From Mycoplasmatales bacterium (GTDB lineage: Bacteria > Bacillota_I > Bacilli_A > Mycoplasmatales > Metamycoplasmataceae), in NCBI GenBank assembly GCA_013215715.1, contig JABSQT010000004.1, positions 57,674 to 121,673 of the forward strand: a stretch of DNA of 64,000 nt. The letters run 5' to 3'. Position numbers and translations under genes: made by a program. Below the pieces are notes generated by a model. That model did not search any database. It had not been told where the DNA came from and saw only the letters and a list, made by a program, of their open reading frames with translations. Below are positions 1 through 64,000 of the stretch, piece after piece. Each line of letters opens with the position of its first letter. Within the stretch, counting starts at the first letter, position 1.

Positions 1-10
1 GTTATGTCTT

Positions 11-90
11 AGTAAGTTTATTAGTATTAATATAAAAGAAAAAGAAAATAAGTAAGTTTATTAGTATTAATATAAAAGAAAAAGAAAATA
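11..90. repeat. Perfect 40-bp tandem direct repeat
   Basis: The 40 bases at 11-50 are repeated without change at 51-90, and a partial third copy (TAGTAAGTTA) follows. The unit is AT-rich and carries no reading frame. It lies upstream of the structured leader of the ftsZ-containing operon. Its role is unknown; it may be a recent slippage duplication. Confidence 0.9.
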
Positions 91-97
91 TAGTAAG

Positions 98-433
98 TTA
101 AAGGTAAAGGCCAAGAGAAAAGGGAAGACCATATCCATTAACGATAGTATAGGACTTATAAATGAATATATAAGTAAGTTATAAATAAAAACAAATAAAA
201 AAATTAATACCCTAAAAGAAATAATTTAATCCTAAATAAAAAAAACAAAAACAAAGACCAAAGCCTTTGCCTTTAAGGGGCGCAGCCCCTTGAGGTAAAA
301 TGTGAAACATTTTGTTTTCAAAGAAAACGTCACCTCAAGGGAATTTTATGATAAAATTCCAGCTTTCCGGCCATTTTGGAGGCGCGACGCGTTTTCCATA
401 ATATAAGCATTATAACTCAAAAGTTCGGAAAGC
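98..433 (+). promoter_or_regulatory. Structured 5' leader of the ftsZ-containing operon
   Basis: This region has no gene, but several perfect helices can be drawn. Hairpin 275-281/285-291 is GC-rich. A 9-bp helix 288-296/332-340 encloses two hairpins (297-302/308-313 and 314-319/323-328), forming a three-way junction. Hairpin 340-348/352-360 follows. An 8-bp helix 362-369/426-433 encloses hairpins 378-385/389-397 (one bulge) and 398-402/409-413, a second three-way junction. This last element ends 8 bases before the Shine-Dalgarno sequence AGGAAGGAG (442-450) of the first gene. Bases 98-111 can also pair with 263-276. I recognise no known riboswitch class, and regulatory function is inferred from structure and position only. 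Confidence 0.45.
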
Positions 434-454
434 ACAATATTAGGAAGGAGTAAA

Positions 455-2608
455 ATGAAGAAAAAGAACAAGGTGGTGCTCTCTATGGGTACTATCGCAG
501 CTGTTGTAATTCCTACAACAATCGTAGCAGCTGGTATTGGTTCTAAGACAAATTCTATCAATAATATAAAAGAAAATTCTTTATATACAGGGTATAGTAA
601 AAGTCTTAACTTGTTTAGTGGTACAGTGGGTGAAAACGCAAGACCATTACTTCAAGGTACGAACAAAAGCATCACCTCTGGCTTCAAAGGACAACTTTTT
701 GAAGATTCTAGAGGGAATCTTTGAGCGCTATCAAATAAAAATCCATTACAAGTCTTAAGGCACGATGCACTCGAGTGGAAAGACGCTGAACATGGAAGTC
801 AAGTTACAAACGGATCATACGGACAAATCTATGAAGATTCCAAAGGGGATCTTTGAGTTATCAGTAGTTCTGGAATTCAAGTTTTGAGAGTATCAGAAGG
901 TAAAACTGAATGAGAAACACAATTTGAAGGTAATCAAATAACAAATGGTGAAGGTGGACAAATTTTAGAAGATTCTGAAGGGAATATGTGAGCAATTGCT
1001 AATTATCATTCTCTACAAGTATTGAGAAAAGGTAGCACCAGATGAATGGTAGCTGCAGATGGAAATGAATTATTAAATAATAATTTCCATTCTAAACTTT
1101 TTAAAGATTCTAAAGGGAATCTTTGAGCAATGTCTTTCAATCATCAACTGCAAGTATTACGTAAAAATAATACTAGATGAGAAAAAGCAGGTCGTTATGG
1201 AAGACATATCACCCCAGATAATACAACTGCTTCAGGTTTTAATGCAAATGGAAAAATATTCGAAGATTCTAAAGGGAATCTTTGAGTTGGTGGTTCAAAC
1301 TATCCATTAGAAGTATTAAGAGCTGGTGAAGTAACTTGAGAAATTGTTGGAGGATCGAATCCTATAATAACAAATTCAGACGGTCTTCTTATTGACGAAG
1401 ATTCTAAAGGGAATCTTTGAGCAGCAGGAAGTAATTCAAGACTATTAACACTCAAAAATGGTGAACAAATTTGAGCATATGCTGGACATGGAAGTGCAGT
1501 ATATGGTGGAGAATCTGGAGAGATTGTTGAAGATGATTTTGGAAATCTTTGAATAATGGGTGGTTCTACCGCGCTACAAGTTCTAAGGCATGACAAAGAA
1601 AAATGAGAATATGCTGGGAACGGAAATAATATTGAAAATTTTAATGTTGGATGCATCTTTAAAGATTCAAAAGGAAATCTTTGAACTATGGGTAGAGATA
1701 CAGCTCTACAAGTATTGAGAAAAGGTTCTGAAAAATGAGTTGATAGAGAAGCAGAGAAAAAAGTCGTTTCATTAGCTAATGAAGAGCAAAAAAATATTAA
1801 AAATAAATTATTCCCTGGTGGGATACAGGATGCTTCAAATAAAGCTAAATTTTCACGTAAAACTGCGGCAGAAATTAAAGCATTAGTTGAAAATGATCCC
1901 AAACAATTAAAAAATATATTAAATATTGATATATTAAATTTGGGTTCGCATACGAAAGTAAAAAGTATGGAAATACTAACTGAAGATGGAGGAATGAATT
2001 TCAAATTTGAAATATCTACAATTTCTGCATCTAACCCAATTCAATCGTTTGAAGCTAAGGTTACAACCTTAACTGAAAAACAAATTTTGGATTCTGCAAA
2101 TAGTAAAATTCAAAACAAAGAACAATCATTTGTTGAATCTAAAATCAAAAATTTTGACACAACACAAGTTTCTAAAAATGCAAAAGCAACTAAAAAGAAG
2201 GCAGTTGATATTGTAAGGTCAATTAATGACGATATTTTTAAACTTAAACAAATTCTAGGTTTAGATGTAAACGACTTCATTAAAGGCACAACGTCTGCAA
2301 TTAATAAAATCAAATTAACATCTAAAGATGGAGAAATTCAACTTTCAGTAACTGTTTATACACCTGGTGTAACACAACAGTATATTAATGTACCTGTTGC
2401 AGCAGCTATTGAAACAATGACTAATAAAGAAGTTGACGAATACAACAAAAAAACCAATTGAGGTGGAATTATTGGTGGTACTCTTGCCGGGCTTATTATA
2501 CTTGGTGGAATATCAATAGTTCTATATAAAGTTGGTAAACAAATTCAAAAAAGAAGACGAGACAAATTTCAAAATAAATTGGACTCGAATATAAAAATAA
2601 AAAGATAA
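455..2608 (+). CDS. Membrane-anchored surface protein with eight propeller-like repeats
   Basis: This is a 717-residue protein with a strong ribosome site (AGGAAGGAG) 4 bases before the ATG. Residues about 7-27 are hydrophobic (signal peptide or anchor; no lipobox Cys). Residues about 50-430 hold eight repeats of 44-53 residues, each with an ED-S-KGNLW-like motif followed by LQVLR and a Trp. This resembles the Reg_prop beta-propeller repeat of sensor ectodomains. Residues about 458-650 hold two copies of a helix-plus-strand domain (KTAAEI...LKNILNIDIL; KKAVDIV...LKQILGLDV) that recurs in the protein encoded at 3722-5023. A second membrane segment lies at about 669-690, followed by a short basic tail. 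The predicted topology is a large outside region with a small cytosolic tail. It lies 31 bases before ftsZ. Function is unknown; ligand binding or adhesion is inferred. Confidence 0.85.
701..1684 (+). repeat. Eight in-gene repeats encoding the EDSKGNLW-type motif
   Basis: The motif codons begin at 701, 833, 968, 1103, 1262, 1397, 1529 and 1661, spaced 132, 135, 135, 159, 135, 132 and 132 bases, so every unit keeps frame. The DNA core AAGATTCTAAAGGGAATCTT is nearly the same in several copies and is itself an inverted repeat (AAGATTC/GAATCTT). Such near-identical in-frame repeats could recombine and change the number of blades. Confidence 0.9.
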
Positions 2609-2639
2609 ATCATAAAAGATAAATCAAAAAGGAAAAAAT

Positions 2640-3695
2640 ATGAAAAATTCAAGTAAAGATTACGAAAATACTTTAGTAAATATAAAAGTTATTGGAGTTG
2701 GTGGTGGTGGTAATAACGCTATTACTGATATCCGTAAAAGAGGAGTTGGTGGTGTTGAATTCATGATCGCCAATACAGATGAACAAGATTTAGCGAAAGT
2801 TCCAAAAGAAACTCAAAAAATCAAATTAGGAAAATTCAACGAAAGAGGTTTAGGAGCTGGTGCTAACCCAAACATTGGTAAAAAAGCAGCTTTAGAATCT
2901 GAAGATGACATTAAAGAAGCATTAGAAGGTACAGATATGGTTATCGTGGTTGCCGGAATGGGTGGTGGTACTGGTACAGGTGCTGCACCAGTTATTTCAA
3001 GAATCGCAAAAGAAATGAACATTCTAACACTTGGTCTTGTTACAACACCATTTGAAACAGAAGGTCAATTAAGAGCAGATAACGCTGAACGTGGTGTTAA
3101 AGATCTTAAAGAAAATGTTGATTCATTAATCACAATTTCAAACGAAAAATTAAACAGTGTATATGGTAAAAAATCACTTACAAACGCATTTAGTGTTTCA
3201 AACAACATTATGCACAGAACAGTTAAAATGATTGCTGACTCAATCAACAACGTTTCATTAATTAACATCGACTTTGCCGACGTTAAGAGAATCGTTAAAA
3301 ACCAAGGTACAGCTATTGCCGGTACTGCAATTATTAGAGAAGGTGAAAACAGAGCCATGAGAGCTGCTGCTGCTGCCGTTACTGATCCAATTCTTGAATC
3401 AACAATCGACAACGCACAAGCTGCCATCGTTAGTGTTTCAGGTTCTTCATCAATTACATTAGAAGAAGTAAATGAAGCAGTTAAAACAATTCAATACCTT
3501 GCAGGTAAGAAAACAAACATTATCTTCGGTGTTACTATAAACGATGATCTTAAAGATGACGTTATGGTTTCAGTTATTGCTACAGGTATAACAAGATTAG
3601 AAAAAGTTCAAGGTTTCTCAGAAAAATGAGCTGAAAAAGTTATTAAGAGAGTTAAAAAAGAAGACAAGCCAAAAAAAGCTAAGAAGAAGAAATAA
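2640..3695 (+). CDS. ftsZ: Cell division GTPase FtsZ
   Basis: This is the tubulin-like GTPase that polymerises at the division site. The 351-residue product shows the N-terminal nucleotide-binding loop (GVGGGGNNAI), the tubulin signature GGGTGTGAAP near residue 105, and the T7 loop with NIDFADVK. One tryptophan near the end is coded by TGA; reading through it adds 22 residues. The usual conserved C-terminal peptide that binds FtsA and other membrane tethers is not visible; the protein ends in a lysine-rich tail. The gene is not beside mraZ, rsmH or ftsA as in many bacteria. It sits between two genes encoding a shared repeated domain, 31 bases after one and 26 before the next. Confidence 0.97.
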
Positions 3696-3721
3696 TTATA
3701 TTTCTTTAAAGAAAGGAATAT

Positions 3722-5023
3722 ATGGAAACTAATAATGAGACTCATGAATATGAAAACAACAATTCTGAGTTTGAAATTCAAGAAGAAATCTTCTTGTTTA
3801 GTAAGAGAGAAACCTTTGAAGAATTCGTAGGTGAAGAAACAAAGGAAAACAGCCATTTATTATTTGCAAAAAGAGTTCAATCTTTTGTAAATATTATTGA
3901 TTGAAGAAAAATTACAGATGCAGTATTAAGTAAATTCGGAACATTGAAAGATTTATTACACAATGTAGAAGAAAATTCTATTACAACAATATTTGGAATT
4001 AATTTCTATCAATTACAAATACCAAAGAATACTTCCTTAAGTTTAAAAATGAAAATACTTAATAAGTCAATATTAAAAGCAGGTTTTTTCTTAGAGGTAG
4101 GTAATTTAAGTTATACTGATAAATCAATTATCGAACTCGGAGAAATACAATTAGAAAGTAAATTTGATCTAACTGAAAATGATGATTTAACTATACATAA
4201 ACTAGAGAACTTTAATGTTACACAAGCAAGCATAAAAGCAAAATCCCTTAACAAGACCGCTGCGGCAATTGTTAGCTCAATAAAAGATGTTAACAGCTTA
4301 AACGAAATTCTAGGAGTAAATCTTATGAGTTGTATTGTCGGCGATGCTGAAATTGTAAATGTTAAAGCAACTAGTGAAAGTGGAAAAATCAAAATTAAAA
4401 TAGTCATATTGCCTGAGGGCAAAGGTGATGAATACATGGATATAACTTTACCAATAATTAAAACTTGAAAAGATGAAAATATTTCTCACTCACAAAACCA
4501 TCAATCACTTGCTGATATAGAACAAGTTGGAATTTGAAATAGTATCAAGAATATAGATACAACTGATGCTACAAAAGCTGCTAAAGGTCTCAATGAGAAA
4601 GCTAGCGACATCATCAGAAAAATACATAATACAGCAACGCTTAATGAAATTCTTAGAATTGATTTAAGCAAGAAAATTAGTGGTAGTACAATAATCACTG
4701 AAATTGATCCAAGTTGTGACACAAAAGGTAATATAGCTATTGATATTTCAATGAATACTTTGGGTGCCAAATACCCAGATAGAAGATTAACAATTTTTGT
4801 TAAGACTTGAACTGATAAACAAGTTAAAGAGATTGAAAAGGTTATTGAGAAGAGAGGTAGTGCTCAAAATTGACTAACTAAAACAATAATATTAAGGAAA
4901 AAACATAAGTTTAGTAAGAAAAAGCCAAAAGAATGAAAACGCGTTACTACTAAACAAAATGAAAGCGATGATTTTTCAAATAAACTTGGTGATTTTATTT
5001 CAAAGAAAGAAAACGAGAAATAA
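3722..5023 (+). CDS. Soluble protein with three copies of a domain shared with the propeller protein
   Basis: This 433-residue protein has no signal peptide or membrane segment and begins with an acidic stretch. The ATG follows an AAAGAAAGG ribosome site. Residues about 60-150 (degenerate), 163-248 and 275-365 hold repeats with the pattern D/N-T-T/Q-A-x-KA-x-LN-KTAA-x-IV-x-SI-x-LNEILG-I/V-DL, followed by strand-rich GKIKIKI-like sequence. The same domain occurs twice in the propeller-like protein encoded at 455-2608. It loosely recalls the mycoplasmal lipoprotein-associated domain (Lipoprotein_17), but I could not test this. The C-terminal 70 residues are basic. Being apparently cytosolic and next to ftsZ, it may link FtsZ to the membrane protein; this is inference. 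Confidence 0.8.
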
Positions 5024-5024
5024 A

Positions 5025-5462
5025 ATGCCAATATATAAAGAAATGAATAATAAAAAGAGAATGATCAAAATTAAAAATAAGAGACTTCTTTTATTAGGTC
5101 TTACATCTATAGCAACATTAACTACAGTATTTTCTGTATCTAATGTAACTAAAGTTGAAGATAAAACCATTAATAGTATGCATGCCAGTTATTCGCATTC
5201 AATTAATAGTATTTATCAAGATCAAAAGGTGATTCAAGCTGTTGATTATAAAAAGGATACTTCTACAAAGAAAACAATTCAAAAGAATCAACATCAAAGT
5301 AATCCCAATAAAAAACAAAATGCAAAATGGGCTATACCTGTTTTGATAACAATTGTCTTACTTTCTGTTTCTTGTCTGGGTTGATTATTGTTTACAACTA
5401 GTAACTCAAAAAATAAACCTAAGAAAAGAGAGAAGAAAATAAAAGGACAAAAAATAAAATAA
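5025..5462 (+). CDS. Small protein with two membrane segments, last gene of the ftsZ cluster
   Basis: The product is about 145 residues, and I recognise no family. It has a basic N-terminus, a hydrophobic segment (LLLLGLTSIATLTTVFSVSN, about residues 19-42), a polar Lys/Gln-rich middle, a second membrane segment (WAIPVLITIVLLSVSCLGWL) and a Lys/Arg-rich tail. This repeats the topology of the propeller-like protein at 455-2608 on a small scale. The sequence after the first segment (NSMHASYSHSINSIY) also resembles NSLYTGYSKSLNLF there. The ATG at 5025 lies 1 base after the preceding stop; ATGs at 5043 and 5061 are alternative starts with similarly weak ribosome sites. One Trp is TGA. Confidence 0.7.
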
Positions 5463-6029
5463 ACATTTAAATATATAAATATGAGTATTTGTATCAGACG
5501 TTGCGGCAGAATAGCGACCCTCACGCCTGTCGCAACGGTGAGCATTATAAATACAATTACTCAATTGAATTAATTTATTCATAACCCTCTAGAGTCAATA
5601 CTTCTCCCGAAATTGTATAAAGACCAAGGGGTAATATAACATACTTTTTATAGAAATACTTTTTAAATACTTAAACACATACAAACTTAATGCTCGATAA
5701 AATTCTTGCTGAAACATTCATTTCATTCGATTTATTAGTTTATAACATATAATTTTGGCAAGATGTATGAGGGTGTGTTAATATGATATTTTATTAACAA
5801 TTACCTGTTTGGAATCTCCTTTCATTCAGGTATAAAAATATAATTAAATTTGTGGCATTTGATATATCATTGGCATCTACAACTATGTTGTAGAGATGTA
5901 TCAATATAATAATATAAATAAATTTAATGATGGTGATTAAATAATTTTATTCATCATTAAGCGCATATTCAACTTTTGTTGGGTGTGTGTTTTTTTATAT
6001 CATTTTATATATTTCAAAGTTATGCATTA
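5463..6029. other. Gene-free region with several strong inverted repeats
   Basis: No reading frame of note was found on either strand. The stretch lies between convergent genes. It contains an 11-bp GC-rich stem 5499-5509/5527-5537 with a 17-base loop, inside a possible closing helix 5482-5487/5558-5563. It also holds 5802-5807/5827-5832, a long hairpin 5860-5868/5895-5903 with perfect inner stem 5876-5883/5887-5894, and a 9-bp stem 5924-5932/5952-5960. A structured RNA is possible; I see no rnpB or 6S RNA signature. Confidence 0.4.
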
Positions 6030-6030
6030 A

Positions 6031-6055
6031 AAAATACTGATGTTTTCAGTATTTT
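6031..6055. terminator. Bidirectional Rho-independent terminator
   Basis: A 10-bp stem AAAATACTGA (6031-6040) / TCAGTATTTT (6046-6055) is followed by T residues on both strands. It lies between the converging ftsZ cluster and the GNAT gene. Confidence 0.8.
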
Positions 6056-6077
6056 TCTGTTTCATTATCTATGAATA

Positions 6078-6533
6078 TTAATTCTTAAGAATGAAATATA
6101 TATCTTTTTTAGTTTGTTTCTCTATTTCAAATCCACATTTCTTTAAAAGCCCTTGTGAAGCTTCATTTCTTTTATCAACAACTGCTACAATACTCTTACC
6201 TTTATGTCACCTATAAGCAAAGTTTAAAGCTCTTGTTAAAGCCATAGTACCAATTCCCATTCCTCAATATTCTTTATTAAGAACATAACCCACTTCTACC
6301 GTTGTATCAGTTATATTCATAAAGGTTACTGTACCAATCATTTTTCCATAAGAAACAACTGCAAAAATTTGATCAGAGTTCTTTCTTAATATTTTATTTG
6401 ATTCTTTGGCTTCTTCCTCAGTCTTATAAGGGCCTCATCTTAAAAATTGGGTTGTTTCTGCATCAGAACCATATTCAAACATATCGCTTCAGTCTTTTTT
6501 CTTAAGACGTCTCATTTTAAAATGTTGTGCCAT
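6078..6533 (-). CDS. GNAT-family N-acetyltransferase
   Basis: The 151-residue protein fits the GCN5-related acetyltransferase fold. The acetyl-CoA binding loop is seen in NKEYWGMGIGTMALTRALNF (about residues 94-113), and the beta-strand pattern before it (AVVSYGKMIGTVTFMN, VEVGYVL) is typical. Overall it looks like the RimJ/RimL type that acetylates protein N-termini or small amines; the substrate cannot be read from the sequence. Two Trp codons are TGA. It is the last gene of the rsmI-DUF951 run, 13 bases after the DUF951 stop, and a strong terminator follows. Confidence 0.85.
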
Positions 6534-6546
6534 TGCATATACTCCT

Positions 6547-6741
6547 TTATTTCTTGATTATTGCTTTAACTCTTTTGTGGAATGAAGGACGTTCCATAAT
6601 AATGTAGGTATTTTCAACCGTTGTTGACTTTAATTTAATATCTAAACCTAATCTTATAACTTCTCATTCAATTGTTTTTGAAGGGTGAGGTTTTTTCAAA
6701 GTTATTATAGTTCCTAATTCGTAATCTTTTGGACTAATCAT
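6547..6741 (-). CDS. DUF951 family protein
   Basis: This 64-residue protein matches the small DUF951 family of Firmicutes by its pattern: LGTIITLKKPHPS, then W-V-RLGLDIKLK, then ERPSFHKRVKAIIKK. Usual members carry Cys residues (HPCG and a C-x-x-C-like pair) that suggest a metal site; here those positions are Ser and Thr, so the site appears lost. The start overlaps the end of rsmI by 8 bases, so the two are translationally coupled. Function of the family is unknown. Confidence 0.75.
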
Positions 6742-7411
6742 TTTTCTTTACCTCAAATGCCATAGTATATTCACCCTTAACATTATTTTTTACTTGGTTA
6801 TAAACTTGTTGCACAGTACCTGCATAAGTTTTTTCATGCATTTTAGTTAATTCTTTTGCTAAGAAAACCTTAGTTTCAGAGCCATGAACTTCTTCAATAT
6901 CTAAAAGTGTTGATTCTAATTTATAAGGTGATACATAAGTAATATATGTTCCTTCTTGTAATGCTTTTAATTCATTTTTTCTCTTGCCTGTCTTGGGATT
7001 TAAAAATCCTATAAATGAATACTTAGGTGAAAGACCTGAAATTGCAGCAACAGTAGTTTGTGCTGACGGACCAGGGATAACTTCAATTTTAATTTCTGAA
7101 GCTCTTGCTTGTCTTATGACTTCAAAACCAGGATCTGCAATAACTGGCATTCCAGCATCTGAAACAACTGCAATATTATTTCCTTGTTCTACTAATTCAA
7201 TAATACCTTTTGCTGAATTCTTCTCATTTTTATCATGATAAGCAATTAGTTTTTTACCCATGATTTCATAGTGAGAAAGTAATTTTCTGGTTTGTCTTGT
7301 ATCCTCACAAGCTATAATATCAACCATTTTTAAAGTATTAATTGCTCTAATGGTGATATCTTCAAGGTTCCCTATTGGTGTGCCCACAATATAAATTTTT
7401 GCTTCTTGCAT
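6734..7411 (-). CDS. rsmI: 16S rRNA 2'-O-ribose methyltransferase RsmI
   Basis: RsmI methylates the ribose of C1402 (E. coli numbering) of 16S rRNA in the decoding site, using S-adenosylmethionine. The N-terminal signature YIVGTPIGNLEDITIRAINTL and the ACEDTRQTRKLL motif are present, as is the SDAGMPVIADPGFEVI loop. At 225 residues it is shorter than the usual 275-290, because the small C-terminal domain is missing. The start overlaps the holB stop by one base (TAATG), and the end overlaps the DUF951 start. Confidence 0.93.
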   Translation of the reverse strand: MQEAKIYIVGTPIGNLEDITIRAINTLKMVDIIACEDTRQTRKLLSHYEIMGKKLIAYHDKNEKNSAKGIIELVEQGNNIAVVSDAGMPVIADPGFEVIRQARASEIKIEVIPGPSAQTTVAAISGLSPKYSFIGFLNPKTGKRKNELKALQEGTYITYVSPYKLESTLLDIEEVHGSETKVFLAKELTKMHEKTYAGTVQQVYNQVKNNVKGEYTMAFEVKKND

Positions 7412-8373
7412 TATGCCTCCATTATTCTAAGTATTAATTTCTCTTTTGCTAAATCAAAGTTACCATTATAACTTATGGTTCTTTTAAACTCTCGTAATGC
7501 CTCAATGACAATTGAATAATCAAAATTTGACTCTGCATATTTATTAATTATTTTATCTCTAGAAATACAATATATTTCTTGACCAAGTTTCGCTCTTCAA
7601 ATATCATTTAAAAATATATTCATGATTTCAAACATTAACTTATAATCAGAACGTTTTTTAATAATATTTTCAAACATAATTGGAGCTTCATTTTTATTTA
7701 ATAGAAGTTCTTCCATAAAAAGTGTTATTTCTTTGAAATTAGTAATAAAATCACCTTCATAAGCTTCATAAGCATCTTCTGCATTTATATAGATATTTGC
7801 AAGTACTTTACTGTATTTAGTTAGTACACCCTTTTCAACTATTTGTTCTGAAAGAATTTCGATATTCTTTGGTCTTAATTCAATTGTTTGTGATCTTGAT
7901 TTAATTGTAGTTAGTACACTATTTAAATCATTAGTAGTCATTATTATGAATGTATTTGGTTGTGGTTCTTCAATGAATTTCAATAATGAATTTATTGACT
8001 GTTTATTTGCATTCTCCACATTTTTAATATAAAGAATCTTTTTACCGGCAGATTCAATAGCTGTTTGAACCAAGTGTTCTGTTGCTTTAATAATAAAATC
8101 TTTCTTAATCATGCCTTTTGTTCCATCAACTATTTCTATATCTGCATATTTATCTTCAACAATTCTTTTACAAGGTGAACACTCTCCACATGCCACAACA
8201 CCTCTTTGTGCACAAACAATTGCTCTTAATAAAAGATTTGCTACGGGTGATGTATCAACTCTTTGTTCTGCGGAAATTAAGTATGCATGTGACAATTTAT
8301 TTGATCTCTTTGCATTTCTAATTGTAGAATATGCTATCGGATTTGTTTTTCTTACTTGGTTTTTCATAAACAT
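7411..8373 (-). CDS. holB: DNA polymerase III delta' subunit
   Basis: This is a clamp-loader subunit of the replisome, 320 residues. The N-terminal RFC-like ATPase domain has the zinc module CAQRGVVACGECSPC (C-x8-C-x2-C-x2-C) and the FIEEPQPNTF segment, but no Walker A P-loop, as expected for delta' rather than tau/gamma. A TGA Trp lies near residue 260; the protein then continues through a helical C-terminal domain to the TAA that overlaps the rsmI start. Two close ATGs (8373, 8367) are possible, with no clear ribosome site. The gene order holB-rsmI is standard in Firmicutes. Confidence 0.9.
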
Positions 8374-8452
8374 ATATAAATTATATTGAAAAATAGTAAT
8401 TATGATTTTAATTAATCGAATTCTTTATTCAAAAAATGATAACTAAAATAAA

Positions 8453-8474
8453 AAAATGAAGTGACCTCCATTTT
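8453..8474 (-). terminator. Terminator after the M28 peptidase gene
   Basis: On the minus strand the stem AAAATGGA/TTCATTTT (one G-U pair, loop GGTCAC) is followed by a T-rich run. It ends the peptidase transcript before holB. Confidence 0.6.
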
Positions 8475-8482
8475 AATTATCA

Positions 8483-10054
8483 TTATTTTAAAGTATCTTC
8501 AAATGTTTTCAAACTAATAGAATTGGCTATAACTTTATATATAGAATTTAATTGTTTATCTAATTTCCCTGGATAAACTTTATTTAAGTTTGTGATGGTA
8601 TCCATTTTGGTGTGTCAAATATAACCATTACCTTCTTCCATATATCTTGGATAGCCACCTTCATTTACTCCGGGTGTATTGTATGGACCTCCAACAACAC
8701 CGATTTCTATCTGTTTTTTAGTGGCAAATAATTGAATATGATTTCGATCGAATTGTTTTATTAATTCCATTTTATATTTTTTCAATATTGCACTAAAGGC
8801 TCTTCTATCTGGTCTTGTTTTGCTTGATTTTTCATAGTGTTTTTCAGCAGCCAAGAAATCTTTTTCAATATTAGGTGCAAATTTTATTTTCGTCTTGTTT
8901 TGTTTATATACATTATATAAATCTCACATAGAATATTCATCTATGTGTGTTTTAGGAAATCAAAATACTTTACCATCTGATTGAGCATACCCATCTTTCG
9001 TTCCAGATTTTGAAACTAATGAATAATTTGTAGATTCCATCCCAACAATTGGAATCCCAATTTGATTAAAAGGAGATTCATCAGATATATCTGCTGGCAT
9101 ATCTCCCATTTTGAATTTATGAATGCCTTGAGTTCCTTCTGGGTATTCTGGCATAATCCCAAGATTCATTGCTGTATTTTTATCTCAAAATACTTTAAAG
9201 AAATCTTCTTCACCATTTCTTCCTTTAGAATCAAATGGAGCTTGCTTATCATCAAAACCATGACCCATATATGTAAATTGACCACCTGCTGGAGAATCTA
9301 AATTTAAATAAAATTTAACAGGACCACCATACAAGTTTTTAGTTTGTTGAGTAACTTTATGTTTCATTATATCTTCAACATATTTTAATGAACCAACAGT
9401 CCCCTCTTCTTCTCAATCTCAAAATGCTATTCTTATTGCAAAATTCTGCGGATTATTTATAAAATAATTCGCCAATGCCAATACATCAGCATCACCCGAT
9501 CTATTATCATTTGCAGCATCATAATATGCTTCTGTATCCTTATAACCAGCATGTCTTGCCATGATATCATAATGAGCACCAATCATAATTACTTTATCAC
9601 TATTTTTAGATTTATTTTTAGCTGGTATATCCAATATGACATTTCTTCCTTTATCACTTTGTATTCTTCCATCAGCTAATTTGATAGGTAATGATTTATC
9701 CACATTAAATTCATGAAAATAAACTTGAGGACTTGAACCAGGTTTTGGAGCAGAATCATATCCTTTTGCAATTGTTCCCCCATTTCTTGAAGATATAGTT
9801 TTACTTTTAATAACATTTTTATTGTAACTTTGCAAAGTTTTAACTAATTTATCACCAAATATTTTTTGGTCTTCTGTACCTGCTATATTAGAAAGTTTTC
9901 AATCTCTTAACATAACTAGATTATTGTAACTTTCTGAATTTTTCATTTTATTTTCTTTGTTATTTGCACCACAAGAAATAACACTAACAACTGGGATAGA
10001 TAAAACTGCTAAACTTGTTAATCCACCTCACATAATTTTTCTTTTTACTTGCAT
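8483..10054 (-). CDS. Lipoprotein with M28 metallopeptidase domain
   Basis: The 523-residue product is predicted to be a secreted, lipid-anchored zinc aminopeptidase. The signal sequence (hydrophobic residues about 9-26) ends in VISCGAN, a mycoplasma-type lipobox. The M28 metal ligands can be followed in order: AHYD (H161, D163), AANDNRSG (D183 bridging), WEEEG (about 213-217), LNLDSPAGG and a late WHTKMDT histidine. All look intact, so an active enzyme is likely. It has its own ribosome site (GGGAGG), a terminator after it and one just upstream (tmk), so it is a separate unit placed inside the otherwise conserved dnaX-ebfC-tmk-holB-rsmI order. A role in peptide scavenging is inferred. Confidence 0.88.
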
Positions 10055-10144
10055 CGAACCTCCCTTGATAAATCTTTTAAGATTCAATAGAATTATACAA
10101 CTTGTATATATAAGAATGAAAATTTATAGTAATAGCAAATAAAA

Positions 10145-10160
10145 AATCGCCCATGCGATT
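10145..10160 (-). terminator. Terminator after tmk
   Basis: The stem AATCGC (10145-10150) / GCGATT (10155-10160) with loop CCAT is followed on the minus strand by a run of T. It lies 2 bases after the tmk stop codon. Confidence 0.75.
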
Positions 10161-10162
10161 AA

Positions 10163-10791
<629 letters not shown>

Positions 10792-10792
<1 letters not shown>

Positions 10793-11085
10793 TAGAATGG
10801 CATCCCCATACCTGCTTGTTGAGGAGAAATTGCCGCTTGTTCTTCGTCAATTTTGGCATTAGCTGCGTTCATAGCAATAATTACCATATCTTCTAATGTC
10901 TCAACGTCATCTTCATCAACAAGTGCTTCATTAATTTTTACAGATTTAATAGTTCTATCCCCCATAATAACTATTGAAATCCCTTGTTTTTCAATTAAGA
11001 ATTCTTTTTTATTAAGTTCTGCTTGTTTTGCTTCCATTTCTGCTTGCATTTTTTTTGCTTGTTGCATCATTGCATTTATATTCAT
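10792..11085 (-). CDS. ebfC: YbaB/EbfC family nucleoid-associated protein
   Basis: This 97-residue DNA-binding protein forms a small dimer and is encoded after dnaX in most bacteria. The sequence shows the family's coiled-coil start (MNINAMMQQAKKMQAEMEAKQ), the central VIMGDRTIKSVKINEALVD strand region and the helical end MVIAAMNAANAKI. The ATG at 11085 is chosen because AAAGGAGAAAATT precedes it; the longer frame has no such site. The protein ends in a GMGMPF tail, and its stop overlaps the tmk start. Confidence 0.93.
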
Positions 11086-11101
11086 AATTTTCTCCTTTAT
11101 A

Positions 11102-13414
11102 TTAAGATGAGAATAGTTCTCCAAAGAGATCTTCCCCTAATTTGTGTGCTTTTGTTTTTTCTTGTTCCCCTAATGAAGGAACCATAATTTTTTGTGGTTG
11201 TGGCAGTGAATTTGATTTTGCTAGCACTGTATATCTTTCTTTTACATCTATAAATTGATCTCTTGTAATTGCAAAAACATTTTTTGTTTCTCCAAATACA
11301 TGTTTAACTAATTCTACAAATCTTCTTTTGAATTTAACTTCATTAATTCTTGTACAAATACTTGCATCCTTTGATGACACAAGAATAAAATCTTTACCCG
11401 AAGAAATTAACCTTGCAGAATCTAATAATGATGCATATTCACTATATCTTGAGTTTGCAGCATAAGAAATTATTGAAGTTCATGATTTCTTAATATGTGC
11501 CTGAACCGCCTTATCTGATTGAACTAATAAGTTAATAATATCTGATACAGAATTAGTTACTTGTGTTGGTTCTTGAACTTGTGTTGTTGAATCAGTAGTA
11601 AATAAAGATAATAAATCAGATGGTTCGCTTGTATCATTTGCCATTGGTGTATCAATGGTTTTTGTTTCTTTGTTATTAGTATTAATTTGAATCTCTTGAG
11701 TAGTTGTGATATCTTTCTCAATTTCTTCTGCATGACTAGTTTTTTCTAAGTCAACTGATATAACTTGTGTTGAAGATTCTATTTCTTCCATATCAATTAT
11801 TGCTTCATCTGTTGGTGCTTTTTCCTGTAATTCTTGCGGACTGAATAAATCCGTTAATGAATCTGAAGATTCTTCTGGAACATTTGGTATTTCACCAGTC
11901 TTCTCAAATTGAATATTTTCATTTGGTGCAATAGCCATTTCAATTTTTGGTTCAGAATTTTTCTCAACTGGTTTAGGCTTATTAATAATAGGACTTTCAT
12001 TAATAAAAGGAACATATTTTGGTTGTGTCGGATCATTTAAAATTTCTTTTTTAGGTTGTGAAAGTTGTTCTAGTAATGATTCGCCTTCTTCCTCATTTGA
12101 TAATTGTTGTTCTTCAACTAAAACCTCTTCAACATTTTCTTCTTTTTGAATTTCATTTAATGAACTTGATTCTGAATGCCCATTAATAATAGGTGCTTGT
12201 AATTCAGGTGTTGGTTCTGGCATTGCTATTTCTTCTACTTTTTCTTCAACAACTGGTGTTTTTGTTTCATGAATTGCTGTAAATGCAGGTTCCTTATTTT
12301 CCAATACAGGAGATTTTTTCGGCATGACCGCAACACTCTCGGCTGTTTTTGTTAATTTAAGCATTGCTAATTCAAATACTTGTCTTGGATATTCTGTACG
12401 TGATAATTGAGTAATTAATTCAACCAGTATGTCTAACATGTTATATGCTGAATCAATTGTAATTGATAATTCTTTAACTTGTTCTTCATCAAGAATTTCC
12501 AATAATTTGATTTGCCCTGTTTTATTAAAAATAATGAAATCTTTAATAATATCTATAAGTGACATTGAAAGTCTAGTAAGGTTAATTCCACCATCTATAA
12601 ATTTATTAATTAATGATAATAATCCATCTACATTTTTATTTGCAGCAAAATTAATAATATCCATTTGTGATTCTAAAGAAACAATACCAAATACTTGTGA
12701 AATTGCCTCAAAAGAAATTCCTCCATTAGTATATGAAGATGCTTGATCTGCAATTGACAATGCATCACGTAATCCACCATTAGCTAATTTCGCAATTAAC
12801 TTAATAGAAGAATTATCGTATTTTAACCCTTCTTTATCTAACACTTCAATTAAATGAGATACTAATATTGAATCTTCAACACGTCTAAAGTTAAATCTTT
12901 GTGTTCTTGATAATATTGTTACAGGAATTTTGTGTGGTTCCGTTGTAGCTAAGATAAATATCGCATGTTTTGGAGGCTCTTCTAATGTTTTAAGCAATGC
13001 ATTAAAAGCTCCTTTTGATAGCATGTGAACCTCATCAATAATATAAATTTTATATTTTGCATTTGATGGTGAATATTTAACATTATCTCTTAATTCTCTA
13101 ATTTCAGCGACACCATTATTTGAAGCGGCATCAATTTCAATAATATCCATCGATGAACCTTTTTTTGCTTCCAAACATAATCCACATTTTAAACATGGCT
13201 TTAAATCTTCAGAAAGATTTCTACAGTTTAAAACATTCGCAAACACTTTTGCGGCTGATGTTTTACCAGTACCTCTAGGTCCCGAGAATAAATAAGCGTG
13301 TGATACTTTTTCAGATTTAATGATGTTTTTTAATGTTGTTGTAATATGGTCTTGACCTTTAATTTCATCAAAATTAGTTGGTCTATGTGTTCTATATAGT
13401 GCTTTATAACTCAT
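11102..13414 (-). CDS. dnaX: DNA polymerase III subunit tau (gamma/tau)
   Basis: This is the clamp-loader ATPase of 770 residues. The N-terminal ATPase has Walker A GPRGTGKT (45-52), the zinc module CRNLSEDLKPCLKCGLC, Walker B IIDEVHML and the sensor-1 loop. Domain III follows to about residue 370. A long acidic, Pro/Glu/Ser-rich linker (about 375-640) then leads to a C-terminal tau domain (QAHIKKSW...RDQFIDVKERY) reached by reading TGA as Trp near residue 645. No convincing programmed frameshift signal for gamma is seen. The gene is transcribed with ebfC 16 bases downstream. Confidence 0.96.
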
Positions 13415-13527
13415 ATAAAAATCATATCATGGAGAACTGATAAATCTATGAGAAAAATAAAAAAATTACGCGTATTACATACAGTAGTTTTTTCTTCATT
13501 TTTCCATAAAGAGCACTATTTCCTTGT

Positions 13528-13533
13528 TATAAT
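13528..13533 (+). promoter_or_regulatory. -10 promoter element (TATAAT)
   Basis: A perfect TATAAT lies 30 bases before the ATG at 13564, with a ribosome site AAGGAG at 13552-13557 between them. No clear -35 box is visible. Confidence 0.7.
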
Positions 13534-13563
13534 GTAAACATTAAATACATAAAGGAGAAATAC

Positions 13564-13989
13564 ATGGCAAAATTTTCACTAAGAAGAATAATAACAATGA
13601 TTATTATTATAGTGGCAGCATTACTAGGGATTATTTTAGGTGCAATGGCATTAACAAATGGAATCAATGGTGATACAGTAGTTAGAGCTTTTAATAAAAA
13701 TGCATTAGACTTATTACCAAACAATCAATACAAAGCAGCATGATTTATAGCTTATTATGGAGGTTATGCAGCACTTGTTATTGGTGCCATTGCCGGCTTA
13801 CTTTTCATTATAGGATTGATACTAACATTCGCTAAAGGAAAATCATTTGGTTGAATTATGTTTGTATTAGGTATTGTACTTCTACTTATTGCATTAGTTG
13901 TAGGTGTTCTGGCACACGAAGCATCTAATGAAATAACAGATCTTGCGTGAGTAACTAAACACCCACCATATGCACCAGAAGGTAAATAG
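13564..13989 (+). CDS. Small membrane protein of unknown function
   Basis: I do not recognise this 141-residue protein. It has three hydrophobic segments at about residues 9-27, 58-83 and 90-113, rich in Ile, Leu, Ala and Gly, and a short polar end (WVTKHPPYAPEGK). Start is set by AAAGGAG 6 bases before the ATG. It is alone on the plus strand, divergent from dnaX and convergent with pyrE, with a clear TATAAT promoter and a bidirectional terminator of its own. Four Trp/TGA codons confirm coding in this frame. Confidence 0.8.
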
Positions 13990-13995
13990 CCAATA

Positions 13996-14019
13996 AAAAA
14001 ACAAGTTTACTTGTTTTTT
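13996..14019. terminator. Bidirectional terminator
   Basis: The stem AAAAAACAAG (13996-14005) / CTTGTTTTTT (14010-14019), loop TTTA, serves both the small membrane protein gene and the pyrE end of the pyr operon. Confidence 0.85.
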
Positions 14020-14021
14020 TA

Positions 14022-14621
14022 TTATAACTTTGAAACAAACTCTTCTATTTCTTTAATTTCATTCGAATTAAGATAAGAAGAGTTTTTTGCTTCTTTTAAT
14101 ATTTCATTAAGAGTTACTAATGATACATATTTTATGGACTTAAAGTTAGTTTTTAATTTTGATAATTCATATGAAAAAATTGATGCAACACCAAGCACAT
14201 TGAAACCTTGATCTTTGAGTGAATTTATTGCTGCTAGTGAAGAACCACCAGTAGAAAATAGATCTTCTATAACAACAATTTTGTCATCCTCTCTTACCAA
14301 TCCTTCAATTTGATTTTGTTTACCATGTGCTTTTGCGCTACTTCTCACATATCCCATTGGTAAATTCATAATTTCCGAAAGAAATGCAGCATGTGGAATA
14401 CCAGCTGTAGCTGTACCCATAAGTAACGAAACTTCAGGAAAAGTATCTTGGATTAATTTAGCAAATTGCGTTTCAATTTCTTTTCTAGCTTTTGGATGAG
14501 ACATTATTAATCTGTTGTCAGTATAAATTGGAGATTTAATTCCGCTTGCTCATGTAAATTTATTTTTTGTATTTAATTGAATAGCTTTTATATCCAACAA
14601 ATGTTTTGCAACTTTATTCAT
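14022..14621 (-). CDS. pyrE: Orotate phosphoribosyltransferase
   Basis: It joins orotate to PRPP to make OMP, the fifth step of pyrimidine synthesis. The 199-residue protein has the PRPP-binding motif VVIEDLFSTGGSS, the Lys-rich loop (SHPKARKEIE) and the SGIKSPIYTDNR substrate segment. A TGA Trp near residue 24 precedes SHPKA, so the true start is the ATG at 14621. It overlaps the pyrF end by 8 bases and is last in pyrC-D-F-E. Confidence 0.95.
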
Positions 14622-15315
14622 TTTCTTCCTCCGCTTTCTTAACTTGTAGTTCAATTTCTTCATATATTTTCAATGGTCTTTCTGATTGAGTTATAGTTCT
14701 TCCAACTACAATGAAATCTGAACCATTTTTAATAGCTTCATAAGGTGTTAAAACTCTTTTTTGATCTTGATTTTCATCACTTGTTAATCTAATTCCTGGA
14801 GTTATAGAAAACATCCCATGTTTCTTCACCATTGGTGATTCTTGAGCACTTGAAACTGCTCCTCAAATTCCTGATTTTTTAGCTAAAGCAAGTAATGTGT
14901 CAACTTCTGATTTTATAGAAACATTGATATTTATAGATTCTATTTCTTCTTGACTCATGGATGTTAGAATAGTTACAGCTAATAATTTTGATTTAGTTCC
15001 TTCAATGGCACTTTGCATTGCTTCCATTGCTTTAGTTCCATTTAATGCATGGATCGTTATGAAGTCTGGTTCATATGCAACAATTGATTTAATAGCATTT
15101 TTAGCGGTATTAGGTATATCATGAACTTTTAAATCAATAAAGATATTATGGCCTTGTTTCTTTAGTTCTTCAATAAAACCAAAACCTTCTTTATAAAGTA
15201 ATTGCATCCCTAATTTGAGGAATAATTTTTTGTTATTTAATTTATTAACCAATGAATAAACTTCTTCTTTTGAATTAAAATCACACGCAATAATAATTTT
15301 TGAATTATATTTCAT
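14614..15315 (-). CDS. pyrF: Orotidine 5'-phosphate decarboxylase
   Basis: It converts OMP to UMP. The 233-residue protein begins KIIIACDFNSKEEV, has the catalytic FIDLKVHDIPNT motif (D-x-K-x-x-D pattern) and the phosphate-binding end TPYEAIKNGSDFIVVGRTIT. One TGA Trp is read in the middle (SGIWGAV). The start at 15315 lies one base after the pyrD stop, and the end overlaps pyrE by 8 bases, so the genes are translationally coupled. Confidence 0.95.
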
Positions 15316-15316
15316 A

Positions 15317-16282
15317 TTAATGTGAGTTTTGCCCTTGAGGTAATACTTGAGTTGGTTTGAATTTGTGTGATCTACCAATTATTTCATTAATATCTTTTAC
15401 TCCTAATTCTTTTAATATTTGTTCAACCTCTTGATTAATTTTTGTGAAAAATTCCACATCAGTATGTGAACCCGTAACAACTTGACAAACTGAAGCTCCT
15501 GCTGACATCATATCAATAACATCTTGACCTTTCATAATTCCTCCAACACCAACTATAGGAATGTTAACAACCTTAAAAATCTGGTGAACAGCTCTTGCTG
15601 CTACTGGAAAAATTCCAGGTCCTGAATAACCACCATAACCACGTGCTACAACTGGTTTTCCTGTTTTAGAATCAACCATAAAGCCTAATAATGTATTTAT
15701 TGCAATAATTGCATCTGCTCCACCCTTCTCTGCTGCAATTGCAATATCTGCAATATTTGTAACATTTGGTGTTAATTTAACATATATAGGTTTTTTAGAA
15801 ACCTTCTTACATCTTCTAACTACCTCTTCAACAACTTCTATATCTGTACCAAAAGTAATTCCGCCTTTATCTACATTTGGACAAGATAAATTAATCTCAA
15901 CAGCAACAACATCTTGTTCCGAAAGAATCCTAACATTTTCTGCAAATTCATCAATTGTGTCTCCTGATGCTGATGCAATTAATGGTTGCTCTATAATTTT
16001 GTTATATTCTGCAATCTTCTTAATCACACCTTCAATTGGTGGATTTTGTAAACCAATTGAATTCATTATTTGCGAACCCTTAGAATACATTAAATTAGAT
16101 CTCTTTTCTGGTGTAATTTTTGATTTAATTGTTGATGTTTTTAAGGTTACTGCTGGCAATCCTTGAAAGTCCATTGCTTTTGCAAAAGCGGTTCATTGAT
16201 ATTCTCCATATTCAAATGATCCTGACCCATTATAAACAGGTTTATTAAATTCTAATCCCGGCATTTTAATTTTCATTTTCAT
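15317..16282 (-). CDS. pyrD: Dihydroorotate dehydrogenase, catalytic subunit
   Basis: It oxidises dihydroorotate to orotate with FMN. In 321 residues it shows NGSGSFEYGEY, the lysine strand (PAVTLKTST), the INLSCPNVDKGG motif with Cys134 as likely base, and the FMN phosphate loop VGVGGI. CPNVDKGGITFGTD is most like the class 1B enzyme, which normally works with the iron-sulfur flavoprotein PyrK; no pyrK is in this window, so the electron acceptor is unclear. The ATG at 16282 follows AAGGAG. It sits 21 bases after pyrC. Confidence 0.93.
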
Positions 16283-16303
16283 AATATTCTCCTTATTATT
16301 TTT

Positions 16304-17527
16304 TTATTTTAATTCTATATATTTGCCATTTAATATAATCGAATCAACTTTACCAATTAATTTTGTATTTAGAAAAGGTGTGTTTTTTGATTTTGACTTA
16401 ATATCTTTTGATTTAAATACTCATTTTTTATTAACATCTAATATTGTTAAATTCGCTATACTCCCTTCTTCTATTTCCATATTGATACCCATTAATTTCC
16501 CTGGATTTATGGACATAGCATCTATTATTGTTTTCAATGGAATTTTGTGTTGTTTAGCAATTGTATTCACCACTGCAAAGGAACTTTCCAGACCAATTAT
16601 TCCGTTGGCTGAATTTTGAAAACCACCAGATTTTTCTTCAACAGAATGTGGAGCATGATCTGTTGCAATTATCGTAATAACCCCATCTTTTAAAGCTTTT
16701 ATTAAAGCTTGTCTTGTTTGCGGTGTTGGTAATGGTGGATTCATTTTAAATTTTCCATCATTAATAATCATTTCATTATCAAGTGATATGTGGTGCGGAG
16801 TAAGTTCAGCGGTAATATTCATACCACCAACTTTAGCTTTTTCAATTGCTTTTATAGACTTTTCAGTTGAAATATGTTGCATATGTATATTTGCATTTAT
16901 TCTCTCATTTAACCTTATGTCTCTTTCAACCATATTGGACTCGTATTCTTCATTAAATGCTTCAATGTTTTCTTTATTAGATAAAGAACAATGATACATT
17001 TTACCTTTAATATTTTCATCTTCTTCATGAAGTATTAATGTAGAATTCGTTGATTTAGCTAACTTTATTGCCTCCAACATTGTTTTTTCTTTTCTTATTG
17101 GAAATCCATCATCTGTAAACAACCTCGTGGATTCTGACATTTTATCAATATCTATAACTTTGTCATCTTTTGTAATTCTTGCAGCCTGAATTATATTGAC
17201 ATGTTTTTTATCAAGTAATTTTTGTATCTCTTTTAATGTTTTGAGGTTATCTGGTTTTGGGTTTGTATTTGATTGCGCTATCGCATGTGTAAATCCACCA
17301 TATAACATCGCATTTTCTATATGCTCCAAATCCTCTTTATATTCAAATCCAGGAACCCTTGTATGCACATGAACATCTACAAAACCGGGTGAAACAGTTT
17401 TGTTTTTTAAATCTTTTGTTTCTTTTACATCCTCTAAACCATCAAACACTATTCTTTTATTTACAACAGCAAAATCTTTTTTAATCAGTTCTCCCTTGTA
17501 ATAAATAATTCCGTTTATATATTTCAT
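16304..17527 (-). CDS. pyrC: Dihydroorotase
   Basis: It closes carbamoyl aspartate to dihydroorotate. The 407-residue protein is a type I dihydroorotase: zinc motif DVHVHTR (H53, H55), the LFTDDGFPI loop that supplies a bridging Asp, ELTPHH, and the late ATDHAPHS catalytic Asp/His. The final 37 residues follow a TGA Trp. AAGGAG precedes the ATG. Upstream, a terminator-like hairpin (17551-17575) may control entry into pyrC-D-F-E. Confidence 0.95.
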
Positions 17528-17550
17528 TGCTACTCCTTAAATCTATAAAA

Positions 17551-17575
17551 AAATAAGGGAATATATCCCTTATTT
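17551..17575 (-). promoter_or_regulatory. Probable attenuator hairpin before pyrC
   Basis: The stem AAATAAGGGA (17551-17560) / TCCCTTATTT (17566-17575) is followed on the minus strand by a T-rich run and then the pyrC ribosome site. It sits in the leader, not after a full gene (glnA has its own terminator 190 bases upstream). This is the layout of transcription attenuation; whether PyrR, UTP or translation of the leader frame controls it cannot be told. Confidence 0.6.
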
Positions 17576-17576
17576 C

Positions 17577-17660
17577 TTAAATGTAAATAAAAGCTAAAAA
17601 TTGTGGCTGATATTGCATCAGTTCAATTCTTCCATTTGTATCTACATGTATATTTTTCAT
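17577..17660 (-). CDS. Possible leader peptide of the pyr operon
   Basis: A 27-codon frame starts MKNIHVDTNGRI and stops one base before the attenuator hairpin. It has no clear ribosome site, so it may be chance. Its exact abutment with the hairpin is the only reason to list it. Confidence 0.25.
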   Translation of the reverse strand: MKNIHVDTNGRIELMQYQPQFLAFIYI

Positions 17661-17764
17661 TAATATAATATTACATAAAAATAGAATGTTGGTTTGATAA
17701 TAAATCATAACATTAAGAATTAATCGAATAATAATCACTATTTATCATATTATATAAAAATAAA

Positions 17765-17787
17765 AAAACTCTTCTTTTAAGAGTTTT
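17765..17787 (-). terminator. Terminator after glnA
   Basis: The stem AAAACTCTT (17765-17773) / AAGAGTTTT (17779-17787) is followed by a T run on the minus strand, starting 2 bases after the glnA stop. Confidence 0.85.
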
Positions 17788-17789
17788 AA

Positions 17790-19097
17790 TTAATATTTAA
17801 TATATTTTTCAATTTCTCATTGGTGAACAACTTTATTGAATTCTTTCCATTCATTAATTTTGTATTTATAGTAATGCTCAAATTGACATTCACCCATAAT
17901 TTCTTTTAAGAAATCTGATTCCTTAAATATTTCAAGTGCTTCCCCTAATGAAGAAGGTATGTGATCAATATTCATTTCTTTTAATTCCTCAGAAGAGAGT
18001 TTATAAAGATTTTTATAAATGGGTTTTAAAGGCGTTTCTTTCTTTTCAATACCTTCAATACCCGCTGAAAATAATGCAGCAAGCATTATATAAGGGTTTG
18101 AAGTAGCATCAACACTCCTTACCTCTACACGTGTTCCTGCACCACGGGATGCTGGAACTCTAATCATTGCTGTTCTATTAGAATCTGATCAAGCAATACA
18201 ATTAGGAGCTTCAAACCCAGGTATCAACCTTTTATATGAATTAACCGAAGCATTTGTGATTGCACTCATTTCCTTAGTTCTTTTAATAATACCTGCAATA
18301 AAATGCATCATTTCTTTAGATAATTCATTATTTTCATTGCAAAACATATTTTTGTTATCCTTGAATATAGAAATGTTTGAATGTAACCCAGAACCACTTT
18401 TACCTTCAAATGGTTTAGGCATAAATGTAGCAATTAAACCATATTGGTCCGCAATTGTTTTTACTATTCATTTAAATGTAATCATTCTATCAGCTGTTTT
18501 CAATGCTGTATCATATTTAAAGTTAATTTCATGTTGTCCTGGTGCAACTTCTTTGTGGAAAGCCTCAATATCAAAATCATGTTTCATTAGTTGAGCCGCT
18601 ATCTCTCTCTTTAAATCAGAAACGGTATCTCCTGGGGTTGTCCCAAAATAATCAGCATTATCAACTGGAATAAGTTGGCCTTCTTCATCTTTTTCTAACA
18701 AAAAGAATTCCGCTTCTAGTCCCGCATATAACTTATAGTTTAATTTGTTAGCCTTTTGCTCCACTCTTCTTAATGTTTGTCTTGAACCACCTTCAAATAT
18801 TGTTCCATCTTTATTAAGAACATCACATATAAATCTTGCCACTCTATAAGGAGTATTAATAAAATCTAATACTAAAAAAGTATCAATATCCGGTTTTAAG
18901 TATAAATCTGAGTTATCTATTTTTGTATATCCTTTAATAGATGAACCATCAATCATAGTTTCAGAATTAAGCATTACTTCAATATGGTTAGTTGGTATTT
19001 CAACACTGTGTAGTTCACCATGTATATTGATAAATTGTAATTGTATAAATTGTATTTCCTTTTGCTTAATAATATCAAGAATTTCTTTTTTATTCAT
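17790..19097 (-). CDS. glnA: Glutamine synthetase, type I
   Basis: It makes glutamine from glutamate, ammonia and ATP. The 435 residues match GSI-alpha length. Signatures are MIDGSSIKGY, EFFL in the metal site, APGQHEINF, the ATP site KPFEGKSGSGLHSNIS, and the substrate loop RVPASRGAGTRVEVRSVDATSNPY. The start overlaps the pyrB stop by 8 bases, so glutamine supply is coupled to pyrimidine synthesis, where glutamine is the usual nitrogen donor for carbamoyl phosphate. The gene is unusual for a mycoplasma-like genome; lateral gain or retention cannot be separated here. Confidence 0.96.
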
Positions 19098-19947
19098 GTG
19101 TCTCCTTGGTAACTGATAGAATCATTTTTCTAACTTCCACACCATTTCTTACTTGATCTCATATACGACATCTTTGATCTTTTAAAACATCATCAGTAAG
19201 TTCAACTCCTCTATTGAAAGGACCTGGGTGCATAATAATTGCATCTTTTTTCATACGTTTTAATCTCTTTAAGTTTAAACCATATTTATTATTATAGTCC
19301 TCATCGTTGTATTCTGTATCTAAACGTTCTCTTTGAATTCTTAATAGCATTACCACATCATACTGATCTAACTTAGAATCGAATTCATCAATTCATCCTG
19401 AATCATCAATTTTAAACTCCATAGGTCCTGTAATATCTACTTGTGAACCTACCTTTCTTCAAGTATCGATATTGGTTTTAGCAACACGAGAGTGTTTAAT
19501 ATCTCCAATAATTAAAATCTTTTGATTTTCAATCATTCCTTTTTCTTTATATATAGTATACATATCCAATAAAGCTTGTGAAGGGTGTGAACTTGCCCCA
19601 TCACCTGCATTAATAATTGGTATATTTATTCCCTCTAGTTGGTTTCAATACTCCTTAATTGAACTTCTGATTACAATACCATCTACTCCAAAAGCTTCAA
19701 ATGTCTTAACTGTGTCATAAAAAGACTCACCTTTGCTTAATGAGGAAGCACTAGTATTTAAATCTAGCACCTTTCCTCCCAAGTCCTGAACGGCCTTGTT
19801 AAACGAATAGTGAGTCCTTGTTGAATTTTCGAAAAATAGCATCGCATATGTTTTGTCTTCTAGAGAACAAAAGTCGCTCTCACTAGTTCGTTTAAAGAAA
19901 TCAGTGAGATTATCTCTTGTTCATGTTTTTGATGTTAAAAATTTCAT
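19090..19947 (-). CDS. pyrB: Aspartate carbamoyltransferase, catalytic chain
   Basis: It condenses carbamoyl phosphate and aspartate, the first committed step of UMP synthesis. The 285-residue protein has the carbamoyl-phosphate loop [12 protein letters not shown] (STRT at 42-45), the SSLSKGES lysine loop, HPSQALLD and the aspartate-binding [10 protein letters not shown]. No regulatory chain (pyrI) is nearby. It is the first gene of the pyrB-glnA pair and overlaps glnA by 8 bases; two TGA Trp codons occur. Confidence 0.95.
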
Positions 19948-20030
19948 TATGATTATTCTATTACTTTTTCTATAGGTTTTTTCCAACAAAAAAGTTAAAA
20001 AAAACTCACATAGAAAAAAGGTATAAAAAA

Positions 20031-20108
20031 ACCACCACACACAGCACTTCTCGATGCGGCTGCTCCATTCCTGGCCTGACCGGGTTACAAGGTTTCCGTT
20101 GTGATGGC
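20031..20108 (-). ncRNA. ffs: Signal recognition particle RNA (4.5S type)
   Basis: The minus strand carries the conserved SRP domain IV core: GGTCAGGCC, then GGAAT-GGAGCAGCC. A terminal stem CCATCAC/GTGGTGG closes the molecule, and a T run follows at the 3' end. The length of about 78 bases is typical of the small SRP RNA. It partners Ffh (not in the window) and FtsY (encoded at 28923-30149). The exact ends are estimated from the closing stem. Confidence 0.9.
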
Positions 20109-20130
20109 TATTAAATTATATAATATTTGA

Positions 20131-20883
20131 TTACTTTTTAGTATTAAATTTAGTTTTTAACAATTTATAATATTCATCATATAACGATCCTGAGAATGAA
20201 TAATTATATGTACCTGTAGTTACAGAACTTCAATTAGATTCTTTCTTGTTTGAGGAACGTTTATCATAATATCTTTTCATAACTTCATCATATCTATCAA
20301 CTTCTTTACGCATTTTTTCATCATCATATTTTTCAAAAAATACTGCATCTAATTTTGGTTTTACCTCTTCTTGTTTTTCAATGTGTCCAACAGTTAAACC
20401 AATAATTGGAAATACATTGCTTGGTAAATTTAAATCATTTATTAATTTATCCGCAACTGGTCTCATCCCACCAATATAACATGTACCCATTTCTAATGTG
20501 AGAGCAGCATCTACTACTGATTGTGCTTTGATTGTAGCATCTATTGTGCCAATATTTAATAACTCACTAAAATTACGATTATCCAATTCTCAATCTTTAA
20601 TGCCTTGTTTTTCATATGCATATTTTAATCTATTCATATCTCCAACAAAAAGAATGAATAAAGATGCTTTTTTAATATGTTCTTGATTTCAATTGTATTT
20701 AGATAATTTTGCAATCATCTCTTTATCTTGAATAAAAATAGCTGATGCTCCTTGGCCATTTATTGAAGTTGCACCTGCATTAACAACGTTTTTTAATATT
20801 TCAATATTTTCTTTTGAAATTGGTTTTTTAATATCCAAAGCTCGTTCCGATCTTCTATTTAATTGTTTTTGTGTAAATTCCAT
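20131..20883 (-). CDS. NADPH-dependent nitroreductase family protein
   Basis: This 250-residue flavoprotein resembles NfrA-type nitroreductases. The FMN-binding RRSERALD motif is at residues 10-17, and the QSVVDAALTLEMGTCYIGGMR segment and the GLTVGH strand are family hallmarks. It likely reduces FMN, disulfides or quinones with NAD(P)H; the physiological substrate is unknown. It is divergent from thyA across a 120-base promoter region and ends just upstream of the SRP RNA gene. Confidence 0.85.
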
Positions 20884-21003
20884 TTTTCCTCTTTTTCTAT
20901 ATTAATTATTTCAATGATATTTAAATATAGCTAACAACTTTATTTAAATGAAAACTTTATAATTAAATTATACATACACAACAGAATAATAGTAGGAGAT
21001 AAA

Positions 21004-21870
21004 ATGAAACAATATTTAACTTTGATGGAAGAGGTCTTAAAATCAGGTTCTAAAAAAGGTGATAGAACTGGAACAGGTACAATCTCTAAATTTGGAACAC
21101 AAAGGAGATATGATCTAACTGAAGGTTTTCCACTTCTAACAACTAAAAAAGTATTTTGAAAAGCAGTTGTTCATGAATTATTATGATTTATCAATGGAGA
21201 TACAAATATTAAATATTTAGTTGATAATGGAGTTAGAATTTGAAACGAATGACCTTATGAAAGTTTTAAAAAGAATCCAGAATATAAAAATGAAACACAA
21301 GCAGAATTTATAGAAAAGATTAAATCAGATGAAAAATTTGCCAAAAAATTCGGAGAATTAGGGCCAGTTTATGGAAAGCAATGAAGAAATTTTGAAGGTG
21401 TTGATCAATTAAAGAATGTAATTGAACAAATCAAAACAAACCCAAATAGTAGAAGATTAATTGTTTCTTCATGAAATCCACCATATATTGAAAGTATGGC
21501 TTTACCACCTTGTCATACCTTCTTCCAATTTTTTGTCAATAATGGAGAACTTTCATTACAACTTTATCAAAGATCGGCTGATGTATTTTTGGGTGTTCCA
21601 TTTAATATTGCATCATACTCATTATTATTAATGATGGTTGCTCAAGTAACAGGATTAAAAGCAAAAGAATTCATACACACAACAGGTGATACACATATTT
21701 ATTCAAACCACATCAATCAAGTTAATGAACAACTTTCAAGAAAGCCAAAAACATTACCAAGAGTTGAATTGAATAAAGATATAAAATCATTATTTGATTT
21801 TACATTTAACGATATCGAATTACACAATTATGATCCACACCCTTTAATTAAGGGTAAAGTTGCAGTATAA
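21004..21870 (+). CDS. thyA: Thymidylate synthase
   Basis: It methylates dUMP to dTMP with methylene-tetrahydrofolate. The 288-residue protein shows GDRTGTGT near the N-terminus, the catalytic [11 protein letters not shown] (Cys170), [13 protein letters not shown] and [10 protein letters not shown] ribosome site TAGGAG precedes the ATG. No folA (dihydrofolate reductase) is adjacent, although the ThyA reaction makes dihydrofolate. The gene stands alone and ends in its own terminator. Confidence 0.97.
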
Positions 21871-21888
21871 AATAGCATATGCTATTTT
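21871..21888 (+). terminator. Terminator after thyA
   Basis: The stem AAATAGC/GCTATTT with loop ATAT begins at the thyA stop codon and is followed by a T run. Confidence 0.8.
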
Positions 21889-21898
21889 TTTAATAAAA

Positions 21899-21918
21899 AA
21901 ACTTACCTTAGTAAGTTT
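21899..21918 (-). terminator. Terminator after polC
   Basis: The stem AAACTTAC (21899-21906) / GTAAGTTT (21911-21918) touches the polC stop codon and is followed by a T run on the minus strand. Confidence 0.8.
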
Positions 21919-24900
21919 TAAAATAGTGTTAATTGGTCAGTTTCTTCCATACCTTTAAATACACCTAGTTTATCTAATTTTTCTTTTGATGTTTTGTTTA
22001 ATGAAGAACGTTTCATAACATCTTCAACAGATGTAAATCCTCTTTCTTTTCTTGCTTTTACAATACTTACTGCAACAGCATCTCCAAGTCCATCAATGGT
22101 TGAGAATGGAGGGATTAATGTTCTTCCGTTATCGTGTATCTTTCATTCATTAGCAAGCGAGTTGTTGATATCAATATTCGAAACATTAAATCCACGTGCA
22201 TATAATTCTTCTGAAAGTTCTAAGATAGGAATTAAGTTTTCTTCTTTATTACTCAACCCTTCATCACCACGTTTATATCTTCTAGCTTTGAAGTCAATAA
22301 GAACTTCTTTAATTTTTTCTTTACCTTCCATTAATGTTTCAACATCAGAAACATCTGCTCTAGTTGTAAAGTAAGTTGCATAGTAAGCTAATGGGTGATA
22401 AAGTTTAAATCATGCAATTCTTCATGCCATTTTAACATAGGCTGTAGCATGTGCTTTAGGGAACATATACTTAATTTTTTTACATGATTCAATATATCAC
22501 TCTTCAACGCCTGCAGCTTTCATTTTCTCTTCCTGTTCAGGTGTCACTGATTTACCTTTACGCACTTGTTCCATAATAACAAATGATTCTTTTGAATCCA
22601 TACCTTTATTAATAAGATATGTCATAATATCGTCACGACAAGAAATAAGATCACCAATTTTTTTATTGTAATCACGAATTAAATCGGCACCATTATTTGT
22701 TCAAACATCCGTACCATGTGATAGACCAGAAATAGATACTAAGTCAGCAAATGTATCAACCTTAACTGATTTAAGCATTCCACGTACAAATTTTGTTCCA
22801 AATTCAGGAATACCCATAGCTCCAGTTGTTTCACCAGAAATATCTTGCGGCTCAATTCCCAATGCTTTTGGTGAAGAGAATAATGAAATAATTTTTTCAT
22901 CACAGTTAGGTATTTCCGTTGCAACAACGCCTGTTAATCTTTCCAACATTTTAATTGCGGTGGGATCATCATGTCCAAGTAAGTCTAATTTAAGAACATT
23001 ATCATGGATAGCGTGGAAGTCGAAATGGGTTGTTTTTCAAGCCGCATCAATATCATTCGCAGGGAAGTTTATTGCCGAGAAATCCTCAACATCAAATTCT
23101 CCAGGAATTATAATAATACCTCCGGGGTGTTGACCGGTTGTACGTTTTGTACCTTTAACATTTTTAGCCATGAATTCTGTGAATGCTCTAGAAATGGTTT
23201 TACCGTTTTCTTCTGCTCAAGCACGCACATAACCAAAGGCCGTCTTTTCAGCAACGGTAGAAATAGTCCCCGCACGGAAAGCATGTTTTTCACCAAATAT
23301 TCTTTTAACTTCTTGGTGAATGATTGGTTGATAATCACCTGAGAAGTTAAGGTCGATATCAGGAACTTTATCAGCTTCAAAACCAAGGAATGTTTCGAAT
23401 GGAATATCATGCCCTTCTTTATAAAGTATTTTTTCACATTTTGGACAATATTTATCTGGTAAGTCATATCCACACTTAAATTCTCCACCACCATGGAATT
23501 CAGAATATTTACAATTTTTACATACATAGTGTGCTGGTAATGGGTTTACTTCTGTAATACCTGAGAATGTGGCAACGATAGATGAACCAACAGATCCACG
23601 AGAACCAACTAAATAACCATCTTCTAGAGATTTAGCAACTAATTTATGTGAAATATAATAGATAATACCAAAACCATATTTAATAATATTACCAAGTTCT
23701 CTTTCAATTCTATTTGAAACAATTTCAGGTAATTCTTCACCATATTGTTCTTTTGCGGTTTTTCAAACAAGATTAGTTAATAATTCATCTGATTGATCAA
23801 TCTTAGGTGTGTATAAGTCATCTTTAATAACTTGAATTTCTTCAATTTGATCAGCGATAATATTTGTATTAGTAACAACTATTTCTTCAATCAGTTCTTC
23901 AATACCCAATCATGCAAATTGTTCTTTCATTTCATTGGTAGTAAGAAGTGATTGAACTGGATATTGAGGATTTCTTTCATTATATTTAAATAGATAATGC
24001 CTAACTCCTCCAAGTCCTTTTGCATTAATATAAACTGAATGGTAAATTGAGTCCATATCATCAATATAACGTGTATCACCTGTTGCCACAACTGGTTTAC
24101 CAGCTTTTTTAGCTTCTTCAATTATGAATTTAATGGAATCTTTAATATTTTGTTTGGAAATATTTCTTCTTGAAATTAAATGTGAGAAGTTTCTAAGAGG
24201 TTGAATTTCAATATAATCATATCTTTGAATATCATCAATTATTTGTTGTGTTGTACCAGTAAGCATTAAATCAACAAATTTAGATTTAATACCACCAGAA
24301 CCTATTAATAAGTTTTCTGATTTTGGTAAATCTTGTCAAAATAATCTTGGAGATTTAAAATATTGTTCTGTCAATGATTGAGAAACTAATTTAAATAACT
24401 CTTTTAAACCTTGATTATTCTTAGCTATCACTGAAACCTCTTTGGCAAAAGAAGTTTTATAAACCGTATCATTAATTTCAGCTGCTAAATCCTGAAGTGT
24501 CATAATTCCTTGACGTTTAAATCTTGCAATCATTGTTAATCAAGTATTAGCTAAAACTTCAGCATCATAATCAGCACGGTGAGCAACTGTTGAATCATAT
24601 GTATGACCATTTTTAAGAGCTACGTTTTCAAGTCTAAATCTTTTTTGATCAGGATCTAGTATTTTTGCAGCTGGTAATGTATCAACAACCACAGCATTTA
24701 AAGGTTCAAGATTATACTTGGCAAGTTTTTCATTGATAAATCCCATATCGAATGCTGCATTATGAGCGACAAGGACATATCCTTCAACATATTCACGAAT
24801 ATCTTTCATACCTTGTTCTTCACTAATGGCATCTTCACACATTTCTTGTGTGATACCTGTTAACTCCTGAATAAAATCTGGAATTTCTTTTGATGGTTTA

Positions 24901-26207
24901 ATGAAAAATTGTTTACGATCTACCATTTGTCCATCGATAACTTTTGTAGCACCAAATTCAATGATATCTTCAAAACGTGGTGATAAACCTGTTGTTTCAA
25001 GGTCAAATACAATATATTTAGCATCTGAAAGACCTTGGTCAGTTGGATTAATAACTGAATTAGCAACTTTATCAACCATATTGAAAGAACAACCATAAAT
25101 CGCTTTTATACCCTTTGATGAATTGTAGAATTCTGGAAATGATTGTACAGATTCGGAATCAAGTATAGCAATAGCGCTATGACCTCATTCTTTTGCTCTA
25201 TCTACATAATCACTAGCTGATGCAATACCATCCATAGTTGACATAATTGTCTTAGCATTTAATTCAATACGTTTTTTAATAGCGTTATCTTGTCTTTTAG
25301 ATTTCTTTGGTTTAATGGGAGCTATTTTATTAACTTTAATTTCATGTTGATTACCTTTATAAGTGTTTAATGTCATTTGACCTGAAACACTTACTCAACT
25401 ACCAACTTGATATTGATTATATTTTGCCGCTTCTTCTTCACCTTTTCCTGCAAAGATAGAAGTATATACAGCATCTTTGTAATCTGTAATAGCAAGTTCT
25501 ATAATATTTCAACCTGTTTTAGTAACTTTAATATCTCTTGCAAAAATTTCACCTTCAATAGTTACTCTTTCATTTTCAAGTTCCTTTGCTTCAGGTATTG
25601 AAAGTTCGATAGCTTTTGAATTGTATTTTTTAACCTTTTGATGTTCTATAGGCTCAGATTTTTGTGCATCAATTTTAGGAAGTTCTCTTTTAAGTATTTC
25701 TTCTTTTTCTTTTGCAGCAATTTCTAATAAGTTTCACTCCGGTTCTTTAAATATTAAATCAAAATTAATATCTTGAAAACCAAGCATCTTCATACCTCTT
25801 TGAATTTCGTTAGTTAAGGAATCTATTTTTTCTAATTGACTTTTAGTTTTAAATTCAATTTTCATTGTTTTATCTTCATAAGAAAATTGTTCTTTAGTCA
25901 ATTGCATAGATACATGAGGCATATTAATAAATGATCTAATTACATATTGAATATACTCAGCAATTAAACCCTCTTCTTCAGTAATTTCTTCAATTTTGAA
26001 ATTTAACTTTGCTCTAAATTCAAAATTTTCATTAATAGCTTCAATAAAATCAGCCATTACATCTATTGATGGTGTTTGTTCAAATCTAAAATATAATTCA
26101 AAGACGTCTTTTTCTAGTAATTTTGCTCCATAAATTTGAGCTTCTGATAGTTCTGGATGGATTTCATATTTAATTTTTTTTGCGAATGTTATAAACTTTT
26201 GTTTCAT
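21918..26207 (-). CDS. polC: DNA polymerase III alpha subunit, PolC type
   Basis: This is the replicative polymerase of low-GC Gram-positives, 1429 residues. In order there is an N-terminal domain, an OB fold (about 220-285), a PHP domain interrupted by the 3'-5' exonuclease (about 396-575; FDLETTG, and [11 protein letters not shown]), a Cys4 zinc module (CKNC...CPKC), the palm with the catalytic PDIDLNF, the [13 protein letters not shown] motif, and a C-terminal helix-hairpin-helix/tau-binding end. All segments share one frame when TGA is Trp. It is transcribed after cdsA, but a terminator lies between them. Confidence 0.97.
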
Positions 26208-26308
26208 AGTTATTAAATTATATAGTAAGGTTGAAAATTACCTTTAAAAAAACCTATTAAAAATAAATAACAAAGCATTTTTATGTATTTTTAAAAAAAG
26301 CAAAAGAA

Positions 26309-26333
26309 AAAAACCTACTGAAATTAGGTTTTT
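26309..26333 (-). terminator. Terminator after cdsA
   Basis: The stem AAACCTA (26311-26317) / TAGGTTT (26325-26331) overlaps the cdsA stop and is followed by a T run on the minus strand. polC lies about 100 bases further on. Confidence 0.75.
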
Positions 26334-27273
26334 ATCATACTAACATTTCAAAAATTAATGCAAATGTTATTGCTATAAATATCCAAGAATCAATTCTATC
26401 AAGAAGTCCCCCATGCCCAGGCATAATTTTCCCATAATCCTTAATATCCATTTCTCTTTTAAATGCAGAGAATGTTAAATCACCAACCGGAGAAACTATT
26501 GGTAAGGTTAAAGAAATACCAATAAACAGAATTATGTAACGTGACTTTGGAAGCATCAACGAGCTCTTAACAATATAAATACCACCATCGAACCTAAATA
26601 GACCTGTAAAGTGTATATAAAGCACAATATAAAGCATTGCAAATATATAACCTGTAATAAACCCTACTCATGTTTTCTTTGGAGAAATTTTAGGAGCTAA
26701 TTTTTTAGGGAATCTTTTACCTAATAATGAACCACCAATATATGCAAATGTATCAGATATAATTGCTACAGGAATTAATAACATAACAATTTTTCAATCA
26801 ATAACTGTTAATGAAAATATTATTCTAAAAAATAATCCTGATGCTATTGTGATAAATAAAGTATAAATATAACTCTTAACCTTACCTTCAGAATTTGCAA
26901 TAGGATCAAAGAGGATAAAAGTTAATAATATTGCTGGTATTAGTACCGTTGAAAAACCAATCATATGAGTAAGTTGCATTCTTCCCAATTCACCAGTACC
27001 ATCTCTAATGATATTAATAATCACAAAGTCTTTTTCAACTAAAAATACAGAAACAGTTAAAAAAGGGACTAAAATTTTAGTAATTTTATGCAATTTCATA
27101 TGTTTTATGAATTCATATGCACCATATATAGCTCCTAAAATCATAACAATTGAACCAAAGATTCTTCCACCTTCTCCACCTAAAACAATACAAATAAAAA
27201 TAGGAATTATAAGCAATGCAGCAATAATTGCTGATGGGTATCTTGGATTAATCTTTTTTATGTAACTTTTCAT
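26332..27273 (-). CDS. cdsA: Phosphatidate cytidylyltransferase
   Basis: It makes CDP-diacylglycerol, the precursor of phosphatidylglycerol and cardiolipin. The 313-residue membrane protein has about eight hydrophobic segments and the full CdsA signature, [21 protein letters not shown] followed by LLDRID. The last residue is a TGA Trp before TAA. Its product feeds cardiolipin synthase (40543-42024). The uppS gene that usually precedes cdsA is absent, as expected without a cell wall. Confidence 0.95.
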
Positions 27274-27308
27274 ATATATAATTATAGTAGAAAAAATCTA
27301 GGTTTTAC

Positions 27309-27860
27309 CTAGATTGTCATTAGCTCTTCAGTTTTTTCTTTTGTCATAATATCAATTTTAGCAATAAATGAATTTGTTAATTTTTGAATTTCATCAAGAT
27401 AATGTCTTACATCATCTTCTGAAAGTTCATCATCCTTCTTAATCATTTTATTTGCATCTTGTCTTGCTGCACGAACACCAATTTTAGCTTGTTCAGTAAA
27501 TTCACTCAATCCTTTAACCAATTGTCTTCTACGATCTGTTGTTAATTCCGGGAAAGTAATACGTGCTTGATGACCTTCATCGACAGCGTTTAAACCAAGT
27601 GAAGCTGAATTAATTACTGCGACAATATCTTTATTTATATTTTGTTCAAAGGGTTTGATTAATAATTGTCTTGGTTCTGGAACAGAAATTGATGCCAATT
27701 GATTAATTGGAGTTGATGTTCCATAATAATCCATTTTTACAGAGTTAAGAATCATTGGGTTTGCTCTACCAGCTGAAATTCTTGAAATGTTAATTTCATA
27801 ATTTTCTACAGATGTTTTCATTCCATCTTCAGCTTCCATTATATATAAATCTAATTCCAT
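27309..27860 (-). CDS. frr: Ribosome recycling factor
   Basis: RRF splits post-termination ribosomes with EF-G. The 183-residue product is of normal size and shows the family segments ISRISAGRANPMIL, YYGTSTPINQLASI, PFEQNINKDI and the long C-terminal helices with RAARQDANK. ATG 27860 is chosen because AAGGTGG lies 9 bases upstream; it follows the pyrH stop by one base, matching the usual pyrH-frr order. Confidence 0.96.
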   Translation of the reverse strand: MELDLYIMEAEDGMKTSVENYEINISRISAGRANPMILNSVKMDYYGTSTPINQLASISVPEPRQLLIKPFEQNINKDIVAVINSASLGLNAVDEGHQARITFPELTTDRRRQLVKGLSEFTEQAKIGVRAARQDANKMIKKDDELSEDDVRHYLDEIQKLTNSFIAKIDIMTKEKTEELMTI

Positions 27861-27861
27861 A

Positions 27862-28578
27862 TTATTTAACCACCTTAGTATGTTTAATTTTTCCTTCAAT
27901 TGCTTTTACTAATGCATTTTCTTCATTAATATTGAAAACCATTAGACTAACACCATTATCTCTAGCCATTGCTGCAGCTGTTGAATCCATAACCGCAAGA
28001 CCTCTTTCCAATAATTCATCGTATGTGATTTCAGTAATGTGTTTTGCTGAAGAATCAACTTTTGGATCTGCCGTATAAATTCCATCAGTTCCATTTTTAC
28101 CCATTAGAATAATATCTGCTCCAATTTCTGATGCTACAAGTGTTGAGGTTGTATCAGTTGTAAAGAATGGTCTACCTGTTCCACCAGCAAAGATTACTAA
28201 CTCACCTTGTGATAAATAATTTACAGCTTTTTCTTTAATATAGTATTCAGCGACCCTTTGATCAATGTTAACCGCAGATTGCACTCTTGTTTTAATTCCA
28301 CAACCTTCAAAACCAGATTGCAATGCAAGTGAGTTCATAATTGTTGCAAGCATTCCTATATAATCAGCTCTAGATCTTGGAATACCATTTTTTTCAGCTG
28401 AAGCACCCCTTCAAAAGTTACCTCCACCAACAACAACACCAACTTGAATACCTTGTTCTTGTATTTTCTTGATTTGCTCAGCAATTAATTTAACTTTCTT
28501 GAAATCAATTGATAAACTATCCGCTTTATTTGCTAAACCTTCTCCAGAAAGTTTAATAATAATTCTCTTATATTTCAT
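27862..28578 (-). CDS. pyrH: Uridylate kinase
   Basis: It phosphorylates UMP to UDP, taking the product of the pyr pathway into nucleotide pools. The 238-residue amino-acid-kinase fold protein has IIIKLSGEGL, GGGNFWRG (Trp as TGA) and AGGTGRPFFTTD. AGGGG precedes the ATG. It is first in pyrH-frr and is followed by cdsA 35 bases after frr. Confidence 0.96.
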
Positions 28579-28682
28579 ATAAAAACCCCTTTTTATTTTC
28601 TTTATGAATTATACATTAAATTAAAAAAAGCTCTTGTATTTTGTTAAATAATATTAACTAATTAAGTGAAATTTAAAATAAA

Positions 28683-28703
28683 AAAGAAACGAGTGTTTCC
28701 TTT
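28683..28703 (-). terminator. Terminator after ylxM
   Basis: The stem GAAAC (28686-28690) / GTTTC (28695-28699), extended by A-T/G-T pairs, is followed by T residues on the minus strand. It lies just past the ylxM stop. Confidence 0.6.
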
Positions 28704-28705
28704 AA

Positions 28706-28930
28706 TTATTCACCATTCATTTTCTTATTAATTTTATCAAGTTTCTTTTTACCTTTGCTAATGGCATCATGTATTGCACTTCTTGTAGTAGCAACAACTT
28801 CTGAAGCCTCTGCTAATGATAAATCTTCAATTCAACATAATTGAATAGCTTGTTTTTGTGTTTGTGTTAAAAAACCATTGTATTTATCAAAAAGTTCTAA
28901 ATAATATTCTCTTTCCTCTAATTTATTCAT
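28706..28930 (-). CDS. ylxM: YlxM-family SRP-associated helix-turn-helix protein
   Basis: The 74-residue protein has the sigma-like HTH of the YlxM/p13 family: LTQTQKQAIQLCWIEDLSLAEASEV, then TTRSAIHDAISKGKKKL. YlxM proteins are linked to the signal recognition particle. The start overlaps the ftsY stop by 8 bases, which supports the call; ffh, the usual next gene, is not here because a terminator follows. Confidence 0.9.
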
Positions 28931-30149
28931 CTTCCATTAATCCCTTAGTCATTCCATAAATAAATGCATCAAGATCAAATTCTTGTAAATCGTCCAATGA
29001 TTCTCCAAGCCCCATATATTTAACTGCAAGTTCTAATTTATCTTTAATAGTTAAAACAATACCACCTTTTGATGTTCCATCCATTTTTGTAAGAATAATA
29101 CCAGTTAATGGTGTCACTTCCTTAAATGATGTTGCTTGTGAAACACCATTTTGTCCTGTTGTTGCATCAATAACTAATAATGACTCATGTGGTGCATTAG
29201 GTATTTCTTTTTGAATAATTTTATTCATTTTAGCTAATTCATTCATTAAGTTAACTTTATTTTGAAGTCTACCTGCAGTATCAATAATTAATACATCATA
29301 GTCTTCTGCTTTGGCTTTTGTTACTGCGTCATAAACAACTGATGCAGGATCGATCCCTTCCTTAATTGGCTTAATAATTTCACAACCAATTCTATCAGCT
29401 CATACACCTAATTGTTCAACAGCTCCAGCACGGAATGTGTCTCCTGCAGCAATAAGGACTTTTTTACCTTCTTGTTTTAACATATTAGCTAATTTAGCTA
29501 TTGATGTTGTTTTTCCAGCACCATTAACTCCAACCATCAAAATAACATTGATTCTATCTTCTTCTATATTTAATGAAGTATCTATATTTGATTTATTTGT
29601 ATAAATAACAAACATTTTTTCAGCGATAATTTCATTAACAAGTGAAATATCAGTAACATTTTCAATTTTAACTTCTTTACGAACTTCATCAACAATATCC
29701 ATAACTAATTCTACTGAAATATCAGACATAATCAGTGCTTCTTCAAGATCTTCAAGATAATCTTCATCAACAGTGTTATGACGAGTTTGAAGTTCTTTTA
29801 AACGCCTAGAAAATGATGATCCAGTTTTGTTAAGACCAGCAACATATTTATCAAGTTTCTTTTCTTTTCTTTGTCTTTTAAGTTTTTCTTTTTGAAGTTT
29901 TTTAGCAATTTTCTTTTCTTTTAAAATAACTTCTTCAGATTTAACTTCTACAGTATCATCCAATGTAAAAGAATCGAATCTTTTGGCTCCTTTAAATTCT
30001 GAATCGAAAGTTTGATGTTCCATATCCATGTGATCTAAGTTAACTTGCGTAGTTTCTCCAACTTCTTTTTTCTTTTTTTCACTTTTTTTCTCTTCTCCAT
30101 ATGGGTCTAAAGTAAAAAGTCTCTTTTTTAATTTTTCAAAAAATCTCAT
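28923..30149 (-). CDS. ftsY: Signal recognition particle receptor FtsY
   Basis: FtsY docks SRP-ribosome complexes at the membrane. The 408-residue protein has a highly charged N-terminal A domain (Lys/Glu runs to about residue 105), the N domain, and the G domain with [10 protein letters not shown] (207-215), [16 protein letters not shown] and TKMDGT. TGA Trp occurs at WADRIG. Its partner SRP RNA is at 20031-20108. It is followed by the overlapping ylxM. Confidence 0.97.
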
Positions 30150-30197
30150 ACATATATTATATAGACAAGGAAACTTATATGTAGAAAATAAATAAAA

Positions 30198-30217
30198 AAA
30201 TCGCTTTATTGCGATTT
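30198..30217 (-). terminator. Terminator after the YihY-family gene
   Basis: The stem AAATCGC (30198-30204) / GCGATTT (30211-30217) is followed by T7 on the minus strand. It ends the ligA-gatCAB-yihY transcript upstream of ftsY. Confidence 0.8.
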
Positions 30218-30225
30218 CACATTAA

Positions 30226-31320
30226 TTATTTCTTAGAAATAGTTTTTTTAGCTATTGTCTTTTCTCCATAGTGTGTTTTATAGAACACAACATTAACAAT
30301 TAATCCAACATATATAAAATATGAAATTTGGAACATAGAAGCAGCAATAGTCATAAACATACCTAAAATACCGTAAGCCTCATATCTAAAGAATACTTTA
30401 GTTAATAATGTAAACAAAATGATAAATCCAGCAGTAGGAATTGTTGTTGCAAGAGCACCAGGGTGTACTTGCCTTCATTTTTGTTTAAATCTAGGTGTTA
30501 ATGTAAATAGTAATACTACACCCATATAAATACCACCAAAAGCACCAACAGAAAGAATTACATAATAAAGCACAGAATATCCCGTTGAATCTACATTCAC
30601 ACCCATACTTGTTATTAATCAAGGAATGATTGAAAGGAATATTAACCCGAGAGCTGCATATATCGTTACACAACCAACTATGAACATACCCCTAAACTTA
30701 TTCATCCAATATCCACCTACTTTATCATGTTCATAAACATATGATTCAGTATAAACAAACTTTGAAAATCCACCTGAAGCGATTCATAATGAAAGTAAAA
30801 TAATAACTACTAATGTAGAAATAGCTCCAGCGGTCTTAACATGTTTCAAGATACTTGTAAAAGTAGAGGCGTTACCACCTGTAAATGTATTCAAAGTATC
30901 TTCAACAAACGAAAATACTTGCGGAACATTTGAAACGATTAATAGCGTTAGTAAAATAATCGGCATAAATGCCATAATAAGATAAAACGCAAAGGCCGGC
31001 GGAATGAATAAGAAGTCGGAAGCCATAATACGTTTATAAGCTCTATCAATAATCTGATAGTTCTTCCTGTCATCCTTTCAGTGCTTAGGACGGATAGCTA
31101 GTCTAAGAGCTACTCAAATTATGGATTTAACAATTCTTTCTGCAATTGAAATTTTCTTAGGACGAATAATAATGTTTTGAACCAATCTTTTTGAAGATTT
31201 TTGAAATTTAAAACTTTTAATTTTAGTTCAAAGCGAAACTCTTTTACGTTTCTTTTGTCACCCTACTTTAATTTTCCCCTTGTGTTTTTCTTTATTTTTA
31301 TTAAAGAAATTTTTAAACAT
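30226..31320 (-). CDS. YihY/BrkB family membrane protein
   Basis: This 364-residue integral membrane protein has a very basic first 80 residues and about six membrane segments from residue 100 on (FLFIPPAFAFYLIMAFMPII, then AGAISTLVVIILLSL, then the YHPG-like VHPGALATTIPTAG). The last of these is a family mark of YihY/UPF0761, once misnamed RNase BN. A basic tail ends the protein. The function of the family is not settled. It follows gatB by 3 bases and ends with a terminator. Confidence 0.85.
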
Positions 31321-31323
31321 TTT

Positions 31324-32739
31324 TTATAATGCCTCCAGTTTTTCAACCACTAATTTATTTGAAACAATTGGGTTGGCTTGACCACGTGTTTGTTTCATTA
31401 GTGTTCCAAGAATGAATTTAGTTACACGTTCAGGTCTTGAACTATATTCAGCAACTAATTTTTCATTCTCTAAAATAATTTTATCAATAATAGGAAATAA
31501 AACTGAAGAATCAGAAATTTGTTTCATATTTTTTTCCTCAACAATTTGTTCTACAGTTGAGTTACCACCCATCAATAATGGCAATATTGTTTTTAGGTGT
31601 TTCCCTGAAATATCACCTCTATCTGTAAGAGTTATAGCTCTAGCAATTTCTTTAGGATCAATATTTAATTCTATAACTGGTATTGATTTTGAATTTGATA
31701 ATTGAACAATTTCTGAGAAGAAAACTTTAGCAAGTTTTTCTTTGTTTTCATAAGGAATTGAATCAAAATATTTAGCCATAGATAAATCAGCAACAAGAGA
31801 ATTAACATATTCTTGGTTTAACCCTAAGTTTTTAAATCTAGCTGTTGTTTCTCATGGGAGTTCCGGTAATTTTACAGAATCAATCATTTCTTGAGGTAAT
31901 TTAATTACTGGAATATTTGGCTCTGGGAAATATTTATAATCAGTTGCACTAGTTTTTGTACGCATTGTAATTGTTGAATTATTTTCAGCATTAAAACGTT
32001 TTGTATCCATTGTAATAACTTCATTAGTTAAAAGTTTTTTTGTTTGTAATGCAATTTCAAACTCAATAGCTTTTTGAGCATTAGAAATTGAATTCATATT
32101 TTTAATTTCTACTTTAACACCAAATTCTTTTTGCCCATATGGTCTTAATGAAATATTTACATCAGCACGCAATGAACCTTCTTCCATTTTTGCATCTGAA
32201 ATATTTAATGCTTTAGCTGTTTTTCTAATGGCATCAATATAAGCAGCTGCTTCTTTACCAGATCTAATAACTGGATTTGTAACTATTTCTAACAATGGAA
32301 CTCCAGCACGGTTATAGTTAAGTTGTGAAATTTCACCTGAATGAATTTGTTTAGCAGTGTCTTCTTCTAAATGAATTCTTTCAAGGGTAATTTCTTTTGT
32401 AACTCCATCAACAGTGATAGGAATTGAACCATTGGCACCAATTGGTCTTCTTTGTTGAGTAATTTGGTAACCTTTTGGTAAATCAGGATAGTAGTAATTC
32501 TTTCTATCGAAGTGTAACTCATGATCTATATCCATTTTTAGAGCTTTTCCAAGCATTATTCCATGTAGAACAGCTTGCTTATTTACAGTTGGAAGAGAAC
32601 CAGGGAAACCCAGGTCTATTGAGTTTACATTTGTATTTGGTTGTGCTTCATAATTATTAGCTGATGCAGAAAACATTTTTGTTTTTGTATTTAATTCTAA
32701 GTGAATTTCTATTCCAATAACAACTTCAAAATTATTCAT
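31324..32739 (-). CDS. gatB: Asp-tRNA(Asn)/Glu-tRNA(Gln) amidotransferase subunit B
   Basis: GatB binds and activates mischarged tRNA for conversion to Gln-tRNA(Gln) or Asn-tRNA(Asn). The 471-residue protein has VVIGIEIHLELNTKTKMF, the YYYPDLPKGYQITQ motif, EEDTAKQIH and the C-terminal YqeY-like helical domain (about 325-471). TGA is used at LPWETTA. The start overlaps gatA by 8 bases. Confidence 0.96.
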
Positions 32740-34036
32740 GTGAACCCCCTATTAATTTTTCCACTCATAAAGCATAAGATAAAAGTGTTTCATCTTCATA
32801 TAATGCTTTTTCTAACTGAATCCCAAATGGCATACCATTATGTTTTTCTCATGGAAGAGTAATTGATGGAAACCCTGACAAGTTTGTTGAAGTTAAAATA
32901 CCACTCATGAAATTTTCTAATCTTTCTTCATTAAATTTATTTGCTATTTCTCCTGTTGAAGGGAAAATAACTAAATCATTATTCTTGTGTCATTCTTTTT
33001 GCATTTCCACAATTAGTCTTCTAATTTTTTGTGCTCTTTCAAAATATTCAACTTGATTATTCTTATCTAAATAGAATGAACCTAGTGTGAATCTCCTTTG
33101 AACCATAGAACCAAATCCTTCAGAACGTGTTTTCATCATTGTTTCTTCTCAATTTTCACCTTCAACTCTTGAACCAAACGCCACACCTGTTAAATTAGAA
33201 TAATTTGATGAAGCTTCTGAATAAGATATCAATCTATAAACAGGAGTTACTGCATTCAATAGACGTTCATCAACATCAATCATTTCTACCTCTATACCAG
33301 CTTCTTTAAATTTATTAATTAATTTTATATATTTTGTTGATACATATTCTTTACATCATTTTTCAACATTTAAAAAAGCAACTTTTTTAGGTTTTTTAAT
33401 TTCTGTATTTTTAATTGAAACATCTTTGGAAGTCATATCTTTAACATCTGAACCAAAAAGAACTTTTGCTGCTTCTATTGATGTTAAAACATCATGTGTT
33501 AATCATCCTACTGTATCCAATGATGAAGCATAAGCAAATAATCCAAATCGAGAAACTGCACCGTATGAAGGTTTGAATCCTACCTTACCAACAAATGATG
33601 CCGGAATACGCACTGAGTCTCCTGTATCTGAACCAATTGCAATTGCAATGTTTTCAGTTAGGGTTGCTGCAGCACCTGATGAAGAACCACCAACATGTCT
33701 TTCTGGATCGAGTGGATTCTTAACAATACCGAATGCTGAATATGTACCAGTTCCACCTAATGCTAATTCGTCAAGATGTGTTTTACCAATAATTGCTCCA
33801 CCCGATTGTCTTAATTTATCAACAATTGTTGCATCATATTGAGGCTCAAACCCTTCTAATATTTTGGATGAAGATTGAGTTGGTGCATCTTTAGTAGCAA
33901 AAGCATCTTTAATTGTTATTGTTTTACCATTTAAAGGGCCATCTGAAAATTTGGGATTTGCATAAGTGAAAGCAACAGCATTATTTGAATTATTTTGAAA
34001 TTCTAAAGTTGCTTTTTCAATATTATATTTTTTCAT
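32732..34036 (-). CDS. gatA: Asp-tRNA(Asn)/Glu-tRNA(Gln) amidotransferase subunit A
   Basis: GatA is the glutaminase that delivers ammonia to GatB. The 434-residue amidase-signature protein shows the catalytic Lys (TIKDAF), the Ser-cisSer-Lys elements GGSSSGAAA and GSDTGDSVRIPA, and FKPSYGAVSRFG. The usual GSDTGGS has Asp for the second Gly of the GG pair here. The protein ends GGSHE, within the gatB start. It overlaps the gatC stop by one base. Confidence 0.95.
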
Positions 34037-34320
34037 TATTTCACCACCCTTTTCATTGTGATAAAAGTTTCATCTTTTGTTGGAGCATTGTGTAATACTT
34101 GTTCTTTCGAGAATCCTTTAATAGGTTTATCTTCTCTTAAGAAATGTGTTGGCGTTTCATCAACCCTATACATGGGTGCAACATTTTCTATATTTATTGT
34201 TTTCAACTCTTCAAAAGATGCTTTTATTTTTTTAAAATCTCTTTCTAATCCATTTAAAACTTCTTCTGTGGGTTCTAGTTTTAATGATTTTACAATTTCT
34301 CTTAATGATTCTTTTGTCAT
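34036..34320 (-). CDS. gatC: Asp-tRNA(Asn)/Glu-tRNA(Gln) amidotransferase subunit C
   Basis: GatC is the 94-residue strap that holds GatA and GatB together. It has the N-terminal helices (LREIVKSLKLEPTEEVLNGL) and the conserved VAPMYRVDETPTHFLREDKP segment with a late APTKDETF. It starts one base after ligA and overlaps the gatA start by one base, the usual gatCAB order. Confidence 0.93.
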   Translation of the reverse strand: MTKESLREIVKSLKLEPTEEVLNGLERDFKKIKASFEELKTINIENVAPMYRVDETPTHFLREDKPIKGFSKEQVLHNAPTKDETFITMKRVVK

Positions 34321-34321
34321 A

Positions 34322-36280
34322 TTATTCTCCTTTTAATTTCTCTAATAATTCTTCTTCATTTAATATAGCAACTCCTAACGAATTTGCTTTTATGAGTTTA
34401 GACCCTGCTTTTTCACCAGCTAATAAATAATCAGTTTTTGCTGAGATTGCACTAGATACATTTCCGCCATTTGATTCAATTAAATCCTTAAAATATTTTC
34501 TTGGATTTGATAATGAACCAGTAATAACAAATGTTTTACCTTCTAATATATTCGATTCTGCTCCTGCTAGTTCCGTAGGTTTAACACCAACACTTAAAAA
34601 TTCTTCTATTATTTCTTGATTTTCTTTAAAGTAATGAATTACACTTTCTTGTACTTTAGGACCAATTTCTCTTATTTGAATTAATTGTTCTTCTGTAGCA
34701 TTAGCAATATTTTCAAATGTACCAAATCTTTTAGCAAGAATTTTGGCATACTTAGAACCAACATGCCTAATCCCTAATCCAAAAATAAATCTATCTAAAT
34801 CTTGAGTTTTTGATTTCTCAATTGAATCTAATAATTTTTTAACCGATTTTCTTTGGAAACCTTCTAATTTAATTAAGTCTTCATATTTAATGGAATAAAT
34901 GCTAATTATTGAATTAATTATTTCTTTTTGAATTAGTTTTTCAACAATCTTATCTCCAAAACCTTCTATATCCATAGCAGTTCTTGAAACAAAATGTTGG
35001 ATTGAAGCTTTTAATATTGCTGGACATTTTAAATTAATACAATATTGATCAACTTCGCCATTTACTCTATGTAACGGATGTAAACATTCGGGACACATTT
35101 CATCTTCTCTTCATAATTGCTTTTGTTTTTTTGCAACAACACCAACAACCTTAGGTATGATTTCTCCTGCTTTTTTAACTTTAACAACATCACCTTCATC
35201 CAACATTAATTCTCTAACATAATCAGCATTATGTAATGTTGCAGCAGATACAACAGTTCCTGCTAATCTCACTGGTGAAAGAATTGCATTATAAGTTATT
35301 CTCCCTGTTCTACCAACAGTTGGAAAAATCCCTTGTAATGTTGTGGTTGCAATTTCTTCTGGGAATTTATAAGCAATCATATATTTAGGTGCTTTTGCAG
35401 TATAACCAATTTCTTCATGTAATCTATTATCATTAACTTTAACAACGATTCCATCAACTTCATACCCTAAAGAATTTCTTTTGTTAGTTAATTCCTCCAC
35501 TAAATCAATAACTTCAATAATATTTTTTGCGAATTTAGTTTCCTTATTTATTTTTAATCTTTGTTTTGCTAAAAAATCCAATGCTTCTTTATGAGTGTTT
35601 AAATGATGTTCCAGAGGATTTGGAACCATATATAGAAAGGCATCAAGATTTCTCGAAGCTGCTATAGATGAATCTAATTGTCTTAAAGTACCAGAAGCTG
35701 CATTTCTAGGATTCGCAAAATTATAACCCTGCTTATTTAAATCTTCAAACACTTTATCAGACATGAAAACTTCACCACGAATTTCTAAGTCTTCTTTATA
35801 GTCAATTGAAAGTGGAATTGATTTTATTGTTTTAACATTATGAGTTACATCTTCACCAACTAAACCATTACCCCTTGTTACAGCTTTATCTAAAAAGCCA
35901 TTTTTGTAGTTTAAAGAAATTGAAAGACCATCAATCTTTAATTCACAAACATATTCAACATCACCTTGTAAGTGTAATTCACGTTTAATTTGTTCATCAA
36001 ATTTAATAAGATCTCTTTTATTAAAAGCATTCGATAAAGAAAGCATTGGTATTTTATGTTCTATCTTTGTAAATTTATCAAGAACATACCCACCTACCTT
36101 TTGTGTGGGAGAATCTTTTGTGATGAATTCAGGATTGTCTTTTTCTAATTGTTTTAATAACTCCATAGAACCATCATATTGAGCATCAGAAATTGTGGGA
36201 TTATCTAATGTGTAATACTGGTATCCTCATTCTTTTAATTCCCTTTTAAGTTTATTAATTTGCTCCAGTGTCTTATTCAT
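34322..36280 (-). CDS. ligA: NAD-dependent DNA ligase
   Basis: LigA seals nicks with NAD. The 652-residue protein has domain Ia (YYTLDNPTISDAQYD), the adenylation site CELKIDG (Lys115), the OB fold, a Cys4 zinc finger (CPEC...CINLKCP), helix-hairpin-helix repeats and a C-terminal BRCT domain (about 575-650; GKTFVITGSL). Two TGA Trp codons join the segments in one frame. gatC begins one base after its stop, so it heads ligA-gatCAB-yihY. Confidence 0.97.
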
Positions 36281-36300
36281 GTAAAAATTATATATAAAAA

Positions 36301-36321
36301 AATAGTATAGTATATACTATT
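36301..36321 (-). terminator. Terminator at the end of the glycosyltransferase gene
   Basis: The stem AATAGTATA (36301-36309) / TATACTATT (36313-36321) overlaps the stop codon and is followed by a T run on the minus strand. Confidence 0.65.
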
Positions 36322-37060
36322 TGTTTTGTTTCTTTTCTCTTTTAAGTTGCTTTTTGTGAGGTTTCTTCATAAAAGGCACTTTAAATATCATATGTGAAAC
36401 TGTTTTAGCCATATATTTGATTATTCTAAATGATGTTAAATATGATTCACCAGTTTCTCTTTCTCTAACGATAACTTGAACCTCTTCAAATTTATATTTA
36501 TCTTTAATTAGATAAGCAATTGTATCTGGCTCAGGGTGTAATTTAGGATTTTTTGCAAATCTTTCAATTAAATCAACTCCATATAATCTCATTCCATTTG
36601 TTGGATCTTTAATTTTCTTACCAAGAACCATAAACATAGCAAGAGCGATAACTCTTGAACCAAACATTCTTGCTGTAAAAGGTTTTTTTGCTTCAATAAA
36701 TCTTGAACCTTGAATGAAATCAAGATCTTTTTCTTTCCAAATACGTACAACTTTTTCAATTTCTGAAGGATCATGTTGGCCATCACCATCAACTTGAATA
36801 ACTGCTTCATAATTATTTTCTAACGCATATTTAAATCCTGTTGTCATTGTCCCGAACAATCCCTTATTTTTTTCATGAGTTAAATGTTTTATTTTATTTT
36901 TAGTAAGTATTTCTTCTGTTTTATCAGTTGAACAGTCATTAATAACGATGTAATTAACATCAGGACATTTTTCTTCCATCTCCTTAACAACTCCAAGAAT
37001 TGCCCCTTCTTCGTTATATGCTGGAATTACAACTAAAACCTTATTTAATATTTTTTTCAT
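36317..37060 (-). CDS. Family 2 glycosyltransferase (DPM1-like)
   Basis: The 247-residue GT-A enzyme begins VLVVIPAYNEEGAILGVVKEM and has the metal/nucleotide motif VDGDGQHDPSEI, QGSRF, and DPTNGMRLYG, all as in polyprenyl-phosphate mannosyl/glucosyltransferases. It lacks C-terminal membrane helices but ends very basic (KKPHKKQLKREKKQNK), which could hold it on acidic lipid. The acceptor is unknown; glycolipid or protein glycosylation is possible. It has its own terminator. Confidence 0.87.
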   Translation of the reverse strand: MKKILNKVLVVIPAYNEEGAILGVVKEMEEKCPDVNYIVINDCSTDKTEEILTKNKIKHLTHEKNKGLFGTMTTGFKYALENNYEAVIQVDGDGQHDPSEIEKVVRIWKEKDLDFIQGSRFIEAKKPFTARMFGSRVIALAMFMVLGKKIKDPTNGMRLYGVDLIERFAKNPKLHPEPDTIAYLIKDKYKFEEVQVIVRERETGESYLTSFRIIKYMAKTVSHMIFKVPFMKKPHKKQLKREKKQNK

Positions 37061-37100
37061 AGTAAATTAATTTTAACAAATAATAATTACTTAAAAACCA

Positions 37101-37925
37101 TTATCATTTTGGCTTGCATACAAACTTTCTACCATTTAAGTATTTAAGTTCTCCATTCAATCCATTTAACGTTGTAGAAAAAGAGTGTAAAAAGACTCTA
37201 TATTCCTGTCTTCCTCCATATTTAATATCTCCATAGATTGGGAACCCTAATTTAGCTAATGAAACTCTAATTTGGTGTTTTCTACCCGTGAAAATTTGAG
37301 CATATTGCTTATTCTTTTCTTTTCAGAATTTTGTTTTTGCCATATTACCTTTAGGATGAATACACATTCTTTGTTTTCTTTCATCATGCCCAATTAAATA
37401 TTCAGTTTCTAAATCCTGATCTAGATCTGATTGAAATCTATATATTTTTTCAAATGAACCTTGATTCATTTTAAGTTGTCTAAGTGATTCATAAGTTTTA
37501 CCATAAATAACTAACCCTGATGTAACTTTATCAATTCTACCTATATGAGATGGCGTAAATGAATCTGTATTTTCTCAATTTAAATATGTCAAAACTTGAT
37601 CATCTAAACATCTTTTTTCTGAGTGAATTGCTACATCAACTGGTTTGTTAACTACTAAAATATTGTTATCCTCAAAAATTACCTCAAAATTAGGTTTTGC
37701 GAATTTAGGTTGTTTGATTCCCTCTGTATCTATACCGTAAACTATTACTTCATCCCCTTCTTGGATTTCATAATTTTTTTTAAGTGATCTTTTACCATTC
37801 ACTTTTATATCTTTTTTTCTAAAAAGTTTCTCTATCCTTGTTGCAGGAACGTCAGGCATTAACTTTATTAAAAACTTAAGTAATGTTCTCCCTTGATCTT
37901 GTGCTGTTGCTATAAATGTTTTCAT
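37101..37925 (-). CDS. RluA-family 23S rRNA pseudouridine synthase
   Basis: This protein isomerises uridines in rRNA. Its 274 residues hold an N-terminal S4 domain (LLKFLIKLMPDVPATRIEKL, then KDIKVNGKRS) and a catalytic domain with NILVVNKPVDVAIHSE and GRIDKVTSGLVIYGK, where the Asp of RID is the catalytic residue. The S4 start is most like RluC; RluD cannot be excluded. TGA Trp is used three times. The upstream hairpin ends the tRNA-Gly transcript. Confidence 0.88.
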
Positions 37926-37952
37926 AGGGTTATTATAAAGGAAAGCAAAGAA

Positions 37953-37973
37953 AAATACGACAATGTCGTATTT
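37953..37973 (-). terminator. Terminator after tRNA-Gly
   Basis: The stem AAATACGAC (37953-37961) / GTCGTATTT (37965-37973) is followed by T residues on the minus strand, just before the pseudouridine synthase gene. Confidence 0.85.
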
Positions 37974-37991
37974 AGGCCATTTTTCAATGAT

Positions 37992-38065
37992 TGGAGCAAG
38001 TGAAGGGAATCGAACCCTCAAAGTCAGCTTGGAAGGCTGAAGTTTTACCATTAAACTACACTTGC
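37992..38065 (-). tRNA. tRNA-Gly (anticodon TCC)
   Basis: A complete cloverleaf can be folded: acceptor GCAAGTG/CACTTGC, anticodon stem TCAGC/GCTGA around the loop CTTCCAA (anticodon TCC), and T arm GAGGGTTCGATTCCCTT. The CCA end is encoded. It is likely transcribed alone. Confidence 0.95.
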
Positions 38066-38192
38066 ATATTTTGCTTGGTGCTAAATTATTATATCATTAT
38101 TTTTTATTATTTTTCATAAAAAAGTTAACTATTCATAAAAATTAGTTTTTAGCAGTTAATTAAGCCTTTTTCATTCTTTTTATAATAAAGAA

Positions 38193-38306
38193 ATGAGTAG
38201 AAGATATATTAAAAAACCACTTCTTCTTTATCCAATTCTAAATAAAGGGGTTCGCAAAAATATAAAAGAAGAAGATATTTATAACAAATTATCTTATGAC
38301 TTATAA
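38193..38306 (+). CDS. Possible small basic protein, leaderless
   Basis: A 37-codon frame (MSRRYIKKPLLLYPILNKG...) begins exactly 6 bases after a perfect TATAAT (38181-38186), where transcription would start on the A of the ATG. No ribosome site is possible, so it would be read from a leaderless mRNA. The rest of 38066-38400 shows nothing else. It may be chance. Confidence 0.3.
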   Translation: MSRRYIKKPLLLYPILNKGVRKNIKEEDIYNKLSYDL

Positions 38307-38386
38307 ATTTTAATATGTGTATTTTTTGCATAAATTAAAAATAAAAATCTTAAGTACTCTTATTCACACATAAAAATATAATAAAA

Positions 38387-38410
38387 AAATAATGGAATAT
38401 TCCATTATTT
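38387..38410 (-). terminator. Terminator after ptsI
   Basis: The stem AAATAATGGA (38387-38396) / TCCATTATTT (38401-38410) is followed by a T run on the minus strand. Confidence 0.85.
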
Positions 38411-38417
38411 ATTAATT

Positions 38418-40142
38418 TTATTTATCGTGTTTTTTATTAAATGCTTTAACAAGTTTTTCAACATCCGATTGTGTTTCTGAAACAACAGCTTTTGCAGCAA
38501 GTGCTTGTGCTTCTGCTAAATTCATTTCTGAAATTTGTCTTCTAGCTTTTAAAACAGAAGTAGCTGACATTGAGAATTCATCTAGTCCAAGTCCAACAAG
38601 AACAGGAATAGCATTATGATCCCCAGCCATTTCTCCACACATACCTACTCACTTACCTTGTGCATGCGCACCATCAATTGTCATCTTAATTAAATTAAGG
38701 ATTGAGGGGTTAAGTGGTTGATATAAATAAGAAACTTTTTCTGACATTCTATCAGCTGCCATTGTATATTGCATTAAGTCATTTGTTCCAATTGAGAAGA
38801 AATCAGCATATTTAGCAAATCTTTCAGCATTTGCTGCAGCTGCAGGAACTTCAACCATCATACCAACTTCGATATCTTTCATTGGAGCAACTTCAATACC
38901 TTCTTTAACAAGATCAGCATGCACCTCTTCAAGAATTTCTTTTGCTGTTTTGAATTCATCAATTGTTGCAATCATTGGGAACATAATAGCTAATTTACCA
39001 AATTTTGATGCTCTAACTAATGCTCTTAATTGTGTTTTGAATACTTCTACTTGATCTAGACATAGACGAATAGCTCTATATCCTAGGAATGGGTTCATTT
39101 CTTCTGGGAATTTGTAGTAAGAAAGAGTTTTATCTCCACCGATGTCAAGTGTTCTAACAACAACTCTACGACCTTCCATGTTTGAAAGTACTTCTTTATA
39201 AGCTGCAAATTGTTCTTCTTCTGTAGGTCAATTAGATGCATCCATATATAGGAATTCTGATCTAAATAGACCAACAGCTTCAGCATCGTTTTCTAGAAGT
39301 CCAGCAACGTCATTTGGTGAACCGATATTTCCCGCTAATTCAACGTGGTGTCCATCAGCTGTTTTTGATTCTTTACCAATGAACTTTTTAAGTTCAGCAG
39401 CTTCTTTCATTAATTCTTCTTGTTTTATTTGGTATTCTTTAATTTCTGCATCTGTTGGGTTGATAATAACAACACCAGCATCCCCATCAATAATTAAAGT
39501 ATCTCCTGTTGCAACTTTTTCAGTTATATCTTTAAGACCAAGAACTGCTGGAATCTCTAATGATCTGGCCATGATTGCTGAATGTGATGTTCTACCACCA
39601 ATATTTGTAGCAAAACCTAAAGCAAATTCTTTATTTAATTGTGCAGTATCAGAAGGGGTTAAGTCTTCACCAACAACGATAACCTCTTCATCAATTGAAG
39701 ATACGTCTGAAGATTTAACTCCTGCGATTGAGTTAATAACTCTTTTAGCAACATCTTTAATGTCAGCTGCTCTTTCTTTCATGTAAGCATCATCCATACT
39801 TGCAAACATATCTGCATATTTTGAAAATACTTCATTTGTAGCTCAAAGTGCGTTTGCTTTTTCTGATTTGATTAATGATTTTACTTCATCGACCATCATT
39901 GGATCTGAAGCAACTTGAATGTGTGCATCGAATACTGCAGCATGTTCAGCATCTAAATTTTTAGCCGCTTTTTCTTTAACTTGTTCAATTTGTTTTATAG
40001 CGTCAGCAATCGCTTCCTCTAATTTTTTAATTTCTTCTGTTGGGTTTGCAGAGATTTTTTTAATTTCTACATGTGCTTCAATTAGTTCAAATACTTTAGC
40101 TATTGCAATACCTGATGAAGCTCCTATTCCTTTTAATTTCAT
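38418..40142 (-). CDS. ptsI: Phosphoenolpyruvate-protein phosphotransferase (PTS enzyme I)
   Basis: Enzyme I takes phosphate from PEP and passes it to HPr to start PTS sugar uptake. The 574 residues show the active His in [12 protein letters not shown], the ATP-grasp-like N domain, the PEP-binding barrel with [17 protein letters not shown] and the catalytic Cys in [11 protein letters not shown] Trp is used several times. It lies 61 bases after ptsH, with a weak hairpin (about 40194-40215) between them. Confidence 0.97.
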
Positions 40143-40203
40143 TGTTTCTCCTTTTTATAATAAATTTAAATTCTTTTTAGTGAATAAAAAAATAACCTAT
40201 TAA

Positions 40204-40467
40204 TTAAATTAGGTTGTTTTCTTTCATGATTTTTTCAATTTCTACTATTGCTGCATCTGCATCTGCACCTTCAGCTGAGATAGTAATTTCATCACCTTGT
40301 TTAACACCTAAAGCCATGATGTTCATGATTGATTTTAAGTTTCCTGATTTTCCATTAGCTTCAATTTTAATTTCTGAATCGAATTTTGATGCTGCTGAAA
40401 CTGTAATTGAAGCTGGTCTAGCGTGTAGTCCAACTGGATCTGTAATTTTTGCTGTAAATTTTGCCAT
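40204..40467 (-). CDS. ptsH: Phosphocarrier protein HPr
   Basis: HPr carries phosphate from enzyme I to the EIIs. The 87-residue protein has His15 in GLHARPAS and the regulatory Ser46 in LKSIMNIMALG, the target of HPr kinase (hprK at 55667-56611 in this window). AAGGAGACC precedes the ATG and a TATAAT (40509-40514) lies upstream on the minus strand, so ptsH-ptsI is likely one operon with ptsH expressed more. Confidence 0.97.
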   Translation of the reverse strand: MAKFTAKITDPVGLHARPASITVSAASKFDSEIKIEANGKSGNLKSIMNIMALGVKQGDEITISAEGADADAAIVEIEKIMKENNLI

Positions 40468-40542
40468 TTTCGGTCTCCTTAATAAAGTTTTTATTTTAAC
40501 TATACTTTATTATAACAAATTCTAATTTTTTATGTATTTTTT

Positions 40543-42024
40543 CTACATCATAGGGGCAAGGATTTTTAAGAATGTCATTCTAATTTTATTCCAAACACCT
40601 TTAGGGTTATACCCCATCTTTTCAAGTGGAACAGAGTTTTTTTCATATCTTTCAAAAATCGCTTCCAACTTCTTAACTTCAGGACCTTCAAATAATGATA
40701 CATTTTCAAATTGAGAATAGAATGAACGGATGTCAATATTCATTGTTCCAAGGTAAGCCGTTTCACCGTCAAATACTCCTGCTTTTGAATGTAAAAATTT
40801 ATCATAAATTAAAAATGTTTTTATTCCATATTCTTCAAGTAATGCTGCATTACCTTTTGAAGCTTGAAAAGCAGATTTTTTATCAGCTTGTCCTGGTAAA
40901 AATAATTTTACCTCTATTCCTGATAACGAAGCTGTACGTAAAGCACTTATAACTTCAGGAGTTGGAACAAAATAAGGTGTTGCTAATGTAATTGATTTTT
41001 TAGCTTTTGAAATTCAATGAACTAATGAATCTTGTAATAATGGGATTTTAATTTCGGGTCCGTCCTCAATAAGAAGAATTTTATTTTTAAACTTACTTTT
41101 AACTTTAGGAGCGTATTTATCTGTATCCAAAACCTTTTGATTAATTAATTTTCAATCATTTATAAATAAGAGGGAGAAAGCCCTTACTGCTTGACCTTCA
41201 ACTCTCATAATAAGATCTTCTCAAATACCATATTCTTTTGAATAATTTACATATTCATCTGAAAGGTTAGCTCCACCTGTATAACCAACGTTACCATCTA
41301 TACTTGCATATTTTCTGTGTGAACGATAACCATTTTGTGAAGAAATAAAAGGGAAACTAACTTTATCATATATAGATATTTGAATACCCTTCTTTTCTAA
41401 TGTTTTAATTTCATATCAAGGTAATGCTCAACGCCCAAAGTCATCAACAATCAATCTGACCTCTACACCTTCTTCAACTTTTTTAATTAATATTTGTTTT
41501 AATTCTTCTCAAATTTCACTCATTTTAATAATGTAGTAATTCAAATGAATAAAATTCTTAGCATTTTTCAAATCATCAAACATATCTTTGAATGCATACA
41601 TTCCATTATCGTATATTTTTAAATCCCCATTAAGCACTGGTAATTTTGAAAATTTATTTTGTTCTTTAAGTATTTCATTATTTGTTTTGATACTTTTTTC
41701 TTGGATGCTATATGTTTCTGAATATGTTTCATGAAAATCTTCCAGACTTTTTCTACCTTTGTATCTTCTTCCAAAAATCATATAAATAATAATCCCAAAT
41801 ACCGGAAGTAGTATAACAACTAGATATCAAGATGCCTTAGCTGGTAAATGTCTTTTTTGAGAAAATAACAACAATGCTCATGTCGCAGTAACTAAATATA
41901 CTATAAAGAATATTAGAACAGTTAAATAAACACCTCATGTATAAAGTCCGAATAATATATATCCTATTGCTGCAATAAACGATAAAGTCAATAGTAATGT
42001 GAATAGTCTTCTTATTATTTTCAT
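40543..42024 (-). CDS. cls: Cardiolipin synthase
   Basis: It joins two phosphatidylglycerols into cardiolipin at the membrane. The 493-residue protein has two or three N-terminal membrane segments (to about residue 85), then two phospholipase-D motifs: HRKYASIDG near residue 238 and HSKAGVFDG near residue 410 (H-x-K-x4-D in both), so it looks active. TGA Trp occurs many times. It stands alone between ptsH and tRNA-Ser. Substrate is made downstream of CdsA. Confidence 0.95.
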
Positions 42025-42061
42025 AGTATATAAATTATAAAGAAAAAGCACAAAGAAAAAA

Positions 42062-42079
42062 CCCACCTTTAAGGTGAAT
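42062..42079 (-). terminator. Probable terminator after tRNA-Ser
   Basis: On the minus strand the short stem CACC(T)/(A)GGTG, extended by G-U pairs, is followed by a T6 run about 10 bases past the tRNA-Ser 3' end. Confidence 0.5.
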
Positions 42080-42089
42080 TTTTAACATA

Positions 42090-42181
42090 TGGCGGGCTAG
42101 AGAGGATTCGAACCTCCGCGGGGATTGCTCCCCCTACACCCTTAGCAGGGGCGCCTCTTCGGCCAACTTGAGTACTAGCCC
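42090..42181 (-). tRNA. tRNA-Ser (anticodon GCT)
   Basis: This is a class II tRNA of 92 bases with a long variable arm. The acceptor GGGCTAG/CTAGCCC, the anticodon loop CTGCTAA (anticodon GCT), the GGAGGTTCGAATCCTC T arm and an encoded CCA are all present. It begins 13 bases after the mgtE stop with no terminator between, so it is probably cut from the mgtE transcript. Confidence 0.95.
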
Positions 42182-42194
42182 ATATAGGTCGTAT

Positions 42195-43631
42195 TTAAAC
42201 AACCGTCAATAATAGTATACCAATACTTATCCCAAAAAAGATAAGAATTGATAAAGCATCAATTAAAGTAGTAAGAAGCGGTGCAGCCATTACAGCAGGA
42301 TCTAACTTCATTTTATGTGCAATTAATGGCAATAAACCACCAACCATTTTTGCAAAGATAATAACTATAAATAATGATAATGATGCAGCAAATGAAATCC
42401 AAATATAAGCATATGAATGTGTATTTGTAGGTTGAGATAACAACATACTTCCACCATTTGATGTTTGAACTCCATAATAAATTAATAATCTTGTAAAGTT
42501 AGCTAATGCTAAAACACCACCAACCATCACACCAGTACCAAATTCTTTTTTGACAACACTAAATGTGTCATTCTTTTTAATTTCTCCTAATGCAATACCA
42601 CGCGTAACCATCGTGCTTGCTTGTGAACCAGCATTACCTGCTGCTCCTGAAATAACAGGAACAATTGCAATTAAAGCAGATGTAATAATTGCGGTTGAAG
42701 CTGCAATGGAAGTTTCATGTAAAGAAGTTGCTGCAATTCTCATAAATGAATCTAAAACAATTTGTGAAAGAGTAGAAGAAATCATTAATAAAAGTAATCA
42801 AAATACTCTAGATTTAAAAAGTTTGATGATAGAAGTTTTTAAATATGAACTTTCCACACCCTCGATACCAGCCATACGGTGCATATCTTCAGTTGCTTCT
42901 TCTTGAATGGTATCAATAACATCATCAGATGTAATCATACCCATCAAGTAGCCTTGTGTACTTACAACAGGCATAGCAACCGCATCATGCTTAGCGAATT
43001 CCAATGCAGCTTCTTCTTTATCCATTGTTGTAGAAACAGAAGCCACAGGACCCATTATATCTTTAACTTTTTTACCCTTTGGAGCAAAAACTAACTGATG
43101 TAAATCGATCTCTCCAACAAGTTTACCTTTTTGATTAACAACAAAATATGTAAGCATATCTTCAGCATGATCGTGTTCACTCTTGATAATCTTAATTGCC
43201 TGAGTTGGTGTTAATGATTGCTTTATTTCCACCATATCCGTAGACATAATTGAACCAGTTTGATGATCTTCATAACGTAAAAGTTTATTAACATCCGCAC
43301 GCCTGTCTTTTGGGGTATTCTTAAGAATTTGTTTTGCTATATTTGAAGGCATTTCTTCAATCATGTCAGCAATATCATCAGCATATATTGTTTTTAAAAT
43401 TTCTTTTTGCTGTGCATCTGAAAATTCTTTAATAATTTTTTCTTGGATTTCTAATTCAAGATTAGAAAATAATTTACCTGATTGTTCAACATCTAAAACA
43501 CGGAAAAAGAATTTACGTTCTTCAGCAAGTAATTCTTCAACCATATCTGCAAGATCAGCTATTGTTGTTTCTTTAACTATTTTTCTAATTTCAGGAACTT
43601 TTTTGGTTCTAAGCGCTGTTTTTAAAGTCAT
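42195..43631 (-). CDS. mgtE: Magnesium transporter MgtE
   Basis: MgtE is a Mg2+ channel gated by cytosolic Mg2+. The 478 residues comprise the N-terminal MgtE_N superhelix (about 10-130, with DIADMIEEMP), a CBS pair (about 135-255; DHQTGSIMSTDMVEI, then PVVSTQGYLMGMITSDDVID), and five C-terminal membrane helices with GAAGNAGSQASTMVTRG, the pore-entry motif. The domain order and length are normal. Ribosome site AAGGAG precedes the ATG. Confidence 0.96.
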
Positions 43632-43667
43632 ATTATCTCCTTTCTTGTTTTAAATATTTTAATTTAT

Positions 43668-44246
43668 CTAATTATTTTTTAATATTGCTGTTAGTTCTTC
43701 TTGGAATGTAGCAAGTTTGATTTTTTGTAATTTACCATGCATTGCTATTGAAATATTCCCTGTTTCCTCTGAAACAATAATGGTAATTGAATCAGATTGC
43801 TCTGCAATTCCCATAGATGCACGGTGACGTGCTCCGTATTTGTTGGCGATTGAAGTTTGAGTAATTTTATAATACGTAGCAGCATATTTAATTTTTCCAC
43901 CCTCAATAATTACAGCACCATCATGTAGAGGTGATTTTTTATTGAAAATTGAAATTAATAATGAAGAAGAGATGTTTGCATCAATTACAATACCATCCGT
44001 TCTTAAATGATCTAATTTTTCTTTGTTAGTAATTGTGATGATTGCACCTGTTTTTGTTGCTGATAATTCTTGTGCTGTTTCATATAATTGGTGAATTAAT
44101 CTTATTTGAGATGATGTACCCATTGTGTTGTATTTATTTTTCTTAAATGCTCATTGGATAAACCTAATCATATAAGGTAATAAGATTAATAATGCAAGTA
44201 GTCCTGTACTCACAAGAACTGTTGCAAATATTCCTTGATTTGACAT
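43668..44246 (-). CDS. Diadenylate cyclase, copy 1
   Basis: It makes c-di-AMP from two ATP. The 192 residues have one N-terminal membrane helix (about 10-28) and a DAC domain with both active-site motifs, SPLHDGAVII and GARHRASMG. A single helix plus DAC is the layout of the mycoplasmal CdaM form rather than the three-helix CdaA. It differs from the copy at 44349-44927 by one residue (Ala for Ser in MGIAEQ). It has its own ribosome site (AGGGAG) and lies 102 bases after copy 2. Confidence 0.93.
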
Positions 44247-44348
44247 GTAATTCTCCCTTTTGAAATTGTTATATTTATATTCTACTTTTTTATTAATAAA
44301 TTACCTAATTTTATTTATATGAAATAATTACAAATAAAAAAACAACAT

Positions 44349-44927
44349 TTAATTGTTTTTTAATATTGCCGTTAGCTCTTCTTGGAATGTAGCAAGTTTG
44401 ATTTTTTGTAATTTACCATGCATTGCTATTGAAATATTCCCTGTTTCTTCTGAAACAATAATTGTAATTGAGTCAGATTGCTCTGAAATTCCCATAGATG
44501 CACGGTGACGTGCTCCGTATTTGTTGGCGATTGAAGTTTGAGTAATTTTATAATACGTAGCAGCATATTTAATTTTTCCACCCTCAATAATTACAGCACC
44601 ATCATGTAGAGGTGATTTTTTATTGAAAATTGAAATTAATAATGAAGAAGAGATGTTTGCATCAATTACAATACCATCCGTTCTTAAATGATCTAATTTT
44701 TCTTTGTTAGTAATTGTGATGATTGCACCTGTTTTTGTTGCTGATAATTCTTGTGCTGTTTCATATAATTGGTGAATTAATCTTATTTGAGATGATGTAC
44801 CCATTGTGTTGTATTTATTTTTCTTAAATGCTCATTGGATAAACCTAATCATATAAGGTAATAAGATTAATAATGCAAGTAGTCCCGTACTCACAAGAAC
44901 TGTTGCAAATATTCCTTGATTTGACAT
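44349..44927 (-). CDS. Diadenylate cyclase, copy 2
   Basis: This 192-residue protein is nearly the same as copy 1 (MGISEQ instead of MGIAEQ) and keeps HDGA and RHR motifs, so it should also make c-di-AMP. Its ATG overlaps the stop of the degenerate GGDEF-EAL gene by one base (TAATG), with AAGGAG inside that gene, so the two are translationally coupled. I count about ten base changes between the copies, nearly all near the 3' end; the middle is identical. Confidence 0.93.
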
Positions 44928-46849
44928 TACTTTTTCTCCTTTTGTATTTGTTCTATATATATTTTACTTTTTTTATTAAAAAATGTGGGTTCTATTTCAT
45001 TTCTATTAAAAATAGGTCCTCCAATAAATTCTATATCTGTAGATAATATTAATTTTAATTCACTTTCTTTTGTGATTGCATGAGCAATAACTTGTGTCTT
45101 TATAGCCTTAGCAAATTTTAACAACTCCGTAAGTAAATTAGTATTTAGTCTCGAAATAATCGTTCTTTGATAAATTGATTTTTCTAGGAAAATATAATGA
45201 GGTTTTATTTTTGCAATCAATTGAGTTTGATTGTTTATATTGAAATTAAATATAGCAAAAAGAATACCCTTATTCTTCAATGTTTTAGTTCTATTCAATA
45301 CTTCTTTTGAATTGAATTTACCTAAGACCTTTGAATCCAATGAAAGAATTACATTTCGTTTAGTTTGATTAAACCTTCTAAATGATGCTATTAATTCATC
45401 TGCATCAAAGTCTTTGCTCATAATTTTTTCTAAAGGGTAGTAAATGACAAGAGGATTACTTTTTCAACCATTTGACATTTTCAATGCTTGAGCAGCATTG
45501 TAAGAAAGAAGAACACTTTTATACCCCATATATTCAGCATACTCTTCCACAGAGGCGTATTTAACATCTAATACATCTGTTGTTATAGGTAATGCAATAT
45601 TCATTGCTGTTTTAGAAGTTTTTAATGAATATATAGGTGTAAATTCATTTGAAATAGATAAAACTCCAATAGAATTATCAAGTGTTTTTATAGCTATATA
45701 ATCAGAAGCTCTCTTTTTAAAAGCCTTTGGATCAAACAAAACAACTCTATTCCAACCTTTGTTTCATCTTGAGTATTCTAAAGCAAACTCCGCTTGTGAT
45801 TGCATCTTGAATACATCATGCTCCTGTAGGCCATAAGCAACTACACCAGCACGCATTTTCAATTTTGCATTTATACCATCAATAGAGTATTCGCCCTCCA
45901 TTTTTCTCATAAGATTTTCAACTCTTTTTAGTGAATTACTTTCTGTTCTTCTAATTGCTTTATTTTCTAGAATTATTTTTTCTAGATTAAACTCTTTTTT
46001 AGTGGGTAAAAAGAAACCGTATTGTGTACTATTTACCTTAAATAAAACCGCTTGTTGAGAAACATTATTTTGAACAATCTCTAATGCCTTTTTTTCGAAG
46101 TTACGTTCATTTTCTAATTCCTTTGATCAATTCATTTCCATAATAACAAATAACGCTTCAGATACTCTTTGCATACTTATCATTTCTTGAATAACTTTTG
46201 CCGATATTGACTCTCTATAAAATTTCAATGTGTCATAGGTTGATGATTCATAAAGTAAATTTGCTGATTGCAGAAAACGTAAAAGATATGAAATTAATGT
46301 GATAAGAATTATAGGCAATAAAAATGGTAATAATGTTGCTAACACAAATTGAATTGTAAACTCGTAATTCAATTGTGTTGATGAGATACCTCAAAGTATA
46401 AAAATATTTGCAAGCAAGAAAATACTATTTATCAACAATGAGAATTTTGCCTTAACAAATGGTTTGAATAAAATAGTTAATGTCATCGAAACAAACATAA
46501 TTGCAATAATGTAATAGAAAACTTTATCAATAGGATAAATGAAGAGAGAATATAATAATGAACCAATTATTGAAATACAAGATATAAAAGCCCCACGCAA
46601 GAATATCAATGTTAAACCTATTGATATGTAAAAATAGGGTTGTGAAAACTGTGCAGTTTTGTAAAAAAATACTTGAAACACAAGACCAAATAACGTATAT
46701 GTAATCCCTTCTAAAGTTTCAATTAATAATTTAGGGTAATTTTTTCTTGTAATGTAATCTGATTTTTTACTTCTCTCAATTAAAAAATAAAGGGTAGTAA
46801 ATACAATTAATAAAAAAATGATTGAAAGTATATTTATAAAAATTTTCAT
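44927..46849 (-). CDS. Membrane protein with degenerate GGDEF and EAL domains
   Basis: The 640-residue protein has about seven membrane segments (residues 3-190). A GGDEF-like fold follows (about 205-372): LFKVNSTQYGFFLP takes the place of the RxGGDEF strand, and the end AGVVAYGL...FALEYSRWNKGWNRVVLFDP fits the Ad-Al-y-aK-GrNrv pattern. An EAL-like fold follows (about 375-635): FTPIYSL, ILSLDSKVL, VIAHAITKESEL and IGGPIF match EAL landmarks, but the EAL, DDFG and KxD catalytic residues are gone. Both domains therefore look inactive as cyclase or phosphodiesterase. A receptor or scaffold role, perhaps tied to the c-di-AMP synthase it overlaps, is inferred. Confidence 0.75.
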
Positions 46850-46924
46850 ACTAAATTATACATTACTACTATGTAGTAAAAAATAAATGTTATTAGATAT
46901 CAAACTAAAAAATGGCGTAAAAAA

Positions 46925-47317
46925 TGGTGGAGATGCCGGGAGTCGAACCCGGGTCCACACCAACCTTACACAAAGCACGTCTACAGTTTAGTTCATTTTA
47001 ATTTTTCCTTTGTTGGACTTAAATAGAACTAAATCATCCACAAAGGTTCTGCTGGAGTTTCATTATGTTTTAGCAGATCCACATAACTACCCCTCATGTA
47101 ATACGTTAGGCCACCTCTGAGGAAAAAGTGGATTCACGCTAGTTGCTAATTAAGCGAAAACTAGGTTGTTTGAAGCTGCTGCTGAGAAGAATAAATCTTG
47201 GTCAGTTACAGTTTCTTGTTTTTTATTTGTTGCATTTATTATGCGTCTAGACCCTTAAGGTTTGGAGACCACTGCAGCACAAAGGTCCGGTTGATCTGTC
47301 GAAGCCATTACACCCCC
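46925..47317 (-). ncRNA. ssrA: Transfer-messenger RNA (tmRNA)
   Basis: tmRNA rescues stalled ribosomes with SmpB. The 393-base RNA has a tRNA-like acceptor (GGGGGTG/CATCTCC with G-U pairs), the T arm CCGGGTTCGACTCCCGG and an encoded CCA. The tag frame at 47150-47233 (minus strand) encodes 27 residues, starting ATNKKQETV and ending in NNLVFA, then TAA. A TATAAT (47336-47341, minus strand) lies 18 bases upstream. smpB is the next gene upstream. Confidence 0.96.
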
Positions 47318-47335
47318 GTGTTTATTTGCATATAA

Positions 47336-47341
47336 ATTATA
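47336..47341 (-). promoter_or_regulatory. -10 element of ssrA
   Basis: A perfect TATAAT on the minus strand lies 18 bases before the tmRNA 5' end. No -35 box is clear. Confidence 0.55.
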
Positions 47342-47457
47342 CACCTTTAATATGTAAATTCATTTTATAAGCACATAACTAATAATAGTCTCTATTTTAA
47401 AAAAAGAGACCAAATGTCATGAATACTTCAAAAATAAAAAAGAACTATTTAGTCCTT

Positions 47458-47895
47458 TTATACATTGTACTGTTTTTTAATTTTTCTTGAAATATCACGT
47501 TCCTTGATGGTTTCCCTTTTATCAATACGAGATTTACCTTTACCAAGGGCTACATCAACCTTTACATGGCCATTATTAGACCATTTAAGGGTTATTGCAA
47601 CTATTGACATACCTTTTGTTTTTACACCATTTTGAAGTTTTTTAAGTTGATGTTTATGAAGTAATAATTTTCTACTTCTAAGCTCATCGCCAGAAACAGA
47701 CATATATAAAGATACATTCATTCCCATTAAATAAGCTTCATCATTTGTAAAATTTACAAATGCTCCTCTTAAAGAAACTTTACCAGCACGAATCGATTTT
47801 ACTTCTCAACCCATTAATTCAATACCCGCTTCTATTCTTTCTAATAATTCATAAGAATAGTGAGCATCTTTATTTTTTGCTATTACCTTTGCCAT
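47458..47895 (-). CDS. smpB: SsrA-binding protein SmpB
   Basis: SmpB carries tmRNA into the ribosome. The 145-residue protein shows NKDAHYSYELLERIEAGIELMGWEVKS (first strand, part shown by motif), the GMNVSLY strand, RKLLLHKHQLKKL and a basic C-terminal tail (KGKSRIDKRETIKERDISRKIKK). The ATG at 47895 follows AAGGGGGAG, and the first 26 bases overlap the end of rnr. Order rnr-smpB-ssrA is standard in Firmicutes. Confidence 0.96.
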
Positions 47896-50011
47896 TGAAT
47901 CTCCCCCTTGGTGAGTTTGAAATTTCTTGCTTATCAGCCAGGTCTGCAAGAACTAAGTCAATCTTACCTTCTGTTTTTGAAGTTTTCGTTACTACAACAT
48001 CTACCATATCGCCAATTAAAAATTTCCTATCTTTACCTGTGAGTTGTAAACCATTTTGAGATAATTCATATTTACTATCAGTTAATGTAGTAATGTGAAC
48101 CAATCCGTTAACTTTATCCTCAAATTCCACAAAGAACCCAAATTTTTGAATAGATACAATTTGACCATGTAATTTCTTTCCGATAAATTTTGTATAATAT
48201 TCCGCTTTTTTAATATCTGCAACTTTTCTTTCAAGTTCCATAGCTTTTTGTTCTGAGAGTGAATTTTCTTTAGCAATATTATCAAGAATTGCATCAAAAT
48301 GATCTTTTCTGTTTAATCTTCCTTCAAAGAAATATTCTCTAAGCATTCTATGAACCATTAAGTCTGGGTAACGTCTAATTGGTGAAGTAAAGTGTGTATA
48401 ATTTTTTGAAGCAAGTCCGAAATGACCGATATTATCCTTTTGATAAATTGCTTTTTGCATAGTTCTTAACATCATAATTTTCATAAAATCATCAAACCTA
48501 TATTGTTTAAGATCATTTATTGATTTTGAAAATTCTTTTGGATTTGGTTCTTGTGGAATGTGTACATCAAGTCCAAGAGCTTTAACAACTTGTTGCAATG
48601 CAGTTATTTTTTCCATATCAGGTTTATCATGAACACGATATATAAAAGGTACCTTTGCATCCACTGTATGTTTTGCAACAGTTTCATTTGCCCTAACCAT
48701 AAAATCTTCAATCATCATTTCTGATTCACCACGAGGTCTTGGTACAATATCGATTGTTTTACCATTTTCATCAATAATTAGTTTTGATTCTTCAATCTCA
48801 AAATCAATATAACCTTCTTTAAGTTTGAATTTTCTTATTTTTTCAGTTAATTCACGAGCAACATCTAAAAGTTCTTCTAATTCTTTTGCTTCTGGATATT
48901 TTTTATCACCTTTGTAATATTCATTAACCTCATTATAAGTTAATCTATGTTTAGAATTGATAATTGCTGGGTAAATCCTATGTTTAACAGTTTCACCTCT
49001 TGAGTTGATTTCCATATCACACGAAAGAACAAATCTATCAACATGTGGATTCAATGAACATATACCATTAGATAATTTTTCTGGAAGCATTGGAATAACC
49101 CTATCAGCAAGATATACTGATGTTCCACGAACTAAAGCTTCATCATCTATTGCAGTCCCCTCTTTTACATAATGCGTGACATCAGCAATATGAACACCTA
49201 ACATATAGTTTCCATTTTCTAATTTACGGACTTCAATAGCGTCATCAAAGTCTTTTGTATCATCTCCATCAATTGTTACAATTAAACGATCACGGATATC
49301 TTCACGCCCTTCTTTTGACTCATTATCAATTGTATTTGGAATATCATTTTCAGCTTCATCAAGAACTGGTTGTTCTCACATATAAGGAATATTAGCATTT
49401 TCAATCGCAGCTTGAATATCAACCTTAGCATCATCTTTATGACCAATTTCAAGAACCGAATCTAAAATTGTAAAACGATCTTGATATTCTACAATTTTTG
49501 CTTTAATAATATAATCAACTTTTAACCCTTCAGTATTTTTAAACCTAAACATTGCATTAATTCTGTCATCAAGTGGTTGAAAACCAAAGTTTTCTCCGAA
49601 CTTAACAACTGTACCAACGATTAGTGTTCTGAATCTTTGAACGATTTCCGTTACAAATCCACTATAAGCTCCTGCCTTTGTGGGATCTTGGAAAATATTA
49701 ATCTTTACAGTATCTTTATCAAATGCTTTATTAGTTGCACCTGGTCCGATAAATACAGATTCTCCATCTTCTCTATCCACAAATCCAAATCCTTTTGAAG
49801 TCATTCTAATAACACCTTCAATAGTGTCCAAAACTTTTGGTTTATAAAATTGTCTATCTCTTGTAGTAAATAACTCTCCTTGTTTTACTAAGTTATTTAA
49901 AAACCCAGAGAACTTTTTATTATCCTCTTGTTTAATATTCATTTTTCTTGCAATTCACCCAAATGATTTTGGGTTTTGATCCATTATTTTTAATATTAGT
50001 TTTTTATCCAT
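47870..50011 (-). CDS. rnr: Ribonuclease R
   Basis: RNase R is a 3'-5' exoribonuclease that degrades structured RNA and tmRNA-tagged messages. The 713 residues have an N-terminal winged helix, cold-shock OB folds (about 75-245), the RNB catalytic domain with GVHIADVTHYV and NGICSLNPHVDR, and a C-terminal S1 domain with a basic Arg/Gly/Lys tail. TGA Trp joins the parts. It starts 3 bases after secG and overlaps smpB by 26 bases. Confidence 0.96.
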
Positions 50012-50014
50012 AAA

Positions 50015-50245
50015 TTACATGTAGACTCTAACGATAATTGCTCCGATCATTAGTAAAATACCAAGTCCAAACATCACCCTTTTAAGAATCTTTTTTCCTC
50101 CTCTTTCTTTTGAGACTTTGAAAAGATCTAAATCAGATGAACCAACTAAAGCACCAGAGAATCCTTGAGAATCTCCTGACATAGCAAGTGAAATTCCGAT
50201 TATTATAAATGAAAGCACTAACAGTGTTATTAATATTCCTAGCAT
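50015..50245 (-). CDS. secG: Protein translocase subunit SecG
   Basis: SecG is an accessory subunit of the SecYEG channel. The 76-residue protein has two membrane segments (about 3-22 and 57-75) joined by the typical loop GDSQGFSGALVGSSDLDLF. It starts after AAGGAGG and is followed by rnr at 3 bases. Confidence 0.93.
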   Translation of the reverse strand: MLGILITLLVLSFIIIGISLAMSGDSQGFSGALVGSSDLDLFKVSKERGGKKILKRVMFGLGILLMIGAIIVRVYM

Positions 50246-50272
50246 AAATCCTCCTTTTTCTATATATTTAAG

Positions 50273-51319
50273 CTATTTAAGTACGGTTAACATAATAATT
50301 CAACCAATTATATAAGTTAATATAATCAATGTTGGAATTATTGCATAAACTCATTTCTTCTTAATCTTCTTAGCAATTATAACAAATAGTGCTAATAAAC
50401 TCAATTCAATAACTGTAAGAGCTCCTAAAATCCATACACCATAAAGACCAGATATATTAGGTCCAGTTAAAATAGGTGCGGAATGGAATGCTATATCACC
50501 TCAGAAAATTAATGAAATATTGAATATATGTGAACCTATAATAGAAGCAATCGCTGCAATTGGTTGCCTTGCTTTAATTAAAACTACAAGAGAAACAATT
50601 TCCGGCATAGCAGTTGTCATTGAAAGGAATATACCACCCGCAGATTTTGGTGATAATTTATAAGTTTCCATCATGGCATCAATCGTTAAATTCAAGCCTA
50701 TCGCCGCTATTAAAAGGAGTATTGAAAATAAAAGAAAACCTAGAATACCTTTTTTAGCAGAAATTCCACTTGGCTTAGAGTTGATAACTTCATCTTCAGT
50801 ACCAAACTTATAAGAAATGGCTACATATCCAATATAAGCAGCTAGGAAAAAGAATGGAATTAATCCAATTACAATTTTCCCACCTTTACCAATATGAAGG
50901 TCATCACCAAATCAAATTACTAATGTTAAGAATATAGTCATAGTCATAGATATAAGTATTGATATTGCTGTTCATTTATCTAATTTCTTTGCAAACATTT
51001 GTTTTATAAAAATCAACATAATAACAGCAATCATAGTTGTGGAAAATAAATTAGCACCCAAATCATCAGAAAGACCTACGGCAGGAGTTCCATTAACACC
51101 TTGAGTAATTTCCGTCACCAATTCTGTTAAGGAAGTAGCAACAGAAACTAACGCACCACCTACAAAAGCACCACCAAATTTTGTTTTCTCAATAACAACT
51201 TCAGCATATTTAACCATTTTTAATGAAAAGAAAAAAGTTAAGGCAGCAACAGGAATAAATCATATCCACATTGTTGCAGGTATATTAAAACCCGCAAATT
51301 TTTCAACTATATTATTCAT
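50273..51319 (-). CDS. CaCA-family Na+/Ca2+ (cation/calcium) exchanger
   Basis: This 348-residue protein has about ten membrane segments in two inverted halves. The two alpha repeats are seen as GGALVSVATSLTELVTEI (about residue 50-70) and SAGGIFLSMTTAMPEIVSLV (about residue 225-245), with Glu in the ion site of each. The ion pair is likely Ca2+ against Na+ or H+, but cannot be told from sequence. It precedes secG by 27 bases and may share its transcript. Confidence 0.87.
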
Positions 51320-51341
51320 AGAAGTATTATATACTTATAAT

Positions 51342-51707
51342 ATGTTATCCAAAAAAAATAAATGGAAATATGCCAAATTTTCAAGGACATTAATTTCATA
51401 TAAAAAAATACAGAAATTACAAAATAAAAAGAACATTGTAATATACGATACTCGTGTAAAAGACTCTTATAACAAAGGTCATATTGAAAATTCCATCCAT
51501 GTTTCGGCTTTAAAAATAAAAAAAGTTATTTCCGAAAATAAAAAGAGTTCAAAGATTATCCTTGTTGGTAATGAAGAACGTTCAAATGCTCACATTGCTA
51601 GTTGAGCAAGATTTAATGGTTATAAAAACATTAAATTACTTAAAAATGGAATGAATAAACTTTCAAAAAAATATACATTTATTAAAGAAGAAAGAAAAAG
51701 TAGCTAA
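51342..51707 (+). CDS. Rhodanese-like protein lacking the catalytic Cys
   Basis: This 121-residue protein has a basic N-terminus and a rhodanese core: IVIYDTRVKDSYNKGHIENSIHVSA fits the D-R-x-E-y-x-x-GHI-x-gA pattern (two short stretches), and ERSNAHIASWARFNGYKNIKLLKNGM fits the end. The active loop that should read C-x-x-G-x-R-S reads VGNEERS, so the sulfur-carrying Cys is absent and sulfurtransferase activity is unlikely. A TATAAT (51336-51341) touches the ATG, so the true start or promoter is uncertain. It is convergent with whiA. Confidence 0.75.
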
Positions 51708-51725
51708 TCTTCGTTAGCTACTTTT
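51696..51725. terminator. Bidirectional terminator between the rhodanese-like gene and whiA
   Basis: A 12-bp stem AAAAGTAGCTAA (51696-51707) / TTAGCTACTTTT (51714-51725), loop TCTTCG, holds the stop codons of both converging genes. Confidence 0.9.
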
Positions 51726-52528
51726 CTTAATTTAATTAACCAGTGATTTAAACCAGCTCTAGTTTTTTTTATGCCTTTTTTTTCTAATAATATTACCAAC
51801 TCTGATAATGAAGAGTATGGATTTCTTTTTTTCGTTTCAAAGAAAGTTATTTCATCTTTTTTAAACTTCTTTAATAAATTATTTTTAACAACATACTCAT
51901 AATTTTTTAAATGTGCTGTAGATGCCTTTGAAAGTTTCTCTTGATTATAAATATCTAAATTAGAATATCTATTTAAATTATTTCTAAAATCACGCTCAAT
52001 TCTTGCATCTTCAAATTCCATTAAAGAAAGGGAAGTTCTAATAGCTCTCAAGAAGTCAGCAATCATTTCTGATTTCTTAATATATAAAACTCAATTTTTA
52101 CGTCTTTGGATTAATGAAAAATTAAAATTGTAATTATTTAGAAAATTCCTAACTTTTTCAGCTTGATTTCTATAATAAAACTGCATTTCCAAATGATATG
52201 AAGTTGATGAGGGATCAGACATTGAACCACCACCAATGAATACACCTGCAAAATAAAATCCAGGTTCTTTAATTTCATATTCTTTTTCAATATCAGCCAT
52301 TTCTAAAACTATTCAATTTTTATTTTCTTTATCACTTGTTGAACTCACTTCTAATTGAATTAGTAAATCACGAATTAAATTAGAGATTTCTGTATTATTT
52401 AATTTTAAAATCATTTTTTCAGAACTATAGCCTGCTGATGAAACTATTCCGTGAATAAGTGCATTAGCTTGTTCAACATTCATTTCTTGAGAGAGAACCT
52501 CGTTTTTAACTTTATTTGAAAAAGACAT
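51704..52528 (-). CDS. whiA: WhiA-family DNA-binding regulator
   Basis: WhiA pairs a degenerate LAGLIDADG homing-endonuclease fold with a C-terminal helix-turn-helix; it affects cell division in Firmicutes and ribosomal gene control in mycoplasmas. The 274 residues show FSNKVKNEVL at the start, FYFAGVFIGGGSMSDPS and YHLEMQF in the fold, and the HTH near the end (SSLSELVILLEKKGIKKTRAGLNHW, shown in part). It starts one base after yvcK, the usual order. Confidence 0.93.
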
Positions 52529-52529
52529 T

Positions 52530-53462
52530 TTATACTATCACTTTTTCAATCGCTTTTTTAAGAAGGTATTTATTGTGACGTACTTGCCCTTCTTTATTTA
52601 CATAAAGAAGAGGTAATACCGTTACCTTGGAATCATCTTCCACATCATTTTTAACAAGGAATTGTTTCTCTTCTTCATATCTCTCAAGAGTTGTTTTTGA
52701 AAGAGTTCCTTCAGGGAAGATAATATTACTTATCAATCCTTTGTTTGTATGTTTTTCAATAGCGATAATATGATCAGATAACTTATAATTATCTGTTTCA
52801 CCATGTTCTGTAAATGCATTTGCAATATATATAACTTTTGCTTTTGTTTTTTTAAATGCATCTCTAATACCCGGAAATACTAAATTTGAAATTAATGAAG
52901 TATATAAAGAACCCATTCCAAGAATTACATAATCAGCTTTTTCAATTGCCTGAATAGCTTCTTGTGTTGCTTCTCCACCTTCAACTCAAATTTTATCAAC
53001 ATCTTTGTTTGGATTTGCAAGAGCTATTTCTCCAAATGAAATTGTTCCATCTGTATATTTCGTTACAATATTTGTTGTTGCATTTGAAATGGGCAATACT
53101 TCCCCTTGCACATTAAGCATTTTAGAAGTTTGTCTAATCCCTTCCGCAAAATCTTTTGAATTAGCAATATTTGCTGAAATAATCAAGTTACCCAATGCGT
53201 GACCATCGAATTGAGTACCTGTATTATTGAATCTATATTCCATTTGTTTTTCTAAGTCATTTCTATTTCTTGAAAGTGCACCAAGTACTCTTCTAATATC
53301 TCCAACAGCTGGAATATCAAAGTGTTCTCTAAGTACACCTGTTGAGCCCCCATTATCAGTAACCGTTACGATTGCTGATATTTCTACATCATCAATATAC
53401 TTCACACCATTAAGGAGTGTGGAAAGTCCAGTTCCACCACCTATTGTTACTATTTTTTTCAT
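52530..53462 (-). CDS. yvcK: YvcK/GlmR-family UDP-sugar-binding regulator
   Basis: YvcK (GlmR) has a CofD-like Rossmann fold and binds UDP-sugars to steer carbon use; it is needed on gluconeogenic carbon in Bacillus. The 310-residue protein begins KIVTIGGGTGLSTLLNG and has TDNGGSTGVLRE, PAVGDIRRVLGAL and FDGHALGNL. AGGAG precedes the ATG. rapZ (yvcJ), which usually sits before it, is missing. Confidence 0.94.
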
Positions 53463-53492
53463 ATTTCTCCTTTTTGGTTTGTTTATTTTTTT

Positions 53493-54410
53493 CTAAATAT
53501 TGTTGATGATATGCTTAGCAGCAATTGTACCATCAGCAGTTGCTGTTGTTATTTGACGTATTTGTTTGACAATAATATCGCCAGCAGCATAAATACCTTT
53601 TACAGCAGTTTCCATATTTTGATTTACTTTAATAAATCCTGTTTCATCTGTAATTCCTAAGTTACCTACAAATTTTGCGACTGGAATATATCCAATATAT
53701 GGAAATAGAGCTTTAATTTCTAATGTTTGTTCTTTACCATCTTCAATAAATTTAACACCTTCAAGCTTTGTTTCACCTTCAAGTGTATGAATCATAGATT
53801 TCATATGTACCGTGATATTTGGTTTTGCTTTTAATGCATCAACTTCTTTTGCATCAGCGTGGAAGAAGTCATCCATTATAAATACATGAACTTCTTTTGC
53901 TACTGATGATAAGAATGTAGCTTCTTCAATAGCAGCATTCCCTCCACCAATGACACCTGTAACTTCACCTTTATATAAAGGACCATCACAAATAGCACAA
54001 TATGAAACACCTTTGTGATTGAATTCATTTATTCTTTTAATTTTAGGTATTCTTGAAATCATACCTGTTGCAATAATCACTTTTTTACCAATATATTTAG
54101 TTCCATTAGACAAAGTTATAACTTGCTCTGATTCTCCATTAGATTCCAAGTTGGCTACTTCTCCGTATTGATGTTTAACACCATTTGCAATTACTTGCTT
54201 ATACATACTTAATGCTAAATCAGGTCCTGAAGTAGTTTCAAAACCTGGATAGTTTTCAACTTTAAATGTTGTAACCATTTTTCCTCCAGGCGCACCTTTT
54301 TCGATTAATATCGTCTTAAGATTCGATCTTGCAGCATAAATTGCAGCAGCCATACCTGCTGGTCCAGCTCCTATTACTACTACATCATAATTATTTTCTT
54401 TTTTTAACAT
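53493..54410 (-). CDS. trxB: Thioredoxin reductase
   Basis: TrxB reduces thioredoxin with NADPH and FAD. The 305-residue protein has the FAD loop [16 protein letters not shown], the redox pair in C-A-I-C (138-141, usually CATC), the NADPH-type loop [13 protein letters not shown] and [18 protein letters not shown]. Its partner trxA is at 62022-62342. The start overlaps the lgt end by 20 bases. Confidence 0.95.
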
Positions 54411-55665
54411 TTTTCTCTCTTTCTGGCTCTACATAACCTTCTTTGAATTTTACTAATTCATGCTTTCGTACTCAAATATGAGTTTTAAATCTTCAACTCA
54501 TAGGTTTATACTCTGCATATTTTTTAATCATTTGTTCTTTGACTTCTTTATATTTACTTGAAGTAAATACCCCTTTAAATGTTGATACTACTAAAACGGA
54601 TATTTTTAGTGGTCATGTAATAAAGAAATATCTTTGTTCAATTTTAATTCTTGTATATTTAGGTTTTGTTTCTTCAAGTGTTTCTTTATATCCTTTGATT
54701 GGATTTGAAATTCAAAATGATTTAAAACCTTTTTTAAAATTTATTGATCTTTGTTCTGATTTTCTTTTTGGTTCTGTTGAATAATCAATAAATTCACCTT
54801 TTAAGGCAATGTTTTTACCTCAATTAATAAAGAATGCACGAACGTATCTATCAAATGTTGAATAAAGAATTAATAATATTCCTGCAACAATGAAAATTGC
54901 TGAAGTAAATACTGATGCTTCTACTTTACCATTAAATCAATACATATAGTCTGAAGGATCTCTTAATGGCTCCATTACGATACGCACAATTCCATATCAA
55001 GTAAAATAACCTCCAGCAGTTACACCTGGTTTAGTTCAGTTAAACGTATTTAATATAAAATGAAGAATAATAAATCCTGCAACAGATGTTAAGAATTCAT
55101 AGAAGAATAATGGAACACGGAAGTGATCTCCATCACCATTATTTATAAACATATTTGAATGTATATATTCCCCTAATCATTCTGATCATTTACCAGATTC
55201 ATCTATTTTTCCAAATACCTCATGATTAGCAAAATTACCTCATCTACCAATTGCTTGACCAATCAATACAGCGGGAACCACATAACTTAATACTGTTCTC
55301 ATATCTAATATTCTACGCTTTGAGAATAAATAACCTGAACCACCTAAAATAGCACCCATAACACCACCTTGGATTGCCATACCACCTTCTCAAGCTGCAT
55401 ATCAATGACTAACAACATCAGGCTTATCTAAATTCCCTAATACATATCAAAGTCTAGCACCAATTAATGATGAAGGTATAACAATAAGAACTAATATCTG
55501 CAACGCTTCTATTGAATACTTTTGTCTCTTTCAATAATAAAGAATCCCTAATATTGAAAACAACATCCCAAACATCATGGTTAATGAATAAACTTTAACA
55601 TCAAATGTTCCTATACTAAATGCAGTTGCTGGTTGATGCGCTTCATGAGCAACATAATTCCCCAT
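54391..55665 (-). CDS. lgt: Prolipoprotein diacylglyceryl transferase with C-terminal extension
   Basis: Lgt moves diacylglycerol onto the lipobox Cys of prolipoproteins such as the M28 peptidase at 8483-10054. The 424 residues include about seven membrane segments and the signature [13 protein letters not shown] near residue 145. After the last helix (about residue 285) there is a basic, Trp-containing cytosolic extension of about 135 residues, which makes the protein much longer than the usual 260-290. AGGAGG precedes the ATG. It starts one base after hprK. Confidence 0.94.
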
Positions 55666-55666
55666 A

Positions 55667-56611
55667 CTATTCCTCCTCTTCATTAGCTTTTTTCATACGT
55701 TCTTGTATCATAGCAAATGAGTCGAATCCATCTTTTTTAGCAACATGCAAGTTTGTTGCAGCTGTTATTAAAGCTCTAATAGATTTACCACTCTTAACTG
55801 GTATTTCTGTTTTTGGTATACTTCCACCTAAAGTTTCATAACTTAGATTACCATTACCCAGTCTATCAAATTCTTTATTTTGATTTTCTGAATCAATAAG
55901 TTCTACTACCAATTCAATTTTTGCAGCATCACGAACTGATCTAACTCCAAAGATTTTTCTAATATCTAAAAGACCAATACCTCTTGCTTCAAGTAAATCT
56001 TTTGTGATTTTAGCAGGAGTCCCAATAAAATCTTTACCTACTCTTGTAATATTGACTGTATCATCTGAAACAAATATATGTCCTTGTTGAATTAATTCAA
56101 TAACAGCTTCTGATTTACCTATACCTGATTTACCTATAATCATTACTCCCACACCATTAATAATTACTAAAGAAGCATGAACTGATTCAGTTTTACTAAA
56201 GTGTGCCGCAAGATGTTCTCTAATAATAGCAATAATATCTGTTACATGTAAGTCTGTTACAATAATAGGAACATTATGCTTGGAAGCGATATCGATAATT
56301 AATTTGGCTGTTTTTTCTTTAATACCAATAGATAAAAATATAACAGGGGGTTTGTTAGAAAATAATTTCTCAATTGAAGAAAGTGTGGTTTCTTCTCCAA
56401 CAAGATCAAATCATTCTTGTTCTTTTGTACCTCAAACAATAACATTCTTACGAATACCTTTATTTAATATAAAACCACACAATTCCAATCCAGCACGATA
56501 AATACCAGGTGAAGTTATTTTGGTTCATTCTGTTATTTTATCTTTATTAGCTATTTCAAATTGACATTTCTGTACAATTTCAAGAACCGGTATACCTTTT
56601 GTTGTTTTCAT
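55667..56611 (-). CDS. hprK: HPr kinase/phosphorylase
   Basis: HprK phosphorylates and dephosphorylates Ser46 of HPr (ptsH at 40204-40467) to tune sugar uptake. The 314 residues have the N-terminal MurF-like domain and the kinase domain with Walker A GKSGIGKS (160-167), FVSDDTVNI and the LEARGIGLLDIRKIFG motif, all intact. The ATG overlaps the secA stop by one base. Confidence 0.96.
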
Positions 56612-58950
56612 TAAAACCTCCTATGCATTAATGCTCTTACAGTGTTATGTGAAATACGTTTAATTAATTCCGCAAATAATTCACTACCCTTTTCTGTAAA
56701 AACTTGGAAAGGATTTTTTTGAGCATAAGATGACATTGATGAAGAAGATCTTAATTTATCCATATGATCAATATGTAATTGTCAGTTAGCATCAAATGTT
56801 TCAAGAATAATACTTCTTTCATAATCATGAGTTTCTTCTTCTCCAATAACTTCAAAAGCACTTTCTCTTAAGATGTCATATGCTTTAATTAATTCTTTTG
56901 AGATATATTCAATTAATTCTTCAATTGCAAGATTTGTAAGAATTGCTGGAATTAATTTAAATTCAACATTATTAAATCAAACCGCATTTAAAGAGTTTGA
57001 AAGTTCTTCATGATTAATTGTGTCATCTTGATTTTGGAATTGTGGGAATAATACAACCTCTTGCACAACCTTCTTAAACATCCTGTGAATAACATTTAAT
57101 AAATCTTCTTGAGAAATAATAATGTCTCTTTGGTTGTAGATTGCATTACGTTGTTGTCTAATAACATCATCAAATTGCAGAACGTTTTTACGAGAATCGA
57201 AGTTAAATCCCTCAATTTTCTTTTGTGCTCTTGTTAAAGCTTTATCCATTGATTTTGAAGAAATTGGTTTTTCTTTAAATGATGCAAATGATTTCTTTAA
57301 TTTTTCTTGCGCAGAGAATCTAGAAATTAAAGAGTCATCAAGTGAAAGGAAAAATTTAGATCTACCCACATCACCTTGACGCCCTGAACGACCACGTAAT
57401 TGATTATCTATACGACGTGATTCTGCTCTATCTGTACCAAGAACAAAAAGACCTCCAGCAAGTTTAGCTTTTTCATCCAACTTAATATCTGTACCACGAC
57501 CAGCCATATTGGTAGCAATTGTAACAGCTCCTAGTTTACCTGCCTTTGAAATAATTTCAGCTTCTTTTCCATCTTGTTTGGCATTAAGTACCTTATGTGA
57601 AATTTTATTCTTTTTAAGTAGTTCGGAAAGCTTTTCAGATTGTTCAACTAAAGAAGTTCCAACAAGAATAGGTTGATTTGTTTTCTTTTTAACTTTTTTA
57701 ATTTCCTCAACAATTGCCTTGTATTTATATTCTGATGTTACATATACATTATCTTTTTCATCTTTACGAATAATAGGTTTGTTTGTTGGAACCTCAACAA
57801 CACGCATGTTATAAATATCTATAAACTCACCTTCTTCTGTTTTTCCTGTACCAGTCATACCAGATAATTTTTCAAACATACGGAAAAGGTTTTGATAAGT
57901 AATTGTAGCCATTGTTTTAGTTTCATCTTCAATTTCAACTTTTTCTTTTGCTTGAATAGCTTGTTGTAGTCCATCTGAATATGAACGACCCTCCATAATA
58001 CGACCAGTAAATACATCGATTAATTCAATCTTCCCATCACGAACAATATAATCACCATTAATCTCCATTACAAAGTTCGCTCTAAGCGCATTTTGAACAC
58101 GATGTACAAGTTCTGAAGATTCAAGTGAGAATAAATTTTCAATCCCATAAAACTTATTAGCTTTATCAATACCTGAACCTGTTAATTGAATACTTTTTGT
58201 TTCAGCATCAATTTCATAATCTTTTTTATTAAGTGAAACTACAAATCCTTGTGCAGCTTCATAAAGAGTAGAAGGTACTGCATCTCCACCAGTAATGATT
58301 AAAGGAGTTCTCGCCTCATCAATAAGAATTGAATCAACCTCATCAATTAATGCATAAAAGAAACCACGTTGAACTTTTTCACCCATTCTTTTAACCATAT
58401 TATCTCTTAAATAGTCAAATCCAATTTCTGAATGAATTGAATATGTGATATCACAATTATATGCTTCACGTTTTTCTTCAGCTCCCAATTCACGTTTATT
58501 GATTCCATAAGTTAAACCTAAAAAATTATGAACTTGTCCTGTTTCAATAGCATCACGTTCCGTAAGGTATTCATTAACCGTAGAAACGATTACACCCTTA
58601 CCAGCTAATGCATTCATATAAACTGGCATAATAGAAGTAATAGTTTTACCTTCACCAGTCTTCATTTCAGCAACGGAACCCATAGTTAAAATAAGTCCAC
58701 CAATAACTTGAACATCATATGGTCTTTTCCCTAAAACCCTAAAACATGCCTCCCTCGCAACTGCAAATGCTTCAACCGTAATTTTCTCCATACGATCATC
58801 TTTTCTAAGCCTTTCTTTAAACTCCTCAGTCTTAGCTTTTAACTCTTCATCTGTTAATTTCTTCATTTCTGGTTCAAGAGCATTAATTTCTTTTAAATAA
58901 GATTCAGCTCTTTTAAGTTCAGAAGATTTTATTTTAAATATTTTTTTCAT
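56611..58950 (-). CDS. secA: Preprotein translocase ATPase SecA
   Basis: SecA drives secretion through SecYEG. The 779-residue protein has Walker A MKTGEGKT (about 96-103), LIDEVDSILIDEARTPLIIT, the ATNMAGRGTDI and RRIDNQLRGRSGRQGD helicase motifs, and the helical scaffold. It ends RALMHRRF, without the usual C-terminal zinc tail. ATG 58950 (MKKIFK) is preferred over 58968; neither has a good ribosome site. TGA Trp lets the frame run 122 residues further at the end. Confidence 0.96.
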
Positions 58951-59191
58951 ATATAAATTGTAAATCATTTATTATATAAATGTAAATATTGATAGATACA
59001 AAAAAATAACTGTGCCTAAGGTCTTGGGTGTTTTTTTGAAAATAAAACTAATTTTTTAGACTAAAAATAATATTTTAAGAAGTTTTTTTTATTTAAAAGT
59101 AATATTCTTTATTTTGATATAAATTTAATTAAATATAATTCTTTATTTATCCCTTATAAGGCACTCATACACAAAATTTTTCATATAAAAA

Positions 59192-59209
59192 AATAAGCAA
59201 TTGCTTATT
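59192..59209 (-). terminator. Terminator after the trigger factor gene
   Basis: The stem AATAAGC (59192-59198) / GCTTATT (59203-59209) with loop AATT is followed by a T run on the minus strand. Confidence 0.8.
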
Positions 59210-59216
59210 ATTTTTG

Positions 59217-60494
59217 TTATTTATTGTTTTCAATTAGAATATCGATAACTTTTTCATTTGTCATCGGAATTTGCATTTGAACTTTTTGAATCATTGTTTT
59301 AACATTTTTAAGATCTTGTTGGTAAACTTTTGCTAATTTTTCATATTCTTTATCATAATCAGCATCTGTTAATTCGATTTTTTCGATTTTTGCAATTTCC
59401 GCAAATACCAATGAATCTTTAAGTGAAGATTCCGCAGCTTCTTTGTATTGTGATTGAAGTGCTTCTTCTTTTATACCTGTCATTTCCATATATGTTTTTT
59501 TATCAATGCCTTGTTGTTTCATAGCATCTAAGAATTTTTGTTCTTGACTCTTCATTTCTTTAGTTACAAGTGCCATTGGAACAACCAACTTTGTTGCTGC
59601 TTTAATTTCTGTGAAAGCTGCTTCTTTAAATTCCATTCTAGCTTTTTGAATAGCTTGTTCTGTAAGAACATCTTTCATGTATTTTTTTAATTCCGCAAAT
59701 GTTGTAACGCCTGGGGCATTAATTTCTTTAGCAAAATCATCATTAAGTTCTGGTGTTTCTTTAACTTTAACTTCTTTAACTACACAAATAAATTTTGCCT
59801 CTTTACCTTTTAATTCCTCTGAATGATATTCTTCTGGGAAAGTAACTTTAACTTCTTTTTCTTCTCCAGCTTTAACTCCAACTAATTGTTCTTCAAAACC
59901 TGGTATAAATTGCCCTGATCCTAGCTCTAGTTCATAATCTTCAGCTTTTCCGCCTTGGAATGTTGCTTCACCCACAAATCCCTCAAAGTCAAACTTAAGT
60001 GTATCTCCTAATTTAGCTTTTCTTTCTACTGGTACAAGAATTGAATGCATATTTTGTAGGTTTTTAAGCTCTGCATCAACTGCTTTTTCATCAAGTTTTG
60101 GTTGTACAAATTTAGATTTTAAATTTTTATAATCTGATAATTTAATTTCTGGGTAAACTGGGTAAATGAATGAAACTTCAAGTTCTGTTCCAGTTAATTT
60201 TTCAACGTTGTATGCTGGTCCATCAAGAATGATTTCCTCTTCTTTGATTTCTTTTGCTGCTTCTTTAACTAATTCATCCAACATTGTTGGAAGTGCTTTT
60301 TGTCACACTTCTGGTTGTGAAATGTATTTGTTTAATAAATTCGCAGGGATTTTACCTTTTCTAAATCCATCAACTTTAAGATTTGCTGCAATACCTGTTT
60401 TAGCTTTTGCTTGTGCTTCTTCTCATTTAATTTGATTTGCTTTAACTGTTATTTTCAATTCAGCTGTAGCTTTTAATAATTCTCTTTTTGCCAT
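59217..60494 (-). CDS. tig: Trigger factor
   Basis: Trigger factor is a ribosome-bound chaperone and prolyl isomerase. The 425 residues show the ribosome-docking loop GFRKGKIP, the FKBP domain (about 155-245; GDTLKFDFEGFV, then SGQFIPGFEEQLVG) and the helical C-terminal arms. AGGAG precedes the ATG. It is flanked by its own promoter region and a terminator. Confidence 0.95.
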
Positions 60495-60601
60495 GTTATA
60501 TTCTCCTGTATTACAAAGTTTTATTTCTTTGGTATATAAATTATAGATTATTTTTATAAAATAAGGCAAAATGAAAAATAACATAATGTTATTCTTAGAT
60601 T

Positions 60602-61288
60602 TTAAATATATAATTTTACATGTTTTTTACGTTCTTCATTGACTGGGATTATTGAAGGAATATTCATCGATTCATAAGCGATATTTACAATAATATTTTC
60701 TAAACCTTTTGGTTCATCGATAAATTCTGGAAATGTGTTTAATGAATATAATTCCAAAAGAGATTTTGCTACTTGCTCTAGCGATGGATTTTTTAAAATT
60801 AACCTTTCAATCCCAACATATGTATTTAAATAAGTCTTTAATGAAACAATAGAACCCACTATTTTAGGATTAATAATTTTATTGCTTCATTTAAAATTAT
60901 GATCTATATCTTGTTCAACACAATACTCATAAATAATAGTTTTAATCATATTTGGAGTTGATGTATTAGAGATGATTTTATGTATATCTTCAATAATAGA
61001 TCTAAGATTTAAATCTTTCAATTTAGCGATTGCCATTGGCATCTTTATTGAATCATTGTTTATAAGTATTTCTAAAACTTCATCTCTACTTAATTCATTA
61101 TTGATTATGGTATCTTGCCTTACTTTAAATTTTAATTCTTCTAATAAATTTAAAAATGTTGATTCATATCTTTCAGGAATATAAGGCATATTCAATTCAA
61201 CTTCTAATTTTTTTGCTGCTTCTGATGGATTTGTTTGAATTAACCCTTTAATTTCTTTAATTATTTCTACATAGTAATCTTGTTTCAT
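60602..61288 (-). CDS. DUF3196-like mycoplasmal protein
   Basis: This 228-residue, mostly helical protein starts YYVEIIKEIKGLIQTNPSEA and has ELNMPYIPERYE, which resembles the DUF3196 family found in mollicutes, where members are somewhat longer. I see no catalytic motif, signal or membrane segment. One TGA Trp lies near residue 134. It stands between the trigger factor and tRNA-Arg genes. Function is unknown; the family match is from memory of its pattern. Confidence 0.65.
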
Positions 61289-61365
61289 AATAAGATAATT
61301 TTACCATTTTGAGTTTAAAAAAAGTATTTAAAATACCATTTCAAGGTAAAAAAGGCGAAAAAAAA

Positions 61366-61442
61366 TGGTGACCGAGAGAGGATTCGAACCTCTGACCACA
61401 TCCTTAGAAGGGACGTGCTCTATCCAGCTGAGCTACTCGGCC
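61366..61442 (-). tRNA. tRNA-Arg (anticodon TCT)
   Basis: The 77-base cloverleaf has acceptor GGCCGAG/CTCGGTC (one G-U pair), the D arm GCTCAGCTGGATAGAGC, anticodon loop CTTCTAA (anticodon TCT) and T arm AGAGGTTCGAATCCTCT. The CCA end is encoded. Confidence 0.95.
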
Positions 61443-61460
61443 ATTTTTTTTGCTTTTTCA

Positions 61461-61937
61461 TTATAACACAGGTATTGACTTAATTTCACCATAAATTTTT
61501 CCATTTTCAATAAAATATATTGCGTATGTAGGCCCATCATCAGTCCTAGGGATTGTTGTAGAGCCTGGACATGAAGTAAAAACCCCTTTTTTATCATTAA
61601 TATAAGGAATATGGGAGTGTCCATGAATTAACACATCAACACCTTCAACTCTAGCAACCTTTTGTGGCAACTTATTTCAATTATGAGTATAAATGCCACG
61701 AGAATGTCCATGTAAGATCATAAAATTTAGCCCTTCATATTCAAATTTAACCTCCAATGGGAGTCTATTATAATCATTATTCCCTTCTACGCAATAATCA
61801 AACCTTGCTTCTGCTCATGTTTTATTAAATTCGGAATCTCCCATGTGTATTGCTAAATCATATTCTTCTATTGAAAGGATTTTATCAACAATCTCTTTAT
61901 TTCCGTGATTGTCTGAAATTGCTATTATTTTTTTCAT
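61461..61937 (-). CDS. YfcE/MJ0936-type metallophosphoesterase
   Basis: The 158-residue protein is a small calcineurin-like phosphodiesterase. The metal motifs are all in place: SDNHGN (residues 8-13), HMGDSE, EGNNDYN, ILHGHSRG and HGHSH. The usual DxH starts as D-N-H. The natural substrate is unknown; relatives hydrolyse phosphodiesters such as bis-pNPP in vitro. It lies between trxA and tRNA-Arg, after the trxA terminator. Confidence 0.9.
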
Positions 61938-61980
61938 ATTTAAATTATAAATTGTTTGCATCAATAAAATTAAAATAAAA

Positions 61981-62002
61981 AAATAAACTTGATAGTTTAT
62001 TT
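61981..62002 (-). terminator. Terminator after trxA
   Basis: The stem AAATAAACT (61981-61989) / AGTTTATTT (61994-62002), loop TGAT, is followed by A/T-rich sequence with T residues on the minus strand. Confidence 0.75.
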
Positions 62003-62021
62003 CTTTAATATTTTCAATACT

Positions 62022-62342
62022 TTAAAGGGCACTGTTTAATCATCCAATCATTTTATCCATTGGTTGATATTCAACCCCTCTAGCAACTTCTTTTCCATCT
62101 TTAAATACTATAAAAGTTGGCACTTTAGTAACGTTGTAACCTTCTGCTTTTCTAAATACTTCTGCCTTTTCTGCATCAATAGCAATAAATTCAACTGGTT
62201 TATCTTTAAATTCATTTGCTAGATTCTCATAAATAGGTTGCATCATTTTACAATCTCCACATCATTCTGTATAAAAGTCTACAATTACAACTCCTGTATT
62301 TTTAATATCTTCAAATTCTTTTAATGTCATATTTTTAATCAT
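62022..62342 (-). CDS. trxA: Thioredoxin
   Basis: This small redox protein of 106 residues has the active site TEWCGDCKMM (W as TGA; the usual WCGPC has Asp for Pro) and the cis-Pro loop KVPTFIVFKDGKEV. It is reduced by TrxB (53493-54410). The ATG overlaps the ftsK stop by one base (TAATG), so it is translated from the ftsK message. Confidence 0.93.
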
Positions 62343-64000
62343 TATTTAAATATTCCTTCCATGAAGTCAACTTCAGATTGTTTTTGTTCTTGTTTTCTTA
62401 CTATATCTTCATCAAATTCTAATTCCTCGTCTTCATCATTATTGGTTCCAAGTATATCAAAACTAGGTGGTGCAGGATAATCTTTAACTTTATCAATTAT
62501 CGCTTCAATTTCTTCGTTAGATAGGTAAGCACCCTGTGCACGCTCAATACCTTTACCATATAAAGACATAAGCATATCCCCGCGACCCATTAATTTTTCA
62601 GCACCAACAGAATCTAAAATAACTTTTGAATCAACACCAGAAGTTACTGAGAAAGAAATTCTAGAAGGTATATTAGCTTTAATAACACCAGTAACAACAT
62701 TTGTTGAAGGTCTTTGAGTAGCTACTATTAAATGTATACCTGCAGCTCTTGCTTTTTGTGTAATACGTTGAATAGATGTTTCAACTATTTTAGCTGCAAC
62801 ATTCATTAAATCAGCCAATTCATCAATAACACAAACAATGTATGGTCATTTCTCTTTTGCTTTTGCATTATATTCTTCAATATTCCTTACAAACATACCA
62901 GCCATTGTAGAATACCTTCTTTCCATTTCATCAACAAGTCCATCCAATGCTTTTGAAGCAATTTCAGGATCTGTAATAACTGGAGTTAATAAATGAGGTA
63001 CTTTATTATATGGCATAAATTCAACCATTTTAGGATCGACCAATACAAGTCTCAAATGTTCTGGTGATGTTCTCATAATCATAGACATTAATATTGCATT
63101 AATACCTACAGATTTACCTGAACCTGTTGCACCAGCCACTAATAAGTGTGGAGTTTTATTTATGGGTATAACTAATGTTTGTCCATTAATTGTTTTACCT
63201 AATGCTACAGCTAAAGGTTCTTTTTTATATTCTTCTGATTCATTCATCTCATCAAATATATCTTTAAATGCAACCATTTGTGGATTAGCATTAGGAACTT
63301 CTACACCAATAGCGGCCTCACCTGGAATTGGTAATTCCATCCTTACATCAGTTGCTGCAAGAACCATTTTAATATTTTGTTCTAATTGTGCAAACTTCTT
63401 GAGATTGATACCTGGACCCGGTGTAATTATATATTTTGTTAAAGTAGGCCCTACAACAGTTCTCGAAACTTTTGCATCAATTTTAAATGTTATGAATAAC
63501 TCTTGAAGTTTTTTTGCTTTTTCAGTTATTTCTTCTTTTAATTGTGAAGTGTCTGAGTCTTTTGGAGTATTCAACACTTCTTCTGACTTAATAATTGGAT
63601 ATTCCGGGTGAATATAAGGTATTTTTCTTTTAGGTTTAGAAACCGCTGCTTCCGTTTGAACAACTTGCTCTTGTATTTGTGTATTAGTTACTTGTTCTAC
63701 ATCTTCTTCTTCAGCAAAAGGATCCTCAAATGGTAAATCAAATTCCGATGTATTTATTAGATGTTCTGTTTGCGTAATAGGTTCTTGTTCTTCTTTTACT
63801 TCAATTAGTTCTGCACCTTGTGCTTCTTTCTCTTTAAGAATTTGCCTTTTCTTATTCTTTTTGAATTTATAAAGTCCAAACATTGAACCAGTTATTAAAA
63901 ACGAGACAGAAAAAATTAATAAAACCGCAGCTATTACTCCTGCACCAATTGGAGAACTAAACATTGCAAAGAAAGCTCAAATGGAATAACCAACCAAACC
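62342..64000 (-). CDS. ftsK: DNA translocase FtsK/SpoIIIE (3' part; 5' end lies outside the window)
   Basis: FtsK pumps chromosomal DNA at division. The 552 residues seen include the last membrane helix or helices, an acidic Glu/Gln-rich linker (about 45-150 of the visible part), and the motor domain with Walker [18 protein letters not shown], Walker [11 protein letters not shown] and the [21 protein letters not shown] segment. It ends soon after the motor ([10 protein letters not shown]), so the C-terminal gamma winged-helix domain that reads KOPS-like sites is missing. The frame is open to base 64000. Confidence 0.95.

Follow-up and report, generated by a model that had tools for sequence, protein, structure and literature searches.

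Repeated cassettes join extra FtsZ copies to variable propeller surface proteins in a Mycoplasmatales genome

Introduction

FtsZ-related genes have been described beside genes for surface or membrane proteins. In gliding of the Mycoplasma mobile type, the FtsZ-related protein P42 (Gli42) is stated to be translated together with the giant gliding proteins (PMC7052211), and in genome G003 its gene adjoins surface ORFs of 4140 and 1128 aa. FtsZl1 genes sit with vWA, OmpA and GTPase genes, and the C-terminal half of the protein they encode is not FtsZ-like (PMC2875224). Regarding attachment to the membrane, PMC12583498 cites a report that Mycoplasma FtsZ binds the membrane by either end.

Here we analyze a cluster in which an ftsZ gene lies between surface and membrane protein genes in the genome of a Mycoplasmatales bacterium (G000; 953,490 bases). 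The window is the whole stretch of 64,000 nucleotides that was analyzed (G000:C4:57674-121673), and its ORFs were read under code 4. The cassette was found in one species.

Results

Four genes downstream of a hairpin leader

Four plus-strand genes follow each other in the window with gaps of 31, 26 and 1 bases, and the composition proposed in the preliminary description, namely a propeller-like membrane protein, FtsZ, a soluble protein sharing a domain with the first and a small two-helix protein, was confirmed. The first gene (455-2608) encodes a propeller surface protein of 717 aa, with a predicted signal/TM helix (residues 7-25), a Reg_prop propeller, two stalk domains of ~85 aa (1832-2050 and 2168-2392, +), a TM helix (residues 672-690) and a basic inner tail. 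The propeller passes the Reg_prop family threshold (PF07494, 71.6 vs 20.4 bits, 1e-20), and those of its 702- and 710-aa paralogues are below detection. The histidine kinase part of the two-component propeller type is absent, in such a way that propeller and stalk are followed only by the TM helix and the short basic tail.

The second gene (2640-3695) encodes an FtsZ of 351 aa that scores above the NCBI ftsZ equivalog cut-off (TIGR00065, 344.9 vs 295.2 bits), with its tubulin/FtsZ GTPase domain (159.5 bits) and FtsZ_C domain (77.2 bits) both above the curated cut-offs. The third (3722-5023) encodes a 433-aa protein for which neither signal peptide nor TM helix is predicted, carrying two further copies of the ~85-aa domain (4226-4417 and 4568-4789, +) and a basic C-terminal region that ends in a motif common to the cassette proteins. 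The fourth (5025-5462) encodes a 145-aa protein with two predicted TM helices and a predicted outer loop, the positional counterpart of the 178- and 196-aa two-helix proteins of the sister cassettes described below. Its best start is the ATG at 5025, which leaves the 1-base gap; the longest ORF, from 4959, would give 167 aa and overlaps the 433-aa gene.

Upstream of these genes, 89 bases before the propeller gene, lies a leader with nested hairpins and a 75-base core (272-366, +). The only plus-strand terminator-like hairpin found in positions 1-6100 is at 5959-5992, and none was found on that strand inside the unit. An Rfam search of window positions 1-6100 gave no match, and PADLOC returned a weak match of the 178-aa protein and nothing else.

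Five ftsZ genes and an intact division cluster

The preliminary description also held that this ftsZ cluster stands instead of mraZ-rsmH-ftsA and could replace FtsA-type tethers. Neither idea is supported. On contig C2 of the same genome, a complete canonical mraZ-rsmH-ftsA-ftsZ cluster (L006 8208-11998) is intact, with an FtsA homologue and a different ftsZ whose product ends in DDLPAFLRR, so that a replacement of the canonical cluster is ruled out. A normal mraZ cluster elsewhere is what the preliminary description itself named as refuting, and this one refutes the "instead of" part; the window ftsZ stays linked to its surface-protein neighbors all the same, because the ftsZ genes concerned are extra copies.

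The genome has five ftsZ genes, one canonical and four extra, the latter being the window copy, a 556-aa form whose gene stops 604 bases short of the propeller gene of the window, and two copies on contig C1, of which one is truncated where the contig stops. At least three of these four extra copies lie in repeated cassettes with propeller surface proteins. When 320 genomes of the order were compared, none besides G000 had more than two ftsZ matches, and each of the two congeners has a single ftsZ, within an mraZ-rsmH-ftsA-ftsZ order in G001 and of the canonical type in G002.

The gene for the 556-aa form lies just upstream of the window (L007:15855-17525, equal to C4:55854-57524) and resembles a gene fusion. 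At its N-terminus the product carries a DUF2188-like domain (a weak match), and it has a lysine/threonine-rich linker. The same DUF2188-like domain is found alone between pgk and tpiA (G000:C1:236498), and G002 has it in a 258-aa protein whose gene adjoins tpiA and which bears a TM segment at the C-terminus. Between the 556-aa FtsZ gene and the leader there is a short AT-rich tandem repeat (window 10-99, period 40, 2.2 copies). A second, very divergent FtsZ/tubulin-family gene was also observed in family f11 (L079:5875-6933 in G037 and L080:5422-6483 in G032), with conserved neighbors and no propeller gene among them.

In a phylogenetic tree, the extra FtsZ proteins form a single clade on a long branch, nested inside the family (100/99) and weakly joined to the canonical copies of the genus itself (65/67). 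As read from these sequences, the extra copies most likely stem from a duplication inside the lineage, after which their role changed; a horizontal gain is not favored, given the nesting within the family. Closer relatives were sought elsewhere, and a scan of genome contigs gave only ordinary FtsZ proteins (34-53%), while the viral contigs searched gave one match at 26%.

The extra copies keep the GTP-binding GGGTGTG and the T7 motif NIDFAD, and the paralogue is 49% identical to the canonical FtsZ. By contrast, the C-terminal linker and conserved peptide that bind FtsA or SepF are missing from all the complete extra copies. The tails of these three proteins are 27-35 aa long with a net charge of +6 to +10, whereas that of the canonical FtsZ has 78 aa and a net charge of -16. 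In the window copy, the tail (3588-3692, +; net charge +10) contains EKWAEKV and is a candidate membrane-binding or docking helix. Amphipathicity of the tail exceeded that of shuffled sequences in two of the three complete extra copies (p 0.014 and 0.004), the window copy giving p 0.13. A direct tether of the paralogue to the membrane by its tail is plausible by analogy, since Mycoplasma FtsZ is reported to bind the membrane by either end (cited in PMC12583498).

Sister cassettes, common leader and selection

On the minus strand of C1, the genes are arranged in the order propeller (710 aa), ftsZa, 494-, 196-, 178- and 234-aa proteins, propeller (702 aa) and ftsZb. Contig C3 starts inside a third 494-type gene, which is followed by genes for the 196-, 178- and 234-aa types, and we infer that C1 and C3 together hold a tandem pair of one cassette that was split by the assembly. 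The propeller-ftsZ pair thus opens three cassettes, with gaps of 18-31 bases between both genes, and a gene of the 433/494-aa type is seen, or partly seen, after each ftsZ. An assembly echo of one cassette was ruled out, as the tandem propellers are just 64% identical overall.

The 75-base core of the leader is located ~90 bases upstream of the propeller start in all three cassettes. A genome search found the only other full-length copies before the two sister cassettes (C1:2856-2945 and C1:9858-9939; 91-94% identity), together with a 25-base partial match at C3:104966; there was no other full-length copy in G000, and none in the congeners G001 and G002. The leader RNA folds better than its shuffled versions (z = -2.86), and among the five variable positions of the core four are unpaired and one would keep a G-U pair, in such a way that the changes avoid the stems. 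The recurrence of the cassette three times under one conserved leader, and the presence of a common C-terminal motif in non-homologous members (see below), support that these genes form a real unit and make the proposed link between surface and FtsZ plausible; of the earlier proposal, this is the part that stood, while the replacement of FtsA-type tethers and of the mraZ cluster did not.

The two kinds of protein that open the cassettes differ in how they evolve. In the tandem cassettes, FtsZa and FtsZb are 97.6% identical and under purifying selection (dN/dS 0.13, 212 codons compared), and dN/dS among the other extra ftsZ copies is 0.17-0.30. The tandem propellers have a variable outer face (49.7% identical, dN/dS 0.57) and a constant inner end, their last 24 codons, read as the TM end plus the inner tail, being identical in all 24 positions. 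Such a pattern would be expected of a variable outer face that is mounted on an unchanging inner attachment.

At the place syntenic to the cluster, G001 carries a single minus-strand propeller-type gene of 550 aa, so that the cassette may have been either gained in G000 or lost in G001. This lone surface gene, and the fact that loci of this class are prone to duplication and variation, would suit an explanation in which a duplicated ftsZ was caught by chance in a tandem-expanding surface-gene locus and has no functional link to its neighbors. We consider such hitch-hiking unlikely, because the low dN/dS values of the extra ftsZ copies, an identical gene order found three times with a common leader, and the new tails that all complete extra copies have instead of the division tail are at odds with it.

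It is similarly improbable that the paralogues serve an auxiliary divisome, co-polymerizing with the canonical Z ring or regulating it, for example in an alternative form of division or budding, with the surface proteins as markers of the division site. The preserved FtsZ fold, the intact GTPase and T7 motifs and the 49% identity to the canonical protein would be compatible with this role, and archaea have paired FtsZ1 and FtsZ2 with different tethers (PMC12583498). However, one ftsZ suffices in both congeners, and four extra copies, in surface-protein cassettes with diversified propellers and on a long separate branch, are unexpected of a division factor.

A mis-binned contig is also unlikely, as window positions 6079-11894 match G001:C15 at ~85.6% DNA identity in two collinear blocks. 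Between these blocks, which are nearly contiguous in G001:C15, the window contains a lipoprotein-type ORF of 534 aa (8483-10087), indicating an insertion here or a loss there. Further on, two adjacent 192-aa ORFs (43668-44246 and 44349-44927) look identical from their ends and apparently derive from a recent tandem duplication.

A repeated domain and a common C-terminal motif

The ~85-aa domain is carried by the propeller proteins and by the 433/494-, 196- and 234-aa proteins. An AlphaFold2 model of one copy (4547-4816) showed three helices followed by three strands, with a mean pLDDT of 92. In searches with the domain, no consistent Pfam family emerged, and the PDB gave no match by sequence at E below 0.1 and none by fold at E <= 0.001. 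Within the order, it occurs in this genus and G008, with one further, marginal match in G104. This three-helix/three-strand domain is apparently undescribed so far. Many of the genus's surface proteins (L071, L072, L074, L075 and others) contain repeats of it.

Copies of the domain seem to be present on either side of the membrane, because the 433/494-aa proteins have no predicted signal or TM helix; the putative cytoplasmic place of these proteins follows solely from that lack, the domain being found otherwise in exported proteins. Relatives of the 433-aa protein were found in the genus only, and a search of plasmids with this protein gave no match. The AlphaFold model of the full 433-aa protein (pLDDT 41) was too poor for use.

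A second shared feature is the motif D-x-[F/W]-x-x-K-[I/L/V], found within the last 25 residues of the propeller, 433/494-aa and 178-aa proteins and of one FtsZ; the tails of the other FtsZ proteins carry looser forms. In the window, the inner tail of the propeller has it as DKFQNKL (2561-2581, +) and the 433-aa protein as DDFSNKL (4967-4987, +). Among 222 G000 ORFs sampled, 9 had the strict motif within the C-terminal 25 aa, each of these encoding a protein of the cassettes or of the surface; of 55 ORFs sampled from G001 and G002, 0 had it. A related DNA pattern was in excess over controls only in G000 (24 vs 9 matches), the congeners giving 17 vs 11 and 16 vs 17. The motif was defined by eye after inspecting the tails, and its out-of-sample support consists of just two strict cases in unlinked propellers of C3 (L067); for having been chosen in this way, the common tail motif is a lead, rather than a proof, for a possible docking signal. 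Some surface proteins of G000 lack it, and the FtsZ version, [D/E]KW..KV, is looser and may be just a membrane helix. The C3 region concerned (L067:3156-18568) encodes surface proteins without an adjacent ftsZ, with the strict motif in those of 729 and 855 aa and a near match, QDFGSKL, in one of 608 aa.

Discussion

The cluster belongs to a set of three paralogous cassettes centered on an FtsZ paralogue that is specific to the lineage and distinct from the division FtsZ; with moderate confidence, we propose that this paralogue organizes variable surface receptors. The paralogue would polymerize under the membrane, held there by its basic C-terminal helix, by the tails of its partners, or by both. 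The propeller, the 433/494-aa protein and the small membrane proteins would dock through their D-x-[F/W]-x-x-K-[I/L/V] ends to the filament or to a common hub, and the filament could in turn gather variable surface receptors or adhesins from inside the cell, set their position or move them, in attachment, polarity or motility. Division would remain with the canonical mraZ-rsmH-ftsA-ftsZ genes. More tentatively, we propose a surface-dedicated tubulin-family cytoskeleton, in which filaments of the FtsZ paralogue would be coupled by a common C-terminal tail code to diversifying transmembrane receptors, including the unlinked ones of C3, and would give this wall-less bacterium an inside-out anchoring that serves adhesion, polarity or movement.

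With five ftsZ genes in 953 kb, this genome is exceptional among the 320 genomes of the order compared. If the extra copies organize surface receptors, bacterial tubulins would do a job so far credited to other mollicute cytoskeletons, and an FtsZ could be traced, within one genus, as it loses its division tail and gains partners. Direct and testable handles on these questions are offered by the cassette repeats, their leader and the motif of the tails.

Compared with the canonical FtsZ (TIGR00065, PF00091 plus PF12327), the paralogue has likewise complete GTPase and C-terminal domains, GGGTGTG and NxDFAD, and scores above the equivalog cut-off, but it lies outside the dcw cluster, has a short and basic tail, is present in multiple copies and is linked to surface proteins. 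With FtsZl1 (PMC2875224) it shares being an FtsZ-tubulin paralogue that exists alongside an ordinary FtsZ and is encoded with membrane proteins; here, however, the two FtsZ domains are each intact and other partners are present, with no vWA, OmpA or GTPase genes among the Pfam matches of the cassette proteins scanned. According to PMC12583498, a terminal helix of Odinarchaeal FtsZ1 and of Mycoplasma FtsZ can bind the membrane without FtsA or SepF, and the tail described here is comparable, although the putative membrane-binding helix here sits in extra, surface-linked copies.

Gli42/P42 (NF045859) occurs in the same bacterial family, and there too an FtsZ-related gene immediately adjoins genes for surface proteins. 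This likeness could suggest, with the gene arrangement of G003, a gliding apparatus like that of M. mobile, in which the paralogue would take the Gli42/P42 role, a reading that we regard as very unlikely. The P42 model, which also matches canonical FtsZ, gave no match to the window FtsZ at E <= 0.01; no protein of this genus scored above the P42 family cut-off, the sole match in G000 being the canonical FtsZ, below that cut-off. A Gli521-like segment taken from G003 had no match in this genus, while of three positive-control genomes two gave full-length matches and the third a weak partial one. A tree test of the grouping of the extra FtsZ with P42 gave p 0.617, which speaks neither for this grouping nor against it. 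The neighbors of P42 are giant proteins and the P42 sequences read lack GGGTGTG, whereas the paralogues here nest among ordinary FtsZ proteins. On these sequence comparisons, Gli42/P42 appears as the closest precedent in gene context, but as a different thing.
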